A stretch of 64,000 nt of DNA from an uncultured Prevotellaceae bacterium (GTDB lineage Bacteria > Bacteroidota > Bacteroidia > Bacteroidales > Muribaculaceae): positions 248,001 through 312,000 of the forward strand of contig ONGE01000002.1 in NCBI GenBank assembly GCA_900317325.1, written 5' to 3'. Shown one piece after another: positions 1-64,000 of this stretch. Within the stretch, counting starts at the first letter, position 1. Each line of letters begins with the position of its first letter. The translations under genes and the position numbers were made by a program. Under the pieces are notes generated by a model. It saw nothing but the letters and a program-made list of their open reading frames with translations, was not told the origin of the DNA and ran no database searches.

Positions 1-288
1 GGCCAGATTACCTTGATTGCGTTCTTGATGGTTTATTTCCTGCTGTGCTTCATCGCCTATTTCATCATGATTCTTGTGGGTGTGGACAGCACCAATTCTT
101 TCACCATCGCCTTGAGTTGCGCCAGCAATGTGGGTCCCACCTTGGGTCTGGAAATCGGGCCGACCATGTCATGGAGCATTCTGCCCATGGGAGTCAAGTG
201 GATCCTGTCGGCGCTCATGCTGATGGGACGTCTCGAAATTTTCACCGTATTGGTGATTTTTACGCCCGCATTTTGGCGAAATAATTAA
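1..288 (+). CDS. TrkH-family potassium transporter, C-terminal part (5' end outside window)
   Basis: Frame 1 is open from the first base, so the gene begins upstream. The visible 95 residues carry two hydrophobic segments and end in GRLEIFTVLVIFTPAFWRNN, the typical last transmembrane helix and tail of TrkH/KtrB potassium-translocating subunits. The run GPTLGLEIGPTMSW matches the last pore-loop region, where the selectivity-filter glycine sits in this family. TrkH works in the inner membrane with a cytosolic TrkA NAD-binding gating subunit, which would be expected upstream. Family assignment is solid; the exact Trk/Ktr subtype cannot be set from the tail. Confidence 0.85.
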   Translation, partial: GQITLIAFLMVYFLLCFIAYFIMILVGVDSTNSFTIALSCASNVGPTLGLEIGPTMSWSILPMGVKWILSALMLMGRLEIFTVLVIFTPAFWRNN

Positions 289-366
289 CCTCAAAAAACT
301 TTTTTGCGAAAAAATTTGGTCAGTTGGGGAATTGGTTGTACCTTTGCAGTCGCTTTTCAGCAGAAT

Positions 367-440
367 GGCGGGATAGCTCAGTCGGTTAGAGCGTCGGATT
401 CATAACCCGGAGGTCCTGAGTTCAATTCTCAGTCCCGCTA
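367..440 (+). tRNA. tRNA-Met (anticodon CAT)
   Basis: A 74-base cloverleaf: acceptor arms GGCGGGA (367-373) and TCCCGCT (433-439) pair with one G-T, followed by discriminator A at 440. The D arm is TAGCTCAGTCGGTTAGAGC. The anticodon loop TTCATAA has CAT at 401-403, and the T loop TTCAATT lies in GAGTTCAATTCTC. The gene does not encode CCA. An elongator Met tRNA is more likely than the initiator because the first acceptor pair is G-T rather than a true mismatch, but an Ile-CAT tRNA cannot be fully excluded. Confidence 0.95.
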
Positions 441-480
441 CTTTCAAGGGGTCGCACATTGAGTGCGGCCCCTTGAAGTT
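441..480 (+). terminator. Intrinsic terminator of the tRNA
   Basis: Immediately after the tRNA, TTCAAGGGGTCGCAC (443-457) pairs with GTGCGGCCCCTTGAA (463-477) around a five-base loop, followed by TTTATAG. It is a long GC-rich hairpin placed exactly where the tRNA transcript should end. Confidence 0.8.
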
Positions 481-543
481 TATAGTTCAGTGTTTAGAGT
501 TTAGAGAGGTATCCATTCTCTCAAGTCTCTAAACTCAACGACA

Positions 544-2400
544 CTACATGTACAAGCGTTGATTCTCAAAGTCCACCTCGCGGTCGAGGAGGGTGACGAA
601 GTCGTCGAGCACCTCGCGGTCCACGTCGCCCAGGGTATATTCGTTCTCGGCGTCCTCGCGGATGAGGGCAATCCACTCGCGACGTGCAGTGACGTAATCC
701 TGATGGATACGTGCCACAGCCTCGTCGGTCAGCGCATCGATGCCGTAGTAGTCGAGAATGATGCGGTAACTCCAAGCCCAGCGCAGCTCGTTGTAGTTAG
801 CGTCGATTTCCTTGAATCGGGCATTCACAGCATCGATAGTGTTGAGGCGACCCGATACGATATCGTCAATGATCTTGTCCTCGGCAGTCTGCGGCAGAAG
901 CAGTCCCGCCAAGTCAATCCAGTTGCCCTCGCCCTCGGTCGAGACGGGAGGCTCCGGTTTGTGGCGCTTGAGCACAGCTCCCATATAGATGCGCAAAGCC
1001 ATGTCGTAGAACTTGATGCCCTTGTGCAGGAACGGTGCCTTGATGACATAGTCATGGTAGTTATAGGTACTCACATTGTCACCGCTGGCGGCACGCAGGT
1101 TCTCGAGAATCTTCTTTCCTCGCAGCACCTCGCTGATGGTGAACGGACTGAGCCAGTCGAAGTTGACCACGCTCTTGCGCACACCCTGCCCGCGCTTGTC
1201 ACGCTTGGGCCACTTGCGGATGTCGCGGTACAGGCCCACCGTGGCAAAGTTGCGGCCAGGCTTCAGGTACATCGTGTCGCCGTAGGCGATAAGATAGGAG
1301 AACGGCAGGTCGCTCGTGTCGGGGTGATACATCAGTTTGCCGAACAGCACGCTGAAGGCGCCCACGTTGGCAGGCAGCAGCAGGTAGGCACCGCTGGCGG
1401 TCTTGCAGCCGCGCTCCAGGGTACCGTAGTGCATCGGGCCCATCTTGTAGGCATGGTTGCTGAAGTTGGTGGCCGAACCCGCATTATAGAACGAGAACAT
1501 GGCGCCAATGAGCAACGAACTCTTGTGGTGGCTCACTGTGAACGGGCCGCAGAAGGCTGCGCAGGCCTCGCCGTTAGACATGAAGCTGTTGGCGAAGAAG
1601 ACACTGCTGGCTGCCGTGAAGCCGTTCTCGAGATGGCAGGACTCGCCCACAAAGCTGTCGGTAAGTTTCACGCTGCCGTTCAGGCGCGAACCGCCGCTCA
1701 CGATCGAATTGTCGCAGATCACACCGGTACCGATGATAATGGGATTCTCTATCGTGCTGCAGATGGTGCAGTTGCTCAAACGCGACGCGCCGCAGATGCG
1801 GCATCCGTCGTCGATGATCGTATTGATGATGGTACCCGTGTTGACCACACGCACATGATTGCCGATTGTGCTGCACGACGGGCGTGCATCGGCCACCGAT
1901 TGTGCTATCATGTGCCTGATGGCGTCCATCATCGGCTTGTTGTCGGCGTGCTTCACCATGAGTGCTGCCAACTGGCTGTTGAGCTCACGCAGCAGCAACA
2001 GGTTGCCGTCGCCCACCTCGTTGAGTACAGCGATGGTGTGACCCTGGCCGTAGTTGGGTTCGCCCTGGGTGTCGATGGTGCTCACATTGGAAATATAGCA
2101 CCCGTCGCCGATGGTCACGTTATTCATGTAATTGCCGATATTCTCGATCAGGCAGTTGTCGCCGATGGTCACATTGCGCAACGTGGCATTGTAGATGCCG
2201 CAGTTCTTCACAAAGCCGTCGGTGATCTCCACTGTGCCACAGCCGTTGCCCAGGCGGGCCCAGCCGTAGAACTGCACACGATGGCAGCGGCTGGCGTCAA
2301 AGTCGGCCGTCACCATGATATCATTCCAGTCTTGTGCCCAGCAGTCTTTTTCCTTCAAGGACTCGATTTGTTGGTCAGTGAGATGGAGGTATTCTTTCAT
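544..2400 (-). CDS. DUF4954 family protein (left-handed beta-helix, hexapeptide-type)
   Basis: A 618-residue cytosolic protein without signal peptide. Residues from about 60 to 300 repeat short I/V/N-G-D/N-x steps (for example VTIGDNCLIENIG and VTIGDGCYISNVS), the pattern of a left-handed parallel beta-helix as in hexapeptide acyltransferases. The C-terminal 200 residues are helical and charged. The whole length matches the Bacteroidetes family DUF4954, which has no assigned reaction; a sugar-nucleotide or acyl-transfer role is only inferred from the fold. A TACCTTTG -7 box lies on the minus strand at 2464-2457, about 60 bp before the ATG. Confidence 0.85.
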   Translation of the reverse strand: MKEYLHLTDQQIESLKEKDCWAQDWNDIMVTADFDASRCHRVQFYGWARLGNGCGTVEITDGFVKNCGIYNATLRNVTIGDNCLIENIGNYMNNVTIGDGCYISNVSTIDTQGEPNYGQGHTIAVLNEVGDGNLLLLRELNSQLAALMVKHADNKPMMDAIRHMIAQSVADARPSCSTIGNHVRVVNTGTIINTIIDDGCRICGASRLSNCTICSTIENPIIIGTGVICDNSIVSGGSRLNGSVKLTDSFVGESCHLENGFTAASSVFFANSFMSNGEACAAFCGPFTVSHHKSSLLIGAMFSFYNAGSATNFSNHAYKMGPMHYGTLERGCKTASGAYLLLPANVGAFSVLFGKLMYHPDTSDLPFSYLIAYGDTMYLKPGRNFATVGLYRDIRKWPKRDKRGQGVRKSVVNFDWLSPFTISEVLRGKKILENLRAASGDNVSTYNYHDYVIKAPFLHKGIKFYDMALRIYMGAVLKRHKPEPPVSTEGEGNWIDLAGLLLPQTAEDKIIDDIVSGRLNTIDAVNARFKEIDANYNELRWAWSYRIILDYYGIDALTDEAVARIHQDYVTARREWIALIREDAENEYTLGDVDREVLDDFVTLLDREVDFENQRLYM

Positions 2401-2456
2401 ATTTTTATTTCAGTCTTAGATTTGAATTGTGGTGTTCTTAATCATTATATGAGCGG

Positions 2457-2464
2457 CAAAGGTA
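2457..2464 (-). promoter_or_regulatory. Bacteroidetes -7 box for the DUF4954 gene
   Basis: TACCTTTG on the minus strand, a perfect TAnnTTTG match, 57 bp upstream of the ATG at 2400. A possible -33 TTG at 2490-2488 is 23 bp away, slightly longer than the usual 19-20. Confidence 0.55.
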
Positions 2465-2587
2465 GTGAATTTAGAGGCTTTAAATCACAATTCACACTAT
2501 TTTAATATTTGATAGGGATTGTAAATGTTTTTTTTGAAAAAACGAAAACAATAGGGACGGCATGGAGGCTGTTTCGGTTTTTTTCGT

Positions 2588-2595
2588 TATATTTG
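2588..2595 (+). promoter_or_regulatory. -7 box for the first LRR gene
   Basis: TATATTTG, about 155 bp before the LRR gene start. No clear -33 TTTG is seen. The resulting leader is about 145 nt and ends in the block conserved with the second LRR gene. Confidence 0.5.
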
Positions 2596-2680
2596 TGGCG
2601 TGATGTGCTGGACGCGCCCAATCGTTGAACCAGTAACCAAGGATTAAAAGACAAGAGCGCAATGCCATTTACAGGCAGGC

Positions 2681-2749
2681 AAGTCCCTGCGCTTGAACAT
2701 TCATCATAATGCCGAATTTGGGGGACTCAGGAGGCGATGACTTTGGCTT
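2681..2749 (+). promoter_or_regulatory. Conserved 5' leader of LRR gene A
   Basis: The last 70 bp before the start codon closely match the leader of the inverted paralog (10550-10623). Shared blocks are AAGTCCCTGCGC, then GGGGGACTCAGGAGGCGATG and TTTGGCTTATG. AGTCCC (2682-2687) can pair with GGGACT (2722-2727), and the same pairing is possible in the other copy. Conservation of noncoding sequence between diverged paralogs suggests a cis-acting RNA or translational control element. It matches no riboswitch I recognise. Confidence 0.5.
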
Positions 2750-5620
2750 ATGAAAAAATTTTTATTTCTCTTGATGACGGTCATGCTGGCCGCATGGTCG
2801 GCCCAAGCTGCGACCTACTACGGCTTCAAGATCGGCGGTGTGGCGGTCAATAGTGACAACTACAACAACGTGACGGGCTCCAACATCAGCGGCTCGGTCT
2901 CCTACAACCCCTCGACCAACACGGTGACGCTGAACAACGTCACCATCGCCCGCACGGGCAGTTACAATCGTGCCATTCTCAATGAATCAAACGACGGCCT
3001 GATCGTGAACCTGCAGGGCACCAACAACCTGAGTGCCCAGGATGCCTCGGCCGTGCGTCTGGACAGCGGCGTGGGCATGACGATGAATGTCGTCAACGGC
3101 ACTACCACCATCAGCAGTGTTGACGAGGAGGCTATCTATGTTACCAGCAATTCCTCCCATTGCTTTTACATCAACGTCTTGGGCACCGGAAAACTTAATG
3201 TGAGTTCGACCAACAAGGCGGGCATTGCCAGCTCCAACACCTGCATTCTCTTCCTGAGCGGTGCGATGGACATCTATGGTAAGAAGGGCGCTCTGGACTG
3301 GGAGCACCAGGTGGTCATCACCAATACCAACGGGCTGACAGGCGTCACCATGCGTGCCACCGGCAATTCGAGTTATCCGGTCTTCAAGGCCAAAACCCTT
3401 ACCTTAAATAACAACAACCAGATCATCCTTCCCACCGGGGCGGTGTGGAACTCCTCACAGGGCACCATCACCTTGGACGGCTCGGCTGTCTACAACCGCG
3501 ACATCCTCATCGGCCGCGATTATGCCGTGCCCATCAATACCGCCAACTTCCCTGATGTCAACTTTCGCAATTATCTGCTAAGCTTTTACCCCAAAGGGTT
3601 CCTGAGCTCGACCGATATCGCCAACTTGACGACGCTCAACGTCAACAACAAGAACATTTCCAACCTGAAAGGTGTCGAACTGTTCACCAATCTGGAAAAC
3701 CTGGTATGCTATAGCAACAACTTGTCTTGGCTCAACGTGAGCGGTCTCACCAAGCTGCAATATCTGGATTGCGCCAACAACACCGCGTTGACCTCGCTCA
3801 ACGTCACCAACTGCACAAGCCTCAAAGAACTCTATTGCTACATTACAGCGCTCACGTCGCTCAATGTCACGAGCTGTACTGCACTGGAGACGCTCAACTG
3901 CAGGAACACAAACATAACGGAATTGCGGGTTACGAGTATGCCACATCTCATATCCCTGAACGTGAGCAACTGTACCTCGCTGCTGCGTCTTTATTGCTAC
4001 AATAACCCGTATATGATCAGGCTCAATGTCACTGGATGCACCGCTTTGCTATCGCTGAGTTGTTACCAAAACCCCAATTTCACTACCTTCATAGGACTGG
4101 CCGATTGCACGGCGCTCTGCAACCTCTATTGCTATGACTGTGCCTTGACCAGCCTCGACGATGTGCAGAGCCTGCCCAATCTGGCTTTACTGAGTTGCAT
4201 GAACAACCGCCTCACAACGTTAACGGTTAACAACAAGAGCCATCTCACTGACCTGTATTGCCAGAACAACCCCCAGTTGACCACACTTACGGTCATCGGC
4301 AACCCTTATCTCAGCACCTTGAATTGCAGCTACTGCACGGCACTGACTAATCTGAACTGCCGCTCCAATGACTTGACAACGCTCAACATCACCGGTTGCA
4401 CCGCGATCCAGGAATTGCGCTGCTACTACAATACTCCCCTGCAAACCATCACAGGATTGGGAGGCTGCACTGCCCTGACCTACTTCGACTGCGAGGACTG
4501 CTCCATCACCAGCTTGAGCGCTCTCCAGAACGCCAACAACATTGCCTCGATTCTTGCCCGTAACAACAAGCTCACCTCGTTTACCGTCTCGGGCAAGAGC
4601 CATCTCACTTACCTCAGGCTATCGGGAAACACCTCTCTGGCCACAGTCCATTGCTATACCAATGCGTTGACAACGCTTGACGTGACAGGGTGCACGTCGT
4701 TGTCCATCTTGGGTTGCTACGAGAATCCATCATTGAGCAAGATCATCGGCTTGGACGATTGCAGCAATCTCACCCAATTATTTGCCTATAACTGCGCATT
4801 CTCCACCCTCGATCTGTCCAACAAAACTAAATTATCAAAACTGTCTTGCTACGCCAACAGGCTCACCTCGTTGAACGTGACGGGCTGCACGGCACTGACA
4901 AATTTACTTTGTGGAGACAACTCCAACTTGACTGCCATCACAGGTCTTGACAACTGTCGAGCCATTACCACCCTCAACTGTGAAAACTGTGCCATCACCA
5001 ACCTGAACGCCACCAGTCTCATGTCGAATATCACAACCCTGGCGGCCGCAAACAACAAGCTGACCTCACTCTCACTCTACAACAAGACTAATCTGAAAAC
5101 ACTCATCGTTAGTAACAACACAACGTTGACATCACTCGAATGCTATTACAATAATTTGACCAATCTTAACGTCACAGGCTGTACCGCATTGAGCGAATTG
5201 CGTTGCTACAACAATGACAATCTGACTGCCATCACAGGCCTTGGCAGTTGCAGCGAATTGACCTATCTCGACTGTGAGGACTGCTCCATCAACACGCTCA
5301 ACGGCATTCAGAACAAGACCAAATTGGGAAGGATCTTTGCCCGCAACAACAACCTCACGCAACTTATCGTCACAGGCTGCACCTCATTGTATCATATCAA
5401 CTGTTACAAGAACAACATCAAGGGCGCCAACATGACCCTCCTGGTAAACAGCCTGCCCCAACGCACGGCCGACGAGCCAGGCAATCTGTATGCTCTCTAT
5501 AACACCGACGAGGGCAACACAATGAACGACGAGCAGATCGCCACCGCCAACAGCAAGTATTGGTGGCCCAAGAGGTACAACGGCTCAACTTGGGAAACTG
5601 ATCAATGCTGTAATGAGTGA
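2750..5620 (+). CDS. Secreted leucine-rich-repeat protein A, tail frameshifted
   Basis: A 956-residue protein. Residues 1-20 are a signal peptide ending SAQA. Residues 21-250 form a beta-rich domain with short repeats (NTVTLNNVTI). About 270-900 are many leucine-rich repeats of the form LxCYxNxLTSLNVTGCTAL, rich in Cys, Asn and Thr, as in Bacteroidales surface LRR proteins that bind host or glycan ligands. The paralog on the other strand (7823-10549) shares about 85 percent of bases in the first 200 bp, while the LRR bodies are clearly diverged. Compared with that paralog, 68 bp are missing after position 5598. This shifts the frame, ends the protein in ETDQCCNE and leaves the dockerin-like tail untranslated. 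It may be a decaying gene or one state of a rearranging pair. Confidence 0.85.
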   Translation: MKKFLFLLMTVMLAAWSAQAATYYGFKIGGVAVNSDNYNNVTGSNISGSVSYNPSTNTVTLNNVTIARTGSYNRAILNESNDGLIVNLQGTNNLSAQDASAVRLDSGVGMTMNVVNGTTTISSVDEEAIYVTSNSSHCFYINVLGTGKLNVSSTNKAGIASSNTCILFLSGAMDIYGKKGALDWEHQVVITNTNGLTGVTMRATGNSSYPVFKAKTLTLNNNNQIILPTGAVWNSSQGTITLDGSAVYNRDILIGRDYAVPINTANFPDVNFRNYLLSFYPKGFLSSTDIANLTTLNVNNKNISNLKGVELFTNLENLVCYSNNLSWLNVSGLTKLQYLDCANNTALTSLNVTNCTSLKELYCYITALTSLNVTSCTALETLNCRNTNITELRVTSMPHLISLNVSNCTSLLRLYCYNNPYMIRLNVTGCTALLSLSCYQNPNFTTFIGLADCTALCNLYCYDCALTSLDDVQSLPNLALLSCMNNRLTTLTVNNKSHLTDLYCQNNPQLTTLTVIGNPYLSTLNCSYCTALTNLNCRSNDLTTLNITGCTAIQELRCYYNTPLQTITGLGGCTALTYFDCEDCSITSLSALQNANNIASILARNNKLTSFTVSGKSHLTYLRLSGNTSLATVHCYTNALTTLDVTGCTSLSILGCYENPSLSKIIGLDDCSNLTQLFAYNCAFSTLDLSNKTKLSKLSCYANRLTSLNVTGCTALTNLLCGDNSNLTAITGLDNCRAITTLNCENCAITNLNATSLMSNITTLAAANNKLTSLSLYNKTNLKTLIVSNNTTLTSLECYYNNLTNLNVTGCTALSELRCYNNDNLTAITGLGSCSELTYLDCEDCSINTLNGIQNKTKLGRIFARNNNLTQLIVTGCTSLYHINCYKNNIKGANMTLLVNSLPQRTADEPGNLYALYNTDEGNTMNDEQIATANSKYWWPKRYNGSTWETDQCCNE

Positions 5621-5722
5621 GAATTTCAGCGGCATCAATCAGGCTAATGCCGACATGAATAACGACGGCAACATCAACATCACCGACGTGACGATGCTGA
5701 TCAACAATGTGATGGCCTCGTA
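5599..5722 (+). pseudogene. Out-of-frame dockerin-like tail of LRR gene A
   Basis: In the frame shifted relative to the main ORF, this stretch encodes LINAVMSENFSGINQANAD followed by MNNDGNINITDVTMLINNVM and a TAA at 5720-5722. It is the second calcium-binding-type repeat of a dockerin-like module. Its DNA is nearly identical to the tail of the paralog at 7654-7778. The first repeat, present in the paralog at 7779-7846, has been deleted here. Confidence 0.85.
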
Positions 5723-5769
5723 ATACTCACAACGATTACATCCCAAGAGGATAATCCCTGTTTTGACCA

Positions 5770-5808
5770 AAGGGGGAGAGTCTGCCAGAGTTGGCAACTC
5801 TCCCCCTT
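5770..5808. terminator. Strong symmetrical hairpin between convergent genes
   Basis: AAGGGGGAGAGT (5770-5781) pairs with ACTCTCCCCCTT (5797-5808), and an inner TGCCA/TGGCA stem closes a GAGT loop. It sits between the end of LRR gene A and the end of the convergent GH125 gene and can serve both directions. The remainder up to 6035 holds only the 28-bp palindrome at 5947-5974. Confidence 0.7.
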
Positions 5809-5946
5809 GTGTTATAGTGCTGATTGTCTGCTGGCGGAACACACACCCGATGAATCAGCCACCTTCGCTCTGCTCAGTTGTCTGATTTATCTCGGGTTAT
5901 CCAAAGGCCACCCGTCGGGTGTCAATGAGTTAGCCATTTCAGACCA

Positions 5947-5974
5947 GTAGAGACGCAAAATTTTGCGTCTCTAC
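5947..5974. repeat. 28-bp perfect palindrome, dispersed family (copy 1)
   Basis: The half-site GTAGAGACGCAAAA is followed directly by its exact complement. Imperfect copies occur at 58877-58898, 63297-63318 and 63366-63387. Here the copy is intergenic, 60 bp beyond the end of the GH125 gene. Confidence 0.85.
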
Positions 5975-6035
5975 AGACTATAAACATTGAGCATCAGCAC
6001 TTTGATTTCGTCAAACTCACGTTACCTTATCGTCC

Positions 6036-7505
6036 TCAATCCAGGCAGTGGACGAGCAGGTCGGTCTTGCCGTTGTCGATCAGGTGGATGACCAGTTCGC
6101 CGAACAGGGTGTTCTGCCAGGCGAACCAGGCGCGGGTGTAATGGGTGGGATCGTCCTTGTGGAAGGACTCATGCATGAATCCCGTGCCGGCGTCGGTGGT
6201 GAGCAGCTGGCGCATGCACCAGGCAATCTCCTCGTCGTTGTCGGCCGTGAAGGCTTTCATCATGATGCTCATGGGCCAGATGAGGTTATAGGCCGTGTGA
6301 GCGCCGCCGATGCCCTCGCAGGCCTTGCCCTTGAAGAAACACGGGTTGTCCTCGCTCCACACAAACCGACGCGTGTTGCGGTAGATGGGGTCATCCATCG
6401 GCACGTCACCCAGGTAGCCCATCGCCAGCAGGCTGGGCACATTGGCATCATCGGCCAGCACGCGGCCGCCCCAACCGTCCACCTCGTAGGCGTAGATCTT
6501 GCCATACTTGGGATGATCCACGATGGCATACTTGTGCAGGGCATCCTCTACCTCTTGAGCCAGGTCAAGACACTGTCCCGCCAAGGCATTGTTATGGTTG
6601 ACCTTCTGGAGAATCTCTCCGGCCTTGCGCAGCGAGCTCACAGCCATGAAATTGCTGGGCACCAGGAAGGGCAGCACCGTGGCATCGTCGCTGGGACGGA
6701 AACACGACACAATCAGTCCCACAGGATTGACGGGAGGTCCCCAGCCATACCACGTGAGCGATGACTTGGCGTCGATGTCGCGACGCATGAACTTGTACGG
6801 GCCCTTGTCGCCGTTCTTGCGCTGCTGCTCCTTGAAAGTGCGCAGCACGGCCTGCATCGCCTCTTGCCACAGATCGCCGAAGATACTGTCGTCGCCCGTG
6901 ACAAGCCAGTACTCATAGGCCAATCGTATGGGGTAGCACAGCGAGTCGATCTCGTATTTGCGCTCGTGCAGCTCGGGCTTCATGTCGGTCAAGTCATTCT
7001 CCCATTGACTGCCCGTGGGCCCGTCATTGAAAGCATTGGCATAGGGGTCCAAGACGATGCACTTCAACTGGCGCAGGATAACGCCGCGCAACATGTGGCG
7101 CAGTTTCTCGTCCTTGTTGGCATACTTGACATAGGGCCACACCTGGGCACCGCTGTCGCGCAACCACATCGCGTGGATGTCGCCGGTGTAAACAAAGGTG
7201 TCATCCTCGCCGTTCTCGTCGAGGCGGTAGTGCACCGTGCTGTCGAGCGTGTTGGGAAAACAGTTCTCGAACATCCACGCCAAGCGCGGATTGCCCTTAA
7301 TCAGCTTCATCACTTCACGCACACGTTGCTCAATGATTCTGCTGGTAAAGAGGCGTTCCTCGGCAGGCGGCCGCTTGGTGACATAGGTCGTGGTGGCATC
7401 GCTCACCACCGTGGTATAGCGGGGATGCACGTCGGCCACGGCGGGCAGCACGCCAACTGCGGCCACTACGGCCAGTAACATAAATCTAAGTTTCATCTCG
7501 GTCAA
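6036..7505 (-). CDS. GH125 exo-alpha-1,6-mannosidase, exported
   Basis: A 489-residue protein of the metal-independent GH125 family (formerly DUF1237), which removes alpha-1,6-linked mannose from N-glycan or yeast mannan fragments. The N-terminus [21 protein letters not shown] is a signal peptide; the listed ATG gives MTEMKLRF, and the ATG at codon 4 is equally likely. Family blocks visible are [75 protein letters not shown] and [19 protein letters not shown]. The length is normal and no lesion is seen. It lies alone between the two inverted LRR paralogs, so a recombination between them would flip it. A promoter is visible at 7555-7525. Confidence 0.93.
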
Positions 7506-7524
7506 TCATTTGGTTTCTCTATCG

Positions 7525-7555
7525 CAAAGGTAAATGAAAATCATGGAATCACCAA
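7525..7555 (-). promoter_or_regulatory. Promoter of the GH125 gene
   Basis: On the minus strand, -33 TTG at 7555-7553 and -7 TACCTTTG at 7532-7525 are 20 bp apart. The start codon follows 19 bp after the -7 box, so the leader is very short. Confidence 0.7.
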
Positions 7556-7653
7556 GCATTCCCCACCCTTTAATACAGTCGAGGCGCACCACACTTCCTC
7601 CGGGAATGGTACGCCTCGCCTATTCAAGGTTCACGGGCGCAAGGCCCTGTAGT

Positions 7654-7846
7654 TTAGCGGTTCATCACACGCGATATCAGAATGGTCACGTCGGTGATGT
7701 TGATGTTGCCGTCGTTATTCATGTCGGCATTAGCCTGATTGATGCCGCTGAAATTCTCACTCATCACAGCATTGATCAGAACAGTCACATCGGTGATGTT
7801 GACCACTCCGTCGTTGTTCACGTCACCCAGCATGCTTACCCTGAGC
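7654..7846 (-). pseudogene. Out-of-frame complete dockerin-like tail of LRR gene B
   Basis: Read in the frame shifted from the main ORF, this encodes both repeats of a dockerin-like module: LGDVNNDGVVNITDVTVLI, then ADMNNDGNINITDVTILI, ending RVMNR and TAA at 7656-7654. Each repeat has the D-x-N-x-D-G-x-x-N-x-x-D calcium-loop pattern. It follows a 74-bp deletion relative to paralog A, which throws the upstream ORF out of frame. The module itself is intact and is preceded by the same GSTWET linker as in gene A. Confidence 0.88.
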
Positions 7847-10549
7847 GTTTCCCAAGTTGAGCCGGGTGTTAAAGATGGCATACAGGTAACCCGGATTGTC
7901 CTCGCTGCGCTGGGGCAAACTGTTCACCAGGGTGGTCATGCCTGCGCCTGAAATCTGGTTCTTGTAGCATCTGATCATGTTCAACGTGGTGCAACCGGTG
8001 ACATCGAGTTGAGTGAGCCTGTTGTTGCTGACCAGGAGTTTTTGCAGTTCGGTCATGTTTTGAATATTATTCAGGGTGGTGATGGCGCAGTCCTCACAAT
8101 CGAGATAGATCAACCCCCTGCTACTGTAAAGACCTATGATGGAACTCAGGTTCTCATTGTTGTAGCAACGCAGGTGGGTCAAGCCGGTGCAACCGGTGAT
8201 GTTAAGCATTGTCAAATCATTGTAGAAGCAATTGAGCGTTGTCAGTGTCGGGTTGTTCTGCACGAGAATCGTTTTCAAACTGCTCTTGTTGGTGATTTCG
8301 AGCGAAGTCAACTGGTTGTTAATGGCCGACAGTAAAGAGATGTTCCCCATGCCATTGACAGCGCTCAGGTCGGTGAAGTCGCAGTTGTTGCAGTTGAGGA
8401 CGGAGATGGCTTGGCAACTGGCTAGTCCAGTGATGGCACTCAAGTCGGAGTTGTTGTCGCACATCATATCGGTCAGTGCCGAGCAACCTGTGAGGTTCAA
8501 CGAGGTCAGGTTATTGCTGCCGCAATCCAGTGTTGTCAATTTGTTCTTGCCGGACAGATCCAGGCTGGAGAATGCACAACTTTTGACGAAGAGTTTAGTG
8601 AGTTTGGTGCAGTCTGCCAGTCCAGTGATTGTGGCCAGTTCAGGATTTTCGTAACTGCTGAGAATGCCCAGCGATGTGCAACCTTCCACTTGGAGCGTGG
8701 TCAACGCATTCATGTAGCAATAGAGCGAGGTCAATGATGGGTTGCCCGAGACTTTAAGGGTCTTCAGTTTGCTCTTTTCAGTGATAGAGAATGACGTCAA
8801 CATGTTGTTGCGGGCAGCAATCCAGGTGATGTTATTGGCGTTCTGAAGTCCGGTCAGGGTGGTGATAGCGCAGTCCTCGCAGTCAATATAGGTCAGCGCT
8901 ACGCAGTTATCCAGACCCGAGATGCTTTTCAGTTGGGCATTGCTGAAGCAGCGCAGTTCCCTGATTGCGCGGCTGCCTGTGACGTAAAGATTGGTCAGGT
9001 TGTTGTTGCTGGCGTTCAGATTAATCAGCGCAGTGCAGTTGTTGCAATCCAAGTGGAAGAGCGCTGGGTTGTTGATGACTGTGACCGTGGCCAATGTGGG
9101 CATGTCCTGGAGATAAAGATGTGTGAGACTGGACTTGTTGCTGAGCGTGAACGATGAGAACTTGTTGCCCATGCAATTCACGCGAACCAGGTTGGACAGG
9201 TACTGCAAACCGTCCAAGTTGCTCAAGTTACATTCCTGGCAATAGAGGTTCTCGAGCGCATAGCATCCCGATATGTTCAGTTGGTCCAGCAGCGGGCAGT
9301 TATTGCAGTAGAGTTGTTGCAGCGAAGTGCAGTCTTTGACGTTCAGGTAGTTGAGTTTTGGCATATCTGGAACCTGCAATTCCGTCAGATTGGTCTTGCT
9401 GCAGTTGAGCGTTTCCAGTGCGGTGTTGGTCGTCAGGTTGAGCGACGTGATGGCGGTATTGAAGCAGTAGATGTCGGTGAGGGCCGTGCAATTTGTGGTG
9501 GTGAGCGACGTCAAGTTGCTGTTGCCGTTGCAGGTCAGGTATTTCAGTTTGGTCAGACCGCTCACGTCGAGCGAAGTCAGGTTGTTGCTGGCACATGCCA
9601 ACTCAACCAGATTGGTCAGCAGTTTGACGCCCGTCATGTTTGAAATGCCCATGCTGCTGACGTGTAGTTCCGTCAGGTTGGCGAATTCGGTCGAGTTAAG
9701 GAAACCTTTAGGATATAGTCCGAGCAGGTAATTGCGGAACTTGGTGTCGGGGAAGTTGGTGGAGTTGATGAGCAGGGCACAATCCTTGCCGATGATGATG
9801 TCGCGGTTGTAGACGGCCGAGCCGTTCAATGTGATAGTGCCTTGTGAGGAATTCCACACGGCTCCGGCAGGTTGGATGATCCCGTTGCCGTTATTCAGGT
9901 TGAGCGTTCCGGCTTTAAAGACTGGATAACTGGAATTGTTGGTGGCGCGCATGGTGATACCTGTCTTGCCATCAGTGTTTAAGATGTTGACCTGATTGTC
10001 CCAGTCTATCGCCCCCTTCTTGCCATTGATATCCATCGCTCCGTCCAGGGCGAGGGTGCATGAAGACCCGCTAGCGATACCGGCCTTGTTGGTGGATGTC
10101 ACATTCAGTTTTCCGTTCCCGAAGACCTTGATATAAAGTCTATAACTGGAATTGCTGTTGGAATAGATTGCCTCTTCGTTTTCGCTGCTGATGGTGGTGT
10201 TGCCATAGACGTTCATTGTCATGCCCACACCGCTGTCCAAGCGCACCGGAGCAGCATCCTTGGCGCTCAGGTTGTTGGTACCCATCAGTTTCACAATCAG
10301 GCCATTGTTGGACTCGTTGTAAATGCATCGGTTGTCGGTACCCGTGCGGGAGATGGTGACGTTGTTCAGCGTCACCGTGTTGGTCGTGGGGTCATAGGAG
10401 ACTGAGCCACTGATGTTGGAGCCGGTCACGTTGCTGTAGTTGTCACTGTTGACAGCCACGCCACCGATCTTGAAACCGTAGTAGGTGGCCGCCTGGGCCG
10501 ATAACGCGGTCAGCACCAACGCCATCATGAGAAATGTAATCTTTTTCAT
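7823..10549 (-). CDS. Secreted leucine-rich-repeat protein B, tail frameshifted
   Basis: A 908-residue paralog of LRR protein A with the same layout: signal peptide (residues 1-20, ending SAQA), beta-rich N-terminal domain to about 250, then LRRs of the LxCxxNxLTxLxVTGCT type to about 880. It lacks the segment equivalent to 5507-5580 of gene A, which encodes the stretch from DEGN to KRYN. The 74-bp loss shifts the frame, so the protein ends LNLGNAQGKHAG at a TGA inside the dockerin-like region. It converges on gene A with GH125 between them. The promoter and a conserved leader lie upstream. It could still be secreted and functional without its tail. Confidence 0.85.
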   Translation of the reverse strand: MKKITFLMMALVLTALSAQAATYYGFKIGGVAVNSDNYSNVTGSNISGSVSYDPTTNTVTLNNVTISRTGTDNRCIYNESNNGLIVKLMGTNNLSAKDAAPVRLDSGVGMTMNVYGNTTISSENEEAIYSNSNSSYRLYIKVFGNGKLNVTSTNKAGIASGSSCTLALDGAMDINGKKGAIDWDNQVNILNTDGKTGITMRATNNSSYPVFKAGTLNLNNGNGIIQPAGAVWNSSQGTITLNGSAVYNRDIIIGKDCALLINSTNFPDTKFRNYLLGLYPKGFLNSTEFANLTELHVSSMGISNMTGVKLLTNLVELACASNNLTSLDVSGLTKLKYLTCNGNSNLTSLTTTNCTALTDIYCFNTAITSLNLTTNTALETLNCSKTNLTELQVPDMPKLNYLNVKDCTSLQQLYCNNCPLLDQLNISGCYALENLYCQECNLSNLDGLQYLSNLVRVNCMGNKFSSFTLSNKSSLTHLYLQDMPTLATVTVINNPALFHLDCNNCTALINLNASNNNLTNLYVTGSRAIRELRCFSNAQLKSISGLDNCVALTYIDCEDCAITTLTGLQNANNITWIAARNNMLTSFSITEKSKLKTLKVSGNPSLTSLYCYMNALTTLQVEGCTSLGILSSYENPELATITGLADCTKLTKLFVKSCAFSSLDLSGKNKLTTLDCGSNNLTSLNLTGCSALTDMMCDNNSDLSAITGLASCQAISVLNCNNCDFTDLSAVNGMGNISLLSAINNQLTSLEITNKSSLKTILVQNNPTLTTLNCFYNDLTMLNITGCTGLTHLRCYNNENLSSIIGLYSSRGLIYLDCEDCAITTLNNIQNMTELQKLLVSNNRLTQLDVTGCTTLNMIRCYKNQISGAGMTTLVNSLPQRSEDNPGYLYAIFNTRLNLGNAQGKHAG

Positions 10550-10623
10550 AAGCCAAAACCATCGCCTCCTGAGTCCCCCGAATTTGGCTCTGATAGGGTT
10601 GAATGAATGGCGCAGGGACTTGT
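10550..10623 (-). promoter_or_regulatory. Conserved 5' leader of LRR gene B
   Basis: This is the counterpart of 2681-2749. It has the same AAGTCCCTGCGC, GGGGGACTCAGGAGGCGATG and TTTGGCTTATG blocks, with the same possible AGTCCC/GGGACT pairing (10620-10615 with 10577-10572). Sequence between the blocks differs. Confidence 0.5.
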
Positions 10624-10710
10624 TTGTTCTACTGGTCAGTCAAGAACAAAACGCCTTCGTCATGAGAAATCGCTCTTTTCAGTAAGGGGACATCATGCCC
10701 CTCAACCCTG

Positions 10711-10741
10711 CAAAAATAGCATAATAAATAAAAATATACAA
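10711..10741 (-). promoter_or_regulatory. Promoter of LRR gene B
   Basis: -33 TTG (10741-10739) and -7 TATTTTTG (10718-10711) on the minus strand are 20 bp apart. The leader to the ATG is about 155 nt, matching the leader length of gene A. The rest of 10550-10811 holds nothing else recognisable. Confidence 0.65.
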
Positions 10742-10811
10742 GTGTTTTTGCACATTTCCTGTCAATTATGCCAAAATAACGGCGCCACAATACAAAAATA
10801 CGTTCAAATAC

Positions 10812-10842
10812 TTGCAGCAAACCAAAAATGAGATTATATTTG
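10812..10842 (+). promoter_or_regulatory. Promoter of the coiled-coil protein and GH13 operon
   Basis: -33 TTG at 10812-10814 and -7 TATATTTG at 10835-10842, 20 bp apart. This placement rules out translation starting at the TTG at 10812 and supports the ATG at 10872. Confidence 0.75.
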
Positions 10843-10871
10843 CCTGTTGCAACCAAATGGTATTTGGGCCT

Positions 10872-12146
10872 ATGACATTAAAAAGAATACTTGTGACTCT
10901 GCTGGCGTGCATGGCGCTGGCAGCATCGGCACAGCCCACCCAACAACAGCCTGAATGGGAATGGTATCTCGACGAGGTAGTGAGTGAAACCTTCGTCGGT
11001 CGCAACTACTTTGAGTATTATTACACGCCCAGTGCCGCCGACATGGCACAGCAGCGCGATAGGGGAGAAGTGACCTATTTCCTGAACAGCCCCGACGGGC
11101 TCAACAGCAAGAAGGTGCGCGACATGATCGACCGCCTGATGGCCAGCTATGACGACATCAAGGCCGTCAACGACTGGCAAATGACCAGCACGACCTATTG
11201 GAAAGAATTCCGATTCGAGAAGAACAAGTTCCGATTCAGCGTCAAGCGCAAGGCACTCGACGACGGCACCTACTATGTGAGCGTTACCGAGAGCGCCGGC
11301 TACTACAAGTCATTAGGCAAGAAGAGCAAGCAGGAAGCCGAGCCCAAGCCCCAGGCTGTGGACAAAGTGGATAAGCCCACGAGGCACAGCACGCGCGAGC
11401 GCAAGCCCGTCGTCGTCCCCGAGGAGAGCGATGATCAAACTCCCATCGTGAACTTGATTGATGATGACCAGGAAGAAGAGGCCGAGCCTGAAGTGAGCGC
11501 CAAGGAACAGCGCAAACTCGATGCTCAGCGCCGTGAAGCCGAGAAACAAGAAATGCGTCTGAAACAACGGCGCGAACAGGAAAAGCGTCGCCAGGATGCC
11601 AAAGCGCAAAAGGAAGCCGAGAAACTGAAGAAAGCCGAGGAAAAGAAGCAAAAAGCCGAGGAGAAGAAGCAAAGAGAAGAAGAAAAACAGCTCAAAAAGG
11701 AAGAAGAACGTCGCCAGCGCGAGCAGGCTCGCCTCGAGCGGGAACAGGAACGCCAGGAGAAAGCCGCTGCGCGTAAACAAGCTGCGGCACCCAAGCCCGT
11801 CGAGAGCAAGTATCACTGCAACGACGTGGCCCTGTGGCTGAGCGAGAAATATGACTTCACCCAGACTGCCGGAACCAGCGTATCCTGCACCATGTTCTCG
11901 ACCGCCGTCAAGGATGTGGAGATGGCAAAGCTTGCGATCAAGAACGCCCTCAAGGGCAGCAACGCCCGCATGGCAGTGCCCTGGCGCATGAACAACGAGA
12001 CCCGGCAGGTCGAGACAGGCTATTCGGTCGATGACCATGTGCTGGTGTTCACCATCGGCAAGAACGAGGACGACAACATCACCGTCACCATCACCGAGGT
12101 GAGCAACGATGATTTTGAACTATTCAAGCAATCTATCAACAACTAA
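10872..12146 (+). CDS. Exported coiled-coil protein of unknown function
   Basis: A 424-residue protein. The ATG at 10872 is chosen because a signal peptide (MTLKRILVTLLACMALAASA) follows directly and the promoter lies just upstream. Residues about 25-140 form an aromatic-rich domain (WEWYLDEVV, YFEYYYTP). About 150-300 are extremely charged Glu/Lys/Arg/Gln repeats predicted to form a long single helix or coiled coil. The last 110 residues are another folded domain (CNDVALWLSEKYDF). I recognise no named family. Only 13 bp separate it from the GH13 lipoprotein gene, so the two probably form an operon in the cell envelope. Confidence 0.75.
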   Translation: MTLKRILVTLLACMALAASAQPTQQQPEWEWYLDEVVSETFVGRNYFEYYYTPSAADMAQQRDRGEVTYFLNSPDGLNSKKVRDMIDRLMASYDDIKAVNDWQMTSTTYWKEFRFEKNKFRFSVKRKALDDGTYYVSVTESAGYYKSLGKKSKQEAEPKPQAVDKVDKPTRHSTRERKPVVVPEESDDQTPIVNLIDDDQEEEAEPEVSAKEQRKLDAQRREAEKQEMRLKQRREQEKRRQDAKAQKEAEKLKKAEEKKQKAEEKKQREEEKQLKKEEERRQREQARLEREQERQEKAAARKQAAAPKPVESKYHCNDVALWLSEKYDFTQTAGTSVSCTMFSTAVKDVEMAKLAIKNALKGSNARMAVPWRMNNETRQVETGYSVDDHVLVFTIGKNEDDNITVTITEVSNDDFELFKQSINN

Positions 12147-12159
12147 AATTCAATATATT

Positions 12160-13512
12160 ATGAAAAAGCTTCTCTTATTCTTATCATTTTTAGCTCTGGT
12201 GGTGGCCATTGGCTGCAAGCCTAAGGATCACCATGCAATGCCCGTCACCGATAGCTTCATGGTGCCTGAGGTGGCCGACGTAGTGATGTATCAAGTCAAC
12301 CCCAGGGTGTTCGCCCCCTCCAACTCGTTCCAGGCCATCATCAGCCGTCTGGATTCAATCGAGGACCTGGGTGTGAACATGCTGTGGATCATGCCCATCT
12401 ACCCCATCGGTGAGGTAAAGAGCAAGAATTCGCCTTACTCGGTGCGTGATTATAAGGCTGTGGCCCCCGAGTATGGCACGGTCGATGACCTGCGCATGCT
12501 CGTCGAGTCGTGCCACGAGCGCGGTATGGGCGTCATCCTGGACTGGGTCGCCAACCACACGGCATGGGACAACGTGTGGGTTGAGCAACACCCCGACTGG
12601 TACACCCATGACTCGACAGGCAACATCATCTTCCCGCCGGGTACCGACTGGACCGATGTCGCCGACCTGAACTACGACAACAAGGAAATGCGCGCAGCGA
12701 TGGTCGATGCGATGCGCTATTGGGTGGACTCGGTCGGTGTGGACGGTTTCCGCTGTGATGTCGCCGACCAGGTGCCCGCCGATTTCTGGCTCGACTGCAT
12801 CAAGACCTTGCGCAACTCGGCCAAGCCGCGCCGCCTGATCATGCTTGCCGAGGGTGCCAATCCCGACAACTTCACGGCCGGATTCGACCTGAACTATGCC
12901 TGGGAATTCATGGGCGCCATCGCTCAAGTAATGAAAGGTGATGCCAAGGTGGGCAAGCTCATCAGCGTGGACAAGAACGAGTACAAGGATATGGGCCCGG
13001 GCAAATTCAAACTCAGGTTCACCACCAACCATGACGAAGCCACCAAGGCTTCGCCCATCAAGCTCTATGGTGGACCGCGGGCTTCGATGGCTGCCTTTGT
13101 AGCCACCACGATGATCCACGGCGGCATGCTCATCTACGGCTCACAAGAGGTGGGTTATCCCGAGACCATCAATTTCTTCCACTATGTACCTGTTGACTGG
13201 AACGCCAATCCCGCCATGCGCGAAGAGTACAAGAAACTCGTCTCGATCTACAACGATCACCCGGCACTGCGCAGCAGCGGCAAGTGCCTCCCCTTCGACG
13301 ACGATGAGAACAACGTCCTGTGTGTGGACCGTGTACTCAACAACGACAATGTGCTGGTGATTGTCAATGTGCGCAATGCGGCACACGGCATCGATGTGCC
13401 CGGCATGTGGGCTGGCCAAACGGCTGTCAACCTGATGACCGGCATGCCCATCGAACTGAAGCGCCACATCACGCTCCAGCCCTACGAGTACCTCCTGCTC
13501 GGCAAGAAATAA
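12160..13512 (+). CDS. GH13 alpha-amylase family lipoprotein
   Basis: A 450-residue protein. The start at 12160 gives a lipoprotein signal ending VVAIGC, so it is membrane-anchored by a lipidated Cys and probably periplasmic or surface-exposed. The GH13 barrel shows all conserved regions: DWVANHTA, GFRCDVAD with nucleophile Asp200, LAEGA with acid Glu231, and TTNHDEA with Asp292. A short C-terminal beta domain follows. It likely cleaves alpha-1,4-glucans, though GH13 specificity (amylase, maltodextrinase, transferase) is not set by these motifs. It shares a transcript with the upstream coiled-coil gene and is followed by a terminator at 13532-13567. No SusC/SusD genes are nearby. Confidence 0.92.
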   Translation: MKKLLLFLSFLALVVAIGCKPKDHHAMPVTDSFMVPEVADVVMYQVNPRVFAPSNSFQAIISRLDSIEDLGVNMLWIMPIYPIGEVKSKNSPYSVRDYKAVAPEYGTVDDLRMLVESCHERGMGVILDWVANHTAWDNVWVEQHPDWYTHDSTGNIIFPPGTDWTDVADLNYDNKEMRAAMVDAMRYWVDSVGVDGFRCDVADQVPADFWLDCIKTLRNSAKPRRLIMLAEGANPDNFTAGFDLNYAWEFMGAIAQVMKGDAKVGKLISVDKNEYKDMGPGKFKLRFTTNHDEATKASPIKLYGGPRASMAAFVATTMIHGGMLIYGSQEVGYPETINFFHYVPVDWNANPAMREEYKKLVSIYNDHPALRSSGKCLPFDDDENNVLCVDRVLNNDNVLVIVNVRNAAHGIDVPGMWAGQTAVNLMTGMPIELKRHITLQPYEYLLLGKK

Positions 13513-13531
13513 CCCGAATGAATACCTGACA

Positions 13532-13567
13532 AATGAGGGCGCTTCAAGACGAAGTGCCCTCATTTTT
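13532..13567 (+). terminator. Terminator of the GH13 lipoprotein operon
   Basis: AATGAGGGCGCTTC (13532-13545) pairs with GAAGTGCCCTCATT (13551-13564) with one mismatch, then a T run to 13567. The AT-rich stretch to 13936 contains no gene, only the -7 box TACCTTTG at 13895-13902 for the next gene. Confidence 0.75.
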
Positions 13568-13936
13568 GCCCCTTGGGGCAAAAAAAATCCCCGACTCACG
13601 CCGTGGATCATTTTTGAAAAAAATCTAATTAACCTCTAATACCATTAACATAAACCTTAAAACTAAATCTTAACCTTTCAACTGAATGACCCCGTGCTTC
13701 ACAGCACCTGTCATTAGTGTAATGATGAAAAATCGGGTGCAAAGGTAATGCTAAATATGTTATTAAACATAATTTTTGAACAAGAAAATGCTTATTGTTA
13801 ACATTTTTTAATATTTATAGCCTTTTTTTGTGGTTTTTAGGCCTCCTAAGAGAGAAAATGTCCTCCCTCAAAAGCCTACCTTGAAAAAAACTATTACCTT
13901 TGCACCCAATTTATAATAACACTATCAAACACGTTT

Positions 13937-14548
13937 ATGAAAAACAAGTTTTTATTGGCCGCTTTGGTCGTTTGTGCATCTATGAGTATCCCTGCCCAGG
14001 CACAAGATGAAATGGATACCCGTCATGAGGTTGCCATCAGCTATGGTGCCGTGCCCAATTCGGTATGGGTGGACGCCTACACTGATATCATTCCCGCAAT
14101 ATTCGGCGAGAAACGCGAGGGCAAGAACTACTTTGGTCCCATCGGACTGGAATATTACTATCACACCAGCCCATTGATTGGCGTGGGAGCTGTTGCCGTA
14201 TTTGCCACCAGCAAGCAGGACTGTCTCTACCATGACATCCAGACTTCGGCCATCACCAAGTCATTCTTCTCCTTCATGCCGTCGGCAAAATTCAACTGGC
14301 TGCGCAAGAAGAACTGGGGCCTGTACTCCAAGGTGGCTGCGGGTGCCTCTTACGCCTACTTCACCGATGAGGATTATGATGACAACGGCAAGAAAAACGG
14401 CGATAAGACCATCTCTAAGGATCTGCTGTTCAATTTCCAGGCATCGCTGATTGGTGTCGAGGCAGGCTCCGCACACGTGCGTGCATTTGCCGAGTTCGGT
14501 GTCGGCGAGCAAGGTATTGCCTTCGGTGGCTTGCGCTATAAGTTCTGA
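13937..14548 (+). CDS. Outer-membrane beta-barrel protein, tandem copy 1
   Basis: A 203-residue protein with signal peptide MKNKFLLAALVVCASMSIPAQA and a C-terminal Phe (GGLRYKF), the usual end of small outer-membrane barrels. Alternating aromatic beta strands (LEYYYHTSPLIGVGAVAVF, FNWLRKKNWGLYSKVAAGASYAYF) suggest eight strands. The family is porin-like or OMP_b-brl; the ligand is unknown. A near-identical layout follows at 14676, so the pair arose by tandem duplication. The promoter -7 box TACCTTTG is at 13895-13902. Confidence 0.82.
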   Translation: MKNKFLLAALVVCASMSIPAQAQDEMDTRHEVAISYGAVPNSVWVDAYTDIIPAIFGEKREGKNYFGPIGLEYYYHTSPLIGVGAVAVFATSKQDCLYHDIQTSAITKSFFSFMPSAKFNWLRKKNWGLYSKVAAGASYAYFTDEDYDDNGKKNGDKTISKDLLFNFQASLIGVEAGSAHVRAFAEFGVGEQGIAFGGLRYKF

Positions 14549-14572
14549 TATAATCATCCAACCCAAGATAAT

Positions 14573-14608
14573 AAGCGGCTCGGAGCTCATTCTCCGACCG
14601 CTTTTTTG
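14573..14608 (+). terminator. Terminator of barrel gene 1, overlapping the next promoter
   Basis: AAGCGGCTCGGAG (14573-14585) and CTCCGACCGCTT (14592-14603) form the stem, followed by TTTTTT. The T tract and following G at 14606-14608 also serve as the TTG -33 element of the downstream copy. Confidence 0.75.
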
Positions 14609-14636
14609 TTAGGCTCATGGATTTTCTCTAATTTTG
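14606..14636 (+). promoter_or_regulatory. Promoter of barrel gene 2
   Basis: -33 TTG at 14606-14608 and -7 TAATTTTG at 14629-14636, 20 bp apart. It partly overlaps the terminator of copy 1, so each tandem copy has its own transcript. Confidence 0.65.
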
Positions 14637-14675
14637 CAACATAATAGCTTATTTAATACATTAAATACATCCATA

Positions 14676-15290
14676 ATGAAAAACAAGTTTTTATTTGCAG
14701 CTCTGGTCGCTTGTGCATTCGTGTGTATGCCGGCCCAAGCCCAGGACGATGCACAAGATCCTCGTCACGAGATTGCCGTCAGCTACGGCGCTATACCCAA
14801 TTCGATATGGATTGACGTTTTCAGCAAGGTCGGTGCCGGCATTTTCGGCGAGAGCAGCAAGAACGACCACTACGTTGGCCCCCTCGGCCTGGAATACTAT
14901 TATCACACCAGCCCGCTGGTGGGCGTCGGCGCTGTAGCCGTCTTCGCCAGCAACAATGAGGATGCCTTCAGGAAAGAGCGCCTCAACAGCCACAAGCTAC
15001 GCTCCTACTACACCCTCATGCCGTCGGTGAAATTCAACTGGCTGCGCAAGAACAGTTGGGGCCTGTACTCCAAAGTAGCCGTCGGTGCATCAGTGGCCCG
15101 CTTCAGCGACCAGGACTATAACGAGAACGGCAAACTCACAGGCGAGAAAAACATCACCAACGATGTGTTTTTCAATTTCCAGGCCTCGTTGATCGGCATC
15201 GAAGCCGGCAACCAGCAGGTGCGCGGTTTTGCCGAAGTGGGTGTCGGCGAGCAGGGTATTTTCCTGGGTGGAGTGCGCTATAAATTCTAA
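14676..15290 (+). CDS. Outer-membrane beta-barrel protein, tandem copy 2
   Basis: A 204-residue paralog of the preceding gene, starting at 14676 (signal peptide MKNKFLFAALVACAFVCMPAQA). It keeps the same strand motifs (LEYYYHTSPLVGVGAVAVF, KFNWLRKNSWGLYSKVAVGA) and the same C-terminal RYKF. The most variable parts are the predicted loops (residues 55-65 and 95-110), as expected if surface loops diversified after duplication. It ends 20 bp before the next gene, so read-through into the fucose-isomerase-like gene is possible. Confidence 0.82.
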   Translation: MKNKFLFAALVACAFVCMPAQAQDDAQDPRHEIAVSYGAIPNSIWIDVFSKVGAGIFGESSKNDHYVGPLGLEYYYHTSPLVGVGAVAVFASNNEDAFRKERLNSHKLRSYYTLMPSVKFNWLRKNSWGLYSKVAVGASVARFSDQDYNENGKLTGEKNITNDVFFNFQASLIGIEAGNQQVRGFAEVGVGEQGIFLGGVRYKF

Positions 15291-15310
15291 CGCTTAAAAA
15301 GACTGCCGAC

Positions 15311-16549
15311 ATGATGAAACTGAATCTGATTACCTTCGCCTCGTCGCTAGCGACCCGTGAGTCCATTTTTACCGATCATCACGAGTTGCTCGACGCCATC
15401 GCCGAGAAATATGAGGTAAAATACATCTTCCCCGAGGAACTTGATGACAAACCCGCCGACGGCGCCACGATGGTGCTCGTGGGCAGCGGTGGTGTGGAAG
15501 AGATGGTCAAGGCCAACATCGACCGCCTGCCGCCCTATGTGGTACTCATTGCCGACGGCTTGAAGAATTCGCTCGCCGCCTCGCTCGAGATCCTGTCGTG
15601 GATGCGCCTCAACAGCCGCCATGGACGCGTGCTGCACGGCCCCACCGGTTTCATCATGCAGGGCATCGACGACTACGCTGCCGCCAACGAGGGTGTCGCA
15701 CGTCTGCGCGGTAAGCGCGTGGGCGTGATCGGCAAGCCCTCAGGGTGGCTCATCGCCAGCAACGTGGACTATCAGACAATGCATGAGCGTTGGGGCGTAG
15801 AGATGGTGGATGTACCCCTCGACGAGGTGGTCACGGGCTATGAGGCCGTTGCCGCCGACGAGGTGCAGGACATCACCGATGCGTTCATCAGCAAGGCTGT
15901 CGGTGTCAAGGAGCCGTCGCGCGACGAGGTCGTCAAGGCGATGCGCCTCTACCGCTCGGTTAAGAGCATCGTGGAGCGCTACCGCTTGGACGCTTTCACC
16001 CTCAACTGCTTTGACCTGATTCCCACGACCCGCACGACGGGTTGCGTAGCCCTGGCACTGCTCAACCAGGAGGGTATTCCCGCCGGATGCGAGGGAGACG
16101 AGCAGACCCTGCTCACCATGCTGGCAGTACAAGCCGCCACGGGCGAGATGACCTTCATGGCCAACCCGTCCAGGATTCTGGACAATGCTGCCCACGAGAT
16201 GGTGTTTGCCCATTGCACCATAGCCCCCGCAATGACCGACCGTTACATCGTGCGCGACCACTACGAGTCGCTGAGCGGTGTCGCCGTCGAGGGGATTTTC
16301 GAGCCGATGGACATGACCGTCGTCAAGTGTGGCGGCAGGGGCATGGAACGCTTCTTCATCAGCAGGGCGCATCTGCTCGAGTGCACCACCAATCCCAACA
16401 TGTGCCGCACCCAGCTGCACCTGCGCCTCGGCGAGCCGCTCGACTATTTCCTGGAACGCAGTATCGGCAACCACCACGTGATTGTCAAGGGCGACCATGT
16501 TGATAAGCTGACAGCCGTTTTCAAGCTTCTCGACTCCCAGATAATCTGA
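15311..16549 (+). CDS. L-fucose/L-arabinose isomerase-like protein
   Basis: A 412-residue cytosolic protein. The N-terminal half is a Rossmann-like alpha/beta fold (VLVGSGGVEEMV, LRGKRVGVIGKPSGW). The C-terminal half carries the isomerase-like block TGCVALALLNQEGIPAGCEG, followed by DEQTLLTMLAVQAATGE and MVFAHCTIAP, which aligns with the metal-site region of fucose and arabinose isomerases. It is shorter than true FucI (about 590 residues) and belongs to the broader isomerase-like group, so the substrate is not known. ATG 15311 and 15314 are adjacent; either could start. The sugar-kinase-like gene follows 45 bp later. Confidence 0.75.
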   Translation: MMKLNLITFASSLATRESIFTDHHELLDAIAEKYEVKYIFPEELDDKPADGATMVLVGSGGVEEMVKANIDRLPPYVVLIADGLKNSLAASLEILSWMRLNSRHGRVLHGPTGFIMQGIDDYAAANEGVARLRGKRVGVIGKPSGWLIASNVDYQTMHERWGVEMVDVPLDEVVTGYEAVAADEVQDITDAFISKAVGVKEPSRDEVVKAMRLYRSVKSIVERYRLDAFTLNCFDLIPTTRTTGCVALALLNQEGIPAGCEGDEQTLLTMLAVQAATGEMTFMANPSRILDNAAHEMVFAHCTIAPAMTDRYIVRDHYESLSGVAVEGIFEPMDMTVVKCGGRGMERFFISRAHLLECTTNPNMCRTQLHLRLGEPLDYFLERSIGNHHVIVKGDHVDKLTAVFKLLDSQII

Positions 16550-16594
16550 ACTCTCCGAGAACTCTGAGAGCTTCAAGCTCTCCTATTCACCATC

Positions 16595-17344
16595 ATGATG
16601 GAACTCAATCCCAAATATCACCTCTTGCGGCCTTGGCTGGAACGGTTGCCCGAGCAATTCGAGCAGCTGGGCGAGGTCATCTATGACAAGCGCAACCAGT
16701 TGCGCGTCATCACCGCCCCCGACGGCACACTCGTCAACGTCAAGCGCTATTGCATTCCCCATGTCTTCAATCGCGTGGTGTACTCGCTGGGCATCCGCAA
16801 GCCCAAGGGGCTGCGCGCTTTCCTCTACCCCTCCCGCCTGCTGGAACGCGGCATCGAGACGCCCGAGCCCATCGCCTACATCGAGCAGCGCAACCGCTAC
16901 GGTCTGCTTGAAGAATGTTATTTCGTGAGTGTGCAGTCGTCATTGAGGCACACGTTCTTTGAGTTCGGCGATGCACGCGAGGGCACCTATGAGGAAATAG
17001 CGCGCGAACTGGCACGTTTCACCGCCATGATGCACGAGCGCGAGGTGCTTCACCTCGATTACTCCCCGGGCAACATCTTGTGGGACAAGGACGAGCAGGG
17101 CTATCATTTTGCCGTGGTGGACATCAACCGCATGCGTTTCGGCAAGGTCGATATCAAGGACGGATGCACCAGCCTGTGCCGCCTGTGGGGACCCAAGCGC
17201 TTCATCGAGCTCATAGCCCGCCGATATGCCGACGCCCGTGGCTTCAACGAGAACCGCGCCGTCCAACTCACCATGCAGGCACGCACCAAGTTCTGGACCC
17301 GCTACCAACGCCGCCACCCCCTCGAATTCCCTCTGGAACTATAA
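16595..17344 (+). CDS. Lipopolysaccharide-core kinase (WaaP/InaA) family protein
   Basis: A 249-residue protein-kinase-like fold. Lys50 in VNVKRY is the candidate ATP-binding lysine. HLDYSPGN (residues 153-160) is the catalytic loop with Asp155 and Asn160, and VVDINRM supplies the metal-binding Asp176. No signal peptide or membrane segment is visible, so it acts on the cytosolic face. WaaP-type kinases phosphorylate lipid A-core heptose or Kdo; the Bacteroidales members are likely to modify core sugars. Two ATGs (16595, 16598) are adjacent. Its last codons are duplicated in the repeat that follows. Confidence 0.85.
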   Translation: MMELNPKYHLLRPWLERLPEQFEQLGEVIYDKRNQLRVITAPDGTLVNVKRYCIPHVFNRVVYSLGIRKPKGLRAFLYPSRLLERGIETPEPIAYIEQRNRYGLLEECYFVSVQSSLRHTFFEFGDAREGTYEEIARELARFTAMMHEREVLHLDYSPGNILWDKDEQGYHFAVVDINRMRFGKVDIKDGCTSLCRLWGPKRFIELIARRYADARGFNENRAVQLTMQARTKFWTRYQRRHPLEFPLEL

Positions 17345-17530
17345 GTCAAAAAATGAACTCAGTTCATTTTTCTCCTGCATAAAGGATAATGGTTAATGTT
17401 TAATGAACTCCACGGCGATAGCCGAAAAAAACTCTGGAACTAAGTCAAAAGATGAATTGAGTTCATTTTTTGACTGCATAAAGGATAATGGATAATGTTT
17501 AATGAATTACAATGGCGACAGCCGAAAAAC
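17331..17530 (+). repeat. Tandem duplication of about 101 bp including the end of the kinase gene
   Basis: Unit 1 (17331-17431) begins with CTCTGGAACTA, the last codons of the LPS-kinase gene, and unit 2 starts with the same words at 17432. Both continue with an AGTCAAAA block, an ATGAACTCAGTTCAT palindrome (imperfect in unit 2), CTGCATAAAGGATAATGG, TTAATGAA and a GGCGAtAGCCGAAA hairpin. The second unit has therefore carried a piece of coding sequence into the intergenic space. Confidence 0.8.
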
Positions 17531-17600
17531 TCATTAAACACTAACCATTAACCTTTATCCACGGCGATAGCCGTTAAAACTCTTTATCCACGGCAATAGC
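17529..17600. repeat. Left repeat flank of the IVP gene
   Basis: CTCATTAAACACTAACCATTAACC leads into two copies of TTTATCCACGGC(g/a)ATAGCCGTTAA. The small ACGGCnATAGCCGT hairpins lie just beyond the stop of the minus-strand IVP gene and may terminate it. The same words recur at 17998-18035. Confidence 0.7.
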
Positions 17601-17602
17601 CG

Positions 17603-17983
17603 TTAATTACCTTCTAATTGAGCGGCCTTACTAGAGCGAAGTCCACTTATGAGTTTCGAAGTAGTAAAGATTTCCCGCTTTACTATTTGCAAATCTTCAG
17701 GAGTGATATAACCGAGGTCAACAGCTATTTGCAACTGACAATAGACCTCCATTAACGAAGCGTACGCAATTTCAAGAAAATGAATTTGCTCCTTAACGGC
17801 CAGACGACCCGTACCCTCAGCAATATTGGAAGGAACAGAAACTACGGCTCTACGCAACTGGTCGCAAAGAGCATAATTCTCAGTTTTCGGAAACAATTCC
17901 AGTAACTGATAGACATCTACCACGAGTTTTCGTGCTTCTTGCCATGCATTCAGTTTTTCAAATTGAAATTGAAACTCTTCCAT
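17603..17983 (-). CDS. Four-helix-bundle protein (23S rRNA intervening-sequence protein family)
   Basis: A 126-residue helical protein with the family hallmarks KLNAWQEARKL near residue 10, DQLRRAVVSVPSNIAEGTGR in the middle and FLEIAYASLMEV after it. The family was first seen inside rRNA intervening sequences of spirochaetes and is widespread as a lone gene; it forms pentamers, and its function is not established. It is bordered on both sides by nearly the same repeat words (17529-17600 and 17996-18052). This suggests the gene sits in, or moved with, a repeat-bounded cassette. Confidence 0.88.
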   Translation of the reverse strand: MEEFQFQFEKLNAWQEARKLVVDVYQLLELFPKTENYALCDQLRRAVVSVPSNIAEGTGRLAVKEQIHFLEIAYASLMEVYCQLQIAVDLGYITPEDLQIVKREIFTTSKLISGLRSSKAAQLEGN

Positions 17984-17995
17984 ATCCTTTTCGCA

Positions 17996-18052
17996 AACTC
18001 ATTAAACATTATCCATTAACCATTATCCACGGCAAAAGTTCTAGCTTTTGCC
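17996..18052. repeat. Right repeat flank of the IVP gene
   Basis: CTCATTAAACATTATCCATT, then AACCATTATCCACGGCAAAAG and a GGCAAAAGttctaGCTTTTGCC hairpin. The first part repeats the left flank at 17529-17560 in the same orientation. The hairpin also lies just after the stop of the minus-strand GH13 gene and can act as its terminator or as read-through punctuation. Confidence 0.65.
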
Positions 18053-18053
18053 G

Positions 18054-19448
18054 TTACATCAACACATAGGCGGTCATCGGGGCCAAAGTGGCTTTCAGGA
18101 CGCCTTTTTTCACTTGCAGGCGCTGCTTGGTCACGGCGTCGCGGTATTTGCCGTTGCTCAGGGTCACGGGGATAGCCACCTGGGCCTGCTGCTCGTCGAG
18201 GTTGATGACCACGGCGGCCTTGCTGCCGCGCTCGACGATGATCTGCTTGCCGTTCTCGCTATAGACGATGTTTTCGGGCTGGTTGACCATGCGGTGACGG
18301 AACTCGTTCACGGCCTTCACCACGGGGTGCTTGAACTCGTCGTTACCCACCTTGCCGATCTCGTTGTCACCCCAATAGTTGTCGCGGGTGCTGCCGTGAG
18401 GACGACTGTAGAACAGCGGCGTGCCATACTTGCGGGCGGTCAGGAAGACCCATCCCAGGCGGATGAGTTCGTCGCTCATGCCGGCCGATGCGTGGTCGTT
18501 GCAATAGGTGTCGTGCGACTCTACCCAGGTCACCAGGTGGGCGGGATCCACCGAGTGGTGCCACGTCAGCAGGTTGTCGGCACGGGCATCATGCTTGTTG
18601 AGCACGTTGCGCAGCACCCAGCCATAGTTGCTGGCCGTGAGGTCCATATACTCGGCATAGCCCTGCTCGGGCACATTGCGGTCCTGCAGCACCTCACCGT
18701 AGATGAACAGGTCCTCGCGGGGCAAGGCGAGCCTGAGGCCCTTGACGGCCTTGCGGCCCATAGCCACGTCCCAGAAGTCGTTCTCGGGCGACTTGGGATC
18801 GCGCATCTCGTTCGGCAGGCCGATATGCTTGGCCGTGTCGTAGCGGAATCCGCGAGCACCGCAGGCCAACACGTCGTTGACGAATTGCATGTAGTAGTAC
18901 TGGAAATCAGGGTTCTCGGTGTTCACGTCGGGCAGCGTACCCATTTCGCCCGTCGTGCACTGGTAGCGGTCGCTGTAGTCCTTGATGGGCCACAGGCCGT
19001 TGGCGTGGAACAGGTTCTCGCGGCCGTTCACGGCGCTGTCCAGGCGCGCGTTGATTTGCGTGCGGTCAATCACCGTGTGGTTGGGCAGCACGTCCACGAT
19101 GACACGCAGTCCCAGGCGGGTGGCCTCGTCGCACATCGCCTTGAACTCGTCGCGCGTGCCCAGCTGGTAGTTGCCGATGGTCCAGTCCGTCGGCTGGTAA
19201 TGATAGTACCACTTGCCGTGCCCGAACAACTGGCGTCCTCCGCCCTCGCCCACAACGCACTCGTTGATGGGCGACGTCTGCACGATGGTGTAGCCGGCGT
19301 CCTTGATTTCGGGCAGGTGCTGCTTGATGGTGTTGAACGACCACGACCAGGCGTGGAGAATAATCTCGTTATTACTCTCGGCCACCTGTGCATGACCAGC
19401 CATCAGACCCATGAGGGCAATCAAAACGATAGAAAAAATCTTTTTCAT
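18054..19448 (-). CDS. GH13 alpha-amylase, exported
   Basis: A 464-residue protein. The ATG at 19448 is chosen because it starts a clean signal peptide (MKKIFSIVLIALMGLMAGHA). GH13 motifs: DVLPNHT, GFRYDTAKHIG with nucleophile Asp204, YGEVLQ with acid Glu252, and WVESHDTY with Asp313. A C-terminal beta-sandwich follows (VERGSKAAVVINL). It resembles plain bacterial alpha-amylases more than the lipoprotein at 12160 does, and it lacks a lipobox, so it is probably periplasmic. A -7 box TATCTTTG lies at 19483-19476. Confidence 0.92.
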   Translation of the reverse strand: MKKIFSIVLIALMGLMAGHAQVAESNNEIILHAWSWSFNTIKQHLPEIKDAGYTIVQTSPINECVVGEGGGRQLFGHGKWYYHYQPTDWTIGNYQLGTRDEFKAMCDEATRLGLRVIVDVLPNHTVIDRTQINARLDSAVNGRENLFHANGLWPIKDYSDRYQCTTGEMGTLPDVNTENPDFQYYYMQFVNDVLACGARGFRYDTAKHIGLPNEMRDPKSPENDFWDVAMGRKAVKGLRLALPREDLFIYGEVLQDRNVPEQGYAEYMDLTASNYGWVLRNVLNKHDARADNLLTWHHSVDPAHLVTWVESHDTYCNDHASAGMSDELIRLGWVFLTARKYGTPLFYSRPHGSTRDNYWGDNEIGKVGNDEFKHPVVKAVNEFRHRMVNQPENIVYSENGKQIIVERGSKAAVVINLDEQQAQVAIPVTLSNGKYRDAVTKQRLQVKKGVLKATLAPMTAYVLM

Positions 19449-19475
19449 ATACACTAAAATCTTGTTTAATCCTCG

Positions 19476-19483
19476 CAAAGATA
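19476..19483 (-). promoter_or_regulatory. -7 box of the exported amylase gene
   Basis: TATCTTTG on the minus strand, 27 bp from the chosen start. The -33 element is not clear. The space to 19736 holds inverted CTAGTTTTTAGTC-type words (19491-19530 against 19621-19665). Confidence 0.55.
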
Positions 19484-19669
19484 GTAAAATAGTTTCTAGT
19501 TGCCATTCCCTAGCTCCCAGTTTTTAGTTTCATCCACACGTACACACGCCCAAATAAAAGGTTGTTTAATTTATTTCATGTTGTTCAAGTTGTTTGACAA
19601 AAAGAGAGTGGATGCAGGCTATGGACTAAAAAACTAGGGACTAGGGACTAAAAACTAGAAACTATTTAT

Positions 19670-19677
19670 TATATTTG
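19670..19677 (+). promoter_or_regulatory. -7 box of pepD
   Basis: TATATTTG, about 60 bp before the ATG at 19737. Confidence 0.6.
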
Positions 19678-19736
19678 CAGCCGAATAACAAATACATTCT
19701 TTTTTAAACCTGTAAGACATTAACAGAATCAAGAAA

Positions 19737-21197
19737 ATGAACGAAATTGAAAAACTGCAACCGACGTGCATCTGGCGCAACTTCTATGCGCTGACGCAGA
19801 TTCCCCGTCCCTCGGGACATGTTGAGAAAATCCAGCAATTCCTGCTCGACTTCGCCAAGAAGGTGGGCGTGGAGGCCTTCCAGGACCCCGCCGGCAACAT
19901 CGTGATGCGTAAACCTGCCACTCCCGGTATGGAGAACCGCAAGTGCATCACCATGCAGGCCCACATGGACATGGTGCCCCAGAAGACGCCCGAGTCCAAG
20001 CACAACTTCGAGAAGGATCCCATCGAGCCCTACATCGACGGCGAGTGGATCAAGGCCCGCGGCACCACCCTCGGTGCTGACGACGGTCTGGGCGTGGCAG
20101 CCATCATGGCAGTCATGGAGGACAACACCCTCAAGCACGGTCCCATCGAGGGCCTCATCACCAAGGACGAGGAGACCGGCATGTATGGCGCCAACGACCT
20201 GCCCAAGGGTCAGATGAAGGGCGACATCCTGTTCAACCTCGACAGCGAGACCTGGGGCAAATTCGTCATCGGTAGCGCCGGTGGTATCGACGTTACCTGC
20301 ACGCGCAAATACAACGAGGTGAAGACCGCTGCCGGCGACACCGCAGTGCGTATCACCTTGAAGGGTCTGAAGGGCGGCCACAGCGGCCTCGAAATCCATG
20401 AGGGCCGTGCCAACGCCAACAAGCTGATGGCACGCCTGCTGCAACTCGCCATCGTGGACCACAAGGCCCGCCTGGTGAGCTGGCATGGCGGCAACATGCG
20501 CAACGCCATCCCGTTCAAGGCCGAGACCGTAGTCGTTGTTCCCGAGGATAACCTCAAGGGCCTGAAGAAGCTCGTCAAGACGATGAAGGCCCAGTTCGAG
20601 AGCGAGTTCAAGTTCATCGAGGACACCGTTGACCTGACCATCAAGGCCATCGACCGTCCCAAGATGAAGATGGCGCTCGACGACCAGACGACCATCCTGC
20701 GCGCCCTGTACGCTTGCCACGACGGCGTCGTTCGCTTCATCCCCGCCTATCCCAACGTAGTTGAGACCTCCAGCAACCTCGCCATCATCGACATCGAGGA
20801 CGGCAAGGCAGCCGTGAAGATTCTCGCCCGCTCGGCCCGTGAGGACATGAAGGACTACATCGTCAAGATGTTGATGACCTGCTTCCACCTGGCCGGCTTC
20901 AAGGTAGAGACCGGCGGTGACTACATCGGCTGGGATCCCAACCCCGACAGCGAGGCCCTGCACATGTTGCTCGACTTGTACAAGCAGCTCTTCAACGAGG
21001 AGGGCATCGTGCAAGTTGACCACGCCGGCCTGGAGTGCTCCATCATCCTGGGCAAGTACCCGCACATGGATGTCGTGAGCTTCGGCCCCACCCTGCGCAG
21101 CCCGCACACCACCATCGAGCGTGCCTACATCCCCGCAGCAGAGCCCTTCTGGCGTCTGCTCGTCAAGGCCCTCGAGGAGGCTCCCGTAAAGAAATGA
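19737..21197 (+). CDS. pepD: Aminoacyl-histidine dipeptidase (PepD, M20C)
   Basis: A 486-residue cytosolic metallopeptidase that hydrolyses Xaa-His dipeptides such as carnosine using two zinc ions. Metal and catalytic residues are visible: His76 and Asp78 in MQAHMDMVP, bridging Asp115 in LGADDGLG, Glu145/Glu146 in KDEETGM, Asp169 in FNLDSETW and a C-terminal His in GPTLRSPHTT. The central lid domain includes GLKGGHSGLEIHEGRANANK. Length and motifs are standard for bacterial PepD. The gene is a single transcription unit with its own promoter at 19670 and a strong terminator at 21226. Confidence 0.95.
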   Translation: MNEIEKLQPTCIWRNFYALTQIPRPSGHVEKIQQFLLDFAKKVGVEAFQDPAGNIVMRKPATPGMENRKCITMQAHMDMVPQKTPESKHNFEKDPIEPYIDGEWIKARGTTLGADDGLGVAAIMAVMEDNTLKHGPIEGLITKDEETGMYGANDLPKGQMKGDILFNLDSETWGKFVIGSAGGIDVTCTRKYNEVKTAAGDTAVRITLKGLKGGHSGLEIHEGRANANKLMARLLQLAIVDHKARLVSWHGGNMRNAIPFKAETVVVVPEDNLKGLKKLVKTMKAQFESEFKFIEDTVDLTIKAIDRPKMKMALDDQTTILRALYACHDGVVRFIPAYPNVVETSSNLAIIDIEDGKAAVKILARSAREDMKDYIVKMLMTCFHLAGFKVETGGDYIGWDPNPDSEALHMLLDLYKQLFNEEGIVQVDHAGLECSIILGKYPHMDVVSFGPTLRSPHTTIERAYIPAAEPFWRLLVKALEEAPVKK

Positions 21198-21225
21198 AGT
21201 GAGGAATTTTTTTGATTTCATAGTT

Positions 21226-21267
21226 ATTGCCGCAGCCGCCGTGAGGCCCCCTGCGGCAATTTTTTTT
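21226..21267 (+). terminator. Terminator of pepD
   Basis: ATTGCCGCAG (21226-21235) pairs perfectly with CTGCGGCAAT (21251-21260), followed by a run of T to 21267. Confidence 0.85.
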
Positions 21268-21344
21268 ATTGGTGCCCGGTAAATAATTGACCATACTTAA
21301 TAAATATCTGAATATCATCATTTTAATTACTGCTTTATGTGCGG

Positions 21345-21470
21345 AGCTCACTTATAAGCCCGTAGGGCTGTCAGATTATAGGCAGGTGGTGGAGTGAGGC
21401 GAAGCCGAACGGAGCCCCTGCCTATGCCCTGACCGCTCCTAACGGAGCTTTTACCGGACACTAATAAATC
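21345..21470. repeat. Cluster of short hairpins, probable dispersed palindromic element
   Basis: Three nested or adjacent hairpins: AGCCCgtaGGGCT (21357-21369), ATAGGCAGG (21378-21386) pairing with CCTGCCTAT (21417-21425) around a GC-rich loop, and GCTCCtaacGGAGC (21435-21448). No ORF is present. The compact folded layout is that of a noncoding palindromic insertion element lying at the border of the prophage remnant. Confidence 0.5.
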
Positions 21471-21477
21471 TATTATT

Positions 21478-22054
21478 TTAATTCATATGGTCTGCAGCCC
21501 ACGGCAAGGCGGTGTAGTCCTCCGTCCTGCCCCAGAGCTGCGCCGGAGAGGCGTAGGACACTTCTTCCCCGGGTCGTGGCTGGGCCCCGCCGCCGGTAGG
21601 CGAATTGTCGGGGTAGATGCTGGGCCACTTGCCCAGGTTGAGCTCATCGATGTAGGTCTCATCGAAGCGGGGGAAGAAGTTCTGGTAGGACCGTTTCTCG
21701 AGGAACTGCACCTTGACGGCCTCTTGGGTGATGCCGGTGATCACGACGGCACCTCGGTTAGATAAAATAGGCTACGCCTTAACAGAGTTCAAGCAAGCTT
21801 GACTCTGCATTCGGCTTGCTCTATTTTTGAAGAAGGGTGTCCTGCAGCACCGCATCGAAGAAGATGTCGCCTGTATCTACGTCTTTGCGGGTGATCATCC
21901 CGAAGATGTCGAGGTTCTGCGGACAGTCCGCGAGGGGCAGTTCAATCTCCATGCTGTAGTCATCGGCATCGGTGAAGATGCGGTTCTCCGATACGTACTC
22001 TATTGACGAGCCTTTCTTGAGGGCGGCTTGCTGCCCGTTGATGGTGAGTATCAT
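21478..22054 (-). pseudogene. Phage tail-protein remnant, split by a palindromic insertion
   Basis: Two reading-frame pieces of one gene. The first (22054 down to 21829) starts MILTINGQQAALKKGSSIEY and continues with EIELPLADCPQNLDIFG. The second (from about 21762 down to 21478) reads RGAVVITGITQEAVKVQFLE, then FDETYIDELNLG, and ends ALPWAADHMN. Both resemble a structural protein found after the tape measure in Bacteroidales prophages. Between them lies a 66-bp palindromic element that adds an in-frame TAG at 21823-21821. The N-terminus is immediately preceded by a terminator hairpin, so nothing drives it. This is a decayed gene; the family is recalled from memory of prophage proteins, not from a search. 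Confidence 0.6.
21763..21828. mobile_element. 66-bp nested palindromic element inserted in the phage remnant
   Basis: The outer arms AAAATAGgct and agcTCTATTTTT-type ends are inverted (TAAAATAG at 21763-21770 against CTATTTTT at 21821-21828). The centre is CAGAGTtCAAGCaaGCTTG followed by ACTCTG (21783-21807), a palindrome with one bulge. It interrupts an otherwise continuous protein, which shows it was inserted rather than ancestral. It has no coding capacity and would need a transposase or REP-associated enzyme from elsewhere. Confidence 0.6.
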
Positions 22055-22061
22055 AAAGAAT

Positions 22062-22096
22062 AGCGGTTGATTTGCCACAAAGGTAAATCAACCGCT
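22062..22096 (-). terminator. Terminator of the FISUMP-type surface protein gene
   Basis: AGCGGTTGATTT (22062-22073) pairs perfectly with AAATCAACCGCT (22085-22096). It lies 26 bp past the stop of the 22122-23207 gene on the same strand. Confidence 0.7.
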
Positions 22097-22121
22097 CTAT
22101 GTCTGAAAAGACGTCAATATA

Positions 22122-23207
22122 CTAATTCAGAGAATTACGCACAGCACGTACAGATTTACCGCTACTGCGGTTTGAACTACTCCAATCTACGCGGTATGAA
22201 CTTAGGAAAATAATATACGCATTGAAACAATATTGCCAATCTAATGAACGCGATAAATAGTGGCCATACTTGCCATCATCGTTGAGCGAATCATACCAAC
22301 GTGAGCCAGCAGCAGGTAAGAATAATGTATTACCGTTGGGACCAGTGATTATATGGCCATTCACACCGTTCCGAGTCGTCCATGTCCATGTGCATCCCCT
22401 CACCAATTCTTTCTGTTGGTTATAAGTCGGCATACGCCACTGAGGACCCCAATTCACGTATGCGGCATCATCTTCGGGATCTAGTTCCATTTTGTCATCT
22501 ACAAAGCCATCCTCATCAACTCTACCATAGTCTCTATTGTTACAGTACTTGTTCAATAAATAGGGCCCACCATTGCACCACTTGTAGGTGCTCCAGTCAT
22601 AGTAATCCTTGGGAGTCGTCTCGCCCCAAGCGAAGTAATCACCATATTCCTCTGGTGAACAGGCACCGACGTTGCACGTAGCCCAAAGCGTGCCACTGGG
22701 CAAGCCCAAGTCAACATACTCATGATCCTCTGGGTCTGGATTTGGGGTTGGTTCCGTTCCTGTTCCTCCTAGGATCACGCTGATAACAGCGTTAACGTCG
22801 GAAATATTTACTTCTCCATCTCCATTTACATCAGCATAAAGTCTACTTTGAGCAAAGCTAGATGAAACAAAAAACATTAGCGCGATGACAAGCAGAATCC
22901 TTCTCCATAATTGACCAAAACCGCCTTCAATATTGCAATCGTTTCTTTTCTTTATATCATCACCATCTACGTCGGTGATTTTCTCAATATGCAATTGTTC
23001 AGAATTGGTGCTGAGAACATGGCCTACATATTGATGGATTTCCCGCAAGCCACTCTTTTCATTCTGCAATCGATTGTAATAATCCTCGAATTCCTCATGG
23101 AGTCTTTCAATAAACTCCTGTGAATCAAATTCATTTTCCATTTGTTGAATGACGTTTCTGAAAATTTGTTCAGTGTCAGAGTCAAGTTGATAATAATCTT
23201 CAATCAT
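22122..23207 (-). CDS. Dockerin-like plus FISUMP-domain surface protein with an odd N-terminal extension
   Basis: A 361-residue ORF in three parts. Residues 1-95 are acidic, helical and cytosolic-looking (QQMENEFDSQEFIERLHEEF). Residues about 103-122 (RRILLVIALMFFVSSSFAQ) are a signal peptide in the middle of the ORF. Residues 125-145 are one dockerin-like repeat (ADVNGDGEVNISDVNAVI). The rest is a Fibrobacter-succinogenes-major-paralogous domain (YVDLGLPSGTLWATCNVGA, WRMPTYNQQKELV). An ATG sits at the expected signal-peptide start but one base out of frame (TTATGGAGAAGG), so a single-base insertion probably fused an upstream small gene to this one. It interrupts the prophage remnant and is AT-richer than its neighbours. 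Export is doubtful unless translation restarts internally. Confidence 0.7.
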   Translation of the reverse strand: MIEDYYQLDSDTEQIFRNVIQQMENEFDSQEFIERLHEEFEDYYNRLQNEKSGLREIHQYVGHVLSTNSEQLHIEKITDVDGDDIKKRNDCNIEGGFGQLWRRILLVIALMFFVSSSFAQSRLYADVNGDGEVNISDVNAVISVILGGTGTEPTPNPDPEDHEYVDLGLPSGTLWATCNVGACSPEEYGDYFAWGETTPKDYYDWSTYKWCNGGPYLLNKYCNNRDYGRVDEDGFVDDKMELDPEDDAAYVNWGPQWRMPTYNQQKELVRGCTWTWTTRNGVNGHIITGPNGNTLFLPAAGSRWYDSLNDDGKYGHYLSRSLDWQYCFNAYIIFLSSYRVDWSSSNRSSGKSVRAVRNSLN

Positions 23208-23527
23208 AATAGCCTCCGTGTTAAAACGAACCCTTTCAGCCCAAAAGAGTTATTTGTATGCAAAGCGTGGACTGATACACCACTCTCTGTAGAAATGTCG
23301 TAGAAAACCTAAAATCGAAAATGTGGAAATGCAGCCCACCCATATAGCACGGGGACCGCTGTGCCACTCTAGCGATTTTTAGTAAAGTTCCTAGTTTACC
23401 TACACAAGATGAGCATAACGCTTGATATTTTCAACATGTTGTTAGCAATTCAATAGATTGCCAACTACAAAGTTAAGCCAATTAATGTAATTGATGTTCA
23501 ATAAACATTTTTTTTTTCGCTAAACAC
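23208..23527. other. Intergenic stretch without a recognisable gene
   Basis: AT-rich, no convincing ORF. A minus-strand TAACTTTG -7-like box lies at 23475-23468, 260 bp before the 23207 start codon, so a long leader is possible. Nothing else is supported. Confidence 0.5.
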
Positions 23528-23996
23528 TCATTTTCTTTTTGATTTCGGTGATTTATTATTCATAAGGCGCTGGTATTCGTCCTGCGCCTGCTTTATGCCC
23601 TTGTCGCCGGTCACGGTGTTGACGGTGACGAAGGGCTCGTCCAATCGCTCGTTGAGACGGGCGATGATCTCCTTCAAGTCTTTGCTCTCCTGGACTATCA
23701 CCTGCGGTTGGCTTTGCGCCAAAGCCATCGGCGCAGTGATCGACCTTGATACGTCGGCACTGCGAAGCGAGCCGATCGTGTTGGTGCGCTGCGCGTAGTC
23801 CAGAGCCTCGATCAGAGGACGGGCAACGGGTGAAGCGACCAGTTTCTGACTGCTGCTGCTTTTTGATGGCGGCCACCTGCATGGCACCAGCGGCCACGGC
23901 CATGGCAGCGGCTATAGGGGCGATGATGTAGCCCACGACAGGGATGGCCGCAGCACTGGAATAGGCATTCAAGGCAGCGGTCGCCGTCTGTCGATG
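23528..23996 (-). pseudogene. Phage tail tape-measure protein, C-terminal remnant with internal deletion
   Basis: The first frame (from about 23996) reads QTATAALNAYSSAAAIPVVG, then YIIAPIAAAMAVAAG and QVAAIKKQQQ, the hydrophobic C-terminal region of Bacteroidales tape-measure proteins. At about 23849 the frame shifts and continues SQKLVASPVARPLIEALDYA and QRTNTIGSLR, then a Lys-rich end NNKSPKSKRK. The Gly-rich segment usually found between these two parts is missing, so a deletion caused the shift. No start exists upstream. Its order relative to the tail-protein fragment at 21478-22054 fits a prophage read from high to low coordinates. Confidence 0.65.
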
Positions 23997-24047
23997 GCAT
24001 GGAGAGTATTTTTTCGGGTTTCTTTACCTTATTAAAAAAATAATGCG

Positions 24048-24055
24048 TACCTTTG
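24048..24055 (+). promoter_or_regulatory. -7 box of the PFOR gene
   Basis: TACCTTTG, 68 bp before the ATG at 24123. No TTG -33 element is found at the usual spacing. Confidence 0.55.
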
Positions 24056-24122
24056 CACCCTGTAAAACCAGTTAGCATAAAAACGACTAATAACTAACTA
24101 TATCAGTTTTCAAAAAAATTTT

Positions 24123-27100
24123 ATGAGTAAGGAAAAGAAATTCATGACGTGTGACGGTAACCAAGCTGCCGCCCACATCAGTTACATGTTCACCGAGGTA
24201 GCCGCAATCTACCCCATCACTCCGTCATCAACGATGGCCGAGCACGTGGACGAGTGGGCCGCTGCTGGCCGCAAGAACATCTTCGGCGAGACCGTCATGG
24301 TCCAGGAGATGCAGAGCGAGGGTGGTGCCGCTGGTGCCGTTCACGGTTCGCTGCAGGCTGGTGCCCTGACCACGACCTACACCGCGTCGCAGGGTCTGCT
24401 GCTGATGATCCCCAACATGTACAAGATTGCCGGCGAGTTGCTTCCTGGCGTGTTCCATGTTTCGGCCCGTACGCTGGCCAGCCACACCCTGTGTATCTTT
24501 GGTGACCACCAGGACGTGATGGCTACCCGCCAGACCGGTTTTGCCATGCTCGCCGAGGGCAGTGTGCAGGAGGTGATGGACCTCGCTGGTGTTGCCCACC
24601 TGAGCGCTATCAAGGCTCATGTTCCCTTTGTCAACTTCTTTGACGGTTTCCGCACCTCTCACGAGATCCAGAAGGTAGAGGCTATGGACCAGGAAGACCT
24701 GCGTCCCCTCATCGACATGGAGGAGCTGGCCAAGTTCCGCAAGGGTGCTATGAATCCCGACAAGCCCGTTACCCGTGGTACTGCCGAGAACCCCGACGTG
24801 TTCTTCCAGCACCGCGAGTCGTGCAACGATTACTATACCGCAGTTCCCGCCATCGTCGAGGACTACATGAACAAGATCAGCGAGATCACTGGCCGCAAGT
24901 ATGGTTTGTTTGACTACTACGGTGCCAAGGATGCCGACCGCGTCATCATCGCCATGGGCAGTGTGACCGAGGCTATCCGCGAGACCATCGACTATCTGAC
25001 CGAGAAGGGTGAGAAGGTCGGTCTGGTTGCCGTTCACTTGTATCGCCCCTTCAGCGCCAAGCACTTCCTCGCAGCCGTTCCCAGCACTGCCAAGCGCATT
25101 GCCGTGCTCGACCGCACCAAGGAGCCCGGCGCTAACGGCGAGCCCCTGTATCTCGACGTGAAGGACTGCTTCTACGGCACCGAGAATGCCCCCGTTATCG
25201 TGGGTGGCCGCTACGGCCTCGGTTCCAAGGACACCACGCCCGCCCAGATTCTCGCCGTTTACGAGAACCTGGCCCTGCCGATGCCTAAGAACCAGTTCAC
25301 CATCGGTATCGAGGACGACGTGACCTTCGCTTCGCTTCCCATGAAGGAAGAGGTGGCCATGGGTGGCGCCGGCATGTTCCAGGCCAAGTTCTACGGTCTG
25401 GGTGCTGACGGTACCGTGGGTGCCAACAAGAACAGTGTGAAGATCATCGGCGACAACACCGACAAGCACTGCCAGGCTTACTTCTCCTACGACAGCAAGA
25501 AGTCGGGTGGCTTCACCTGCTCTCACCTGCGTTTCGGCGACGAGCCCATCCGCTCGACCTACCTGGTGACCACGCCCAACTTCGTGGCTTGCCACGTTCA
25601 GGCCTACCTGCACATGTATGACGTGACCCGCGGTCTGCAGAAGGGTGGTACCTTCCTGCTGAACACCGTTTGGGACGGCGACAAGCTGGTAGAGAACCTG
25701 CCCAACAACGTGAAGAAGTACTTCGCCGACAACAACATCAAGGTTTACTACATCAACGCCACCAAGATCGCTCAGGAGATTGGTCTGGGCAACCGCACCA
25801 ACACCATCCTGCAGAGCGCCTTCTTCCGCATCACCGAGGTGATCCCCGTTGACCTGGCTATCGAGCAGATGAAGAAATTCATCGTTAAGTCCTATGGCCG
25901 CAAGGGTGAGGACGTGGTGAACAAGAACTACCAGGCCGTTGACCGTGGCAACGAGTACACCGAGTTGACCGTTGATCCCGCTTGGAGCAACCTGACCGTT
26001 GAGGGTCCCGCTGCCGACAATGCTCCCGCATTTGTCCACAACGTGGTTCGTCCCATCAACGCCCAGAACGGTGACCTGCTGCCCGTGAGCGCCTTCAAGG
26101 GCCGCGAGGATGGTACCTGGGATGCCGGTACCGCTGCCTATGAGAAGCGCGGTGTGGGTGCCTTCGTTCCCATGTGGAAGGCCGAGAACTGTATCCAGTG
26201 TAACAAGTGCGCACTCGTCTGCCCGCACGCTGCCATCCGTCCCTTCGTCATGGACGAGGCCGAGGCTGCCGCTTCTCCCTTCAAGGAGGAAGACAAGCTC
26301 AAAGCTATCGGCAAGGGCTTCGAGGGCATGACCTTCGTACAGGTTGTTGACGTGATGGACTGCTTGGCTTGCGGCAACTGCGCCGACGTTTGTCCGGGCA
26401 AGAAGGGCGAGAAGGCTCTCGTCATGGTTCCCATGGAGGGCCACGAAGAGGACCAGAAGCTCTGGGACTACGCCATCAACAATGTCAAGAGCAAACAGCA
26501 CCTGGTAGATGTCAAGGCTACCGTGAAGAACTCGCAGTTCGCTCAGCCGCTGTTTGAGTTCTCGGGCGCTTGCTCGGGTTGCGGTGAGACCCCCTATGTG
26601 AAGCTGATCAGCCAGTTGTTCGGTGACCGTCAGATCGTTGCCAACGCTACCGGTTGCTCGTCGATCTACAGTGCATCGGTTCCCTCGACTCCTTACACCG
26701 TTAACGAAAAGGGTCACGGTCCCGCTTGGGCCAACTCCCTGTTCGAAGACTTCTGCGAGTTCGGTCTGGGTATGACCATCGCCGACGAGAAGATGCGCAC
26801 CCGCGTCCTGGGCTTCGTCAAGGAGGCTATCGACGACGCTACCGTTGCTGCCGACGTGAAGGCCCTCTACAAGGAGTGGGTTGAGAACTTCAACGACGGT
26901 GACAAGACCCGCGAGCTCAGTGACAAGATTCTCGAGGCTATCGAGCACAGCGACAATCCCGCCGACATCAAGGTTCGCGAGCTGGGTCAGTACCTGGTTA
27001 AGCGTTCGCAGTGGATCATCGGTGGTGACGGCGCCAGCTATGACATCGGCTTCGGCGGTCTGGACCACGTGATTGCCAGCGGTAAGAACGTGAACATCCT

Positions 27101-27674
27101 CGTGCTCGACACCGAGGTTTACTCCAACACCGGTGGTCAGGCCTCGAAGGCTACCCCGATCGGTGCTATCGCCAAGTTTGCCGCTGCCGGCAAGCGCGTC
27201 CGCAAGAAAGACCTGGGTCTGATTGCCAGCACCTACGGTTACGTATATGCCGCACAGATCGCTATGGGCGCCGACAATGCTCAGTGCCTGAAGGCTATCC
27301 GCGAGGCCGAGGCCTATGACGGTCCCTCGATCATCATCGCCTACGCTCCCTGTATCAACCACGGTATCAAGGCCGGTATGGGTAAGGCACAGGCCGAGGA
27401 GCAGGCAGCCGTAGCTTGCGGTTACTGGCACCTGTGGCGTTACAACCCGCAGCTCGAGGCCGAGGGCAAGAATCCCTTCACCCTCGACAGCAAGGAGCCC
27501 AACTGGGACGAGTTCGAGAACTTCCTCAAGGGCGAGGTTCGTTACGCATCGGTACTGAAGCAGTATCCCGACGAGGCAGCCGAGCTGTTCGCAGCCGCTA
27601 AGGAGAACGCCCAGTGGCGCTACAACAACTACCGCCGTCTGGCCCGCCAGCAGTGGGGTGTTGCCGAGGACTAA
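24123..27674 (+). CDS. nifJ: Pyruvate:ferredoxin (flavodoxin) oxidoreductase
   Basis: A single-chain 1183-residue PFOR that decarboxylates pyruvate to acetyl-CoA and reduces ferredoxin, the main anaerobic pyruvate route in Bacteroidales. Domains in order: pyruvate-binding domain I (YPITPSSTMAEHVDEWAA), domain II (about 260-410), the gamma/EKR region, and a two-cluster ferredoxin domain with Cys690, 693, 696 and 700 in CIQCNKCALVCP and Cys747, 750, 753 and 757 in CLACGNCADVCP. The C-terminal thiamine-diphosphate domain has FSGACSGCGETPY and GDGASYDIGFGGLDH. Codon usage is strongly biased, as expected for a highly expressed gene. It is monocistronic, with its own promoter and a terminator at 27702. 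Confidence 0.97.
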   Translation: MSKEKKFMTCDGNQAAAHISYMFTEVAAIYPITPSSTMAEHVDEWAAAGRKNIFGETVMVQEMQSEGGAAGAVHGSLQAGALTTTYTASQGLLLMIPNMYKIAGELLPGVFHVSARTLASHTLCIFGDHQDVMATRQTGFAMLAEGSVQEVMDLAGVAHLSAIKAHVPFVNFFDGFRTSHEIQKVEAMDQEDLRPLIDMEELAKFRKGAMNPDKPVTRGTAENPDVFFQHRESCNDYYTAVPAIVEDYMNKISEITGRKYGLFDYYGAKDADRVIIAMGSVTEAIRETIDYLTEKGEKVGLVAVHLYRPFSAKHFLAAVPSTAKRIAVLDRTKEPGANGEPLYLDVKDCFYGTENAPVIVGGRYGLGSKDTTPAQILAVYENLALPMPKNQFTIGIEDDVTFASLPMKEEVAMGGAGMFQAKFYGLGADGTVGANKNSVKIIGDNTDKHCQAYFSYDSKKSGGFTCSHLRFGDEPIRSTYLVTTPNFVACHVQAYLHMYDVTRGLQKGGTFLLNTVWDGDKLVENLPNNVKKYFADNNIKVYYINATKIAQEIGLGNRTNTILQSAFFRITEVIPVDLAIEQMKKFIVKSYGRKGEDVVNKNYQAVDRGNEYTELTVDPAWSNLTVEGPAADNAPAFVHNVVRPINAQNGDLLPVSAFKGREDGTWDAGTAAYEKRGVGAFVPMWKAENCIQCNKCALVCPHAAIRPFVMDEAEAAASPFKEEDKLKAIGKGFEGMTFVQVVDVMDCLACGNCADVCPGKKGEKALVMVPMEGHEEDQKLWDYAINNVKSKQHLVDVKATVKNSQFAQPLFEFSGACSGCGETPYVKLISQLFGDRQIVANATGCSSIYSASVPSTPYTVNEKGHGPAWANSLFEDFCEFGLGMTIADEKMRTRVLGFVKEAIDDATVAADVKALYKEWVENFNDGDKTRELSDKILEAIEHSDNPADIKVRELGQYLVKRSQWIIGGDGASYDIGFGGLDHVIASGKNVNILVLDTEVYSNTGGQASKATPIGAIAKFAAAGKRVRKKDLGLIASTYGYVYAAQIAMGADNAQCLKAIREAEAYDGPSIIIAYAPCINHGIKAGMGKAQAEEQAAVACGYWHLWRYNPQLEAEGKNPFTLDSKEPNWDEFENFLKGEVRYASVLKQYPDEAAELFAAAKENAQWRYNNYRRLARQQWGVAED

Positions 27675-27701
27675 TCCCAGGCTTTAGAACCAGAAACTAA
27701 A

Positions 27702-27738
27702 CGCAGGGCTGGAACACGTTTCCAGTCCTGTGTTTTTT
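27702..27738 (+). terminator. Terminator of the PFOR gene
   Basis: CGCAGGGCTGGA (27702-27713) and TCCAGTCCTGTG (27721-27732) form a stem with wobble pairs, followed by TTTTTT. Confidence 0.75.
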
Positions 27739-27790
27739 CTGTACTTCAACCCACCATCTCTCACACTTCATCGCATTTTTAGCGGAAAGA

Positions 27791-27822
27791 TTTGGAAATT
27801 CACACAATAAGCCTTACCTTTG
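27791..27822 (+). promoter_or_regulatory. Promoter of the FGE-like protein gene
   Basis: -33 TTTG at 27791-27794 and -7 TACCTTTG at 27815-27822, 20 bp apart. The leader to the ATG at 27966 is about 135 nt. Confidence 0.75.
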
Positions 27823-27965
27823 CGACAACTTGAATGCGTAACGGCTTGATTTCTTAAAATGTCGCATCAAGCGATATGTCGTTCAGGGTAAAATGCTGGA
27901 CAAATGCCTTGCCCGGCATGTGTGGTTAATAGCAGTTTGGATGAACCTAATTATTTAGTTTATTT

Positions 27966-29873
27966 ATGGAAAAAAGATTTCACATTTTCAGTAGAACAAG
28001 CTGGCTGCTCTGCCTGTTTCTTGTGGCACTTGCAGCACCGGCACAGGATGAAGTTACGTATCTAAATGGCGACTTGAACAGCGACAATGAGGTGAATATC
28101 GCCGATGTGAACACGCTCATCGACATCATTCTTGACGATGGCACCTTCAGTGCCGTTGCCGATGTGAACCGTGACGGCGAAATCAATATCGCCGACGTGA
28201 ATGCTATCCTTGACCTCATCCTTGACGAGCACGTCATGACGTTCACCGTGGGCGACGTGTCGTTCACTATGGTAGAGGTCGAGGGAGGCACGTTCCAGTC
28301 GATACATAGCCCCCAAGTGACCTTGTCGCCGTTTGCGATCGGTCAGACCGAGGTGACGCAAGCCTTGTGGGTGGCCGTGATGGGCAGTAATCCGAGTTAT
28401 TTCAACGGCATCGACCGCCCCGGCGACCTCGACTGTCCTGTTGAGTCGGTGTCATGGGATGACTGCCAGGAGTTTATCGCCAAGCTCAACGAGATGACCG
28501 GCAGGACATTCCGCTTGCCCAGCGAGGCCGAGTGGGAGTTCGCGGCACGTGGCGGCAACTATAGCCACGGCTACACCTATGCCGGCAGCAATGATAAAGA
28601 CGATGTCGCATGGCACAGGAACAATTCAGGCCATAGAACTCACTCAGTGGCCGAGTTGCTCCCCAACGAATTGGGGTTATATGACATGAGCGGCAATGTG
28701 GAAGAGTTTTGTCTGGATGGATGGGGCAACAACTACTTTTGCATCAACCCGCTGACCAACCCGATTATGCCATCAACCGACGGTGAGCATGTGGCTTGTG
28801 GTGGCAATTGGAATTTAACCGGCTCGTTAGTTTCAAGCATTCCGGCATCAGAAGCATGGCCTGCAAGAGGTCTGCGCCTTGCCATGGGCGAACCGGTCTA
28901 TGACACGCCGTTGTCGCTGTCAAAAGCCGAAGTTGAAATCAACGACGGCCTGTATGACGTGGTGACCATTGCGGGTGGCAGCGGCCTCTATCAGGTGGAC
29001 TGCGACAACAACGAGGCCCTGACCATCTTACATAAAGACACTATCATCCGGCTGGACGCCATCGATGTGGGAACAGCCAATGTCATCGTCAGTGACCTCA
29101 CCACGGGTGAACAGGCAACCATTGCCGTGACACTCAACCCAAGCGAGTTTGTCATGGAGAAATTCATCGTGGGCGACGAGACATTTGCCATGATTAAAGT
29201 TGACGGCGGCACGTTCATGATGGGTGCTACACCCGAGCAGGAAGACGAGGCCACCGACAACGAGCGACCGGTTCACGAGGTGACGCTCTCATCGTACTTC
29301 ATTGGGCAGACCGAGGTGACAGTAGGATTGTGGAAAGCCGTACTGGGCTACAATCCCATACCCTACAATATCCCTGAGTTTGTTCCTCCCACCAATGCCG
29401 CTGCGAGTTGCGTATCATGGGACGATTGCCAGAACTTCATCACTAAACTTAACGAGATGACCGGCAGGACATTCCGTATGCCCACCGAGGCCGAATGGGA
29501 GTTTGCCGCACGCGGCGGCAACCGTAGTCACGGCTACAAGTACGCCGGCAGCGACATGATTGACGAGGTCGCCGTGTTTACCGGCTATCGCTATCCTCTC
29601 GTCAGGACGAAGGCCCACAACGAATTGGGGTTGTATAACATGAGCGGCGGCGTGTTTGAGTGGTGTCAGGACTGGTTCGGCCCCTATGGCAGCGAGCCGC
29701 TCGTCAATCCGGTTGGACCTGAATCAGGCACAGAGCGCGCCATCCGTGGCGGCTGCTACTATTGGATGGATCCCACCTATTGCCGCGTGTCCTGCCGCAT
29801 TGGTGCAGACCCGGTTCCCGAAAACTACACCGATAACTACCCCATCGGCTTGCGCCTCGTCATGGAGGAATAG
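27966..29873 (+). CDS. Secreted protein with N-terminal dockerin-like module and two FGE/SUMF1-like domains
   Basis: A 635-residue protein. Signal peptide to about residue 28 (LVALAAPAQ). Residues 33-90 hold two dockerin-like repeats (LNSDNEVNIADVNTLIDII and DVNRDGEINIADVNAILDLI). Residues 95-305 are the first formylglycine-generating-enzyme-like domain (VEGGTF, IGQTEVTQALW, FRLPSEAEWEFAARGG, GLYDMSGNVEEFCLDGW). Residues 310-390 form an Ig-like linker (PLSLSKAEVEINDG). Residues 395-635 are a second FGE-like domain (GGTFMMGA, FRMPTEAEWEFAARGG, GLYNMSGGVFEWCQDW). The paired catalytic cysteines of true FGE are not in their usual context, so a binding or structural role is more likely than sulfatase maturation. 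The module is N-terminal, unlike the usual C-terminal position. Confidence 0.85.
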   Translation: MEKRFHIFSRTSWLLCLFLVALAAPAQDEVTYLNGDLNSDNEVNIADVNTLIDIILDDGTFSAVADVNRDGEINIADVNAILDLILDEHVMTFTVGDVSFTMVEVEGGTFQSIHSPQVTLSPFAIGQTEVTQALWVAVMGSNPSYFNGIDRPGDLDCPVESVSWDDCQEFIAKLNEMTGRTFRLPSEAEWEFAARGGNYSHGYTYAGSNDKDDVAWHRNNSGHRTHSVAELLPNELGLYDMSGNVEEFCLDGWGNNYFCINPLTNPIMPSTDGEHVACGGNWNLTGSLVSSIPASEAWPARGLRLAMGEPVYDTPLSLSKAEVEINDGLYDVVTIAGGSGLYQVDCDNNEALTILHKDTIIRLDAIDVGTANVIVSDLTTGEQATIAVTLNPSEFVMEKFIVGDETFAMIKVDGGTFMMGATPEQEDEATDNERPVHEVTLSSYFIGQTEVTVGLWKAVLGYNPIPYNIPEFVPPTNAAASCVSWDDCQNFITKLNEMTGRTFRMPTEAEWEFAARGGNRSHGYKYAGSDMIDEVAVFTGYRYPLVRTKAHNELGLYNMSGGVFEWCQDWFGPYGSEPLVNPVGPESGTERAIRGGCYYWMDPTYCRVSCRIGADPVPENYTDNYPIGLRLVMEE

Positions 29874-29993
29874 ACTTTAGAGGTTAGAAGTTAGAAGTTA
29901 GAAGTCAGAATCATGGGGCCGGAGAGGGTTTCCAGGCCCCCAAGTTTTTTTACCCCCGTCTGGTGTGTAAAATGGTTAAACATTGTTAGAGAT

Positions 29994-30025
29994 TTTGTGG
30001 TTTTCAAATAAAATGTCTATATTTG
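29994..30025 (+). promoter_or_regulatory. Promoter of the Gln-rich protein gene
   Basis: -33 TTTG at 29994-29997 and -7 TATATTTG at 30018-30025, 20 bp apart; the ATG follows at 30064. Confidence 0.75.
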
Positions 30026-30063
30026 TGGACTATATTATTTACTAACCATTCATAACAAGCATC

Positions 30064-30414
30064 ATGGGATTACTTGACGAACTTCAGAGAAAATTGGAAG
30101 AGGCCGCACGTCAGGCCCAGCAGCAAGCCGGTGGCGGACAATCCACAGGTGGCAATGACATTCCCAATCCCTGGGATCAAACCCCGCAACAGCCGCAGCA
30201 GCAGGCGCCCAACTACCCTCCCGGGTATCAGCAGCCGCAACAGCAGACTTATCCCACCCAGCAGCAGTATCAGCAGCAATACCAAGCTATCATGCAGCAG
30301 ATGCAGCAGCTCGTGCAGCAGGCCTATCAACTGGGCTACCAGTATGGCGTGCAAGTCACCCAGCAAGGAGGCATCCGTGCCGGCCTGATGGATGACCAGC
30401 AAGAGGAGAAGTAG
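30064..30414 (+). CDS. Glutamine/proline-rich small protein of unknown function
   Basis: A 116-residue cytosolic protein. A short amphipathic helix (LLDELQRKLEEAARQAQQQA) leads into a low-complexity Gln/Pro/Tyr tract of about 60 residues (PQQPQQQAPNYPPGYQQPQQ). A second helical part follows (IMQQMQQLVQQAYQLGYQYG), with an acidic end DDQQEEK. The composition is prion-like. It has its own well-formed promoter, so it is a real gene rather than a chance ORF. No family is recognised. Confidence 0.7.
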   Translation: MGLLDELQRKLEEAARQAQQQAGGGQSTGGNDIPNPWDQTPQQPQQQAPNYPPGYQQPQQQTYPTQQQYQQQYQAIMQQMQQLVQQAYQLGYQYGVQVTQQGGIRAGLMDDQQEEK

Positions 30415-30433
30415 CCTGTAGCTTCCAACCATA

Positions 30434-30482
30434 TCACCACACCATCGACCTGCCTCCACAACAAGGCAGATTGGTGGTGTGT
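30434..30482 (+). terminator. Terminator-like hairpin after the Gln-rich gene
   Basis: An inner TGCCTccacaacaAGGCA stem is enclosed by ACCA-rich and TGGT-rich arms (30435-30444 against 30471-30481), followed by TTGTATTAT. Pairing of the outer arms is imperfect. Confidence 0.4.
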
Positions 30483-30699
30483 TGTATTATGCTCGCTAAC
30501 GCGAGCAGGTTAAAGGTTAAAGGTTAAAGAAGCATCCGCGTCCCTGATGACGGAACGCGGATGGCAATTAAAAATCTTTATTTTTGATTTCTTGCGAGCC
30601 CTTGCGAGCAATCCCAATGTCTTAGCGTTAGGCCTAGTTGGCGGATGCCTCACTAATTACTAATCACTGATCACTGATCAGCTCGCTAGCGAGCTTGCA

Positions 30700-32208
30700 T
30701 CAACCACACTGGAAGTACTCGTTCACGAGCTGGGCGGTGCGCTTGGGATCGTGCTCGATGTCGTGACGCAGGGTGCGGTCGTTGAACGAGCGCAGCTCGG
30801 CGATGATGCCGTCGATCATGTGGGCACTGAACACGCCGTGCTCCTCGAAGGCGGCACGCAGCTTCTCCAAGCAGTCGGCACTGGCCACGCAGCTGTCGGG
30901 CAGGCAGTCGAGCTCGTTCAGGCGGTCGGCGTTGGCGGCGTCGTGGATGTTCACGTCAACATAGGTCTTGGCAGCCAGCTCGAGGGCGTTCTCCATCTCG
31001 AAGCCGTGGCGGCAGGCTACGCACAGACCGGCCAGCAGCTGGTAGATGTCGGCCGAGCCGTCCGGCGAGCGCATCTCGACGGTCTGCTTCTGGGTCGTGT
31101 CGAAGTTGCTGGCGGGCTCCAGCGGGTTGGCGGTGCGGCACATGTCGGCGCCAGCGGTCCAGCCCAGGGGCACGCGCACGAGCACAGAGCGGTTGCGGTC
31201 ACCCCAGCACACATTGGTGGGAGCCTCCTGATGGGGAACCAGGCGGAAGTAGGACATCGGGTTCTTGTTGCCGAAGGCCGTGATTGCGGGAGCAAGGTCC
31301 ATCATACCGGCGATGGCCTTGCGGGCCTCGTCGCTCAGCACGCCCTTGTCGTTGATCATCATGTTGCGGCCGTCCTTCATCATGCGCATGTGGATGTGCA
31401 GACCCGAGCCAGCCTTGCCCGTGGTGATCTTCGGGGCGAAGGTGACGTTCAGGTTGGCGCGGAAGGCCAGGTTGCGGATCACCCACTTGGCGATCATCAG
31501 CTGGTCGGCGGCGTCGAGCACGGGAACGGGCAGGAACTCGATCTCGTTCTGCTCATACACCACGCCGTCCTGTTCAAAGTTGCCCACCTCGCTGTGGCCG
31601 TACTTGATCTGGCCACCAGCCTTGGCGATATAGTCCATGCAGCGCTGACGGAAGTCGTTGGTCTTGGCATAAGGCATCGACTCGTGGTAGCCGTGCTGGT
31701 CGCGTGCGGGGTAGAAGTCAACCGACGGACGGATGACGTAGTACTCCAGCTCGCCCATGGCCTCATATTCCATGCCCGTCACCTCGCGGAAGGCCTTTGC
31801 GGCTTTCCTCAGCGTCTGCTCGGGAGAACTCTCCAGCGGGTTGCCGTCCTTGTCAAAGAACGAGCACAGCAGGCACAGCGTCGGGATCTCGGCAAACGGA
31901 TCCAGGAATGCGGTGCTGAAGCGCGGCAGCACATACAGGTCGCTCGAGCTGGCCTGGATGAAGCTGAACAGGCTGGAGCCGTCAACACGCTCGCCACACG
32001 ACAGGATCGTGCGCAGGTAATCCTTGCTGCTGATCACAAAGTTCAGGGTTTTCAACTTGCCGTCACCGCCGGGGTACATGAAGTTGACCATGCGGATGTT
32101 GTTCTCCTCGATAAAGCGGATGATGTCGGCCTTGGTGAACTCATGAGGTTCTTTCTGCAGGTAGGCCACTACCTGGTTGGCGTTCAATGCCAGAATTTCG
32201 TTTTCCAA
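30700..32208 (-). CDS. glnA: Glutamine synthetase
   Basis: A 502-residue ATP-dependent ammonia-assimilating enzyme of the GSI-like type. N-terminal beta-grasp part (residues 20-110), then the catalytic domain with GELEYYVI (metal-binding Glu), KAGSGLHIHMRM (ammonia/glutamate site), NRSVLVRVPLGW and EMRSPDGSADIYQLLAGL. The start is TTG at 32208: an in-frame TAG lies three codons upstream, and the next ATG would remove 39 conserved-looking residues. The promoter lies inside the first 51-bp repeat (32312-32281). The codons are strongly biased. No adenylylation-loop motif was identified. Confidence 0.9.
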   Translation of the reverse strand: MENEILALNANQVVAYLQKEPHEFTKADIIRFIEENNIRMVNFMYPGGDGKLKTLNFVISSKDYLRTILSCGERVDGSSLFSFIQASSSDLYVLPRFSTAFLDPFAEIPTLCLLCSFFDKDGNPLESSPEQTLRKAAKAFREVTGMEYEAMGELEYYVIRPSVDFYPARDQHGYHESMPYAKTNDFRQRCMDYIAKAGGQIKYGHSEVGNFEQDGVVYEQNEIEFLPVPVLDAADQLMIAKWVIRNLAFRANLNVTFAPKITTGKAGSGLHIHMRMMKDGRNMMINDKGVLSDEARKAIAGMMDLAPAITAFGNKNPMSYFRLVPHQEAPTNVCWGDRNRSVLVRVPLGWTAGADMCRTANPLEPASNFDTTQKQTVEMRSPDGSADIYQLLAGLCVACRHGFEMENALELAAKTYVDVNIHDAANADRLNELDCLPDSCVASADCLEKLRAAFEEHGVFSAHMIDGIIAELRSFNDRTLRHDIEHDPKRTAQLVNEYFQCG

Positions 32209-32280
32209 TTTAATCTAAGATGTTAGGCTTTCAGCTCAACGCTGAAAAGCAGGTTAATTAATGGTTTTAGTTCTAGGGTA

Positions 32281-32312
32281 CAAAGGTAGTGCAAGTCGAG
32301 CGGAGTGCCAAA
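32281..32312 (-). promoter_or_regulatory. glnA promoter carried by repeat unit 1
   Basis: On the minus strand, -33 TTTG at 32312-32309 and -7 TACCTTTG at 32288-32281, exactly 20 bp apart. The -33 box, the spacer and half of the -7 box belong to the 51-bp repeat. Confidence 0.75.
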
Positions 32313-32335
32313 CAAAAAGCTACTTTTTTGTTTGC
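32285..32335. repeat. 51-bp promoter-bearing direct repeat, unit 1
   Basis: Begins GGTAGTGCAAGTCGAGCGGA and ends with the inverted pair CAAACAAAAAG and CTTTTTTGTTTG. Unit 2 (32374-32424) differs by only one base (T to C at the hairpin tip). Confidence 0.9.
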
Positions 32336-32373
32336 AATCCCGAGACGCAGCCTACCTTCGCCCCAAGGGCAAC

Positions 32374-32424
32374 GGTAGTGCAAGTCGAGCGGAGTGCCAA
32401 ACAAAAAGCCACTTTTTTGTTTGC
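32374..32424. repeat. 51-bp promoter-bearing direct repeat, unit 2
   Basis: Second copy, 89 bp from the first. On the minus strand its -7 box is degenerate (TACCGTTG), so it should not fire toward glnA. On the plus strand its terminal TTTG (32420-32423) is the -33 element of the next gene. Confidence 0.9.
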
Positions 32425-32450
32425 CTTGTCGGGTAAAAAAGGTATCTTTG
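32420..32450 (+). promoter_or_regulatory. Promoter of the dockerin-tailed secreted protein
   Basis: -33 TTTG (32420-32423), supplied by repeat unit 2, and -7 TATCTTTG (32443-32450), 19 bp apart, 26 bp before the ATG at 32477. Confidence 0.75.
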
Positions 32451-32476
32451 CCTGTCCAACAAATCTGCAACCCGTC

Positions 32477-33172
32477 ATGAAAAAGATTCTCGTCACTCTA
32501 GCCACGGCTCTTGCCATCTCCCTTGCCGCCCATGCCCAGGAACTGCCCCAGTTCACCGCTTCCAATTTCGAGGGCTGGCAATACAACAATCCCGGTATCT
32601 CCCTCACGACGACCGATATCGCCAGGGGCAACATCGTGCTCTATGTCACCCGTCAGGGCCTTGCGCTGCAGCTCACCTCGCCGCTCTTCAGCTGCCAGAG
32701 CCTCGACAGCATCGAGGCCAGCCTCATCTGGTTCACCCAATACTACTACGACAGTTCGTTCGACCTCAACAAGACCGCCTTGACCATGGCAATCGACGAC
32801 GAGACGGGGGTTGCGCTCGACTCGGTGACCTATCTGCCCGAAGCAGCGGGCAGCACACACTATCCTGTCATCAGGCTAGCCGTCCCACAGGGACTGAACA
32901 CCGCGAGGGTGCGCTTCGTTTCCTGGAAAGCCGATGTAGTGAGTTGCGGAGCCATCAAGCGGGCCCTGCTCACGGGCATCGCCGCAACGCCACACGACGA
33001 CCCGCTGCCCGGCGACATCGACAGCAACGGTGTGGTCAACATCAGTGATGCCACCATGCTCATCCAAGCCCTGATGCTCGAACAGCAGGTACCCAATGCC
33101 GACTTCGACGGCAACGGAATAATCAACATCACCGACGCCACCCTCCTCATTGATTACGTACTCAGGCACTGA
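32477..33172 (+). CDS. Secreted protein with C-terminal dockerin-like module
   Basis: A 231-residue protein. The ATG at 32477 is chosen because it begins the signal peptide MKKILVTLATALAISLAAHA and follows the promoter. Residues 22-165 are a beta-sandwich-like domain (FTASNFEGWQYNNPGISL, ARVRFVSWKADVVSCGAIKR), similar in style to carbohydrate-binding or DUF4465-like folds, but not firmly assigned. Residues 172-231 carry two dockerin-like repeats, GDIDSNGVVNISDATMLI and ADFDGNGIINITDATLLI, ending LRH. Both loops keep the Asp/Asn calcium-ligand pattern. Divergent from glnA through the repeat-borne promoter region. Confidence 0.82.
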   Translation: MKKILVTLATALAISLAAHAQELPQFTASNFEGWQYNNPGISLTTTDIARGNIVLYVTRQGLALQLTSPLFSCQSLDSIEASLIWFTQYYYDSSFDLNKTALTMAIDDETGVALDSVTYLPEAAGSTHYPVIRLAVPQGLNTARVRFVSWKADVVSCGAIKRALLTGIAATPHDDPLPGDIDSNGVVNISDATMLIQALMLEQQVPNADFDGNGIINITDATLLIDYVLRH

Positions 33173-33228
33173 AAACTCTAAAAAAACAACAAATATTACG
33201 CCATGCGGTGCGCAGCGGTTGACTGAAC

Positions 33229-33326
33229 CATTTTTTCAAACAACAGGAACAACGATAAACAACAAAAATAACTCTATTATTCTGTTATTTAGGTTGTTAA
33301 CAATTTTTATGTTGTTTGAAAAATTC
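33229..33326. repeat. Inverted CAAACAAC-type repeat after the dockerin-tailed gene
   Basis: TTTTTTCAAACAAC (33231-33244) is inverted as GTTGTTTGAAAAA (33311-33325). The same word occurs at 34716-34797 and 19578-19598. It may terminate the convergent transcripts of 32477 and fucP. Confidence 0.5.
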
Positions 33327-33358
33327 TTAGCGCCTTTGCGCCTCAGCGTGGGGTAACA

Positions 33359-34705
33359 CTAGTGTGTGTTGTTTTCGTTCATGCCAGTGCGGGTGGAATA
33401 GCGGCCGTAGAGCAGCACCACAATAAAGCAGATGACAGGAACAATGAACGACAGGTTGACCGACGGCAGCATCGCCGTGTCGCCGCCATCGATGATCATG
33501 GCCTGCAGGGCAGGCAGGAGGCTGCCACCCAAAATCGCCATAATCAGTCCCGCCGAACCCAGCTCGGCATCCTCGCCCACGTCGGCCAGCGCAAGGCCGT
33601 AGATGGTGGGGAACATCAGACTCATGCATGCCGACACGCCCACCAGACAATAGATACCCGTACGCCCGCCGACAAAGATCACACCGCAAAGCAGTACCAT
33701 CGCCAGCAGGGCGAACAGCGAGAGCAGACGGCCCGGCTTGAAGTACTTCATCAGCCAGATGTTGACGAAACGCATCAGACAAAAGATCACCATCGCCACG
33801 ATGTTATAGCGCTGGGAGAGCACCTCGGCAGCCTGCTCGCTCATCCCCTCGGCCATAAACACGCGCGTGCCATACTGGATGATGAACGTCCAGCAAGTGA
33901 TCTGCGCACCCACATAGAAGAACTGAGCCACCACGCCGCCACGGTAAGTCCTGTTGGCCCACAGACGGCGCACAGCAGGCATCAGCGGTGCCCGATGCCC
34001 GCGCGTGGCTTGACGCACCGACGGGATGCGCACCAGCAGCAACACCACCAGCAACACAATCAGCACCACGCCCAGCAGGGCATAGGGCTGGATGAGGACA
34101 CTCAGGTCGCTCTGCTTCAACGCCTCGAACTGGGCATCGTCAAGCTGGGCACGACTGGCAGTGTCAAGCGGACTGAGGCGGGCCTGGATGAAATGCATCG
34201 CCACAAACATGCCCGCCAGCGACCCGATGGGGTTGAACGACTGGGCAAAGTTGAGGCGCCGCGTGGCGGTCTCACGGTCGCCCATGAGCAGGATGTAGGG
34301 GTTGGCGGTCGTTTCCAGGAACGACAGGCCGCAGGTGAGGATGAAATAGGCCACAAGGAAGGGCGCAAAACTGCCTATCGCCTTGGCAGGGATGAACAGG
34401 AGCACACCCAGGGCATACAGCGCCAATCCCGTCACAATGCCGCTCTTGAACGAGTGGCGGCGGATAAACAATGCCGCAGGCAAGGCCATGCAGAAGTAGC
34501 CCCCGTAAAAGGCCACCTGCACCAGCGTGCCGTCGGTCACGCTCATGCGGAAAATCTTGGAAAAGGCCTTCACCATCGGGTTGGTGATGTCGTTGGCAAA
34601 GCCCCACAAGGCAAAGCAGCAGGTCACTACAATGAAGGGCAGCACATAGCTCACGCCCTCACGCGTCACCAGCAGCCTGGATTTGTTTTCTTTATCGGTT
34701 GTCAT
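33359..34705 (-). CDS. fucP: MFS sugar:proton symporter, L-fucose permease (FucP) family
   Basis: A 448-residue inner-membrane protein with 12 predicted helices. The start YVLPFIVVTCCFALWGFAND is the FucP/GluP signature, followed by ITNPMVKAFSKIF and FLETTANPYILLMG. FucP imports L-fucose; relatives take up glucose or galactose. The neighbouring mutarotase and sugar kinase fusion support a deoxy-hexose substrate. It is last in a minus-strand series 37077-35917, 35809-35456, 35305-34808, 34705-33359 with gaps of about 100-150 bp, probably co-transcribed from the promoter at 37107. Confidence 0.88.
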   Translation of the reverse strand: MTTDKENKSRLLVTREGVSYVLPFIVVTCCFALWGFANDITNPMVKAFSKIFRMSVTDGTLVQVAFYGGYFCMALPAALFIRRHSFKSGIVTGLALYALGVLLFIPAKAIGSFAPFLVAYFILTCGLSFLETTANPYILLMGDRETATRRLNFAQSFNPIGSLAGMFVAMHFIQARLSPLDTASRAQLDDAQFEALKQSDLSVLIQPYALLGVVLIVLLVVLLLVRIPSVRQATRGHRAPLMPAVRRLWANRTYRGGVVAQFFYVGAQITCWTFIIQYGTRVFMAEGMSEQAAEVLSQRYNIVAMVIFCLMRFVNIWLMKYFKPGRLLSLFALLAMVLLCGVIFVGGRTGIYCLVGVSACMSLMFPTIYGLALADVGEDAELGSAGLIMAILGGSLLPALQAMIIDGGDTAMLPSVNLSFIVPVICFIVVLLYGRYSTRTGMNENNTH

Positions 34706-34715
34706 TTTGTTTCAA

Positions 34716-34797
34716 TTTTTTCAAACAACTTGGCTATTTTCAAACAACTTGAACAACGTTGAACAACATAAAAAAAGGGTTGTTCCGGTTGTTTGAT
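34716..34797. repeat. CAAACAAC repeat cluster upstream of fucP
   Basis: TTTTTCAAACAACTTG occurs twice in direct orientation (34716-34732 and 34737-34751), with GAACAACGTTGAACAAC after it and an inverted GGTTGTTCCGGTTGTTTGA at 34777-34795. It can fold into a long AT-rich hairpin between fucP and the hypothetical gene. Confidence 0.6.
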
Positions 34798-34807
34798 TAT
34801 TTTTCAA

Positions 34808-35305
34808 TCATTCTTTTATGGTATAAACATTAAAACGGCATGTATCCATCTCCGACTTTGATGACACCACAAAGAAAGATAAGAATACAGCTGGTGTATA
34901 GATTTTATCTCCCTTTATGATTATAGGTCCATGTTCGTTCCAAGGAAATGAGTGCTTCCATCCATTCGTTTTATTGATAACTACATGATCTTTATTATCA
35001 AAAAGCCAATTAAAAAATCTAGTTTTCTTATATTCTAAGACATAATTGTCGGTTAAATCAATAAAATCAATAGGTGCCGTAGTTTCATGTACCCAAGTCT
35101 CTTTTGTACGAGGATAATGTACTGTTTTAGTAGTCGTCCTCATTCCTCCACTACTCTGCCAGAGAGAAAACAGGGTGTCTTGTATTTCCTTGTCCAGTTC
35201 TGTGAATCTTACGGTATTAGGGTCTTTTACAACCGAAGAACGAGAACACTTAAAGGCGATTACACCAATAATCAGAATACCAATCAAAAACAAAACCTTT
35301 TTCAT
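34808..35305 (-). CDS. Hypothetical membrane-anchored protein
   Basis: A 165-residue protein with an N-terminal hydrophobic segment MKKVLFLIGILIIGVIAFKC. The Cys at residue 20 is not in a canonical lipobox (AFKC), so it is either an anchor or a poor lipoprotein signal. The rest is mixed alpha/beta (FSLWQSSGGMRTTTKTV, NEHGPIIIKGDKIYTPAVF). No family is recognised. It is clearly AT-richer than the fucose-cassette genes on both sides, which suggests a later insertion into the cassette. Confidence 0.65.
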   Translation of the reverse strand: MKKVLFLIGILIIGVIAFKCSRSSVVKDPNTVRFTELDKEIQDTLFSLWQSSGGMRTTTKTVHYPRTKETWVHETTAPIDFIDLTDNYVLEYKKTRFFNWLFDNKDHVVINKTNGWKHSFPWNEHGPIIIKGDKIYTPAVFLSFFVVSSKSEMDTCRFNVYTIKE

Positions 35306-35455
35306 AAACTCATTTATTATTATGACCTCGATGATTAGAATGATGCCAAGCTAAAATAAATCAAGGATGATTTGCCCTGATCTTTTTACCAACAACCTGG
35401 ATTTGCTGTGATTATCAGTCTCTCTCATTCCTCACTAATCTCTAAACACTAATCA

Positions 35456-35809
35456 CTAATCTTCAAACTTCAAGTCCCCTTGAAGTTTGAATATCCGTTC
35501 CATCAGTTGCCACTTGGCAGTGGAGGGAGCAGCAGGATCACAGCCCTGGAATTGGGCGACATAGGCTTCCCACTCGGCTTGGCGGGGTAGCGTCGCCAGG
35601 CGGGCGTTGTCGGCCTCCCAGTCGAAGTCATCAACCGTGTCACAGATCATGAACAGGCGGTTGCCGAGGATATAAATCTGCATGTCCAGGATGCCGACAC
35701 TGCGGATACCCGCTTGGATTTCGGGCCACACATGGGCGTGGGCCTCGACGTATTTCTCTATCATTTCGCGGTCGTCCCGCAACTCAAGGGTTTGGCAATA
35801 GCGTTTCAT
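35456..35809 (-). CDS. L-rhamnose/L-fucose mutarotase family protein
   Basis: A 117-residue member of the RhaM-type (DUF718) dimeric ferredoxin-like fold that interconverts alpha and beta anomers of deoxy-hexoses. Visible motifs are RYCQTLELRDD, the His-containing VEAHAHVWPEI, and IYILGNRLFMICDTVDDFDW. RhaM relatives in Bacteroidetes often sit in fucose loci, and the adjacent fucP and kinase fusion favour L-fucose here. Upstream at 35815-35935 are pure low-complexity words (repeated TTCCTAA and AAGGACTTTA). Confidence 0.85.
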   Translation of the reverse strand: MKRYCQTLELRDDREMIEKYVEAHAHVWPEIQAGIRSVGILDMQIYILGNRLFMICDTVDDFDWEADNARLATLPRQAEWEAYVAQFQGCDPAAPSTAKWQLMERIFKLQGDLKFED

Positions 35810-35814
35810 ATTGT

Positions 35815-35935
35815 TGTTCAGGTTACAGGTTACACAGGTTAAAGGTTAAGGGACTTTAAGGACTTTAGGGACCTTAAGGACCTTAGTGGCTGATGCCCAT
35901 TCCTAATTCCTAATTCCTAATTCCTAATTTTCAAA
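35815..35935. repeat. Low-complexity tandem words between mutarotase and kinase genes
   Basis: GGTTACAGGTTACACAGGTT, then GGGACTTTAAGGACTTTAGG and AAGGACCTTA, then four tandem copies of TTCCTAA (35910-35936). They are noncoding; the last copies touch the stop region of the kinase gene. Confidence 0.7.
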
Positions 35936-37077
35936 GAGATGGCGCCGGCGGGGAAACAGCTGCGGTCGCGGCAGACCAGTGCCAGATAACCGCCACCGCC
36001 GGCACCGGGCATCTTCCATGCCAGCACACCAGGCAGGGCGCTGTAGCGGTCGATATAGTCCTGCACACCAGGCTGAATCATCGCGGGGAACATCGCGATC
36101 TGAGCTTCGAACGAGGCACGGTAGGCGGCCGCAAAGCCCTCCAAGTCCCTGCGCTGAATCGCGTTCCAGCAGTCGTCGGCAGCAGCGGCAAGTGCCTTGA
36201 CCTTAGTCGGGGTGATGTCCTTGCCCTCGACCACACTGCAGCCCGGACGGCGCGGAAACATCGGAATCATGCACAGGTGATCCTCCAGCCATCCGAGCAC
36301 ATCGGGATCGCAGGTGTATTCTATCTTCTCGGGCCAAAAATGACCATTGTAGTAATGTCTGGCCAGCCCCGGCACACAGATGCCGATGGCATCCTGGGCA
36401 CCGCTGATGATGCCGTCGCTGCGCTCTGGAGAATTCTCGAGGCAAAAGACCAGACGCGCCAGCATCTCGGGGTCCATGTCGGGCAGACGATAAGGCCACA
36501 CGCCCTTGATGATATTGCGCGTGCTGGTTGACAGGCCGCAGCGCTCACGCACCTCGAAGGTGGGCTCCAGCGAGATCGTCAGCGCCCAACCGGGAGCATG
36601 ACACGACACATAGGGCTGGTCGATCCACGTGCCCGCCAGGTCAAGGCGGGTGGGCAACTGACAAGAGGACTGCTTGAGCTCGGTGCTGGAACGGGCATCA
36701 AGGCCCTCGGCTGGAACGCGCTGCAGCACGATATACTCCATGCCACGCTCGCGGCACAGCCGGCGCTTCTCCTCGCGGTCACCGTCCTCGTTCACCACCA
36801 GGCAATCGGGGTGGACGATGTCGAGCGTGGGCAGGAAATCCAGCATGCCCTCGCCCTGGTTGATATAAGCCTCCTTGACATAGCGGATGGCCCGCACCAT
36901 GAACAGGCGCTCACGCTCGCTGTAGAGCGTCTTGTGGCCCTTGAGCCGCTCAATGGTCCTGTCGCTGCCGATGCCCACATACAGGTCGCCATACTGCGAC
37001 GCCTGCCTGAAGAACTCCACATGGCCCGAATGCAACAGGTCATAGCAGCCCGACACAAAAACTTTCTTATTGCTCAC
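35917..37077 (-). CDS. Fusion of cytidylyltransferase-like domain and GHMP sugar-kinase-like domain
   Basis: A 386-residue protein. Residues 1-140 are a nucleotidyltransferase of the cytidylyltransferase fold: GCYDLLHSGHVEFFRQA with the HSGH active-site motif, YVGIGSD, and VHPDCLVVNEDGD. Residues 143-386 are a GHMP-kinase-like fold: RLDLAGTWIDQP (first motif), ISGAQDAIGICVPGL (resembling the GWQDQ motif of fucokinases) and KMPGAGGGGYLALV (third motif). The classical Gly/Ser ATP loop is not evident. The arrangement mirrors bifunctional salvage enzymes (Fkp, HldE) that phosphorylate a sugar and then make a nucleotide sugar. Context with FucP and a mutarotase suggests L-fucose or a related sugar. 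The substrate and whether the kinase half is active are inference. Confidence 0.78.
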   Translation of the reverse strand: MSNKKVFVSGCYDLLHSGHVEFFRQASQYGDLYVGIGSDRTIERLKGHKTLYSERERLFMVRAIRYVKEAYINQGEGMLDFLPTLDIVHPDCLVVNEDGDREEKRRLCRERGMEYIVLQRVPAEGLDARSSTELKQSSCQLPTRLDLAGTWIDQPYVSCHAPGWALTISLEPTFEVRERCGLSTSTRNIIKGVWPYRLPDMDPEMLARLVFCLENSPERSDGIISGAQDAIGICVPGLARHYYNGHFWPEKIEYTCDPDVLGWLEDHLCMIPMFPRRPGCSVVEGKDITPTKVKALAAAADDCWNAIQRRDLEGFAAAYRASFEAQIAMFPAMIQPGVQDYIDRYSALPGVLAWKMPGAGGGGYLALVCRDRSCFPAGAISLKIRN

Positions 37078-37106
37078 TGTCGTAGGGAATGATTAAGTTT
37101 CAACGA

Positions 37107-37114
37107 CAAAGATA
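37107..37114 (-). promoter_or_regulatory. -7 box of the fucose-type cassette
   Basis: TATCTTTG on the minus strand, 30 bp before the start of the kinase fusion. It is the only good box for the series down to fucP. Confidence 0.55.
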
Positions 37115-37140
37115 CAATTTCCCGCGCATAAATGCATCAC

Positions 37141-37170
37141 GAAGGGGCGAAAAACAGCTTCCGCCCCCTC
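37141..37170 (-). terminator. Hairpin after trpB2
   Basis: GGGGCG (37144-37149) pairs with CGCCCC (37162-37167) and is flanked by further GA/TC pairs. It lies 32 bp past the trpB2 stop on the minus strand. There is no long T tract, so efficiency is uncertain. Confidence 0.5.
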
Positions 37171-37201
37171 TAGCCTCTTTGTTTAACTTTTTATATCGTG
37201 T

Positions 37202-38557
37202 TCACTGCGGTACGCATTGCAGCGTCTTCATGATGTCCTCATCGGTAACCCTGTAGTTCATCAGATCCCCGTTCAGGTATTGGTCATAGGCGCTCATGTC
37301 GATAAGGCCGTGACCCGAGAGATTGAACAGGATCACCTTAGGCTCACTCGTCTGCTTACATTTCTCGGCCTCACGGATTGCCGCAGCGATGGCATGGCTC
37401 GACTCGGGAGCCGGGATGATGCCCTCGGTGCGGGCAAAAAGCATTCCCGCGTCAAAGGACTCGAGCTGCGGGATATCGACGCCACGCATCAAGCCATCCT
37501 TGAGCAACTGGGAGATAATCATGCCCGCACCATGATAGCGCAAACCTCCGGCATGGATGTTGGCAGGCTTGAAACTGTGGCCCAAGGTGAACATCGGCAA
37601 CAGGGGAGTATAGCCGGCCTCGTCGCCGAAGTCATAACGGAACTCGCCGCGAGTGAGCTTCGGGCAGCTCTCGGGTTCGGCAGCGATGAACTCGGTCTGG
37701 CGGCCGTCTTTCAAGTTATGCCGCATGAAGGGGAAGGCGATACCGCCAAAATTGGACCCGCCGCCAAAGCAGGCAATCACCACGTCGGGATACTCCCCGG
37801 CCATGGCCATCTGCTTCTCGGCTTCCAGGCCGATGATCGTCTGATGCAAGCCCACATGATTGAGCACCGAACCCAGGGTGTACTTGCAATTGGGCGTCGT
37901 GGTGGCCAGCTCCACCGCCTCCGAGATGGCCGTGCCCAGCGAACCAGGGTGGTGGGGATCACGCGTGATGATGTCCTTTCCGGCACGGGTCGACATCGAT
38001 GGGGAGCCCGTCACAGCGGCCCCGAAGGTGCGCATAATCGATGAGCGGTAGGGCTTCTGCTGCATCGAAATCTTCACCTGATAGACAGCGGCTTCAAGGC
38101 CGAACACCCTCGCGGCATAGGCCAGGGCAGCACCCCATTGTCCAGCGCCGGTCTCGGTAGTGACATTGGTCGTTCCTTCCTGCTTGGCATAATAGCACTG
38201 GGCCAGCGCCGAATTGATCTTGTGGGAGCCCAGCGGATTCACCGACTCGTTCTTGAAATAGATGTGAGCAGGGGTCTGCAAGGCCTCCTCCAGAGAATAG
38301 GCGCGCACCAGCGGCGTGGAACGGTAGAATCGGTATTTGTCCAGCACCTCTTCGGGGATGGGGATGAAATCGTGTTCGGTATCGAGTTCCTGGACACAGC
38401 ATTCCCGAGGGAAAATATGAGCCAAATCGTCCACGCCAAGCGGCTGCTTGGTTGCAGGATGGATTGGCGGCATCGGTCTGTTGGGCATATCGGCCTGAAT
38501 GTTGTACCATGCCTTAGGCAACTCGTTCTCTTGAAGAATAAATCTTTTCTGTCTCAT
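37202..38557 (-). CDS. trpB: Tryptophan synthase beta chain-like protein (TrpB2 type)
   Basis: A 451-residue PLP enzyme of the TrpB2 group, longer than TrpB1 (about 395) because of N-terminal and internal insertions. PLP lysine is Lys113 in NPLGSHKINSA. ETGAGQWG is the substrate-carboxylate loop, GGGSNFGG is the PLP-phosphate loop, and LNHVGLHQTIIG and FNLSGHGLIDM are also conserved. It makes tryptophan from indole and serine, or salvages indole without a TrpA partner. No trpA is adjacent. It is preceded by a Trp leader peptide and attenuator (38587-38718), which gives independent support for a role in tryptophan supply. Confidence 0.92.
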   Translation of the reverse strand: MRQKRFILQENELPKAWYNIQADMPNRPMPPIHPATKQPLGVDDLAHIFPRECCVQELDTEHDFIPIPEEVLDKYRFYRSTPLVRAYSLEEALQTPAHIYFKNESVNPLGSHKINSALAQCYYAKQEGTTNVTTETGAGQWGAALAYAARVFGLEAAVYQVKISMQQKPYRSSIMRTFGAAVTGSPSMSTRAGKDIITRDPHHPGSLGTAISEAVELATTTPNCKYTLGSVLNHVGLHQTIIGLEAEKQMAMAGEYPDVVIACFGGGSNFGGIAFPFMRHNLKDGRQTEFIAAEPESCPKLTRGEFRYDFGDEAGYTPLLPMFTLGHSFKPANIHAGGLRYHGAGMIISQLLKDGLMRGVDIPQLESFDAGMLFARTEGIIPAPESSHAIAAAIREAEKCKQTSEPKVILFNLSGHGLIDMSAYDQYLNGDLMNYRVTDEDIMKTLQCVPQ

Positions 38558-38586
38558 TTTGGTTATGCATTTATATTATTAATGTT

Positions 38587-38616
38587 AAAAAGGTCTGTCG
38601 CAAGTGCAACAGACCT
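38587..38616 (-). terminator. Trp attenuator: terminator hairpin before trpB2
   Basis: On the minus strand AGGTCTGT (38616-38609) pairs with ACAGACCT (38598-38591), extended inward by GC pairs, then TTTTT to 38587. It lies between leader and gene, about 30 bp before the trpB2 ATG, so it must be bypassed for expression. A competing fold pairs GTCGC (38661-38657) with GCGAC (38601-38597) and GACC (38654-38651) with GGTC (38615-38612), which would disrupt it. Confidence 0.82.
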
Positions 38617-38661
38617 CTAATTCTATATTGTAATCTTAACGATTCCCAATGGTCAAGCGAC

Positions 38662-38718
38662 TCACGACTGTTTCAATCTTGAGCAACGCCACCACCAGAA
38701 TGCGGAAATCATAGCCAT
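38662..38718 (-). CDS. Trp leader peptide MAMISAFWWWRCSRLKQS
   Basis: An 18-codon ORF on the minus strand, ATG at 38718-38716 and TGA at 38664-38662, with three consecutive TGG codons (38697-38689). An inner ATG at 38712 could also start it. It lies about 30 nt downstream of a good -7 box and upstream of a terminator hairpin before trpB2. This is the classical layout of transcription attenuation, in which ribosome stalling at Trp codons under Trp shortage favours the antiterminator. The region just after the Trp codons (GCG and CTCA at 38689-38680) can pair with TGAGtCGC (38664-38657), giving the alternative 1:2 stem. Confidence 0.85.
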   Translation of the reverse strand: MAMISAFWWWRCSRLKQS

Positions 38719-38744
38719 TATCTCTAATATTTATTTTATTTCTG

Positions 38745-38775
38745 CAAATATATAACCATTTTCTCTTCCCGACAA
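38745..38775 (-). promoter_or_regulatory. Promoter of the trp leader and trpB2
   Basis: -33 TTG at 38775-38773 and -7 TATATTTG at 38752-38745 on the minus strand, 20 bp apart. It places the transcript start just before the leader-peptide ORF. Confidence 0.78.
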
Positions 38776-38888
38776 GAAAAAACGGGAAAAGTTGTCGCCA
38801 ACAGCCCCAGAACTACAAAAACCAGTCAAGAGACATCGCCCAGACAACAACCAAAACCAGAATTAAGATGATGTAATTGCAGATTTCA

Positions 38889-38920
38889 TTTGGATTTATG
38901 CCCGAAAAAGTTTAATTTTG
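38889..38920 (+). promoter_or_regulatory. Promoter of the HerA-like gene
   Basis: -33 TTTG at 38889-38892 and -7 TAATTTTG at 38913-38920, 20 bp apart; the chosen ATG is at 38968. Confidence 0.72.
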
Positions 38921-38967
38921 TGACCAAATAAGGGTTGAATACAATAATCAATAAATACAACAAGACT

Positions 38968-40551
38968 ATGTACACTCAAGAAAACGGATTCTACATCGCC
39001 CACGGGCCCAACGGCCCCATCAGCATCCTGGGCAACATGGCCAACCGTCACGGCCTCATCGCCGGAGCCACGGGAACAGGTAAGACGGTGACCCTGCAGG
39101 TGATTGCCGAGAGTTTCTGCAAGGCAGGCGTGCCCTGCTTCATGGCCGACATGAAAGGCGACCTCTCGGGCATCAGTCAGCCCGGCAAGCTCTCAGGCTT
39201 CATCGAGAAGAGGCTGCCCGAGTTCGGCATGAACCAGGAAGATCTCACCTTTGAAGGCTGCCCGGTAAGGTTCTATGATGTCTTTGGCGAGCAAGGCATC
39301 TCGATGCGCTCGACCATCGGCGAGATGGGACCCGACCTGATGGCACGCATTCTGGGACTGAACGACACCCAGACGGGCGTGCTCAACATCCTGTACCGCA
39401 TCCTCGACGAGAAGGGCATCCTGCTCGATGACGTCAAGGACCTGCGCAGCGCCCTCGACTGGCTCTCACGCCACGCCAAGGAATACACGACCCAATATGG
39501 CAACGTATCCACGGCCAGCATCGGGGCCATCCAGCGGGCCCTGCTTCATCTCGAGAACCAGGACGCCGACAAGTTTTTCGGCATCCCGTCGTTCGATATC
39601 ATGGACCTGCTGGCCACCAAGGACGGCAAGGGAATCCTGAGCGTCCTCGCAGCCGACAAGCTGATGCTGCAGCCCAAACTCTATTCCACCTTCCTGCTGT
39701 GGCTGCTGAGCGAGCTCTACAGCACCCTGCCCGAGGTGGGCGACCTGGAGAAGCCCAAGCTGGTCTTCTTCTTTGACGAGGCCCACATGCTGTTCGAGGA
39801 CACGAGCAAGGCACTTACCGACAAGATTGAACAGGTCATCCGACTCATCCGCAGCAAGGGCGTGGGCATCTTCTTCATTTCGCAGCTGCCCACCGATATT
39901 CCCGACGTGATCCTGGGCCAGCTGGGCAACCGCGTTCAGCATGCCCTGCGCGCCTACACACCGCGCGACCAGAAGGCTGTCAAGGTGGCAGCCGAGACCT
40001 TCCGTGCCAATCCCGCGTTCAAGACCGAGGATGCCATCCTGGAACTGGAGACCGGTGAAGCTCTGGTATCGTTCCTCGACGAGAAGGGAGCCCCCAGCGT
40101 CGTTGAGCGGGCCAAGGTGCTCTTCCCGCTGAGTCAGATCGGTGCCATCACCGAGGGGCAGCGCCTCGACATCATGAACGAGGGCAGGGACATCAACTCC
40201 AAGTACAAGGAGGTGCAGGACCGCGAGAGCGTGTTCGAGGTCTTTGCACGCGAGGCCGAAGCCGAGGCCAAGGCTGCCGAAGAGGCCGCTGCCGCCAAAG
40301 AAGCCGAGAAAGAGGAGAAGTCCAAGAAGAAAGAAAAAACGCTCTGGTCCAAGATCTGGAAATCGGTGGTAACCGCTGTCACAGGCACACTGGCCACCAT
40401 CGTGGGTAAGACCGTAGCCGATTCCATCACGGGAAAGAAGAGCAAGAAGGGCACAAGCGTCAAGGATGCCGCTGGGCGCGCAGTGAAAAACGCCACCACC
40501 GCGGCCGGTCGACAAATCTTGCGCGACATCCTGGGCAACGTCGTCAAGTAA
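38968..40551 (+). CDS. HerA-like ATPase/helicase (DUF853 family)
   Basis: A 527-residue protein counted from the ATG at 38968 (an upstream ATG at 38935 would add 11 low-complexity residues). Walker A GATGTGKT (residues 33-40), Walker B PKLVFFFDEAHML near residue 270, and arginine-finger region GNRVQHALRAYTPRD. This is the DUF853 subgroup of FtsK-HerA ATPases, hexameric DNA translocases of uncertain role in bacteria. After residue 420 comes a charged Ala/Glu/Lys coiled coil and a basic Gly-rich tail (SITGKKSKKGTSVKDAAGRA). It is a single transcription unit; hairpins follow at 40640-40729. Confidence 0.88.
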   Translation: MYTQENGFYIAHGPNGPISILGNMANRHGLIAGATGTGKTVTLQVIAESFCKAGVPCFMADMKGDLSGISQPGKLSGFIEKRLPEFGMNQEDLTFEGCPVRFYDVFGEQGISMRSTIGEMGPDLMARILGLNDTQTGVLNILYRILDEKGILLDDVKDLRSALDWLSRHAKEYTTQYGNVSTASIGAIQRALLHLENQDADKFFGIPSFDIMDLLATKDGKGILSVLAADKLMLQPKLYSTFLLWLLSELYSTLPEVGDLEKPKLVFFFDEAHMLFEDTSKALTDKIEQVIRLIRSKGVGIFFISQLPTDIPDVILGQLGNRVQHALRAYTPRDQKAVKVAAETFRANPAFKTEDAILELETGEALVSFLDEKGAPSVVERAKVLFPLSQIGAITEGQRLDIMNEGRDINSKYKEVQDRESVFEVFAREAEAEAKAAEEAAAAKEAEKEEKSKKKEKTLWSKIWKSVVTAVTGTLATIVGKTVADSITGKKSKKGTSVKDAAGRAVKNATTAAGRQILRDILGNVVK

Positions 40552-40686
40552 CACCACACTTAGCCCGGGGTTTCAACATGAAAAGGCAATAGGGTAGAAT
40601 CTCCAACAACACTGTTGACCTCGAACGCCAAAAAGGCGACCGGCCCAGTTGCCACTGAAAGGCAACCGACATGGCGAACTCACAAT

Positions 40687-40729
40687 AAGGCAATCGGCCT
40701 GGGGAACATCCCCGGGCCGATTGCTTGCT
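40687..40729 (+). terminator. Terminator region of the HerA-like gene
   Basis: AAGGCAATCGGCCtGGGG (40687-40704) pairs with CCCCgGGCCGATTGCTT (40710-40726). A smaller GTTGCCactgaaaGGCAAC hairpin lies at 40649-40667. The rest of 40552-40954 contains no gene. Confidence 0.7.
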
Positions 40730-40954
40730 TAAATGGTTTAGATGTGCTGTAATGGTTGTTTTCCTATTTCTTCACTCGTTGTTCACTCACAGGCTTGCCG
40801 GCTGCCCTTACGATAGCAATGGTTTGAATTTTTCTGGTATTTGGGTGTTTTATTATTAATGTGCGGCAAAAGTCGTTGTCTTAAGTGTTGTGACAGCCGG
40901 CAAAGCCAAGTGAATGAAATATCAACATTATTACATTATTATTCAGTATCATTT

Positions 40955-41503
40955 TTACGCTGGCTCGAATCTTTCGAAGCGGCCATCGCTGTAAAACACA
41001 AAGATATTGACCACATGACGGTCATCATCGCCCGAGCCGTTGCGCTTGCTGCTACGTCCCACAGCATTGGCACTGGCGCTGCGCATCATGCTCTCCAAGG
41101 CGGCCGAGCTCATCGAGGTGGGGTTAGGCACGCGCTGCGATTGCTTGGAACCTGAACCACGATAAGACATCGACGAGTCGTCCTCGAACGAAATCGCACG
41201 CTGACCTTTGTCATCCTCGCGCGACTCATTATTAATAATGCCAGCTCCGTTCATGCCATTAACGACACTCATGGGGTCAGCTCCATTGGACAGCATTTCT
41301 CCATCACCGAACATGAGCCACATGATATTTAACGACGGATAGGCACGATGTATCTTGCCGATCACCTCGTCGCTCACTTTCTTGTTGCGACCATTCAGCA
41401 ACTGCGAGAGAGTCGGACGGGGGATATCGCAAGTGTCGGCAAACTGGGAATTGGAAATCCCGGCCTGCTCAAGAAACATCTTTAACCTCGTTACAATATC
41501 CAT
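40955..41503 (-). CDS. XRE-family helix-turn-helix regulator with disordered C-terminus
   Basis: A 182-residue protein. Residues 1-60 are a Cro/C1-type HTH (LKMFLEQAGISNSQFADTC, IPRPTLSQLLNGRNKKVSDE). The middle is Ser/Gly/Asn-rich and probably disordered (SSMSYRGSGSKQSQRV), and the last 18 residues form a beta-like tail (HVVNIFVFYSDGRFERFEPA). HTH proteins of this layout occur in Bacteroidales as stand-alone regulators. Two palindromes lie between promoter and start (41525-41538 and 41555-41575), suggesting autoregulation. The 1.5 kb region upstream has no other gene it could obviously serve. Confidence 0.82.
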   Translation of the reverse strand: MDIVTRLKMFLEQAGISNSQFADTCDIPRPTLSQLLNGRNKKVSDEVIGKIHRAYPSLNIMWLMFGDGEMLSNGADPMSVVNGMNGAGIINNESREDDKGQRAISFEDDSSMSYRGSGSKQSQRVPNPTSMSSAALESMMRSASANAVGRSSKRNGSGDDDRHVVNIFVFYSDGRFERFEPA

Positions 41504-41524
41504 TTAAGAACAATTTTACAGTGA

Positions 41525-41575
41525 CGCTCAAGTGAGCGAGAAAGCCATATCTACGAGTCAAAAATTTTTTGACTC
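41525..41575. promoter_or_regulatory. Two palindromes upstream of the XRE regulator, candidate operators
   Basis: CGCTCAagTGAGCG (41525-41538) has perfect 6-bp arms. GAGTCAAAAATTTTTTGACTC (41555-41575) is a near-perfect palindrome written here only once. Both lie in the leader between the promoter (41687-41656) and the start codon at 41503. Confidence 0.5.
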
Positions 41576-41655
41576 AAAACTGCGATCAGGGAAACACCCC
41601 AAAATCGCCCCAAATGTCAAAAAAGCGCTGTTTGCGATTCTTAATTTTGGGATTG

Positions 41656-41687
41656 CAAATTTAACTTGAATTTTTGAACTGACCAAA
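41656..41687 (-). promoter_or_regulatory. Promoter of the XRE regulator
   Basis: -33 TTTG at 41687-41684 and -7 TAAATTTG at 41663-41656 on the minus strand, 20 bp apart. The implied leader is about 145 nt. Confidence 0.6.
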
Positions 41688-43028
41688 TTTAAAAACGAAA
41701 ATTTTCAAATTTGCAATTATATTTTCCAAAAAGAGGCAATTTCGGCCTAATTTCAAAAGTAAATGAATTTACTTATATTAAAACTTTATAGTAAATACTA
41801 CATCATACTATATATTAGGTGTTTATCTATTTGAAAACATGGTAAAATCCACAGCCATCCACACAAACCTCCATTATATTGAGCAAAACTAGAGGTTTTT
41901 GCCATATTTTATTGGTTTTCAGTCAATTGTAGCATAGTTTAAGAAATGTTAATGTGATTTTTTGATGATTTTGCAAACTTTACGGTCGCAAATTGTGACT
42001 TTTTAAACCCTTTGCACAAATGCAAACTCCTTCTGGAGTCGGAAAACTGCCGATTTTGCTTCCCGACCGCCCGTTTGAAAACGCAAACCAAGACCTGTTC
42101 ACAATGGCGAATCATGCGTTGGTAAAATACCATTTTGGGTTTTCTGGATGCTCAACTCGATTTCCTTGCGATTTTTTCCACCCCACCCTAGAACCAGCCG
42201 AAATATAACAGTTTAAGCGATTCTAGGAGGATGTTGAGGTTTCCATTAGTTGACAAGTTGCACTTATTATCAGTGGTTTACATTACAAAACCTGATTAAA
42301 TAACAGCACAGGATCGGGATTCAGAAAATGTCAAAATCAAGGATTTTTCCGCTATTTTTCTGGTTTTTCGACTTTTGGGCCCAAAAACGGCAAAAAAGCG
42401 ACATTTAGACCAATTTTCTACCCTCATATAACCAGGCTTACTGCAGCTTATTTAGCCCACCCTTCAGGAGGTTACAAGCAAAAACAGCCCCATTGCGGGA
42501 GGAGATTTTTCTCAATTATTTGCTGCTGCATTCCCGACTTCTACCCTAGCTCGGGCCCTGGATCGTCAAATTTTCTGACCCAAATTCTGTGTGATTTTCA
42601 AAAAAAATGTCCTCCACCCCATTTCGGGCCTCAAAAAAACGGCCTGTTGCACCCAGAAAATTGCTGAAAAACGACTACGTTTTTCAGGCCATCGCCCCAC
42701 CTCGCCAATCCACATATATAAATAATGTAGACAAAAAACGCGGATCAGAATCAGTCAAAGCATCATGCCAGGAGAATCATGAGAATCACATCAAGAGCTT
42801 CACGAAAATCCAGCCAAGAGAATTTTCTGGCAAGAGAATCATGCCAGAAAAATTCCATCATGTAGGCTTGCCCCCTTCGAGAGAAAACCAGGAAGATCTT
42901 ATTACCGGCACACTGGCATCATCTCAATGTTTATCCAGTTCACCCTCCCTGCTAAAACCAGAATCAGATTTCCTGACCTCGAGGAACTGATGGATACAAT
43001 CATCGCTATACCCGTCCATCATGCATCA
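41688..43028. other. AT-rich gene-poor region
   Basis: About 1.34 kb with no convincing CDS. The longest ORFs (for example 42607-42990) have no start context, no family resemblance and a composition like the surrounding noncoding DNA. It contains many A/T runs, an inverted CAAATTT/AAATTTG pair near 41683-41722, and repeated AGAATCATG words at 42774-42845. No DnaA-box cluster, tRNA or known RNA was recognised. Its role is unknown. Confidence 0.6.
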
Positions 43029-43057
43029 GGGGGTGTCACATCGACTGTAACACCCCC
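43029..43057 (-). terminator. Hairpin after uvrA
   Basis: GGGGGTGT (43029-43036) pairs with ACACCCCC (43050-43057), 28 bp past the uvrA stop on the minus strand. The T tract is weak. Confidence 0.6.
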
Positions 43058-43084
43058 TGTCATGAGTCAGGAAAAAATGTATAA

Positions 43085-45919
43085 TTATTGCATGAGTTCC
43101 CGCTTGAGAAAACGGCCCGTAATGGAATTTTCGGCAACTGCCACTTGCTCGGGTGTTCCGCTGGCGACGACCTCACCTCCACCCCGTCCACCCTCGGGAC
43201 CCATGTCGATGATATAGTCGGCACACTTAATCACATCCAGATTATGCTCGATGACAATGACCGTGTTGCCCTTATCGACAAGACGGTTGAGCACCCCCAA
43301 CAACACCTTGATGTCCTCGAAGTGCAAACCCGTGGTTGGCTCATCAAGAATATAGACCGTCTTGCCCGTGTCTTTCTTGGCGAGTTCACATGCCAGTTTC
43401 ACACGCTGGCACTCACCACCCGACAAGGTGCTCGACGGCTGGCCCAACTTGATATAACCCAGACCCACGTCCTGCAGGACCTTAATCTTGCGGAGGATCG
43501 ACGGCACAGCGTCAAAGAATTCCACGGCCTGATTGATGGTCATGTCCAGCACATCGGCAATGGACTTGCCCTTGAACTTGACCTCGAGGGTCTCGCGGTT
43601 GTAGCGCTTGCCACCGCATTCCTCACAGGGGACCAGCACATCGGGCAGGAAATTCATCTCCACAGCCTTATAGCCGTTGCCGTTGCATTTCTCGCAACGA
43701 CCGCCACTGGTGTTGAAGGAGAAACGGCCAGGCTTATAGGCACGGATCTTGGACTCGGGCAGGTTCACGAACAAACTGCGGATGTCGGTAAACACGCCGG
43801 TATAGGTGGCGGCATTGGAACGCGGCGTGCGTCCCAGCGGCGACTGATCGACGGTGACCACCTTGTCCACGTTTTCCAGGCCCCGAACCGTGTCATAGGG
43901 CATCGGGGCAGTGTGGGAACGATACAAGCGCTGACTCAGGATGGGCTGCAACGTGGCGTTGACCAGCGTCGATTTACCGCTGCCGCTCACTCCCGTCACA
44001 CAGATGAATGTCCCGAGAGGGAACTCGACAGCCACATCCCTGAGGTTATTGCCCCTACAGCCAGTCAGCACCAGACGCTTGCCGTTGCCCTCGCGGCGCA
44101 CGGCGGGCACCTCGATGCAGCGGGTGCCGTTCAGGTAGTCGGCAGTGAGTGTGTGCTGCTTGATCAGCTCGGCCGGGGTTCCGGCAAACACGACGTTGCC
44201 ACCCTTGCGGCCCGCCAGCGGCCCGATGTCGATGACATAGTCGGCTTGCAGCATCATGTCCTTGTCGTGCTCCACCACCAGGATGGTATTGCCGTCATCG
44301 CGCAAGGTCTTCAACGCATCCAGCAGACGCTGGTTGTCGCGTTGATGAAGACCGATGGACGGTTCATCGAGGATATATAGCACGTTGACCAGCCGTGAGC
44401 CTATCTGAGTCGCCAGCCTGATGCGCTGACTCTCGCCACCCGACAATGACGCCGAGTTGCGGTTCAGAGACATGTAATCCAAGCCCACCTCGATAAGGAA
44501 ATCCAACCTTGAGCCGATTTCCTTGACGATTTCGCGAGCGATTTCCCATTGCGTGGGCGTCACGTGATTGTGCAGGTCTTGAATCCAGTCGCGCAGCTCG
44601 CTGATGTCCATCGCAGCCAGCTGCGAAATGTTCTTGTCGTTGAGCCTGAAATGAAGGGCCTCGCGGTTCAAGCGGGCACCGCCGCACTCGGGGCACACGG
44701 CCCGCGAGAAGAACTGTCCGGCCCACTTCTGGGCGGCACTTGTCGCGGTGTCGTCCTGCTGCATCTCGATATACTTGACCAGGCCATCGAAGGTGAGGAA
44801 ATAGTTGCTCGTGCTCAGCGTTTCGGTGCGCAGGCTCAAGCGCTCATTGGTGCCGTTGAGGATGTCGCTCAGGGCCTCCTCGGGCAACTCGTCGAGCGGC
44901 GTGTCGAGTGAGCAACCGTATTTTTCGCAAATGGCCGATATCTGCCAAAATATCTGTACGTTCTTGTATTTACCGAGTGGGACGATACCGCCATTCCTGA
45001 TCGACAATGTCATGTCGGGCATGATCTTGCTGCGGTCGATGATGTTGACATAGCCCAGGCCCTTGCAATGCGGACAGGCTCCCAGCGGCGAATTGAAAGA
45101 GAAATTGTGGGGTGCTGGCTCCAGGTAGGACAGACCCGTGGCCGGGTCCATCAGTGAGCGGCTGTAGTAGCCCACCTCGTCGGTCTCGGCATCCAGTATC
45201 ATCAACTGGCCGTTACCCTGCTTGAAAGCGAGGTCGGCCGTGTCGGCAAGGCGTTTGAGGTCTTTCTCGGCGACTTTCAGCCGGTCCACCACCAGTTCCA
45301 CACTGTGGTTGACATAGCGGTCAAGCTTCATGCCGAAGGTGATCTCGCGCAACACGCCATCCACCCTCACGTTGATATACCCTTTCTTGCGCAGGTTCTC
45401 GAACAAATCCTTGTAATGACCCTTACGGTTCTTGACCAACGGGGCAAGAACGTAAATCTTGCGACCCTGATAGCGCTCGAGAATGAGGCTCAGGATCTTG
45501 TCGGTCGTGTATTTGACCATGCGCTCGCCCGACAAGTAGGAATAGGCATCGGCCGCACGGGCATATAACAGTCGCAGGTAGTCATAGACCTCGGTCGTCG
45601 TTCCCACCGTACTGCGCGGATTGCGGTTAACGGTCTTCTGCCCTATCGAGATGACGGGACACAAGCCGGATATCTTGTCCACGTTGGGGCGTTCGAGAAT
45701 CCCCATCATGTTGCGGGCATAGGACGAGAACGTCTCCAGATAGCGGCGCTGCCCCTCGGCAAACACCGTGTCAAACGCCAGCGACGTCTTGCCGCTTCCA
45801 CTCAAGCCGGTGATGACCGTGAGCTTGTAATGCGGTATCTCCACATCGATGTCCTTGAGGTTATGTACCCTTGCGCCCAGCACCTCAACGCAATCTATAT
45901 CCTGCCCGTTAATCTTCAT
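43085..45919 (-). CDS. uvrA: Excinuclease ABC subunit A (UvrA)
   Basis: A 944-residue damage-recognition ATPase of nucleotide excision repair; it loads UvrB onto lesions as a dimer. The first Walker A GLSGSGKT (about 38-45), the UvrB-binding and insertion domains (200-390), and zinc motifs CPHCKGLGY and CPECGGARL lie in the N-terminal half with signature SLSGGESQRIRLA. The second half has Walker A GVSGSGKSTLV, zinc-module cysteines CEKCNGNGY and CEECGGKRY, signature TLSGGECQRVKLA and Walker B YILDEPTTGLH. Length is canonical. The lytic transglycosylase gene ends 60 bp upstream on the same strand. Confidence 0.97.
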   Translation of the reverse strand: MKINGQDIDCVEVLGARVHNLKDIDVEIPHYKLTVITGLSGSGKTSLAFDTVFAEGQRRYLETFSSYARNMMGILERPNVDKISGLCPVISIGQKTVNRNPRSTVGTTTEVYDYLRLLYARAADAYSYLSGERMVKYTTDKILSLILERYQGRKIYVLAPLVKNRKGHYKDLFENLRKKGYINVRVDGVLREITFGMKLDRYVNHSVELVVDRLKVAEKDLKRLADTADLAFKQGNGQLMILDAETDEVGYYSRSLMDPATGLSYLEPAPHNFSFNSPLGACPHCKGLGYVNIIDRSKIMPDMTLSIRNGGIVPLGKYKNVQIFWQISAICEKYGCSLDTPLDELPEEALSDILNGTNERLSLRTETLSTSNYFLTFDGLVKYIEMQQDDTATSAAQKWAGQFFSRAVCPECGGARLNREALHFRLNDKNISQLAAMDISELRDWIQDLHNHVTPTQWEIAREIVKEIGSRLDFLIEVGLDYMSLNRNSASLSGGESQRIRLATQIGSRLVNVLYILDEPSIGLHQRDNQRLLDALKTLRDDGNTILVVEHDKDMMLQADYVIDIGPLAGRKGGNVVFAGTPAELIKQHTLTADYLNGTRCIEVPAVRREGNGKRLVLTGCRGNNLRDVAVEFPLGTFICVTGVSGSGKSTLVNATLQPILSQRLYRSHTAPMPYDTVRGLENVDKVVTVDQSPLGRTPRSNAATYTGVFTDIRSLFVNLPESKIRAYKPGRFSFNTSGGRCEKCNGNGYKAVEMNFLPDVLVPCEECGGKRYNRETLEVKFKGKSIADVLDMTINQAVEFFDAVPSILRKIKVLQDVGLGYIKLGQPSSTLSGGECQRVKLACELAKKDTGKTVYILDEPTTGLHFEDIKVLLGVLNRLVDKGNTVIVIEHNLDVIKCADYIIDMGPEGGRGGGEVVASGTPEQVAVAENSITGRFLKRELMQ

Positions 45920-45979
45920 TCTTCAATAATGGTAAAGAACTTATAATCAATAAATTAATTATCACTAATTGCTAAAAGC

Positions 45980-46942
45980 TTAATCCACGACCCACTCCTT
46001 GTTATACACGCTGTAAGCACGCTTGCTGCGGAACAGCTCGTTCTGCTTGGGTACACGCACCTTGTAGGTCTTGCCGCCGGCATTGGTCAACTTGGTGGAA
46101 CGTATCCACGGATTGGCCTCACGCAGCTGGGCATAGGTGATCCCCTTGCCCTTGGCCCAATCGATCCAACTGGGCACTGAGCCGCTGACATCCACGGTGG
46201 TGTAATCCACCGGTTGCCACAGGTTCTTGCGCGAGAAACGATAACCATAGCGCTTGGGGGATTCCATCACCAGCTTATAAGCGATGATGCGGAAGACATA
46301 GCGCGACGTCTCCTGCACCAGGTACAAGTCAAATGAGTTGTCCACTTTCTGCTTTGACAACTCGCCTGAAATCTTCTGCATTCCGGCATTATAGCTTGCA
46401 GCGACAGTGGGCCAGTGGCCATATTTCTTGTAAGCTGCCTTGAGGTACTTGCAGGCGGCAACCGTCGATTTCTCGGGGTCAAAACGCTCATCCACCTCGT
46501 CGCTCACCTCAAGGCCGAAATCGCGGCCTGTCCCTGCCAACAACTGCCACATGCCAGCAGCTTTGGCGCTCGAATAGGCATTATAGTCCATCGAACTCTC
46601 GGTCACGGCCAGATACAGGAAGTCGAGAGGCACGCCCTGCTCCTTCAGTATCTTGGCCAAAGCCGGAAAATAGCGGTTGGCGCGCTTGAAACACAACTCG
46701 GTGGTCGTCTGGCCGTAGATGATTCCGGTCAACTCACGGTCCAGGCGCTCGGCCATATCCAGGCGATCAAAACTCACTTTTTCGCCGGCAAACGTCACAC
46801 TCATCGGAATGTCGGGACTGGCCGTCACACTGAACACCGGTGACGACGACGTCGTGTTCTTGCTGTATTCCCTCTTGAGCTGTGCCTGACCCGGGAACGA
46901 TGTCGCCATCAGCAACACAGCCATCAATATCATCTTTTTCAT
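45980..46942 (-). CDS. Lytic transglycosylase (SLT domain, MltD-like)
   Basis: A 320-residue periplasmic murein enzyme with signal peptide MKKMILMAVLLMATSFPGQA. The SLT domain spans about 90-230, with catalytic Glu115 in YLAVTESSMD, then SSAKAAGMWQLLAGTGRDFG and VAASYNAGMQKI. It cleaves the MurNAc-GlcNAc bond with 1,6-anhydro product formation. The C-terminal 70 residues (ITYAQLREANPWIRSTKL, KTYKVRVPKQ) look like a degenerate LysM-type module. Normal length for Bacteroidales MltD-like proteins. Confidence 0.9.
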   Translation of the reverse strand: MKKMILMAVLLMATSFPGQAQLKREYSKNTTSSSPVFSVTASPDIPMSVTFAGEKVSFDRLDMAERLDRELTGIIYGQTTTELCFKRANRYFPALAKILKEQGVPLDFLYLAVTESSMDYNAYSSAKAAGMWQLLAGTGRDFGLEVSDEVDERFDPEKSTVAACKYLKAAYKKYGHWPTVAASYNAGMQKISGELSKQKVDNSFDLYLVQETSRYVFRIIAYKLVMESPKRYGYRFSRKNLWQPVDYTTVDVSGSVPSWIDWAKGKGITYAQLREANPWIRSTKLTNAGGKTYKVRVPKQNELFRSKRAYSVYNKEWVVD

Positions 46943-47024
46943 ATTCTGATTTCCACTCGCTATTCTCTAATCACTGATCTCTAATCTCTAATCAACAAAT
47001 TGCGGCATATAGCCGCAATTTGTT

Positions 47025-48374
47025 TTATTTCAAACCACCTGTTTCGGGGTTCGTGGTGCCAGTGCCACCCCTCTTGTAGTGCAGGACAGTGATGTCGCCA
47101 CGTTTCTTGTACTTCACACCGTCACTGCCCGTGGCTGTCACCACATAATAGTAAACACCCGTATCAACTTGCTTGCCATGATAGGTGCCGTCCCAGCCCA
47201 GGTCGGGGTCGGTGAACTCAAACACCAGATTGCCCCAACGGTTAAAGATCCAGCAATGGAACTCAACCAGCGACTTGTAGGAGACTTTCCACACGCCTTC
47301 GGTCGAGCCAGGAGCAAACACGTTGGGAAGGTCACCTCGTGGTCCTATGCCCAGCTGGCTCTCGCTTACCGTGATCTGGAAATTGTCGGAATAAGCCTCG
47401 CAGGAGCCAGCGGCATTCGCAACCATATAGCGCAAGTAATAGGTCCCCGCATCGTTGAGCGTGTAATCCACCTCGTCCTCATTATATTGCACGAGCACCT
47501 CCTCAAATTCGGGATCTGTTGCGATCTCCCACTTGCGATAGACCACAGCATCGGTGGGGGAGCCGACGAGCTGGAGGTGAACAGGAGCCGAACCTCCCGT
47601 CAATGGCCCTTCCAGTTTCTTCTTTTCACCATGATTGTCCACGAGATAGACATTAGCGCCACAGCCCACAGCCTGAGTCTTGATATAGTAATTAGGGTCA
47701 TCAAGGTGTTGAGGCTCACCCCATTGCTCCAGGAAACGGTCTCCCGTGAGCTTGTAGGCCGTATTGCACAAGGGAGGCTCTATGGCAATCTCCTGCTCCA
47801 GACTCTCGAAGGTCTCGACAACCGACTCCTCTTCCCAGATCGAGTCATTTGTCCACTCCAGCGTGTTGTAGGACAGTTCAATCTCACGATCCAGGTACCG
47901 GGTGTGGCCGGTGATGGTGGAATAAGGTATCTTGGGCGCAGTGCCGTCAACCATGAAGCGAATCATAGTACACGGATTGTCTTCGACATAGGACATGTCA
48001 AAGAGTTCCATGGGATAATCGGCATAATTGACCACCCAGCAATAGAAGGGGCTCTCGGAACCCACCTCAATCTTATAACCCTTATTGGGAATCACCTGGT
48101 CCAGTGTAGTCTCATAACCGACTAAAACCGTATCGGGATTGCCCCAATTGTTCTGGTCAAAGCAGGTCCATGTTGCAGAGCCGGTCATGGGGCCGCTGTA
48201 GCTCATCCCCACCCCCTCGGTATCATAAAGTACATAGATCTTGTTCAGACCGGTGTTTGCATCAGGGGTCAACTCGATAGGGGCATGCCCGATCGCACCG
48301 GGAAACGTCACCTGACCGCCCGCCGACAACAAAGCCAGCGCGGCCGCCATGAGCGAAATCAATCTCTTGTTCAT
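47025..48374 (-). CDS. Type IX secretion cargo with CHU_C-type (gliding-associated) C-terminal domain
   Basis: A 449-residue secreted protein. The ATG at 48374 begins the signal peptide MNKRLISLMAAALALLSAGG; an ORF extension upstream lacks any such feature. The middle is beta-rich with PKD/Ig-like blocks (VDGTAPKIPYS, LNDAGTYYLRYMVANAAGS). The last 90 residues are a gliding-motility-associated CTD: SLVEFHCWIFNRWGNLVFEF, GWDGTYHGKQVDTGVYYYVV. This type B signal directs export through the type IX secretion system. No T9SS component is in the window. Function of the passenger part is unknown. Confidence 0.82.
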   Translation of the reverse strand: MNKRLISLMAAALALLSAGGQVTFPGAIGHAPIELTPDANTGLNKIYVLYDTEGVGMSYSGPMTGSATWTCFDQNNWGNPDTVLVGYETTLDQVIPNKGYKIEVGSESPFYCWVVNYADYPMELFDMSYVEDNPCTMIRFMVDGTAPKIPYSTITGHTRYLDREIELSYNTLEWTNDSIWEEESVVETFESLEQEIAIEPPLCNTAYKLTGDRFLEQWGEPQHLDDPNYYIKTQAVGCGANVYLVDNHGEKKKLEGPLTGGSAPVHLQLVGSPTDAVVYRKWEIATDPEFEEVLVQYNEDEVDYTLNDAGTYYLRYMVANAAGSCEAYSDNFQITVSESQLGIGPRGDLPNVFAPGSTEGVWKVSYKSLVEFHCWIFNRWGNLVFEFTDPDLGWDGTYHGKQVDTGVYYYVVTATGSDGVKYKKRGDITVLHYKRGGTGTTNPETGGLK

Positions 48375-48491
48375 AGTGCGCACTTGATATCTTTTTACAT
48401 TTATATATATAACGTGAGCACCGCCTCGCTTATTGTCACAGCACATAATAAAAAAACCACACTCGCTCAATGCCATGTCGGGCGAATGAGT

Positions 48492-48499
48492 TACCTTTG
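48492..48499 (+). promoter_or_regulatory. -7 box of the C_GCAxxG_C_C gene
   Basis: TACCTTTG, 31 bp before the ATG at 48530; no clear -33. Confidence 0.55.
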
Positions 48500-48529
48500 C
48501 AGTAAACATTCACATTATTATATATAAAG

Positions 48530-48931
48530 ATGGAACAGAACGAGATGATCAATAACATGCCGCGTCGCGAACAGGCAGTGATGTACAAGCGCAACTACAA
48601 CTGTTGTCAGGCCGTACTGATGGCCTTCGCTCCCGAACTGGGATTACCCGAAGAGCGGCTGCTGGCCATGGGAGCCTGCTTCGGCAGCGGCATGGGCAGC
48701 ATGGAAGAGACCTGCGGTGCCCTGTGTGGTGCCCAGATGGCACAGGGGATGCTCAAGTACGACAACCGTCGCATGAATCCGCAAGCCAGCCAGCTGCGAA
48801 GTGAGTTTGAACTGCGTTGCGGCGCCACCCGCTGCAAGGATCTGAAGGGTGTTGGCAGCGACCACGGCGTGCTGTGCTCGTGCGAGGACTGCGTGCGCCA
48901 TGCAGTGGAAGCACTCGAAGGAATGCTATAG
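48530..48931 (+). CDS. C_GCAxxG_C_C family protein
   Basis: A 133-residue cytosolic protein of the family named for its conserved cysteines and GCAxxG pattern. Cysteines occur in YNCCQAV, MGACFGSG, CGALCGAQ, CGATRC and CSCEDC. The family is thought to be redox-active or metal-binding and often lies near redox genes; no reaction is established. Here it lies between a T9SS cargo gene (divergent) and mreB, with its own promoter. Confidence 0.9.
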   Translation: MEQNEMINNMPRREQAVMYKRNYNCCQAVLMAFAPELGLPEERLLAMGACFGSGMGSMEETCGALCGAQMAQGMLKYDNRRMNPQASQLRSEFELRCGATRCKDLKGVGSDHGVLCSCEDCVRHAVEALEGML

Positions 48932-48997
48932 GTTTCAAGGCAGAAACCGAAGAAAAAAACTACATTAAAACATAGTAGTAGTTTGGTGAGATTTTAG

Positions 48998-49005
48998 TAA
49001 CTTTG
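48998..49005 (+). promoter_or_regulatory. -7 box of the mre operon
   Basis: TAACTTTG, 69 bp before mreB. The nearest TTTG (48982-48985) is too close to be a standard -33. Confidence 0.5.
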
Positions 49006-49073
49006 CAGCCCGATTAATAAGAGATATTTCGCAAGATATTCACAACTAACTATCAAACATACAGATAACAATC

Positions 49074-50096
49074 ATGGGATGGTTTTCATTCACTCAGGAA
49101 ATCGCTGTCGATTTAGGAACAGCCAACACCATTATCATCCATAACGACCGTATCGTCATCGATGAACCTTCGGTTGTAGCTCTCGATTCCAAGACCAACA
49201 AGCCCATCGCCGTGGGTGAACGTGCACGCGAGATGCACGGCAAGGCCCACGAGGGCATCCGCACCGTCAGGCCGCTGAGCGACGGTGTCATCGCCGACTT
49301 TAACGCAGCCGAGCACATGATTCGCGGCATGATCAAGAAAGTGAGTGCCAAGAACCACTGGTTCTCGCCCTCGTTGCGCATGGTCGTGTGCGTCCCCTCA
49401 GGTTCGACCGAGGTCGAGATCCGCGCCGTCCGCGACTCGGCTGAGCACGCCGGTGGACGTGACGTTTACATGATTTACGAGCCCATGGCAGCAGCCCTGG
49501 GTATCGGTCTTGACGTTCTGGCCCCCGAGGGTAACATGATCGTTGACATCGGTGGCGGTACTACCGAGATCGCCGTGATTTCGCTGGGCGGTATCGTGAG
49601 CAACAAGAGCATCCGCACCGCCGGTGACGACCTCACCGAGGACATCCAGGAGCACATGCGTCGCGCACACAACGTTCGCGTGGGTGAGCGCACCGCCGAG
49701 GCTATCAAGATCAACGTGGGTTCGGCATTGACCGACCTGGGTCCCGATGCCCCCGAGGATTTCATCATTCACGGTCCCAACCAGGTGAACTCGCTTCCCC
49801 TTGAGGTGCCCGTTACCTATCAGGAGGTGTGCCACTGCATCGAGAAGTCCATCTCCAAGATCGAGGCAGCCGTCTTGAGCGCCCTGGAGCAGACTCCTCC
49901 CGAGCTGTATCAGGACATCGTTCACAACGGTATCTTCCTCACCGGTGGTGGCGCCCTGCTGCGCGGTCTCGACCGTCGCTTGACCGACAAGATCGGCATC
50001 GAGTTCCATGTCGCTGAGGATCCCTTGCATGCTGTTGCCAAGGGTACCGGCATCGCGCTCAAGAACATCAAGCATTTCAAGTTCCTCATGCGTTGA
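49074..50096 (+). CDS. mreB: Rod-shape-determining protein MreB
   Basis: A 340-residue bacterial actin that polymerises at the inner membrane and guides the elongation complex. ATP-binding blocks of the actin fold are visible: VDLGTANTII (phosphate 1), IVDIGGGTTEIAVIS (phosphate 2) and LTGGGALLRGLDRRL (adenosine). The amphipathic N-terminus MGWFSFTQEIA fits membrane contact. Codon bias is strong. It is the first gene of mreB-mreC-mreD-mrdA-rodA. Confidence 0.97.
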   Translation: MGWFSFTQEIAVDLGTANTIIIHNDRIVIDEPSVVALDSKTNKPIAVGERAREMHGKAHEGIRTVRPLSDGVIADFNAAEHMIRGMIKKVSAKNHWFSPSLRMVVCVPSGSTEVEIRAVRDSAEHAGGRDVYMIYEPMAAALGIGLDVLAPEGNMIVDIGGGTTEIAVISLGGIVSNKSIRTAGDDLTEDIQEHMRRAHNVRVGERTAEAIKINVGSALTDLGPDAPEDFIIHGPNQVNSLPLEVPVTYQEVCHCIEKSISKIEAAVLSALEQTPPELYQDIVHNGIFLTGGGALLRGLDRRLTDKIGIEFHVAEDPLHAVAKGTGIALKNIKHFKFLMR

Positions 50097-50178
50097 TTCT
50101 TAGGCATTAGTCGTTAGCTGTCGAGGAGCTGATGACTAAAAGCTAATAGCTAACAGTTGATAGCTAAAAGCTTATTCG

Positions 50179-51222
50179 ATGAATAATCTGCTCAATTTTT
50201 TCATCAAGCACAGTGCGTGGTTCATTTTCGCTATCTATGTGATTTTGAGCCTCGTGCTGCTGTTTAAGGACAATCCTTACCAGCAGAGCGTCTATCTGAC
50301 CTCGGCCAACCGAGTGAGTGCCGCGGTCTATAAGGCGTTCAACGGCGTGACGTCCTATTTTCACCTGCGCGACATCAACGAGAGTCTGCAGGAGCGCAAC
50401 GCCGCGCTGGAGATGGAACTGATTGAGCTGCGCAACCAGATGGCCGACATGGCACTCGCCTCGCCCGACTCGTTACACCAGCCGGCGTTGAAGCAGTACA
50501 GCTTTGTCATGGCCCAGGTCATCAGCAACAGCATCGCCAACCCCAACAACTACATCACCATCAACCGGGGCTACCTCGATGGAGTCAACCCCGAGATGGG
50601 TGTCATCGACCAGAACGGCGTGGTGGGTATCGTGAACGTGGCAGGACCGCACGCAGCACGCGTCATCTCTCTGCTCAACCCTCACATGAGGCTGTCGTGC
50701 AAACTCAGGGACAGCGGCTTCTACGGCAGCCTGGTCTGGGATGGCAAGAGCCCGCAGTTCGCCGTGCTCGAGGAGTTGCCCAAGCACATCACCTATCACA
50801 AGGGTGACACCATTGTCACCAGCGGTTACTCGGCAGTCTTCCCCGAAGGCATCATCGTGGGTACTGTCGATGGTCTGGCACGCGGCATGACCGACAGCTT
50901 CGTGTCGTTGCGCATCAGGCTGACGACCAACTTCAGCCAGCTGAGCAGCGTGCGTGTGATCACCAACAGCATGAAGGATCAGATTGACGCGATGCTCAGG
51001 GCCGAGCAGGGTATTGACACTGCTGCCAACATCCAGACGCGCCCCGAAATCAAGCCCGAGATCATCGATGTGCTTCCCGACGAGGCCAAGGCCAAGAAGC
51101 CGGCAAAGCAGCCTGCCGACAAGCCCTCGCAACCTGCTCAACCGGTGCAACAGCCGGTGCAGCAGGCTCAGCCTGTTTCTTCACCCGAACAACCCGATAA
51201 CCAAGCAGGAGACCAGCCATGA
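50179..51222 (+). CDS. mreC: Rod-shape-determining protein MreC
   Basis: A 347-residue membrane-anchored periplasmic protein. One N-terminal helix (WFIFAIYVILSLVLLF), then a coiled coil (about 65-95, NESLQERNAALEMELIEL) and the MreC beta-barrel core (NYITINRGYLDGVNPEMGVI, GDTIVTSGYSAVFPEGIIVG). The C-terminal 60 residues are Pro/Gln/Ala-rich (PAQPVQQPVQQAQPVSSPEQ) and probably disordered. MreC links MreB to the PBP2/RodA enzymes. It overlaps mreD by 4 bp (ATGA), so translation is coupled. Confidence 0.95.
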   Translation: MNNLLNFFIKHSAWFIFAIYVILSLVLLFKDNPYQQSVYLTSANRVSAAVYKAFNGVTSYFHLRDINESLQERNAALEMELIELRNQMADMALASPDSLHQPALKQYSFVMAQVISNSIANPNNYITINRGYLDGVNPEMGVIDQNGVVGIVNVAGPHAARVISLLNPHMRLSCKLRDSGFYGSLVWDGKSPQFAVLEELPKHITYHKGDTIVTSGYSAVFPEGIIVGTVDGLARGMTDSFVSLRIRLTTNFSQLSSVRVITNSMKDQIDAMLRAEQGIDTAANIQTRPEIKPEIIDVLPDEAKAKKPAKQPADKPSQPAQPVQQPVQQAQPVSSPEQPDNQAGDQP

Positions 51223-51737
51223 CCAAGACCGTGATACAATTCATCGTGCTGTTTCTGGCACTGTTGGTGCTGCAGCTGGTGTGCAACAAGATCGTCTTGT
51301 TCAACATCGCCATGCCTGTAGTGTTCATCTACCTCATCCTCAGGCTCCCCGTGAACCTGCACGGCGGGTGGGTGTTGACCATCGCGTTCTTCTCGGGACT
51401 GATTGTTGACATTTTCAACAACACTCCGGGCATGAATGCGCTGGCCTGCACACTGATGGCCGCGGTGCGACGTCCCGTGTTCAACCTGTTCGTCTCGCGC
51501 GAGAACGACATGAACATCCCCATCCCCTCGGTGGACTCGATGGGCGTCAGCGACTACTTCAAGTACATGGCGACCCTGGTGACGGGATACTGTGCCCTCA
51601 TTTTTATCATTCAGGCCTTCTCCTTGCACAACTTCGTGCTCACGCTGGCCCGCATCGCAGGCAGCAGCGTACTGTCGGTTATCATCATCTTTGGATTGGA
51701 CTCTTTAGTGAGCACGCGCCGTGAGAAAAGATTATAA
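51219..51737 (+). CDS. mreD: Rod-shape-determining protein MreD
   Basis: A 172-residue integral membrane protein with five or six predicted helices (FIVLFLALLVLQLVCNKIVL, VLTIAFFSGLIVDIFNNTPG). Sequence conservation in this family is low; identity is secured by size, topology and position between mreC and mrdA. It starts in the last codon of mreC and overlaps the mrdA start by 17 bp. Confidence 0.93.
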   Translation: MTKTVIQFIVLFLALLVLQLVCNKIVLFNIAMPVVFIYLILRLPVNLHGGWVLTIAFFSGLIVDIFNNTPGMNALACTLMAAVRRPVFNLFVSRENDMNIPIPSVDSMGVSDYFKYMATLVTGYCALIFIIQAFSLHNFVLTLARIAGSSVLSVIIIFGLDSLVSTRREKRL

Positions 51738-53571
51738 CCTCGAGAAACGCAAACTGGTCATCGGAGGATTCATTGTAGCGATTGTCATCATCTACATCAT
51801 CCGTCTGGTGCAGTTACAGGTGATGGACTCCACCTACAAGGCCAATGCCGACAGCAATGCCTTCATGGAAAAGGTCATCTATCCCTCGCGAGGGCTCATC
51901 TATGACCGTAACGACTCGCTCGTGGTGTATAACGTGCCCGAATACGACCTGGTGATGATTCCCAAGGATGTCATCCCATTCGACACCATTGACCTGTGCA
52001 ACACACTGCAAATCAGCCAAGAAGAGTTTAAACACCGCTTGGAGGAGATGAGAAAAGGGCGCAGCTACTCGGCATTCACTCAGCAGGTGCTCATGAATCA
52101 CCTTACCCCCGAGGACTATGGCCGGTTGCAGGAGAAACTGTACCGCTTCCCCGGATTCTATGTCGTGCAGCGCATCCTCAGGCAATACAACTACCACGTC
52201 GCGGCCAACGTCCTGGGAGACATCCGCGAGGTGAATGCGCGTGACATCGAGAACGATGACTATTACCGTCCCGGTGACTACACCGGCGACCTGGGCATCG
52301 AGAAGAGTTACGAGAAATGGCTGCGCGGTGTCAAGGGCAAGGAAATCCTTATCCGCGACGCGACAGGTAAAATCAAGGGACACTACAACGACGGTGCCGA
52401 CGACGTGTCGCCTGTTGCAGGCAACAACCTGAAGCTGAGCATCGACATCGGTCTGCAGGAATACGGCGAATTGCTCATGCAGGGCAAGGTGGGCGCCATC
52501 GTAGCCATCGAGCCCAAGACGGGCGAAATCCTGGCCCTCGTGTCCAGCCCGACCTTCGACCCGGCCCTGCTCATGGGCAAAGAGCGAGGGAAGAATTACC
52601 GCGACCTGGTGAACAACCGCCTCAAGCCGCTGTATGACCGTTCCATCATGGCGGCCTACCCTCCCGGCTCGACCTTCAAGCCTTCACAAGGTCTGATTTT
52701 CCTGGAAGAAGGCATCATCACCACGAGCACCGTCTTTCCGTGCCGGCGCGGCTATGTCAATGCAGGACTGCGTGTGGGCTGCCACGGCCACGGCTCCCCC
52801 ATCCCACTCAAGCCCGCGTTGCAGACATCGTGCAACGCCTACTTCTGCTGGGGATTCAAATATATGATGGACAAGCGGTCCAAGTATGGCTCCACGGGCA
52901 AGGCTTTCGAGGTGTGGAAAAACCACATGGTGTCGATGGGCTACGGCTATAAACTGGGCATCGACATGCCTGGCGAGAGCCGCGGCTTCATCCCCAACAC
53001 GGCTTTCTATGACAAGATTTACGGCGAAGGCAAATGGGTGGGACAGACCATCATCAGCGACGCCATCGGACAAGGCGAAATCCTCGCCACCCCGCTGCAA
53101 ATCGCCAACTTGAGCGCCACTATCGCCAACCGCGGCTACTACATCACCCCTCATGTGGTGAAGAACATCGAGGGTGTGGGCGTGCTCAAGAAAAGCCTCG
53201 AGCGACACGACACCGACATCGACAAGCGTTACTACAACGACATCGTCGAGGGCATGCGCATGGCGGTGCTGGGCGGCACTTGCACACGCGCCAACATTCC
53301 GGGCCTTGACGTGTGCGGCAAAACCGGAACGGCCCAGAACCCGCATGGCCGCGACCACTCGGTGTTCATGGGCTTTGCCCCGATGAACGACCCCAAGATA
53401 GCCATCTGTGTGTATGTCGAAAACGCAGGTTTCGGCGCCGCCTTCGGTGTTCCCATCGGCGCATTGATGATTCAACGCTACCTGCGAGGCAACTCTCCCG
53501 GCTTGCAGGCCCAGGGCCGTGCGATGGCCAGCCGCCACACTATTTCTTCGCCCAAGGTGAAAAAGGATTAG
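51721..53571 (+). CDS. mrdA: Penicillin-binding protein 2 (MrdA), elongation transpeptidase
   Basis: A 616-residue class B PBP starting at GTG 51721 within the end of mreD. One N-terminal membrane helix (LVIGGFIVAIVIIYIIRLVQ), pedestal domain with IYPSRGLIYDRNDSLV, then the transpeptidase: Ser317 in PPGSTFKP (STFK), Ser370-Cys-Asn372 and Lys534-Thr-Gly536 in CGKTGTAQ. It crosslinks peptidoglycan during cylinder growth, partnered with RodA, and is the target of mecillinam-type beta-lactams in other bacteria. Confidence 0.96.
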   Translation: MRKDYNLEKRKLVIGGFIVAIVIIYIIRLVQLQVMDSTYKANADSNAFMEKVIYPSRGLIYDRNDSLVVYNVPEYDLVMIPKDVIPFDTIDLCNTLQISQEEFKHRLEEMRKGRSYSAFTQQVLMNHLTPEDYGRLQEKLYRFPGFYVVQRILRQYNYHVAANVLGDIREVNARDIENDDYYRPGDYTGDLGIEKSYEKWLRGVKGKEILIRDATGKIKGHYNDGADDVSPVAGNNLKLSIDIGLQEYGELLMQGKVGAIVAIEPKTGEILALVSSPTFDPALLMGKERGKNYRDLVNNRLKPLYDRSIMAAYPPGSTFKPSQGLIFLEEGIITTSTVFPCRRGYVNAGLRVGCHGHGSPIPLKPALQTSCNAYFCWGFKYMMDKRSKYGSTGKAFEVWKNHMVSMGYGYKLGIDMPGESRGFIPNTAFYDKIYGEGKWVGQTIISDAIGQGEILATPLQIANLSATIANRGYYITPHVVKNIEGVGVLKKSLERHDTDIDKRYYNDIVEGMRMAVLGGTCTRANIPGLDVCGKTGTAQNPHGRDHSVFMGFAPMNDPKIAICVYVENAGFGAAFGVPIGALMIQRYLRGNSPGLQAQGRAMASRHTISSPKVKKD

Positions 53572-53611
53572 TGATTAGTGATTAGAGATTAGTGAAGTAA
53601 AACGACTGAAT

Positions 53612-55090
53612 ATGCCAATGGAAGTCAGGAATGAAGATGAGAATACTAACCTGCTGAGGTCGGTGGACTGGTTTACCATCGTCCTTTACCTCATCATGGT
53701 CGTTGCTGGCGCTGTGAGCATCTATGCTGCCACCTACGACTACGACCGCGCGAGCATGTTTGACCTGAGCGAGTTCTCGGGCAAGCAGTTCCTGTGGGCA
53801 GGCCTCTCGTTCCTCATCGGCTTCTCGCTGCTGTTGATCGACAGACGCATCTATGAGGCCTATGCCTATCCGTTATACGGGTTCATGATCATACTGCTGA
53901 TTGTCACCGTCTTTGTCGCCCCCGACATCAAGGGGTCGCGATCGTGGCTGGTCTTCGGGCCTGTGAGCCTGCAGCCCGCCGAATTCGCCAAGACAGCGAC
54001 AGCGCTGGCATTGGCTAAGTTGTTCAGCACCTATGGTTTCCAGCTCAACGGGTGGCGCAACTATGCCATCGCCATCGGCATCATCGTGCTTCCCATCCTG
54101 TGCATCATCCTGGAACGGGAGACAGGCTCGGCGTTGGTCTATACGGCACTCATTTTTGTCCTCTACCGCGAGGGCATGTCGGGATTCGTGTTGTTCGCTG
54201 CATTGATGGCTGTGGTTTACTTTGTCGTGGTTTTGAAGTTCGCCGCCATCACTTTCATGAGCATTCCGCTGGGCATGGTCATCGCCTTCATTATGGTGAT
54301 GGCACTCATCGTGGCCATGCTGCTGATCTATTGCCGCTCGTGGATCTTGGGGCGCAACGTGATGATCGGGTATCTGGTGGCCGGTGCCATAGCCGGAGGA
54401 CTGACGCTGGCCGGTGTCAAGGTCAACGGCTACGCCTTCTTCCTGCCTGTCATCATCTTGTCGCTGCTGTATCTGCTCTACGGCATGTTGCACGAGATTC
54501 ATCTCAAGAAGGTGCTCATGACCATCTGCTTTGCCGCGGCATCGGTAATTTTCATGTTTATGGTGAATATCGCGTTCAACAAAGTGCTTGAACCTCACCA
54601 GCAGCAGCGCATCAAGGTCACACTGGGCATCGAGGAGGACTTGCGCGGTGCGGGCTATAACGTCAACCAGAGCAAAATCGCCATCGGCAGCGGCGGCGTC
54701 ACCGGCAAGGGTTTCCTGCAAGGCACCCAGACTAAGCTCAAATATGTCCCCGAGCAGCACACCGACTTCATCTTCTGCACCATCGGCGAGGAGCAGGGCT
54801 TTATCGGCAGTGTTGCTGTTCTCATCCTCTTCTTGACACTCATCCTGCGCATCATCACCCTGGCCGAGCGCAATCATTCGACCTTCGCCCGCGTGTATGC
54901 CTACAGTGTCGCGTCCTACCTCATTTTCCACCTCGCCATCAACATCGGCATGGTCATCGGACTGTGCCCGGTCATCGGCATTCCCCTGCCCTTCTTCAGC
55001 TACGGCGGTTCCTCGCTGTGGGGCTTCACCATCCTGCTGTTCATCCTCTTGCGCATCGACGCCGACCGCGGCAACTACGGCTCCTGGTAA
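53612..55090 (+). CDS. rodA: Peptidoglycan glycosyltransferase RodA (SEDS family)
   Basis: A 492-residue polytopic protein of the SEDS family that polymerises lipid II with PBP2. Typical blocks: KGSRSWLVFGPVSLQPAEFA, ILERETGSALVYTALIFVLY, PEQHTDFIFCTIGEEQGFIG and PVIGIPLPFFSYGGSSLWGF. It is longer than Escherichia coli RodA (about 370) because of extra helices in the middle (about 200-320), usual in Bacteroidetes. It is the last gene of the mre operon, 40 bp after mrdA, separated by ATTAGTG-type words. Confidence 0.95.
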   Translation: MPMEVRNEDENTNLLRSVDWFTIVLYLIMVVAGAVSIYAATYDYDRASMFDLSEFSGKQFLWAGLSFLIGFSLLLIDRRIYEAYAYPLYGFMIILLIVTVFVAPDIKGSRSWLVFGPVSLQPAEFAKTATALALAKLFSTYGFQLNGWRNYAIAIGIIVLPILCIILERETGSALVYTALIFVLYREGMSGFVLFAALMAVVYFVVVLKFAAITFMSIPLGMVIAFIMVMALIVAMLLIYCRSWILGRNVMIGYLVAGAIAGGLTLAGVKVNGYAFFLPVIILSLLYLLYGMLHEIHLKKVLMTICFAAASVIFMFMVNIAFNKVLEPHQQQRIKVTLGIEEDLRGAGYNVNQSKIAIGSGGVTGKGFLQGTQTKLKYVPEQHTDFIFCTIGEEQGFIGSVAVLILFLTLILRIITLAERNHSTFARVYAYSVASYLIFHLAINIGMVIGLCPVIGIPLPFFSYGGSSLWGFTILLFILLRIDADRGNYGSW

Positions 55091-55227
55091 CCATTTCTAT
55101 CAATTATCACAGTTATTGTAGTTTCCCTAAAAAGACACTACGGTGACAAATAACGCTTGCGCATCGACGCTGTCCACGGGAAAATAGCACCACAGCCTAT
55201 GTAGAAGATGTCGTTTCCGTAAAATGT

Positions 55228-56106
55228 TTAATCTTTGCTGCCAGCCATGAGCAGGGCTACGCAGATGAAGAAATGAATGACCAGGTACAAGGCAGTGACC
55301 AGGACATTGGGGCGTGCATCGGCACCGAGTCCCACATCGTGAATTTCCTCGATAATGGGCGGTAGGGACTCTACTCGATAGAGCGGGTCATTCAAGTACT
55401 GGGATGAGTTTTCCACCGCATTGACATACTTGTCATATCCGTGATTGTAGGCAAAGATGCGGCGATAGGTGCGGCACCGCTTGTCATAGTGCTGATCAGA
55501 AACCTTTTCTCGCAGTCTTGCCCTGGCATCACCATCGGCCTCTTCAATCTCATCGCTACTTTTCCACCGGGTTTTATAGTACTCCCTCTCCTTGAAGGCC
55601 AAGTAAACGCCATGGCTATCCCTGATCGGAGCGACAACACGTGCTGTTAAGGCAACCCTTCCTCCCCTCCTGCGCTCGCTACTCACATCATATCCCCGGC
55701 AATTATCCATCACATCGATTTCCTGCTCACTCATGATATACTCGGCATCGCCGATGCTCTCGCGGGTGATACTCTTGCAGTGAAGATAGGACGAGGTGGC
55801 CCGGTGGACATATTGATCAATGCCCAAAAGCCCGCCGCCAATGCTCATGCCGAAAAAGAGATATGCTACAAAGCGATAGTTGTCCTTTTTAGTTATCACA
55901 CTGAACTGTTTCCTCAGGAGGAAAACCGTCAGCACCACCCACGCTAAACCGACAAAGAAACCCATCGAGTTCCTTTGATACTTCAAGTCGGTGCTATTCA
56001 CGCCCCAACACAGCAATGCGAACAAGGCCACCGACAACAATGAGCCCAGCGTGACAGCCAGGACCTTTCGCCACCCCTGTGGCCAATCATGTCTCTTTCT
56101 TCCCAT
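55228..56106 (-). CDS. Hypothetical membrane protein
   Basis: A 292-residue protein. Three N-terminal hydrophobic helices (VLAVTLGSLLSVALFALLCW, GFFVGLAWVVLTVFLL, YRFVAYLFFGMSIGGGLLGI), a soluble charged middle (about 100-250, with RWKSSDEIEEADGDARARLR), and a C-terminal helix (VLVTALYLVIHFFICVALLM). No family recognised. It is 23 bp downstream of the AAA ATPase gene on the same strand and could be co-transcribed with it. Both sit as an accessory pair between rodA and the DUF4105-secA region. Confidence 0.7.
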   Translation of the reverse strand: MGRKRHDWPQGWRKVLAVTLGSLLSVALFALLCWGVNSTDLKYQRNSMGFFVGLAWVVLTVFLLRKQFSVITKKDNYRFVAYLFFGMSIGGGLLGIDQYVHRATSSYLHCKSITRESIGDAEYIMSEQEIDVMDNCRGYDVSSERRRGGRVALTARVVAPIRDSHGVYLAFKEREYYKTRWKSSDEIEEADGDARARLREKVSDQHYDKRCRTYRRIFAYNHGYDKYVNAVENSSQYLNDPLYRVESLPPIIEEIHDVGLGADARPNVLVTALYLVIHFFICVALLMAGSKD

Positions 56107-56129
56107 GGTAAGAAATATGAATGATATTA

Positions 56130-57257
56130 CTAGCGCTTGAGCCAGAGGGCAAAGAATCGGTCATAGACCTGATAAGCGCCTTGGGCGTCCAAAACCAGTT
56201 CCTTTTCTACCAACGTCTTGATAGCTGAGCTGATTGTGCTGGTCGCTCCCAGTTGATATTGACTGATAAAAGATTGACCTAAAGCTTGCTGCACTGATCC
56301 CTCTTTAGCTATCGCTCTGAGCAGTTTAGCTTGAGCAGGTGTCACCAAGCGCATGAATGTCTGGAATGTAGCTTCGTTTTCATCGACAATACTCGTCAAA
56401 ACTCTATCAACGACTTCTCGTGAGACCAACGGATCTCCAGACTCATACACGCGGTTCAGCAACATCTGAACATACCATGTGTGACCAGCAAGTTTTTGAT
56501 ATAGGAAACCAAACACATCAGCATTCAGCTGCTGCCGATGAGCCGCCAGCTTTTCTTTTGCAAATTCATAATAAAACTGTTCTTGTATCTCATAGAGGTT
56601 TATCATCTGAGTGCTCTGATAAAACGGACGGTTAGCCGAAGCAAACATGTTTTCCAGTACATGGCGTTGGCTGCCCGAGAAGACGAAATGTACAGATGTG
56701 AGCTGCTGGATGTGGGAACGTAGCAATGCTTCCACATTCTTGTCACCATAATCAGCAATAGACTGAAATTCGTCCATTGCAACGACACATTGCTGGCCCG
56801 ACTGTTCCATATAAGAAAAAATCTCGGCTAGGGAGTGCTCGGCCAATTCCGGCTTGACATCAACCATGAATGTCGGTGCACCCGTCAAAGTGTCATAGCT
56901 AAATAACGGACGCAGAGATTTAAAAAATGTAGTAACTTGCTTTACTATCTTGCTTTTAGCCGTGTCCAATGATCCCAACACGACATTAGCTAACTGTTCA
57001 ACAAGAGAGGCCAAACTATCGGTTTTATACAAATCTACATAGTAACATCTTGTTTGTTTATCGGCCCTTAAACGATGAAAAACATGGTGAATTAGGCCCG
57101 TTTTTCCCATTCGGCGAGGACTTATAAGGGTCACATTTCTTCCATTTCGTAATGCAGAAACCAGTTTATTGGATTCTTGCTCTCTGTCACAGAAATAAAC
57201 TGGAGATATATAACCTGTTAAAAGAAACGGATTTAAAGGATTTTTCTTATTATTCAT
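56130..57257 (-). CDS. AAA ATPase (archaeal-type, ATPase domain predicted to act on DNA or in signalling)
   Basis: A 375-residue protein of the archaeal-ATPase/MNS family of STAND-like P-loop proteins. Walker A variant SPRRMGKTGLI (about 46-56), Walker B CVVAMDEFQSIADYG, and sensor-like VHFVFSGSQRHVLENMF. The C-terminal 90 residues form a winged helix (TPAQAKLLRAIAKEGSVQQA, TISSAIKTLVEKELVLDAQG). Such genes are common, often lineage-specific and of unknown role. AT-richer than its neighbours. Its promoter region carries an iterated TTTCGTTACGAA operator (57283-57324). Confidence 0.82.
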   Translation of the reverse strand: MNNKKNPLNPFLLTGYISPVYFCDREQESNKLVSALRNGRNVTLISPRRMGKTGLIHHVFHRLRADKQTRCYYVDLYKTDSLASLVEQLANVVLGSLDTAKSKIVKQVTTFFKSLRPLFSYDTLTGAPTFMVDVKPELAEHSLAEIFSYMEQSGQQCVVAMDEFQSIADYGDKNVEALLRSHIQQLTSVHFVFSGSQRHVLENMFASANRPFYQSTQMINLYEIQEQFYYEFAKEKLAAHRQQLNADVFGFLYQKLAGHTWYVQMLLNRVYESGDPLVSREVVDRVLTSIVDENEATFQTFMRLVTPAQAKLLRAIAKEGSVQQALGQSFISQYQLGATSTISSAIKTLVEKELVLDAQGAYQVYDRFFALWLKR

Positions 57258-57282
57258 AATATCATTAATTCAAAATTTATTG

Positions 57283-57324
57283 CGAAAATTTCGTTACGAA
57301 TTTTTCGTTACGAATTTTTCGTAA
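57283..57324. promoter_or_regulatory. Iterated TTTCGTTACGAA operator array of the AAA ATPase gene
   Basis: TTTCGTTACGAA at 57289-57300 and 57303-57314 and a partial TTTCGTAA at 57317-57324, period 14 bp; TTCGTTACGAA is almost palindromic. The array covers the expected transcription start and leader, an ideal place for repression. Confidence 0.7.
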
Positions 57325-57326
57325 TG

Positions 57327-57358
57327 CAAAAGTACACCATATTATTATTATAGCCAAA
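57327..57358 (-). promoter_or_regulatory. Promoter of the AAA ATPase gene
   Basis: -33 TTTG at 57358-57355 and -7 TACTTTTG at 57334-57327 on the minus strand, 20 bp apart. Confidence 0.7.
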
Positions 57359-57478
57359 TTTTCAGACGAAAAAAGGGAGTTACTAGATCGGATGAGAAGG
57401 TCGATGACATGCGACCATTAGCGGACACGAATATTATTAATATATATGGTGCAAATCTGACATTTAAAATATTGGTAT

Positions 57479-57486
57479 TATCTTTG
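57479..57486 (+). promoter_or_regulatory. -7 box of the DUF4105 gene
   Basis: TATCTTTG, 19 bp before the ATG at 57505. Confidence 0.5.
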
Positions 57487-57504
57487 CAAAACTATTGATG
57501 ATCA

Positions 57505-58746
57505 ATGCAACGATTGTTGAAGACATATCTGACGGTATTGTGCGCCCTGTGTGCTACGGGGACGCTTGAAGCTGTGCCCCAGCTGCCGTTACCTGCCGCG
57601 CCGATCCAGACTCAAGAGCAGGAGGACTCGGTGCGCGTGAGCCTCGTCACATTCTATCCAGGCAGCGAGCCGCATAACATCTGGGGACACAGCGAGATAC
57701 GTGTCCAGCAAGGCCCTATCGATCTGTATTTCAACTACGGGGTGTTTGATTTTCAGGCACCTACGTTCATGTGGCGCTTCATGCTGGGCGAGACCGACTA
57801 TATGTGCCAGCCTGTACCCCGAGCCTATGCCACCCTGGGTATGGAGGAGCGACGCATGGTTGAGCAGGAACTCAATCTGCCTCAGGACAGGGCTATCGCC
57901 GTGAGAGACTTCCTGTGGAACAACGCACAACCCGAGAACCGCACCTATCGTTATAAATTCCTGAGCGACAACTGCTCTACCCGCCCCCGCGACATCATCG
58001 AGATTGCAGCGGGCGACGGGTTGCAATATCCCGCTATGGCTGACACGACTGTCACCTATCGTGACATCTTGTCACACTATTGCCGCAACTACGCGTGGGA
58101 ACGCTTCGGCATTGATCTGGTGCTGGGCTGGGATACCGACACCGTGCTCGACCAGCGCGCCACGATGTTCATCCCCATGATTCTCATGGATGCTGTTGCC
58201 GACGCCACCATCACTACCGACAGCGTGACCATACCATTGGTCAAGGCGACAACCGTCCCCATCGACAAGAGCACCGAGGGCAACGTGAGACCACCGACGC
58301 CCTGGTATCTATCCCCCATGACCGTAGCGCTGCTCGTGCTGGCACTGACACTGCTCGTGACCTGCCGTGACTGGCGCCGTCGCGACGTGTCACGCTGGTT
58401 TGACACCGTGCTGTTCACTATCGGCGGACTGGCAGGTTGCCTGCTGTTTTTCCTCATTTTCTTCTCGACCCATGAGGCCACCTCGCCCAACATCAACATC
58501 GTGTGGTTGCACCCCGTGTTGCTGTTGCTTGCCGTGCTGCCCTGGTTCAAGAAAACCCGCAATGCTGCCCGCTGGCTTCATGCCCTCAACGCACTGGTTG
58601 TGGCCTTGCTCATGCTGGCATGGCCGTGGCAACCCCAAGTGGGCAACATCGCCTTCTTCCCGCTGATGACGGCCCTGGTGGTACGCTCGTTGACCAACGC
58701 CTTCCTAATCAGCCAACCCACCCGTGGCCCCACTGGCCGACGGTGA
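57505..58746 (+). CDS. DUF4105 family membrane protein
   Basis: A 413-residue protein with signal peptide (MQRLLKTYLTVLCALCATGTL). The DUF4105 domain covers about 45-240, with VSLVTFYPGSEPHNIWGHSE, the FNYGVFDFQAP block, and YKFLSDNCSTRPRDIIE, where His and Cys/Asn are family-invariant and resemble an NlpC-like papain fold. The C-terminal 150 residues contain four or five membrane helices (VALLVLALTLLVTC, LAGCLLFFLIFFS). The domain faces the periplasm. The function is unassigned. Confidence 0.85.
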   Translation: MQRLLKTYLTVLCALCATGTLEAVPQLPLPAAPIQTQEQEDSVRVSLVTFYPGSEPHNIWGHSEIRVQQGPIDLYFNYGVFDFQAPTFMWRFMLGETDYMCQPVPRAYATLGMEERRMVEQELNLPQDRAIAVRDFLWNNAQPENRTYRYKFLSDNCSTRPRDIIEIAAGDGLQYPAMADTTVTYRDILSHYCRNYAWERFGIDLVLGWDTDTVLDQRATMFIPMILMDAVADATITTDSVTIPLVKATTVPIDKSTEGNVRPPTPWYLSPMTVALLVLALTLLVTCRDWRRRDVSRWFDTVLFTIGGLAGCLLFFLIFFSTHEATSPNINIVWLHPVLLLLAVLPWFKKTRNAARWLHALNALVVALLMLAWPWQPQVGNIAFFPLMTALVVRSLTNAFLISQPTRGPTGRR

Positions 58747-58854
58747 GGAGTGAGGAATAAGAGGTCAGGAGTTCATGACCTTGAAGTTCTTACCGCCAAA
58801 TCCCCAAAAAACCAAAAATCGCTGTATCATTGCAGCTAATCGGCTAAAAAAGTG

Positions 58855-58862
58855 TATCTTTG
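58855..58862 (+). promoter_or_regulatory. -7 box of secA
   Basis: TATCTTTG, about 80 bp before the ATG. A TTG at 58830-58832 is 22 bp upstream and may be the -33. Confidence 0.55.
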
Positions 58863-58876
58863 CCGTTTGAATGACT

Positions 58877-58898
58877 GAGATGCAAGATTTTGCGTCTC
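58877..58898. repeat. Dispersed palindrome (copy 2) in the secA leader
   Basis: GAGAtGCAAgATTTTGCGTC plus TC, an imperfect copy of the 28-bp palindrome at 5947-5974. It lies just after the expected transcription start of secA, so it is transcribed and could form a leader hairpin. Confidence 0.75.
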
Positions 58899-58940
58899 CA
58901 CAAAAAACGAAAAAACTAAAATCAGATATATAAATAAAAA

Positions 58941-61900
58941 ATGGGACTTAGTGACATTTTGAAATCCATGTTTGGCAATAAGTCAACCCGTGACCTGAAG
59001 AAGATCACACCTATTGTCAATCAAATCAAAGCAATTTATCCCGAGATTGATGCTCTGGACATCGACAGCCTGCGTCAGCGCACTGCCGACATCCGTCAAC
59101 AGCTCAACGACTCGGTACAGGACAAGCGCGACGAAATCGAACGCATCAAAGCCGAAATCGAGACCCTCGACTACGAGGAGCGCGAGCCGCTGTGGAAGAA
59201 GGTCGATGATATCCAGAAGGAGATTCTCGACATCCTCGAGGACAAACTCAACGAGGTGTTGCCCACCGTGTTCGCTATCGTGAAATCGACAGCCCGCCGC
59301 TTTGCCGAGAACGAAACCATTGTTGTAAACGCCACCCAACTCGACCGCGACCTGGCCGCTCAAGGCAAGGACTTCGTGAGCATCGAGGGCGACAAGGCCA
59401 TCTACACCAACCACTGGATTGCCGGCGGTAACGAAATCACTTGGGACATGGTGCACTATGACGTGCAGCTCATCGGTGGTATCGTGTTGCACCAAGGCAA
59501 AATCGCCGAGATGGCGACCGGTGAAGGTAAAACCCTGGTGGCTACCCTGCCCGTCTTCCTCAACGGCTTGACCGGCAACGGTGTGCACGTGGTGACCGTC
59601 AACGACTACCTGGCCAAGCGCGATAGCGAGTGGATGGGTCCCTTGTACATGTTCCACGGCATGACCGTAGCTTGCATCGACAAGACCGAGCCCAACTCAC
59701 AGCAGCGCCGCGATGCCTACAACTGCGACATCACCTTCGGTACCAACAGTGAGTTCGGTTTCGACTACCTGCGCGACAATATGGCCATGCGCCCCGAGGA
59801 CATGGTGCAGCGCCCCCACAACTTCGCCATCGTCGATGAGGTCGACAGTGTGCTCATTGATGATGCCCGTACCCCGTTGATCATTTCAGGTCCCGTGCCC
59901 AAGGGCGAGGACCAGATGTTCAACGACTTCAAGCCCAACGTGGAGCGTGTGTATAACGCTCAGCGCCAATTGGTGACCAGCTTGCTCGCCGATGCCAAGA
60001 AGATGATGGCCAGCGACGATCAGGACACCGTCAAGGAAGGCACCTTGAGGCTCTACCGCGCCTTCAAGGGTCTGCCCAAGTACAAGCCCTTGATCAAGTA
60101 CCTGAGTGAGGAAGGCGTGAAGAACGCCATGCTCAAGACCGAGGCCTACTATATGGCAGACAATAACCGCGAGATGCCCACCGTCACCGACCCCCTGTTC
60201 TTCATCATCGATGAGAAGAACAACACCGTCGAGATGACCGATAAGGGTATCGACGTGCTTACCAAGGGCACCGATGACCCCGAATTCTTCATCCTGCCCG
60301 ATATCGCCGCACAGCTGTCGGCCGTGACCAACGAGCCGCTGAGCGATGAGGAGAAGACCAACAAGAAGGACGAACTGCTCGCCAACTACTCGGTTAAGGC
60401 CGAGCGCGTGCACACCGTCACCCAGTTGTTGAAGGCCTATACCCTGTTCAACCGCGACGACGAGTATATCGTCGATGGCGAGGGCAAGGTAAAGATCGTC
60501 GATGAGCAGACGGGCCGTGTCATGGAAGGCCGCCGCTACAGCGATGGTCTGCACCAGGCCATCGAGGCCAAGGAGGGCGTGAACGTCGAGGCCGCTACCC
60601 AGACGTTCGCCACCATCACGTTGCAGAACTACTTCCGCATGTACCACAAGCTGGCCGGTATGACCGGTACCGCCGAGACCGAGGCTGGTGAGTTCTGGGA
60701 CATCTACAAGCTGGATGTCGTTACCATTCCCACCAACAAGCCCGTTATCCGCAACGATATGCCCGACCGCGTTTACAAGACGCAGAAGGAGAAATTCAAT
60801 GCCGTGATTGCCGAGATCGAGGCCATGCGCAATTCGGGACGTCCTACCCTGGTGGGTACCACCAGCGTCGAGATCAGTGAGATGCTGAGCCGCATGCTCA
60901 ACCTGCGCCACATCCCGCACAACGTCCTCAATGCCAAGCTGCACCAGAAGGAGGCAGACATTGTTGCCCAAGCCGGTCAGTCGATTGACGGCAAGGGTGT
61001 CGTGACCATCGCCACCAACATGGCCGGTCGTGGTACCGATATCAAGCTGTCGCCCGCAGTAAAGGCGGCCGGCGGTCTGGCCATCATCGGTACCGAGCGC
61101 CACGAGTCACGCCGTGTTGACCGCCAGCTGCGAGGTCGTGCCGGTCGTCAGGGAGACCCCGGTTCTTCGGTATTCTTCGTGTCGTTCGAGGACAAGCTGA
61201 TGCGTCTGTTCGCCAGCGAGAGCGTTGTCAAGACGCTTGACCGTCTGGGTCTGAAGGATGGCGAGGCCATCGAGAGCAACATGGTGACCAAGAGCATCGA
61301 GAACGCCCAGAAGCGCGTCGAGGAGAACAACTTCGGTATCCGTAAGCACCTGCTCGAGTATGACGACGTGATGAACGCCCAGCGTAAAGTGATTTACACC
61401 CGTCGCCACCACGCCCTCATCGGTGAGCGCATCGGCCTGGACATCATCAACACCCTCTACGACAGCGTGGAGGACATCGTCGAGAAGCACGGTCCTGATG
61501 ACTTCGAGGACTTCAAGATGCAGGTACTCAAAACCTACGCTATCGAGTCACCGTTCGATGAGGAGGAATTCCGCCGCATGGACGACGGCAAGAAGCAGGA
61601 AATCCTGTATGACAACGTGCTCAAGGCCTTCAACCGCAAGATGGACCGCCTCGGCGAGGTTGCTGACCCCATCATCCAGCAAATCGTTGCCGACCAGGAA
61701 GCACAGGGCTTGGAGCCTCAAGGCCTCATCCGCGTGCCCATCACCGACGGCAAGCGCGGCTACGGCATCGTCATCGACATCAAGGAGGCTGCCGAGACCC
61801 ACTGCAAATCGCTGACCAAGGCATGGCAAAAAGCAGTCATGCTGCTCACCATCGACGACAACTGGAAAGAGCACCTGCGTGAGATGGACCAGTTGCGCCA

Positions 61901-62273
61901 GAGTGTGCAGAACGCCAGCTATGAGCAGAAAGACCCGCTGGTTATCTACAAGACCGAAGCCTTCAACATGTTCAAGCAGATGGTCGGCATCATGAACGGC
62001 AAGTCCATTGCCATCCTGATGCGTGGTCAGATTCCCGAGGCAGCGCCTCAACAGAACGTGTCGCAGAATGAGCCTCAGCCTCGCCAGCAACGCTACAGCG
62101 AGAGTCGCGGCGGCCAGCCCGACCCCAGCCGTCCCAATGCTCCCGTCGGCCCGAGGCCTCAAGGTCCCCAAGGTCCCATCCGCAACGAGGGCCCGAAGAT
62201 CGGCCGCAACGATCCCTGCCCGTGCGGCAGCGGCAAGAAGTACAAGAACTGCCACGGCCGCGGTCTGGCATAA
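58941..62273 (+). CDS. secA: Preprotein translocase motor SecA
   Basis: A 1110-residue ATPase that drives proteins through SecYEG. Walker [13 protein letters not shown] (Gly/Lys near residues 192-197), the nucleotide-binding folds, a Bacteroidetes-type insertion in the N-terminal region ([20 protein letters not shown]), [20 protein letters not shown]-type DEAD motif written here in part as [17 protein letters not shown], and preprotein crosslinking domain. Helical scaffold motifs and [11 protein letters not shown] in fold 2 follow. The C-terminus is a Pro/Gln-rich linker then the zinc SEC-C motif [14 protein letters not shown]. Length is normal for Bacteroidetes (about 1100). Terminator at 62293. 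Confidence 0.97.
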
Positions 62274-62292
62274 GGCCCAGCCGTTAGAAAAT

Positions 62293-62332
62293 ACAGGCGT
62301 GTTAACCACAATGGTCAACACGCCTGTTGTTT
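62293..62332 (+). terminator. Terminator of secA
   Basis: ACAGGCGTGTT (62293-62303) pairs with AACACGCCTGT (62317-62327), extended inward by AACC/GGT pairs, then TGTTTT. Confidence 0.8.
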
Positions 62333-62433
62333 TAAAAAATCGCCATCACAATAATTTTTTTGAATTCTTTGTTTAAAAACAGGGATGCTATGTGTTATAG
62401 TAGTGTAACAGCAATACAAACAACGAGAAATTG

Positions 62434-62937
62434 ATGACGATAGATGCATTTAACCATCAAGCACCACAGCTCAGGCAACTGGCGCTGAAGGCGGCCGCCG
62501 CGGCGGGTGCCGACAGTGACACAGCCGAGGACGTCGCCCAGGAGACGATGCTGCGCTTGTGGCAAATGCATGACGATCCCCGCCTCTACAATCCCGAGGG
62601 CTACGCCTCGACGATTGCACGCCACCTGGCAGTAAACCAGTTGCGACGCAAGTCCCCGTTACCGCTCGACGAGCGCCAAGCCGCTGACCTGACGGTTCCC
62701 TCCCCACTGGACTTGATGCTGCAACGCGAAGATGAGCGATGGCTCAGGCAACGCATTCGCAACCTGCCCTACACCCAGCACGCCATCCTCAGGCTGCGAC
62801 AGGTCGAACACCGCACCAACGAGGAGATAGCCCAAATCCTGGGAATCCAACCGACGAGCGTCAACACGCTGCTGGCAAGGGCAAGGCGGCAACTACTCAA
62901 CGAGATCCAACAACAACGCAACAAAGACAAACAATGA
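62434..62937 (+). CDS. RNA polymerase ECF-type sigma factor
   Basis: A 167-residue sigma-70 family protein counted from ATG 62434. Region 2 is about 20-80 (DTAEDVAQETMLRLWQMHDD, YNPEGYASTIARHLAVNQLR). Region 4 is about 110-160 (LPYTQHAILRLRQVEHRTNE, EIAQILGIQPTSVNTLLARA). It directs RNA polymerase to a small regulon and is probably held by the membrane protein encoded next, whose ATG overlaps its stop (ATGA). Subfamily is not assigned; region 2.2 and 4.2 look intact. Confidence 0.92.
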   Translation: MTIDAFNHQAPQLRQLALKAAAAAGADSDTAEDVAQETMLRLWQMHDDPRLYNPEGYASTIARHLAVNQLRRKSPLPLDERQAADLTVPSPLDLMLQREDERWLRQRIRNLPYTQHAILRLRQVEHRTNEEIAQILGIQPTSVNTLLARARRQLLNEIQQQRNKDKQ

Positions 62938-63641
62938 AACGGTATTCACATCAACAGATAGAGGCACTGCTCGACAAGTTCATGAACGGGCAGACCACCG
63001 TTGAGGAAGAGGCCCAGTTGGCCGACTACTTCCGCAGCGGCGACGTGCCCGCCGAGTGGGAGGATTACCGCGTCATGTTTGACTACTTCGACAGCGGTAT
63101 GGAGGACTACCCGGTAACCGTGGAGCAACCCCGCCCGACGTTGACACGGCAGATGGGACGCCGCTGGTGGGGCATCGCGGCAGCAGCCTGCATCACGGCC
63201 GCCATCGTGGCAACCGTCGTGCTGCACCAGCCGACGGCCACCATGACTGTGCCCGAGACGCCCCCAGTCGCTTCAAATGAGTCCACGCCTAATGGGGAGA
63301 CGCAAGATTTTGCGTCTCTACAAACGGCAGGGCAATCACCAGAAACGTCCATCACACGACCTGTAGAGACGCAAAATCTTGCGTCTCAGGCCCGTCCAGC
63401 CCGTTCTACCCGTCGCCTGCAAGCCGAAAACGCAAAACTCGCTCAGGAGAACGCACGCCTGCAACGCGAACTGGCCGACCTGAAGCGCCGCGCCTTCATC
63501 ATCGACCTGGAAGCCAACGGATTCCGTGCCGTGCAGAACGAAGACGGCAGCATCGTACTCATCGACATCGAGCAAGAGATCGAAAACGAATTGAACAATC
63601 AATTGAACAACCAACCCACCACCAATATCCCTGCATTATGA
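62934..63641 (+). CDS. Putative anti-sigma or co-regulator membrane protein with palindrome-derived linker
   Basis: A 235-residue single-pass membrane protein. The cytosolic N-terminus (YSHQQIEALLDKFMNGQTTV, EEEAQLADYFRSGDVPAEWE) resembles the start of Bacteroidetes FecR-less anti-sigma-like proteins. The helix is WWGIAAAACITAAIVATVVL (about 77-98). A linker holds two copies of the dispersed palindrome translated as ETQDFASL and ETQNLASQ. A coiled coil follows (NAKLAQENARLQRELADLKR), and a C-terminal periplasmic tail. It overlaps the sigma gene (ATGA) and the next gene (ATGA), so the three are translationally coupled. The anti-sigma role is inferred from context only. Confidence 0.75.
   Translation: MKRYSHQQIEALLDKFMNGQTTVEEEAQLADYFRSGDVPAEWEDYRVMFDYFDSGMEDYPVTVEQPRPTLTRQMGRRWWGIAAAACITAAIVATVVLHQPTATMTVPETPPVASNESTPNGETQDFASLQTAGQSPETSITRPVETQNLASQARPARSTRRLQAENAKLAQENARLQRELADLKRRAFIIDLEANGFRAVQNEDGSIVLIDIEQEIENELNNQLNNQPTTNIPAL
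63297..63318. repeat. Dispersed palindrome (copy 3) inside a coding sequence
   Basis: GAGACGCAAGATTTTGCGTC plus TC, extended by TAC. It encodes ETQDFASL in frame within the putative anti-sigma gene. Confidence 0.85.
63366..63387. repeat. Dispersed palindrome (copy 4) inside the same coding sequence
   Basis: GAGACGCAAAATCTTGCGTC plus TC, preceded by GTA. It encodes ETQNLASQ in frame, 47 bp after copy 3. Confidence 0.85.
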
Positions 63642-64000
63642 AAACGCTAAATAGTTTCATCGCCACCACAACCATCATCATGGTAGCCATCATAGCCCTG
63701 CTCACATCTTTCACGGCCAGTGCCAACGTCTATGAGGACCGCCTGAAGGAAGCTTTCAACGACATCATCAATGTCGTGCCTCATGAAGACCTCAGTCAGA
63801 TGCACACCACCTATACCGACCCCGAAACCGGAGTCAAGGAAGGCCAACTCGACGTGTACAAGTTCACCATCGACAGCGGGAACGTGGGCCTGATCAACAA
63901 TGCCAAAGAGGCCTATGAGCAGCTCAATGGCAACAGCAACGCAGACGTCTACACCCTGTGGTGGAACGACAACGATGACGGTACCTTCCAGGGCTACCGA
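63638..64000 (+). CDS. Exported protein of unknown function (3' end outside window)
   Basis: The frame is open from ATG 63638 to the window end (121 residues seen). A hydrophobic N-terminus (TTTIIMVAIIALLTSFTASA) is a signal peptide, followed by a mixed domain (EDRLKEAFNDIINVVPHEDL, YKFTIDSGNVGLINNAKEAY). The start overlaps the preceding stop as ATGA, so it belongs to the sigma/regulator operon. The layout resembles DUF5024-type proteins that accompany Bacteroidetes ECF systems, but this is not certain. It could be the signal or effector protein of the module. Confidence 0.7.
   Translation, partial: MKTLNSFIATTTIIMVAIIALLTSFTASANVYEDRLKEAFNDIINVVPHEDLSQMHTTYTDPETGVKEGQLDVYKFTIDSGNVGLINNAKEAYEQLNGNSNADVYTLWWNDNDDGTFQGYR

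Follow-up and report, generated by a model that had tools for sequence, protein, structure and literature searches.

The locus described here raises the question of why two inverted LRR genes, located on either side of an alpha-mannosidase gene, carry dockerin tails that are out of frame next to losses abutting the same short tract. The window, the whole stretch of DNA analysed, comprises 64,000 nucleotides from an uncultured Prevotellaceae bacterium. A sequence-only reading had offered two explanations, a phase-variable switch of surface anchoring or the relic of an inversion. The striking pattern of reciprocal deletions can be explained from the sister genomes without a switch. It is probably the result of ectopic gene conversion together with two deletions; the LRR genes involved also appear to undergo exchange of segments from species to species.

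Arrangement of the locus and the two losses

Gene A occupies positions 2750-5620 of the plus strand as an open reading frame of 956 amino acid residues, which closes before its own dockerin. Its LRR paralog, gene B (positions 7823-10549, minus strand), has 908 residues and 64% amino acid identity to gene A. Both proteins match LRR_4 (PF12799) with 108.4 and 95.0 bits for A and B, respectively, above the cut-off of 27 (E-value of 1.2e-31 for gene A in the profile search), and both start with a Sec-type leader as judged by eye. The internalin J model gave 119.6 and 104.7 bits, short of the NCBIfam cut-off of 1700, and the likeness of A and B to internalins is one of repeat type only. The GH125 gene for a metal-independent alpha-mannosidase is located between the two inverted genes, as had been recognised before (positions 6036-7505, minus strand; PF06824, E-value of 7.6e-164), and the arms formed by the inverted tails of A and B are approximately 2 kb apart. 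The left neighbour E1, a DUF4954/DUF6819 protein (positions 544-2400, minus strand), and the right neighbour E2 (positions 10812-12146, plus strand; no Pfam match at 1e-5) serve as markers of orientation.

A fragment of 74 bp (positions 5507-5580, plus strand), carried by gene A and by all three of its orthologs, is absent from gene B. A fragment of 68 bp (positions 7779-7846, minus strand), corresponding to the first dockerin repeat, is present in gene B and in gene A of the related species G015, but is absent from gene A of the window; G069 and G075 carry a diverged form of it. Between these points the two genes share an identical tract of 18 bp, found at positions 5581-5598 of the plus strand in gene A and 7847-7864 of the minus strand in gene B. 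Both losses are clean; the 68-bp loss in gene A directly follows this tract, and the 74-bp loss in gene B borders the copied segment described below on its upstream side. Both losses are blunt, with 0-1 nt of microhomology by eye on the alignment, and lie 18 bp apart.

Gene B reads out of the dockerin frame after its 74-bp loss. Its two dockerin repeats are found in a separate open reading frame of 75 residues (positions 7654-7881, minus strand; PF00404, E-value of 2.3e-16), which reads GSTWETLRVSMLGDVNNDG, in the frame corresponding to the GSTWET frame of gene A. The dockerin remnant of gene A, with the A-type end, is located out of frame at positions 5599-5723 of the plus strand and matches positions 18-56 of PF00404 with 34.6 bits in an open frame of 65 residues. 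The part lost from the frames of A and B is a type I dockerin. The tail behind gene B resembles type I dockerin proteins by its score in its own frame. The difference is that the dockerin of A and B is not in frame with the LRR gene, while it is in frame in gene A of G015, G069 and G075. At present, the two genes would encode secreted LRR proteins that lack a dockerin. Programmed frameshifting was left aside, since gene A keeps only part of the domain and the relatives encode the tail in frame.

The coordinates given earlier for both absent fragments were correct. The identity of the 18-bp tract was confirmed by sequence, and the out-of-frame position of both tails by the open reading frames and the PF00404 frames. 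The GSTWET frame was also assigned correctly, and no joining of the two genes is needed to obtain it, as the tract in the 75-residue frame behind gene B reads GSTWET as in gene A. The gene ends are indeed near-identical (80 bp without a difference and 97% identity over 104 bp, far above chance), and the LRR bodies have diverged, with 56-85% identity per 100-column window outside the tails. The first 200 bp plus leader had likewise been described as near-identical. However, the identity of the 5' ends is only 83-85%, and 76% in the 100-column window containing the leader, so that homogenised 5' ends were rejected. The 5' end of gene B is slightly closer to gene A of G069 (86-88%) than to gene A of the window, which argues against recent homogenisation of A and B at this end. 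The tails have recombined, as had been proposed for the gene ends.

The probable ancestral tail of gene A and the origin of the tail of gene B

The search of the genus covered 101 genomes, with the window genome (G000) included. Close and nearly full-length matches to gene A were found in three other species, G015, G069 and G075, with amino acid identities of 96%, 92% and 79%, respectively. These orthologs consist of 1013, 1013 and 1012 residues, and each has a two-repeat dockerin in frame. The tail in G075 is clearly different in sequence, with 50-59% identity to the tail of gene B. Gene A of G015 reads NGSTWETLRVSMLGDVNNDG, which is the junction that had been predicted from a crossover between A and B, and the postulated frame-intact tail is thus a naturally existing sequence. 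The tail of gene A in the window corresponds to the G015 tail without the 68 bp and differs from it at one other site up to the stop codon. Since the predicted junction is carried by gene A of G015, the 'rebuilt' intact tail is most simply the ancestral tail of gene A. An in-frame dockerin is found in 13 of 13 LRR/dockerin open reading frames of at least 200 residues reported in the loci of 39 relatives; eleven of these adjoin the GH125 gene and two (loci L085 and L088) are located beyond the amylase gene.

No ortholog of gene B was found among the 101 genomes of the genus, its own included. At E-values up to 1e-90 its matches, besides itself, were the A genes (59-69%) and one gene of 48% identity in G069. 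When gene B is compared with the four A genes, the identity is about 54-88% per 100-column window along the gene. At the 18-bp tract it jumps from about 70-75% to 100%; from the tract on, gene B agrees with gene A of G015 in 94 of 94 columns and in 91 of the next 100. The tail of gene B (positions 7685-7864, minus strand) is a near-perfect copy of the A tail, approximately 180 bp in length with the 68 bp included, and differs from gene A of G015 at 2 sites in 180 bp. This A-like segment of high identity ends at a C-type end. The dockerin frame behind gene B closes with codons (positions 7654-7684, minus strand) that match, as does the 3' flank, a third LRR gene, gene C, of 887 residues, which holds the place of gene B in G015. 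Gene A keeps an A-type end and 3' flank, as does gene A of G015. Gene B thus consists of an LRR body, an A-type dockerin and a C-type end.

At one of the 2 sites at which the tail of gene B differs from G015, a third codon position, a T is common to genes A and B of the window, where G015 and G069 have C. This suggests that the donor of the tail of gene B was the window genome's own gene A, at that time still with the 68 bp. Both the identity of the donor and the order of events depend on this one shared T. The same T is also present in the more distant tail of G075 and in gene C of G015, so it could have arisen twice, which makes the point about the donor a weak one. Alternatively, the tail may have come from a gene A of a different strain or species.

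Ectopic gene conversion between inverted paralogs leaves a short, sharp-edged tract of identity and does not flip the intervening unique sequence. The same features are seen in genes A and B, with an abrupt tract of high identity in otherwise diverged paralogs and the orientation of the GH125 gene kept. The flanks have not been exchanged: the A-type end and flank are found in gene A and the C-type end and flank in gene B. The locus differs from such conversion in the blunt loss at the edge of the recipient and in the separate loss in the presumed donor.

In the history that we propose, the ancestral genes A and B would both have encoded LRR proteins with Sec-type leaders and a C-terminal pair of type I dockerin repeats. 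The tail of gene B is a recent copy of an A-type tail in which the 68 bp were still present, and this copy would have arisen either by RecA-type ectopic gene conversion or by replicative template switching between the inverted tails. The 74-bp loss of gene B might be the ragged edge of this copying event or a later deletion. If the genome's own gene A was the donor, its 68-bp loss would have occurred after the copying. The LRR genes at the GH125 locus would recombine repeatedly, apparently also between species. Since only four of the dockerin matches listed for the window genome are in open frames shorter than 100 residues (see below), it is uncomfortable for conversion plus deletions that two independent losses in one neighbouring pair are a coincidence, which counts against this history. 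Two blunt losses abutting one 18-bp tract would be better explained by a single event or by an exchange.

Orientation of the GH125 gene and alternative explanations

Orientation was read in 40 of 55 GH125 loci (the window, the three ortholog loci and 36 others), with one genome per species; the 15 loci left out of the count have 62-68% GH125 identity. The GH125 gene has a constant orientation relative to E1 in all 38 loci containing both genes; in the two remaining loci, L078 and L106, its orientation relative to E2 is likewise the same. The presence of both orientations among related genomes was not found, all 40 loci from one genome per species being the same.

Surface-gene inversion switches consist of inverted paralogs around a unique segment. 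The A/B locus is alike in having inverted paralogs that flank a unique segment, but differs in that there is no change of orientation among relatives and no recombinase family among the scanned proteins (28 other proteins of the window, smaller open reading frames left out, at E-values up to 1e-5). In the switch proposed earlier, recombination at the 18-bp tract would invert the GH125 gene and toggle an intact dockerin on gene A. The reading frames do match at this tract, and the intact junction is present in G015. However, the exact tracts of at least 16 bp shared by A and B measure 80, 35, 20, 19, 19, 18, 18 and 16 bp, and a frame-restoring crossover is possible only within the 18-bp tract at positions 5581/7864, which is tied sixth in length. 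The 80-bp tract is located beyond both lesions and the other tracts before them, and after a crossover in any of these each chimeric gene would still have one lesion. The long tract beside the restoring one would therefore repair nothing. A single inversion through the tails would in addition swap the ends and flanks of the two genes. The tail ends and 3' flanks, A-type and C-type, are unswapped, which argues against the switch and against a simple inversion; the simple inversion relic, the other explanation offered earlier, was rejected because they are in place in A and B. The on/off inversion switch, judged between species with one genome each, is unsupported, and we consider it very improbable.

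The position of both losses next to the same tract would be explained by one reciprocal exchange with two crossovers, the first within the 18-bp tract and the second immediately behind it, by which an older, doubly deleted gene B gained the 68 bp from a gene A that was still intact. Such an exchange would leave the GH125 gene and both gene ends in place. It also requires a crossover inside 18 bp, and gene B must first gain an A-type tail and then lose pieces on either side of an 18-bp island, a sequence of steps that we find quite unlikely. A single complex event of template switching or break repair, in which the tail of gene A was copied to gene B and both genes were damaged together, might also account for two blunt losses at a distance of 18 bp in genes whose inverted tails are near-identical. 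A donor is not expected to suffer damage, and the harm to gene A counts against a single event. In yeast, template switching between inverted repeats is reported to homogenise the repeat arms (PMC8604942). The repeats reported there are short and the changes are multinucleotide substitutions, while in A and B about 180 bp is involved, with the arms about 2 kb apart. The tail strand of intact gene A in G015 is not unusual in its predicted folding and folds no better than shuffled sequences (z of 0.81). This also speaks against a single event, which is unlikely in our estimate; a deletion driven by a hairpin was rejected on the same calculation.

An artefact of assembly or of strain mixture has to be considered as well, in which one of the losses, both of them, or the A-like tail of gene B would be present in no single chromosome. 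The window genome consists of 44 contigs, is 94% complete and may be metagenome-assembled, and inverted tails that are near-identical and separated by 2 kb are prone to assembly errors. However, there is little homology, if any, at the junctions of the losses, and an overlap assembler would therefore not be expected to create them. The gene order and orientation are the same as in G015, and E1, the GH125 gene, E2 and the adjoining amylase gene are full-length open frames. We hold an artefact to be an unlikely, though not a negligible, source of the pattern. The lesions are known from one assembly of the species and may be fixed or segregating. Nothing on the A/GH125/B locus was found in the portions of the literature retrieved, and viral contigs contained neither of two exact sequence patterns, 30 and 34 bases in length.

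LRR genes and dockerins in the related genomes

The LRR genes are the variable part of the 40 GH125 loci read. The window genome, G015 and G069 are the only ones in which an LRR gene was found between E1 and GH125. Beyond GH125 an LRR gene is found in the window genome, G015, G069 (a fragment at a contig edge), G075, G095 (a weak match), G078, G073, G071 and G082. In G075 the A-type gene occupies the site of gene B, in the orientation of gene B.

The divergence of the LRR genes was compared with that of E1 and GH125 at fourfold sites. Between the window genome and G015, differences are found at 65 of 495 sites in E1 and GH125 together and at 0 of 199 sites in codons 356-770 of gene A. The corresponding values for G069 are 158 of 442 and, in codons 471-770, 1 of 144, and for G075 they are 172 of 437 and, in codons 241-470, 5 of 104. 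For G069 the dS values are 0.84 for E1, 0.61 for GH125 and 0.019 for codons 471-770 of gene A. For codons 1-355 and 771-950 in G015 and codons 1-120 and 621-950 in G075 the divergence does not fall significantly below that of the flanks at the 0.05 level, and for codons 121-240 in G075 it is higher than in the flanks. The LRR core of gene A (positions 3675-5075 of the window) has 97-100% identity per 100-column window to both G015 and G069, although for E1 and GH125 the identity between G069 and the window genome is only 84-87%. The A-type gene of G075 (locus L057, positions 7570-10608) looks mosaic; its identity to gene A of the window is 96% in codons 241-470 (dS of 0.065) and 73-81% elsewhere.

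The LRR gene at the site of gene B in G071 and G082 differs at 1 of 440 fourfold sites, as against 71 of 251 in E1 and 20 of 223 in GH125. The identity of these two genomes falls from 99.8% to 82.8% just past the LRR gene and fades slowly on the other side through GH125; they are 94-97% identical 2-5 kb to the left of GH125, with E1 as a low spot. This LRR-dockerin gene is located at positions 7264-9933 of locus L093 and 10831-13500 of locus L100 (flipped), and its near-identity in the two species suggests a recent transfer. In view of the low divergence of the LRR genes and the higher divergence of E1 and GH125, a transfer of LRR genes, or of their cores, from one species to another appears to have taken place at the GH125 locus. 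The parts of gene A that do not stand out from the flanks, and the 94-97% identity to the left of GH125 in G071 and G082, count against such exchange. A broader proposal is that the LRR genes on either side of GH125 constitute a cassette locus of this genus that is prone to recombination, in which cores cross species, tails are copied from gene to gene, and forms of the same LRR protein with and without dockerin segregate in the population; this is improbable in our view. The LRR segments that are near-identical between species whose neighbouring genes differ at 36-39% of fourfold sites suggest that proteins of the secreted type were recently exchanged between these species.

The window genome contains 152 type I dockerin matches. 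Among the dockerin matches listed, four are in open frames shorter than 100 residues: those of A and B, another at the end of a contig and a fourth on contig C24. The last of these (positions 27727-27873, locus L029) has a short frame of about 81 residues and is perhaps another frameshifted tail. In the 20 dockerin loci examined, no motif was found on either strand at L021, L023 and L033. Within the window, a protein of 303 residues (positions 32261-33172) has its C-terminal dockerin in frame (PF00404, E-value of 2.4e-10). No match to cohesin (PF00963) over the cut-off was found in this genome, which is 94% complete, the one match scoring 22.2 bits against 24.1. This cohesin-like match is located at positions 25439-25783 of contig C8, in an open frame of 739 residues, and for a dockerin match at positions 25835-25993 of this contig an open frame of equal length is reported. 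With 152 dockerins and no cohesin over the cut-off, surface anchoring by the dockerin itself is unproven. If the loss of the dockerin segregates in the population, it would provide a natural test of the role of these numerous dockerins in a genome without a clear cohesin.
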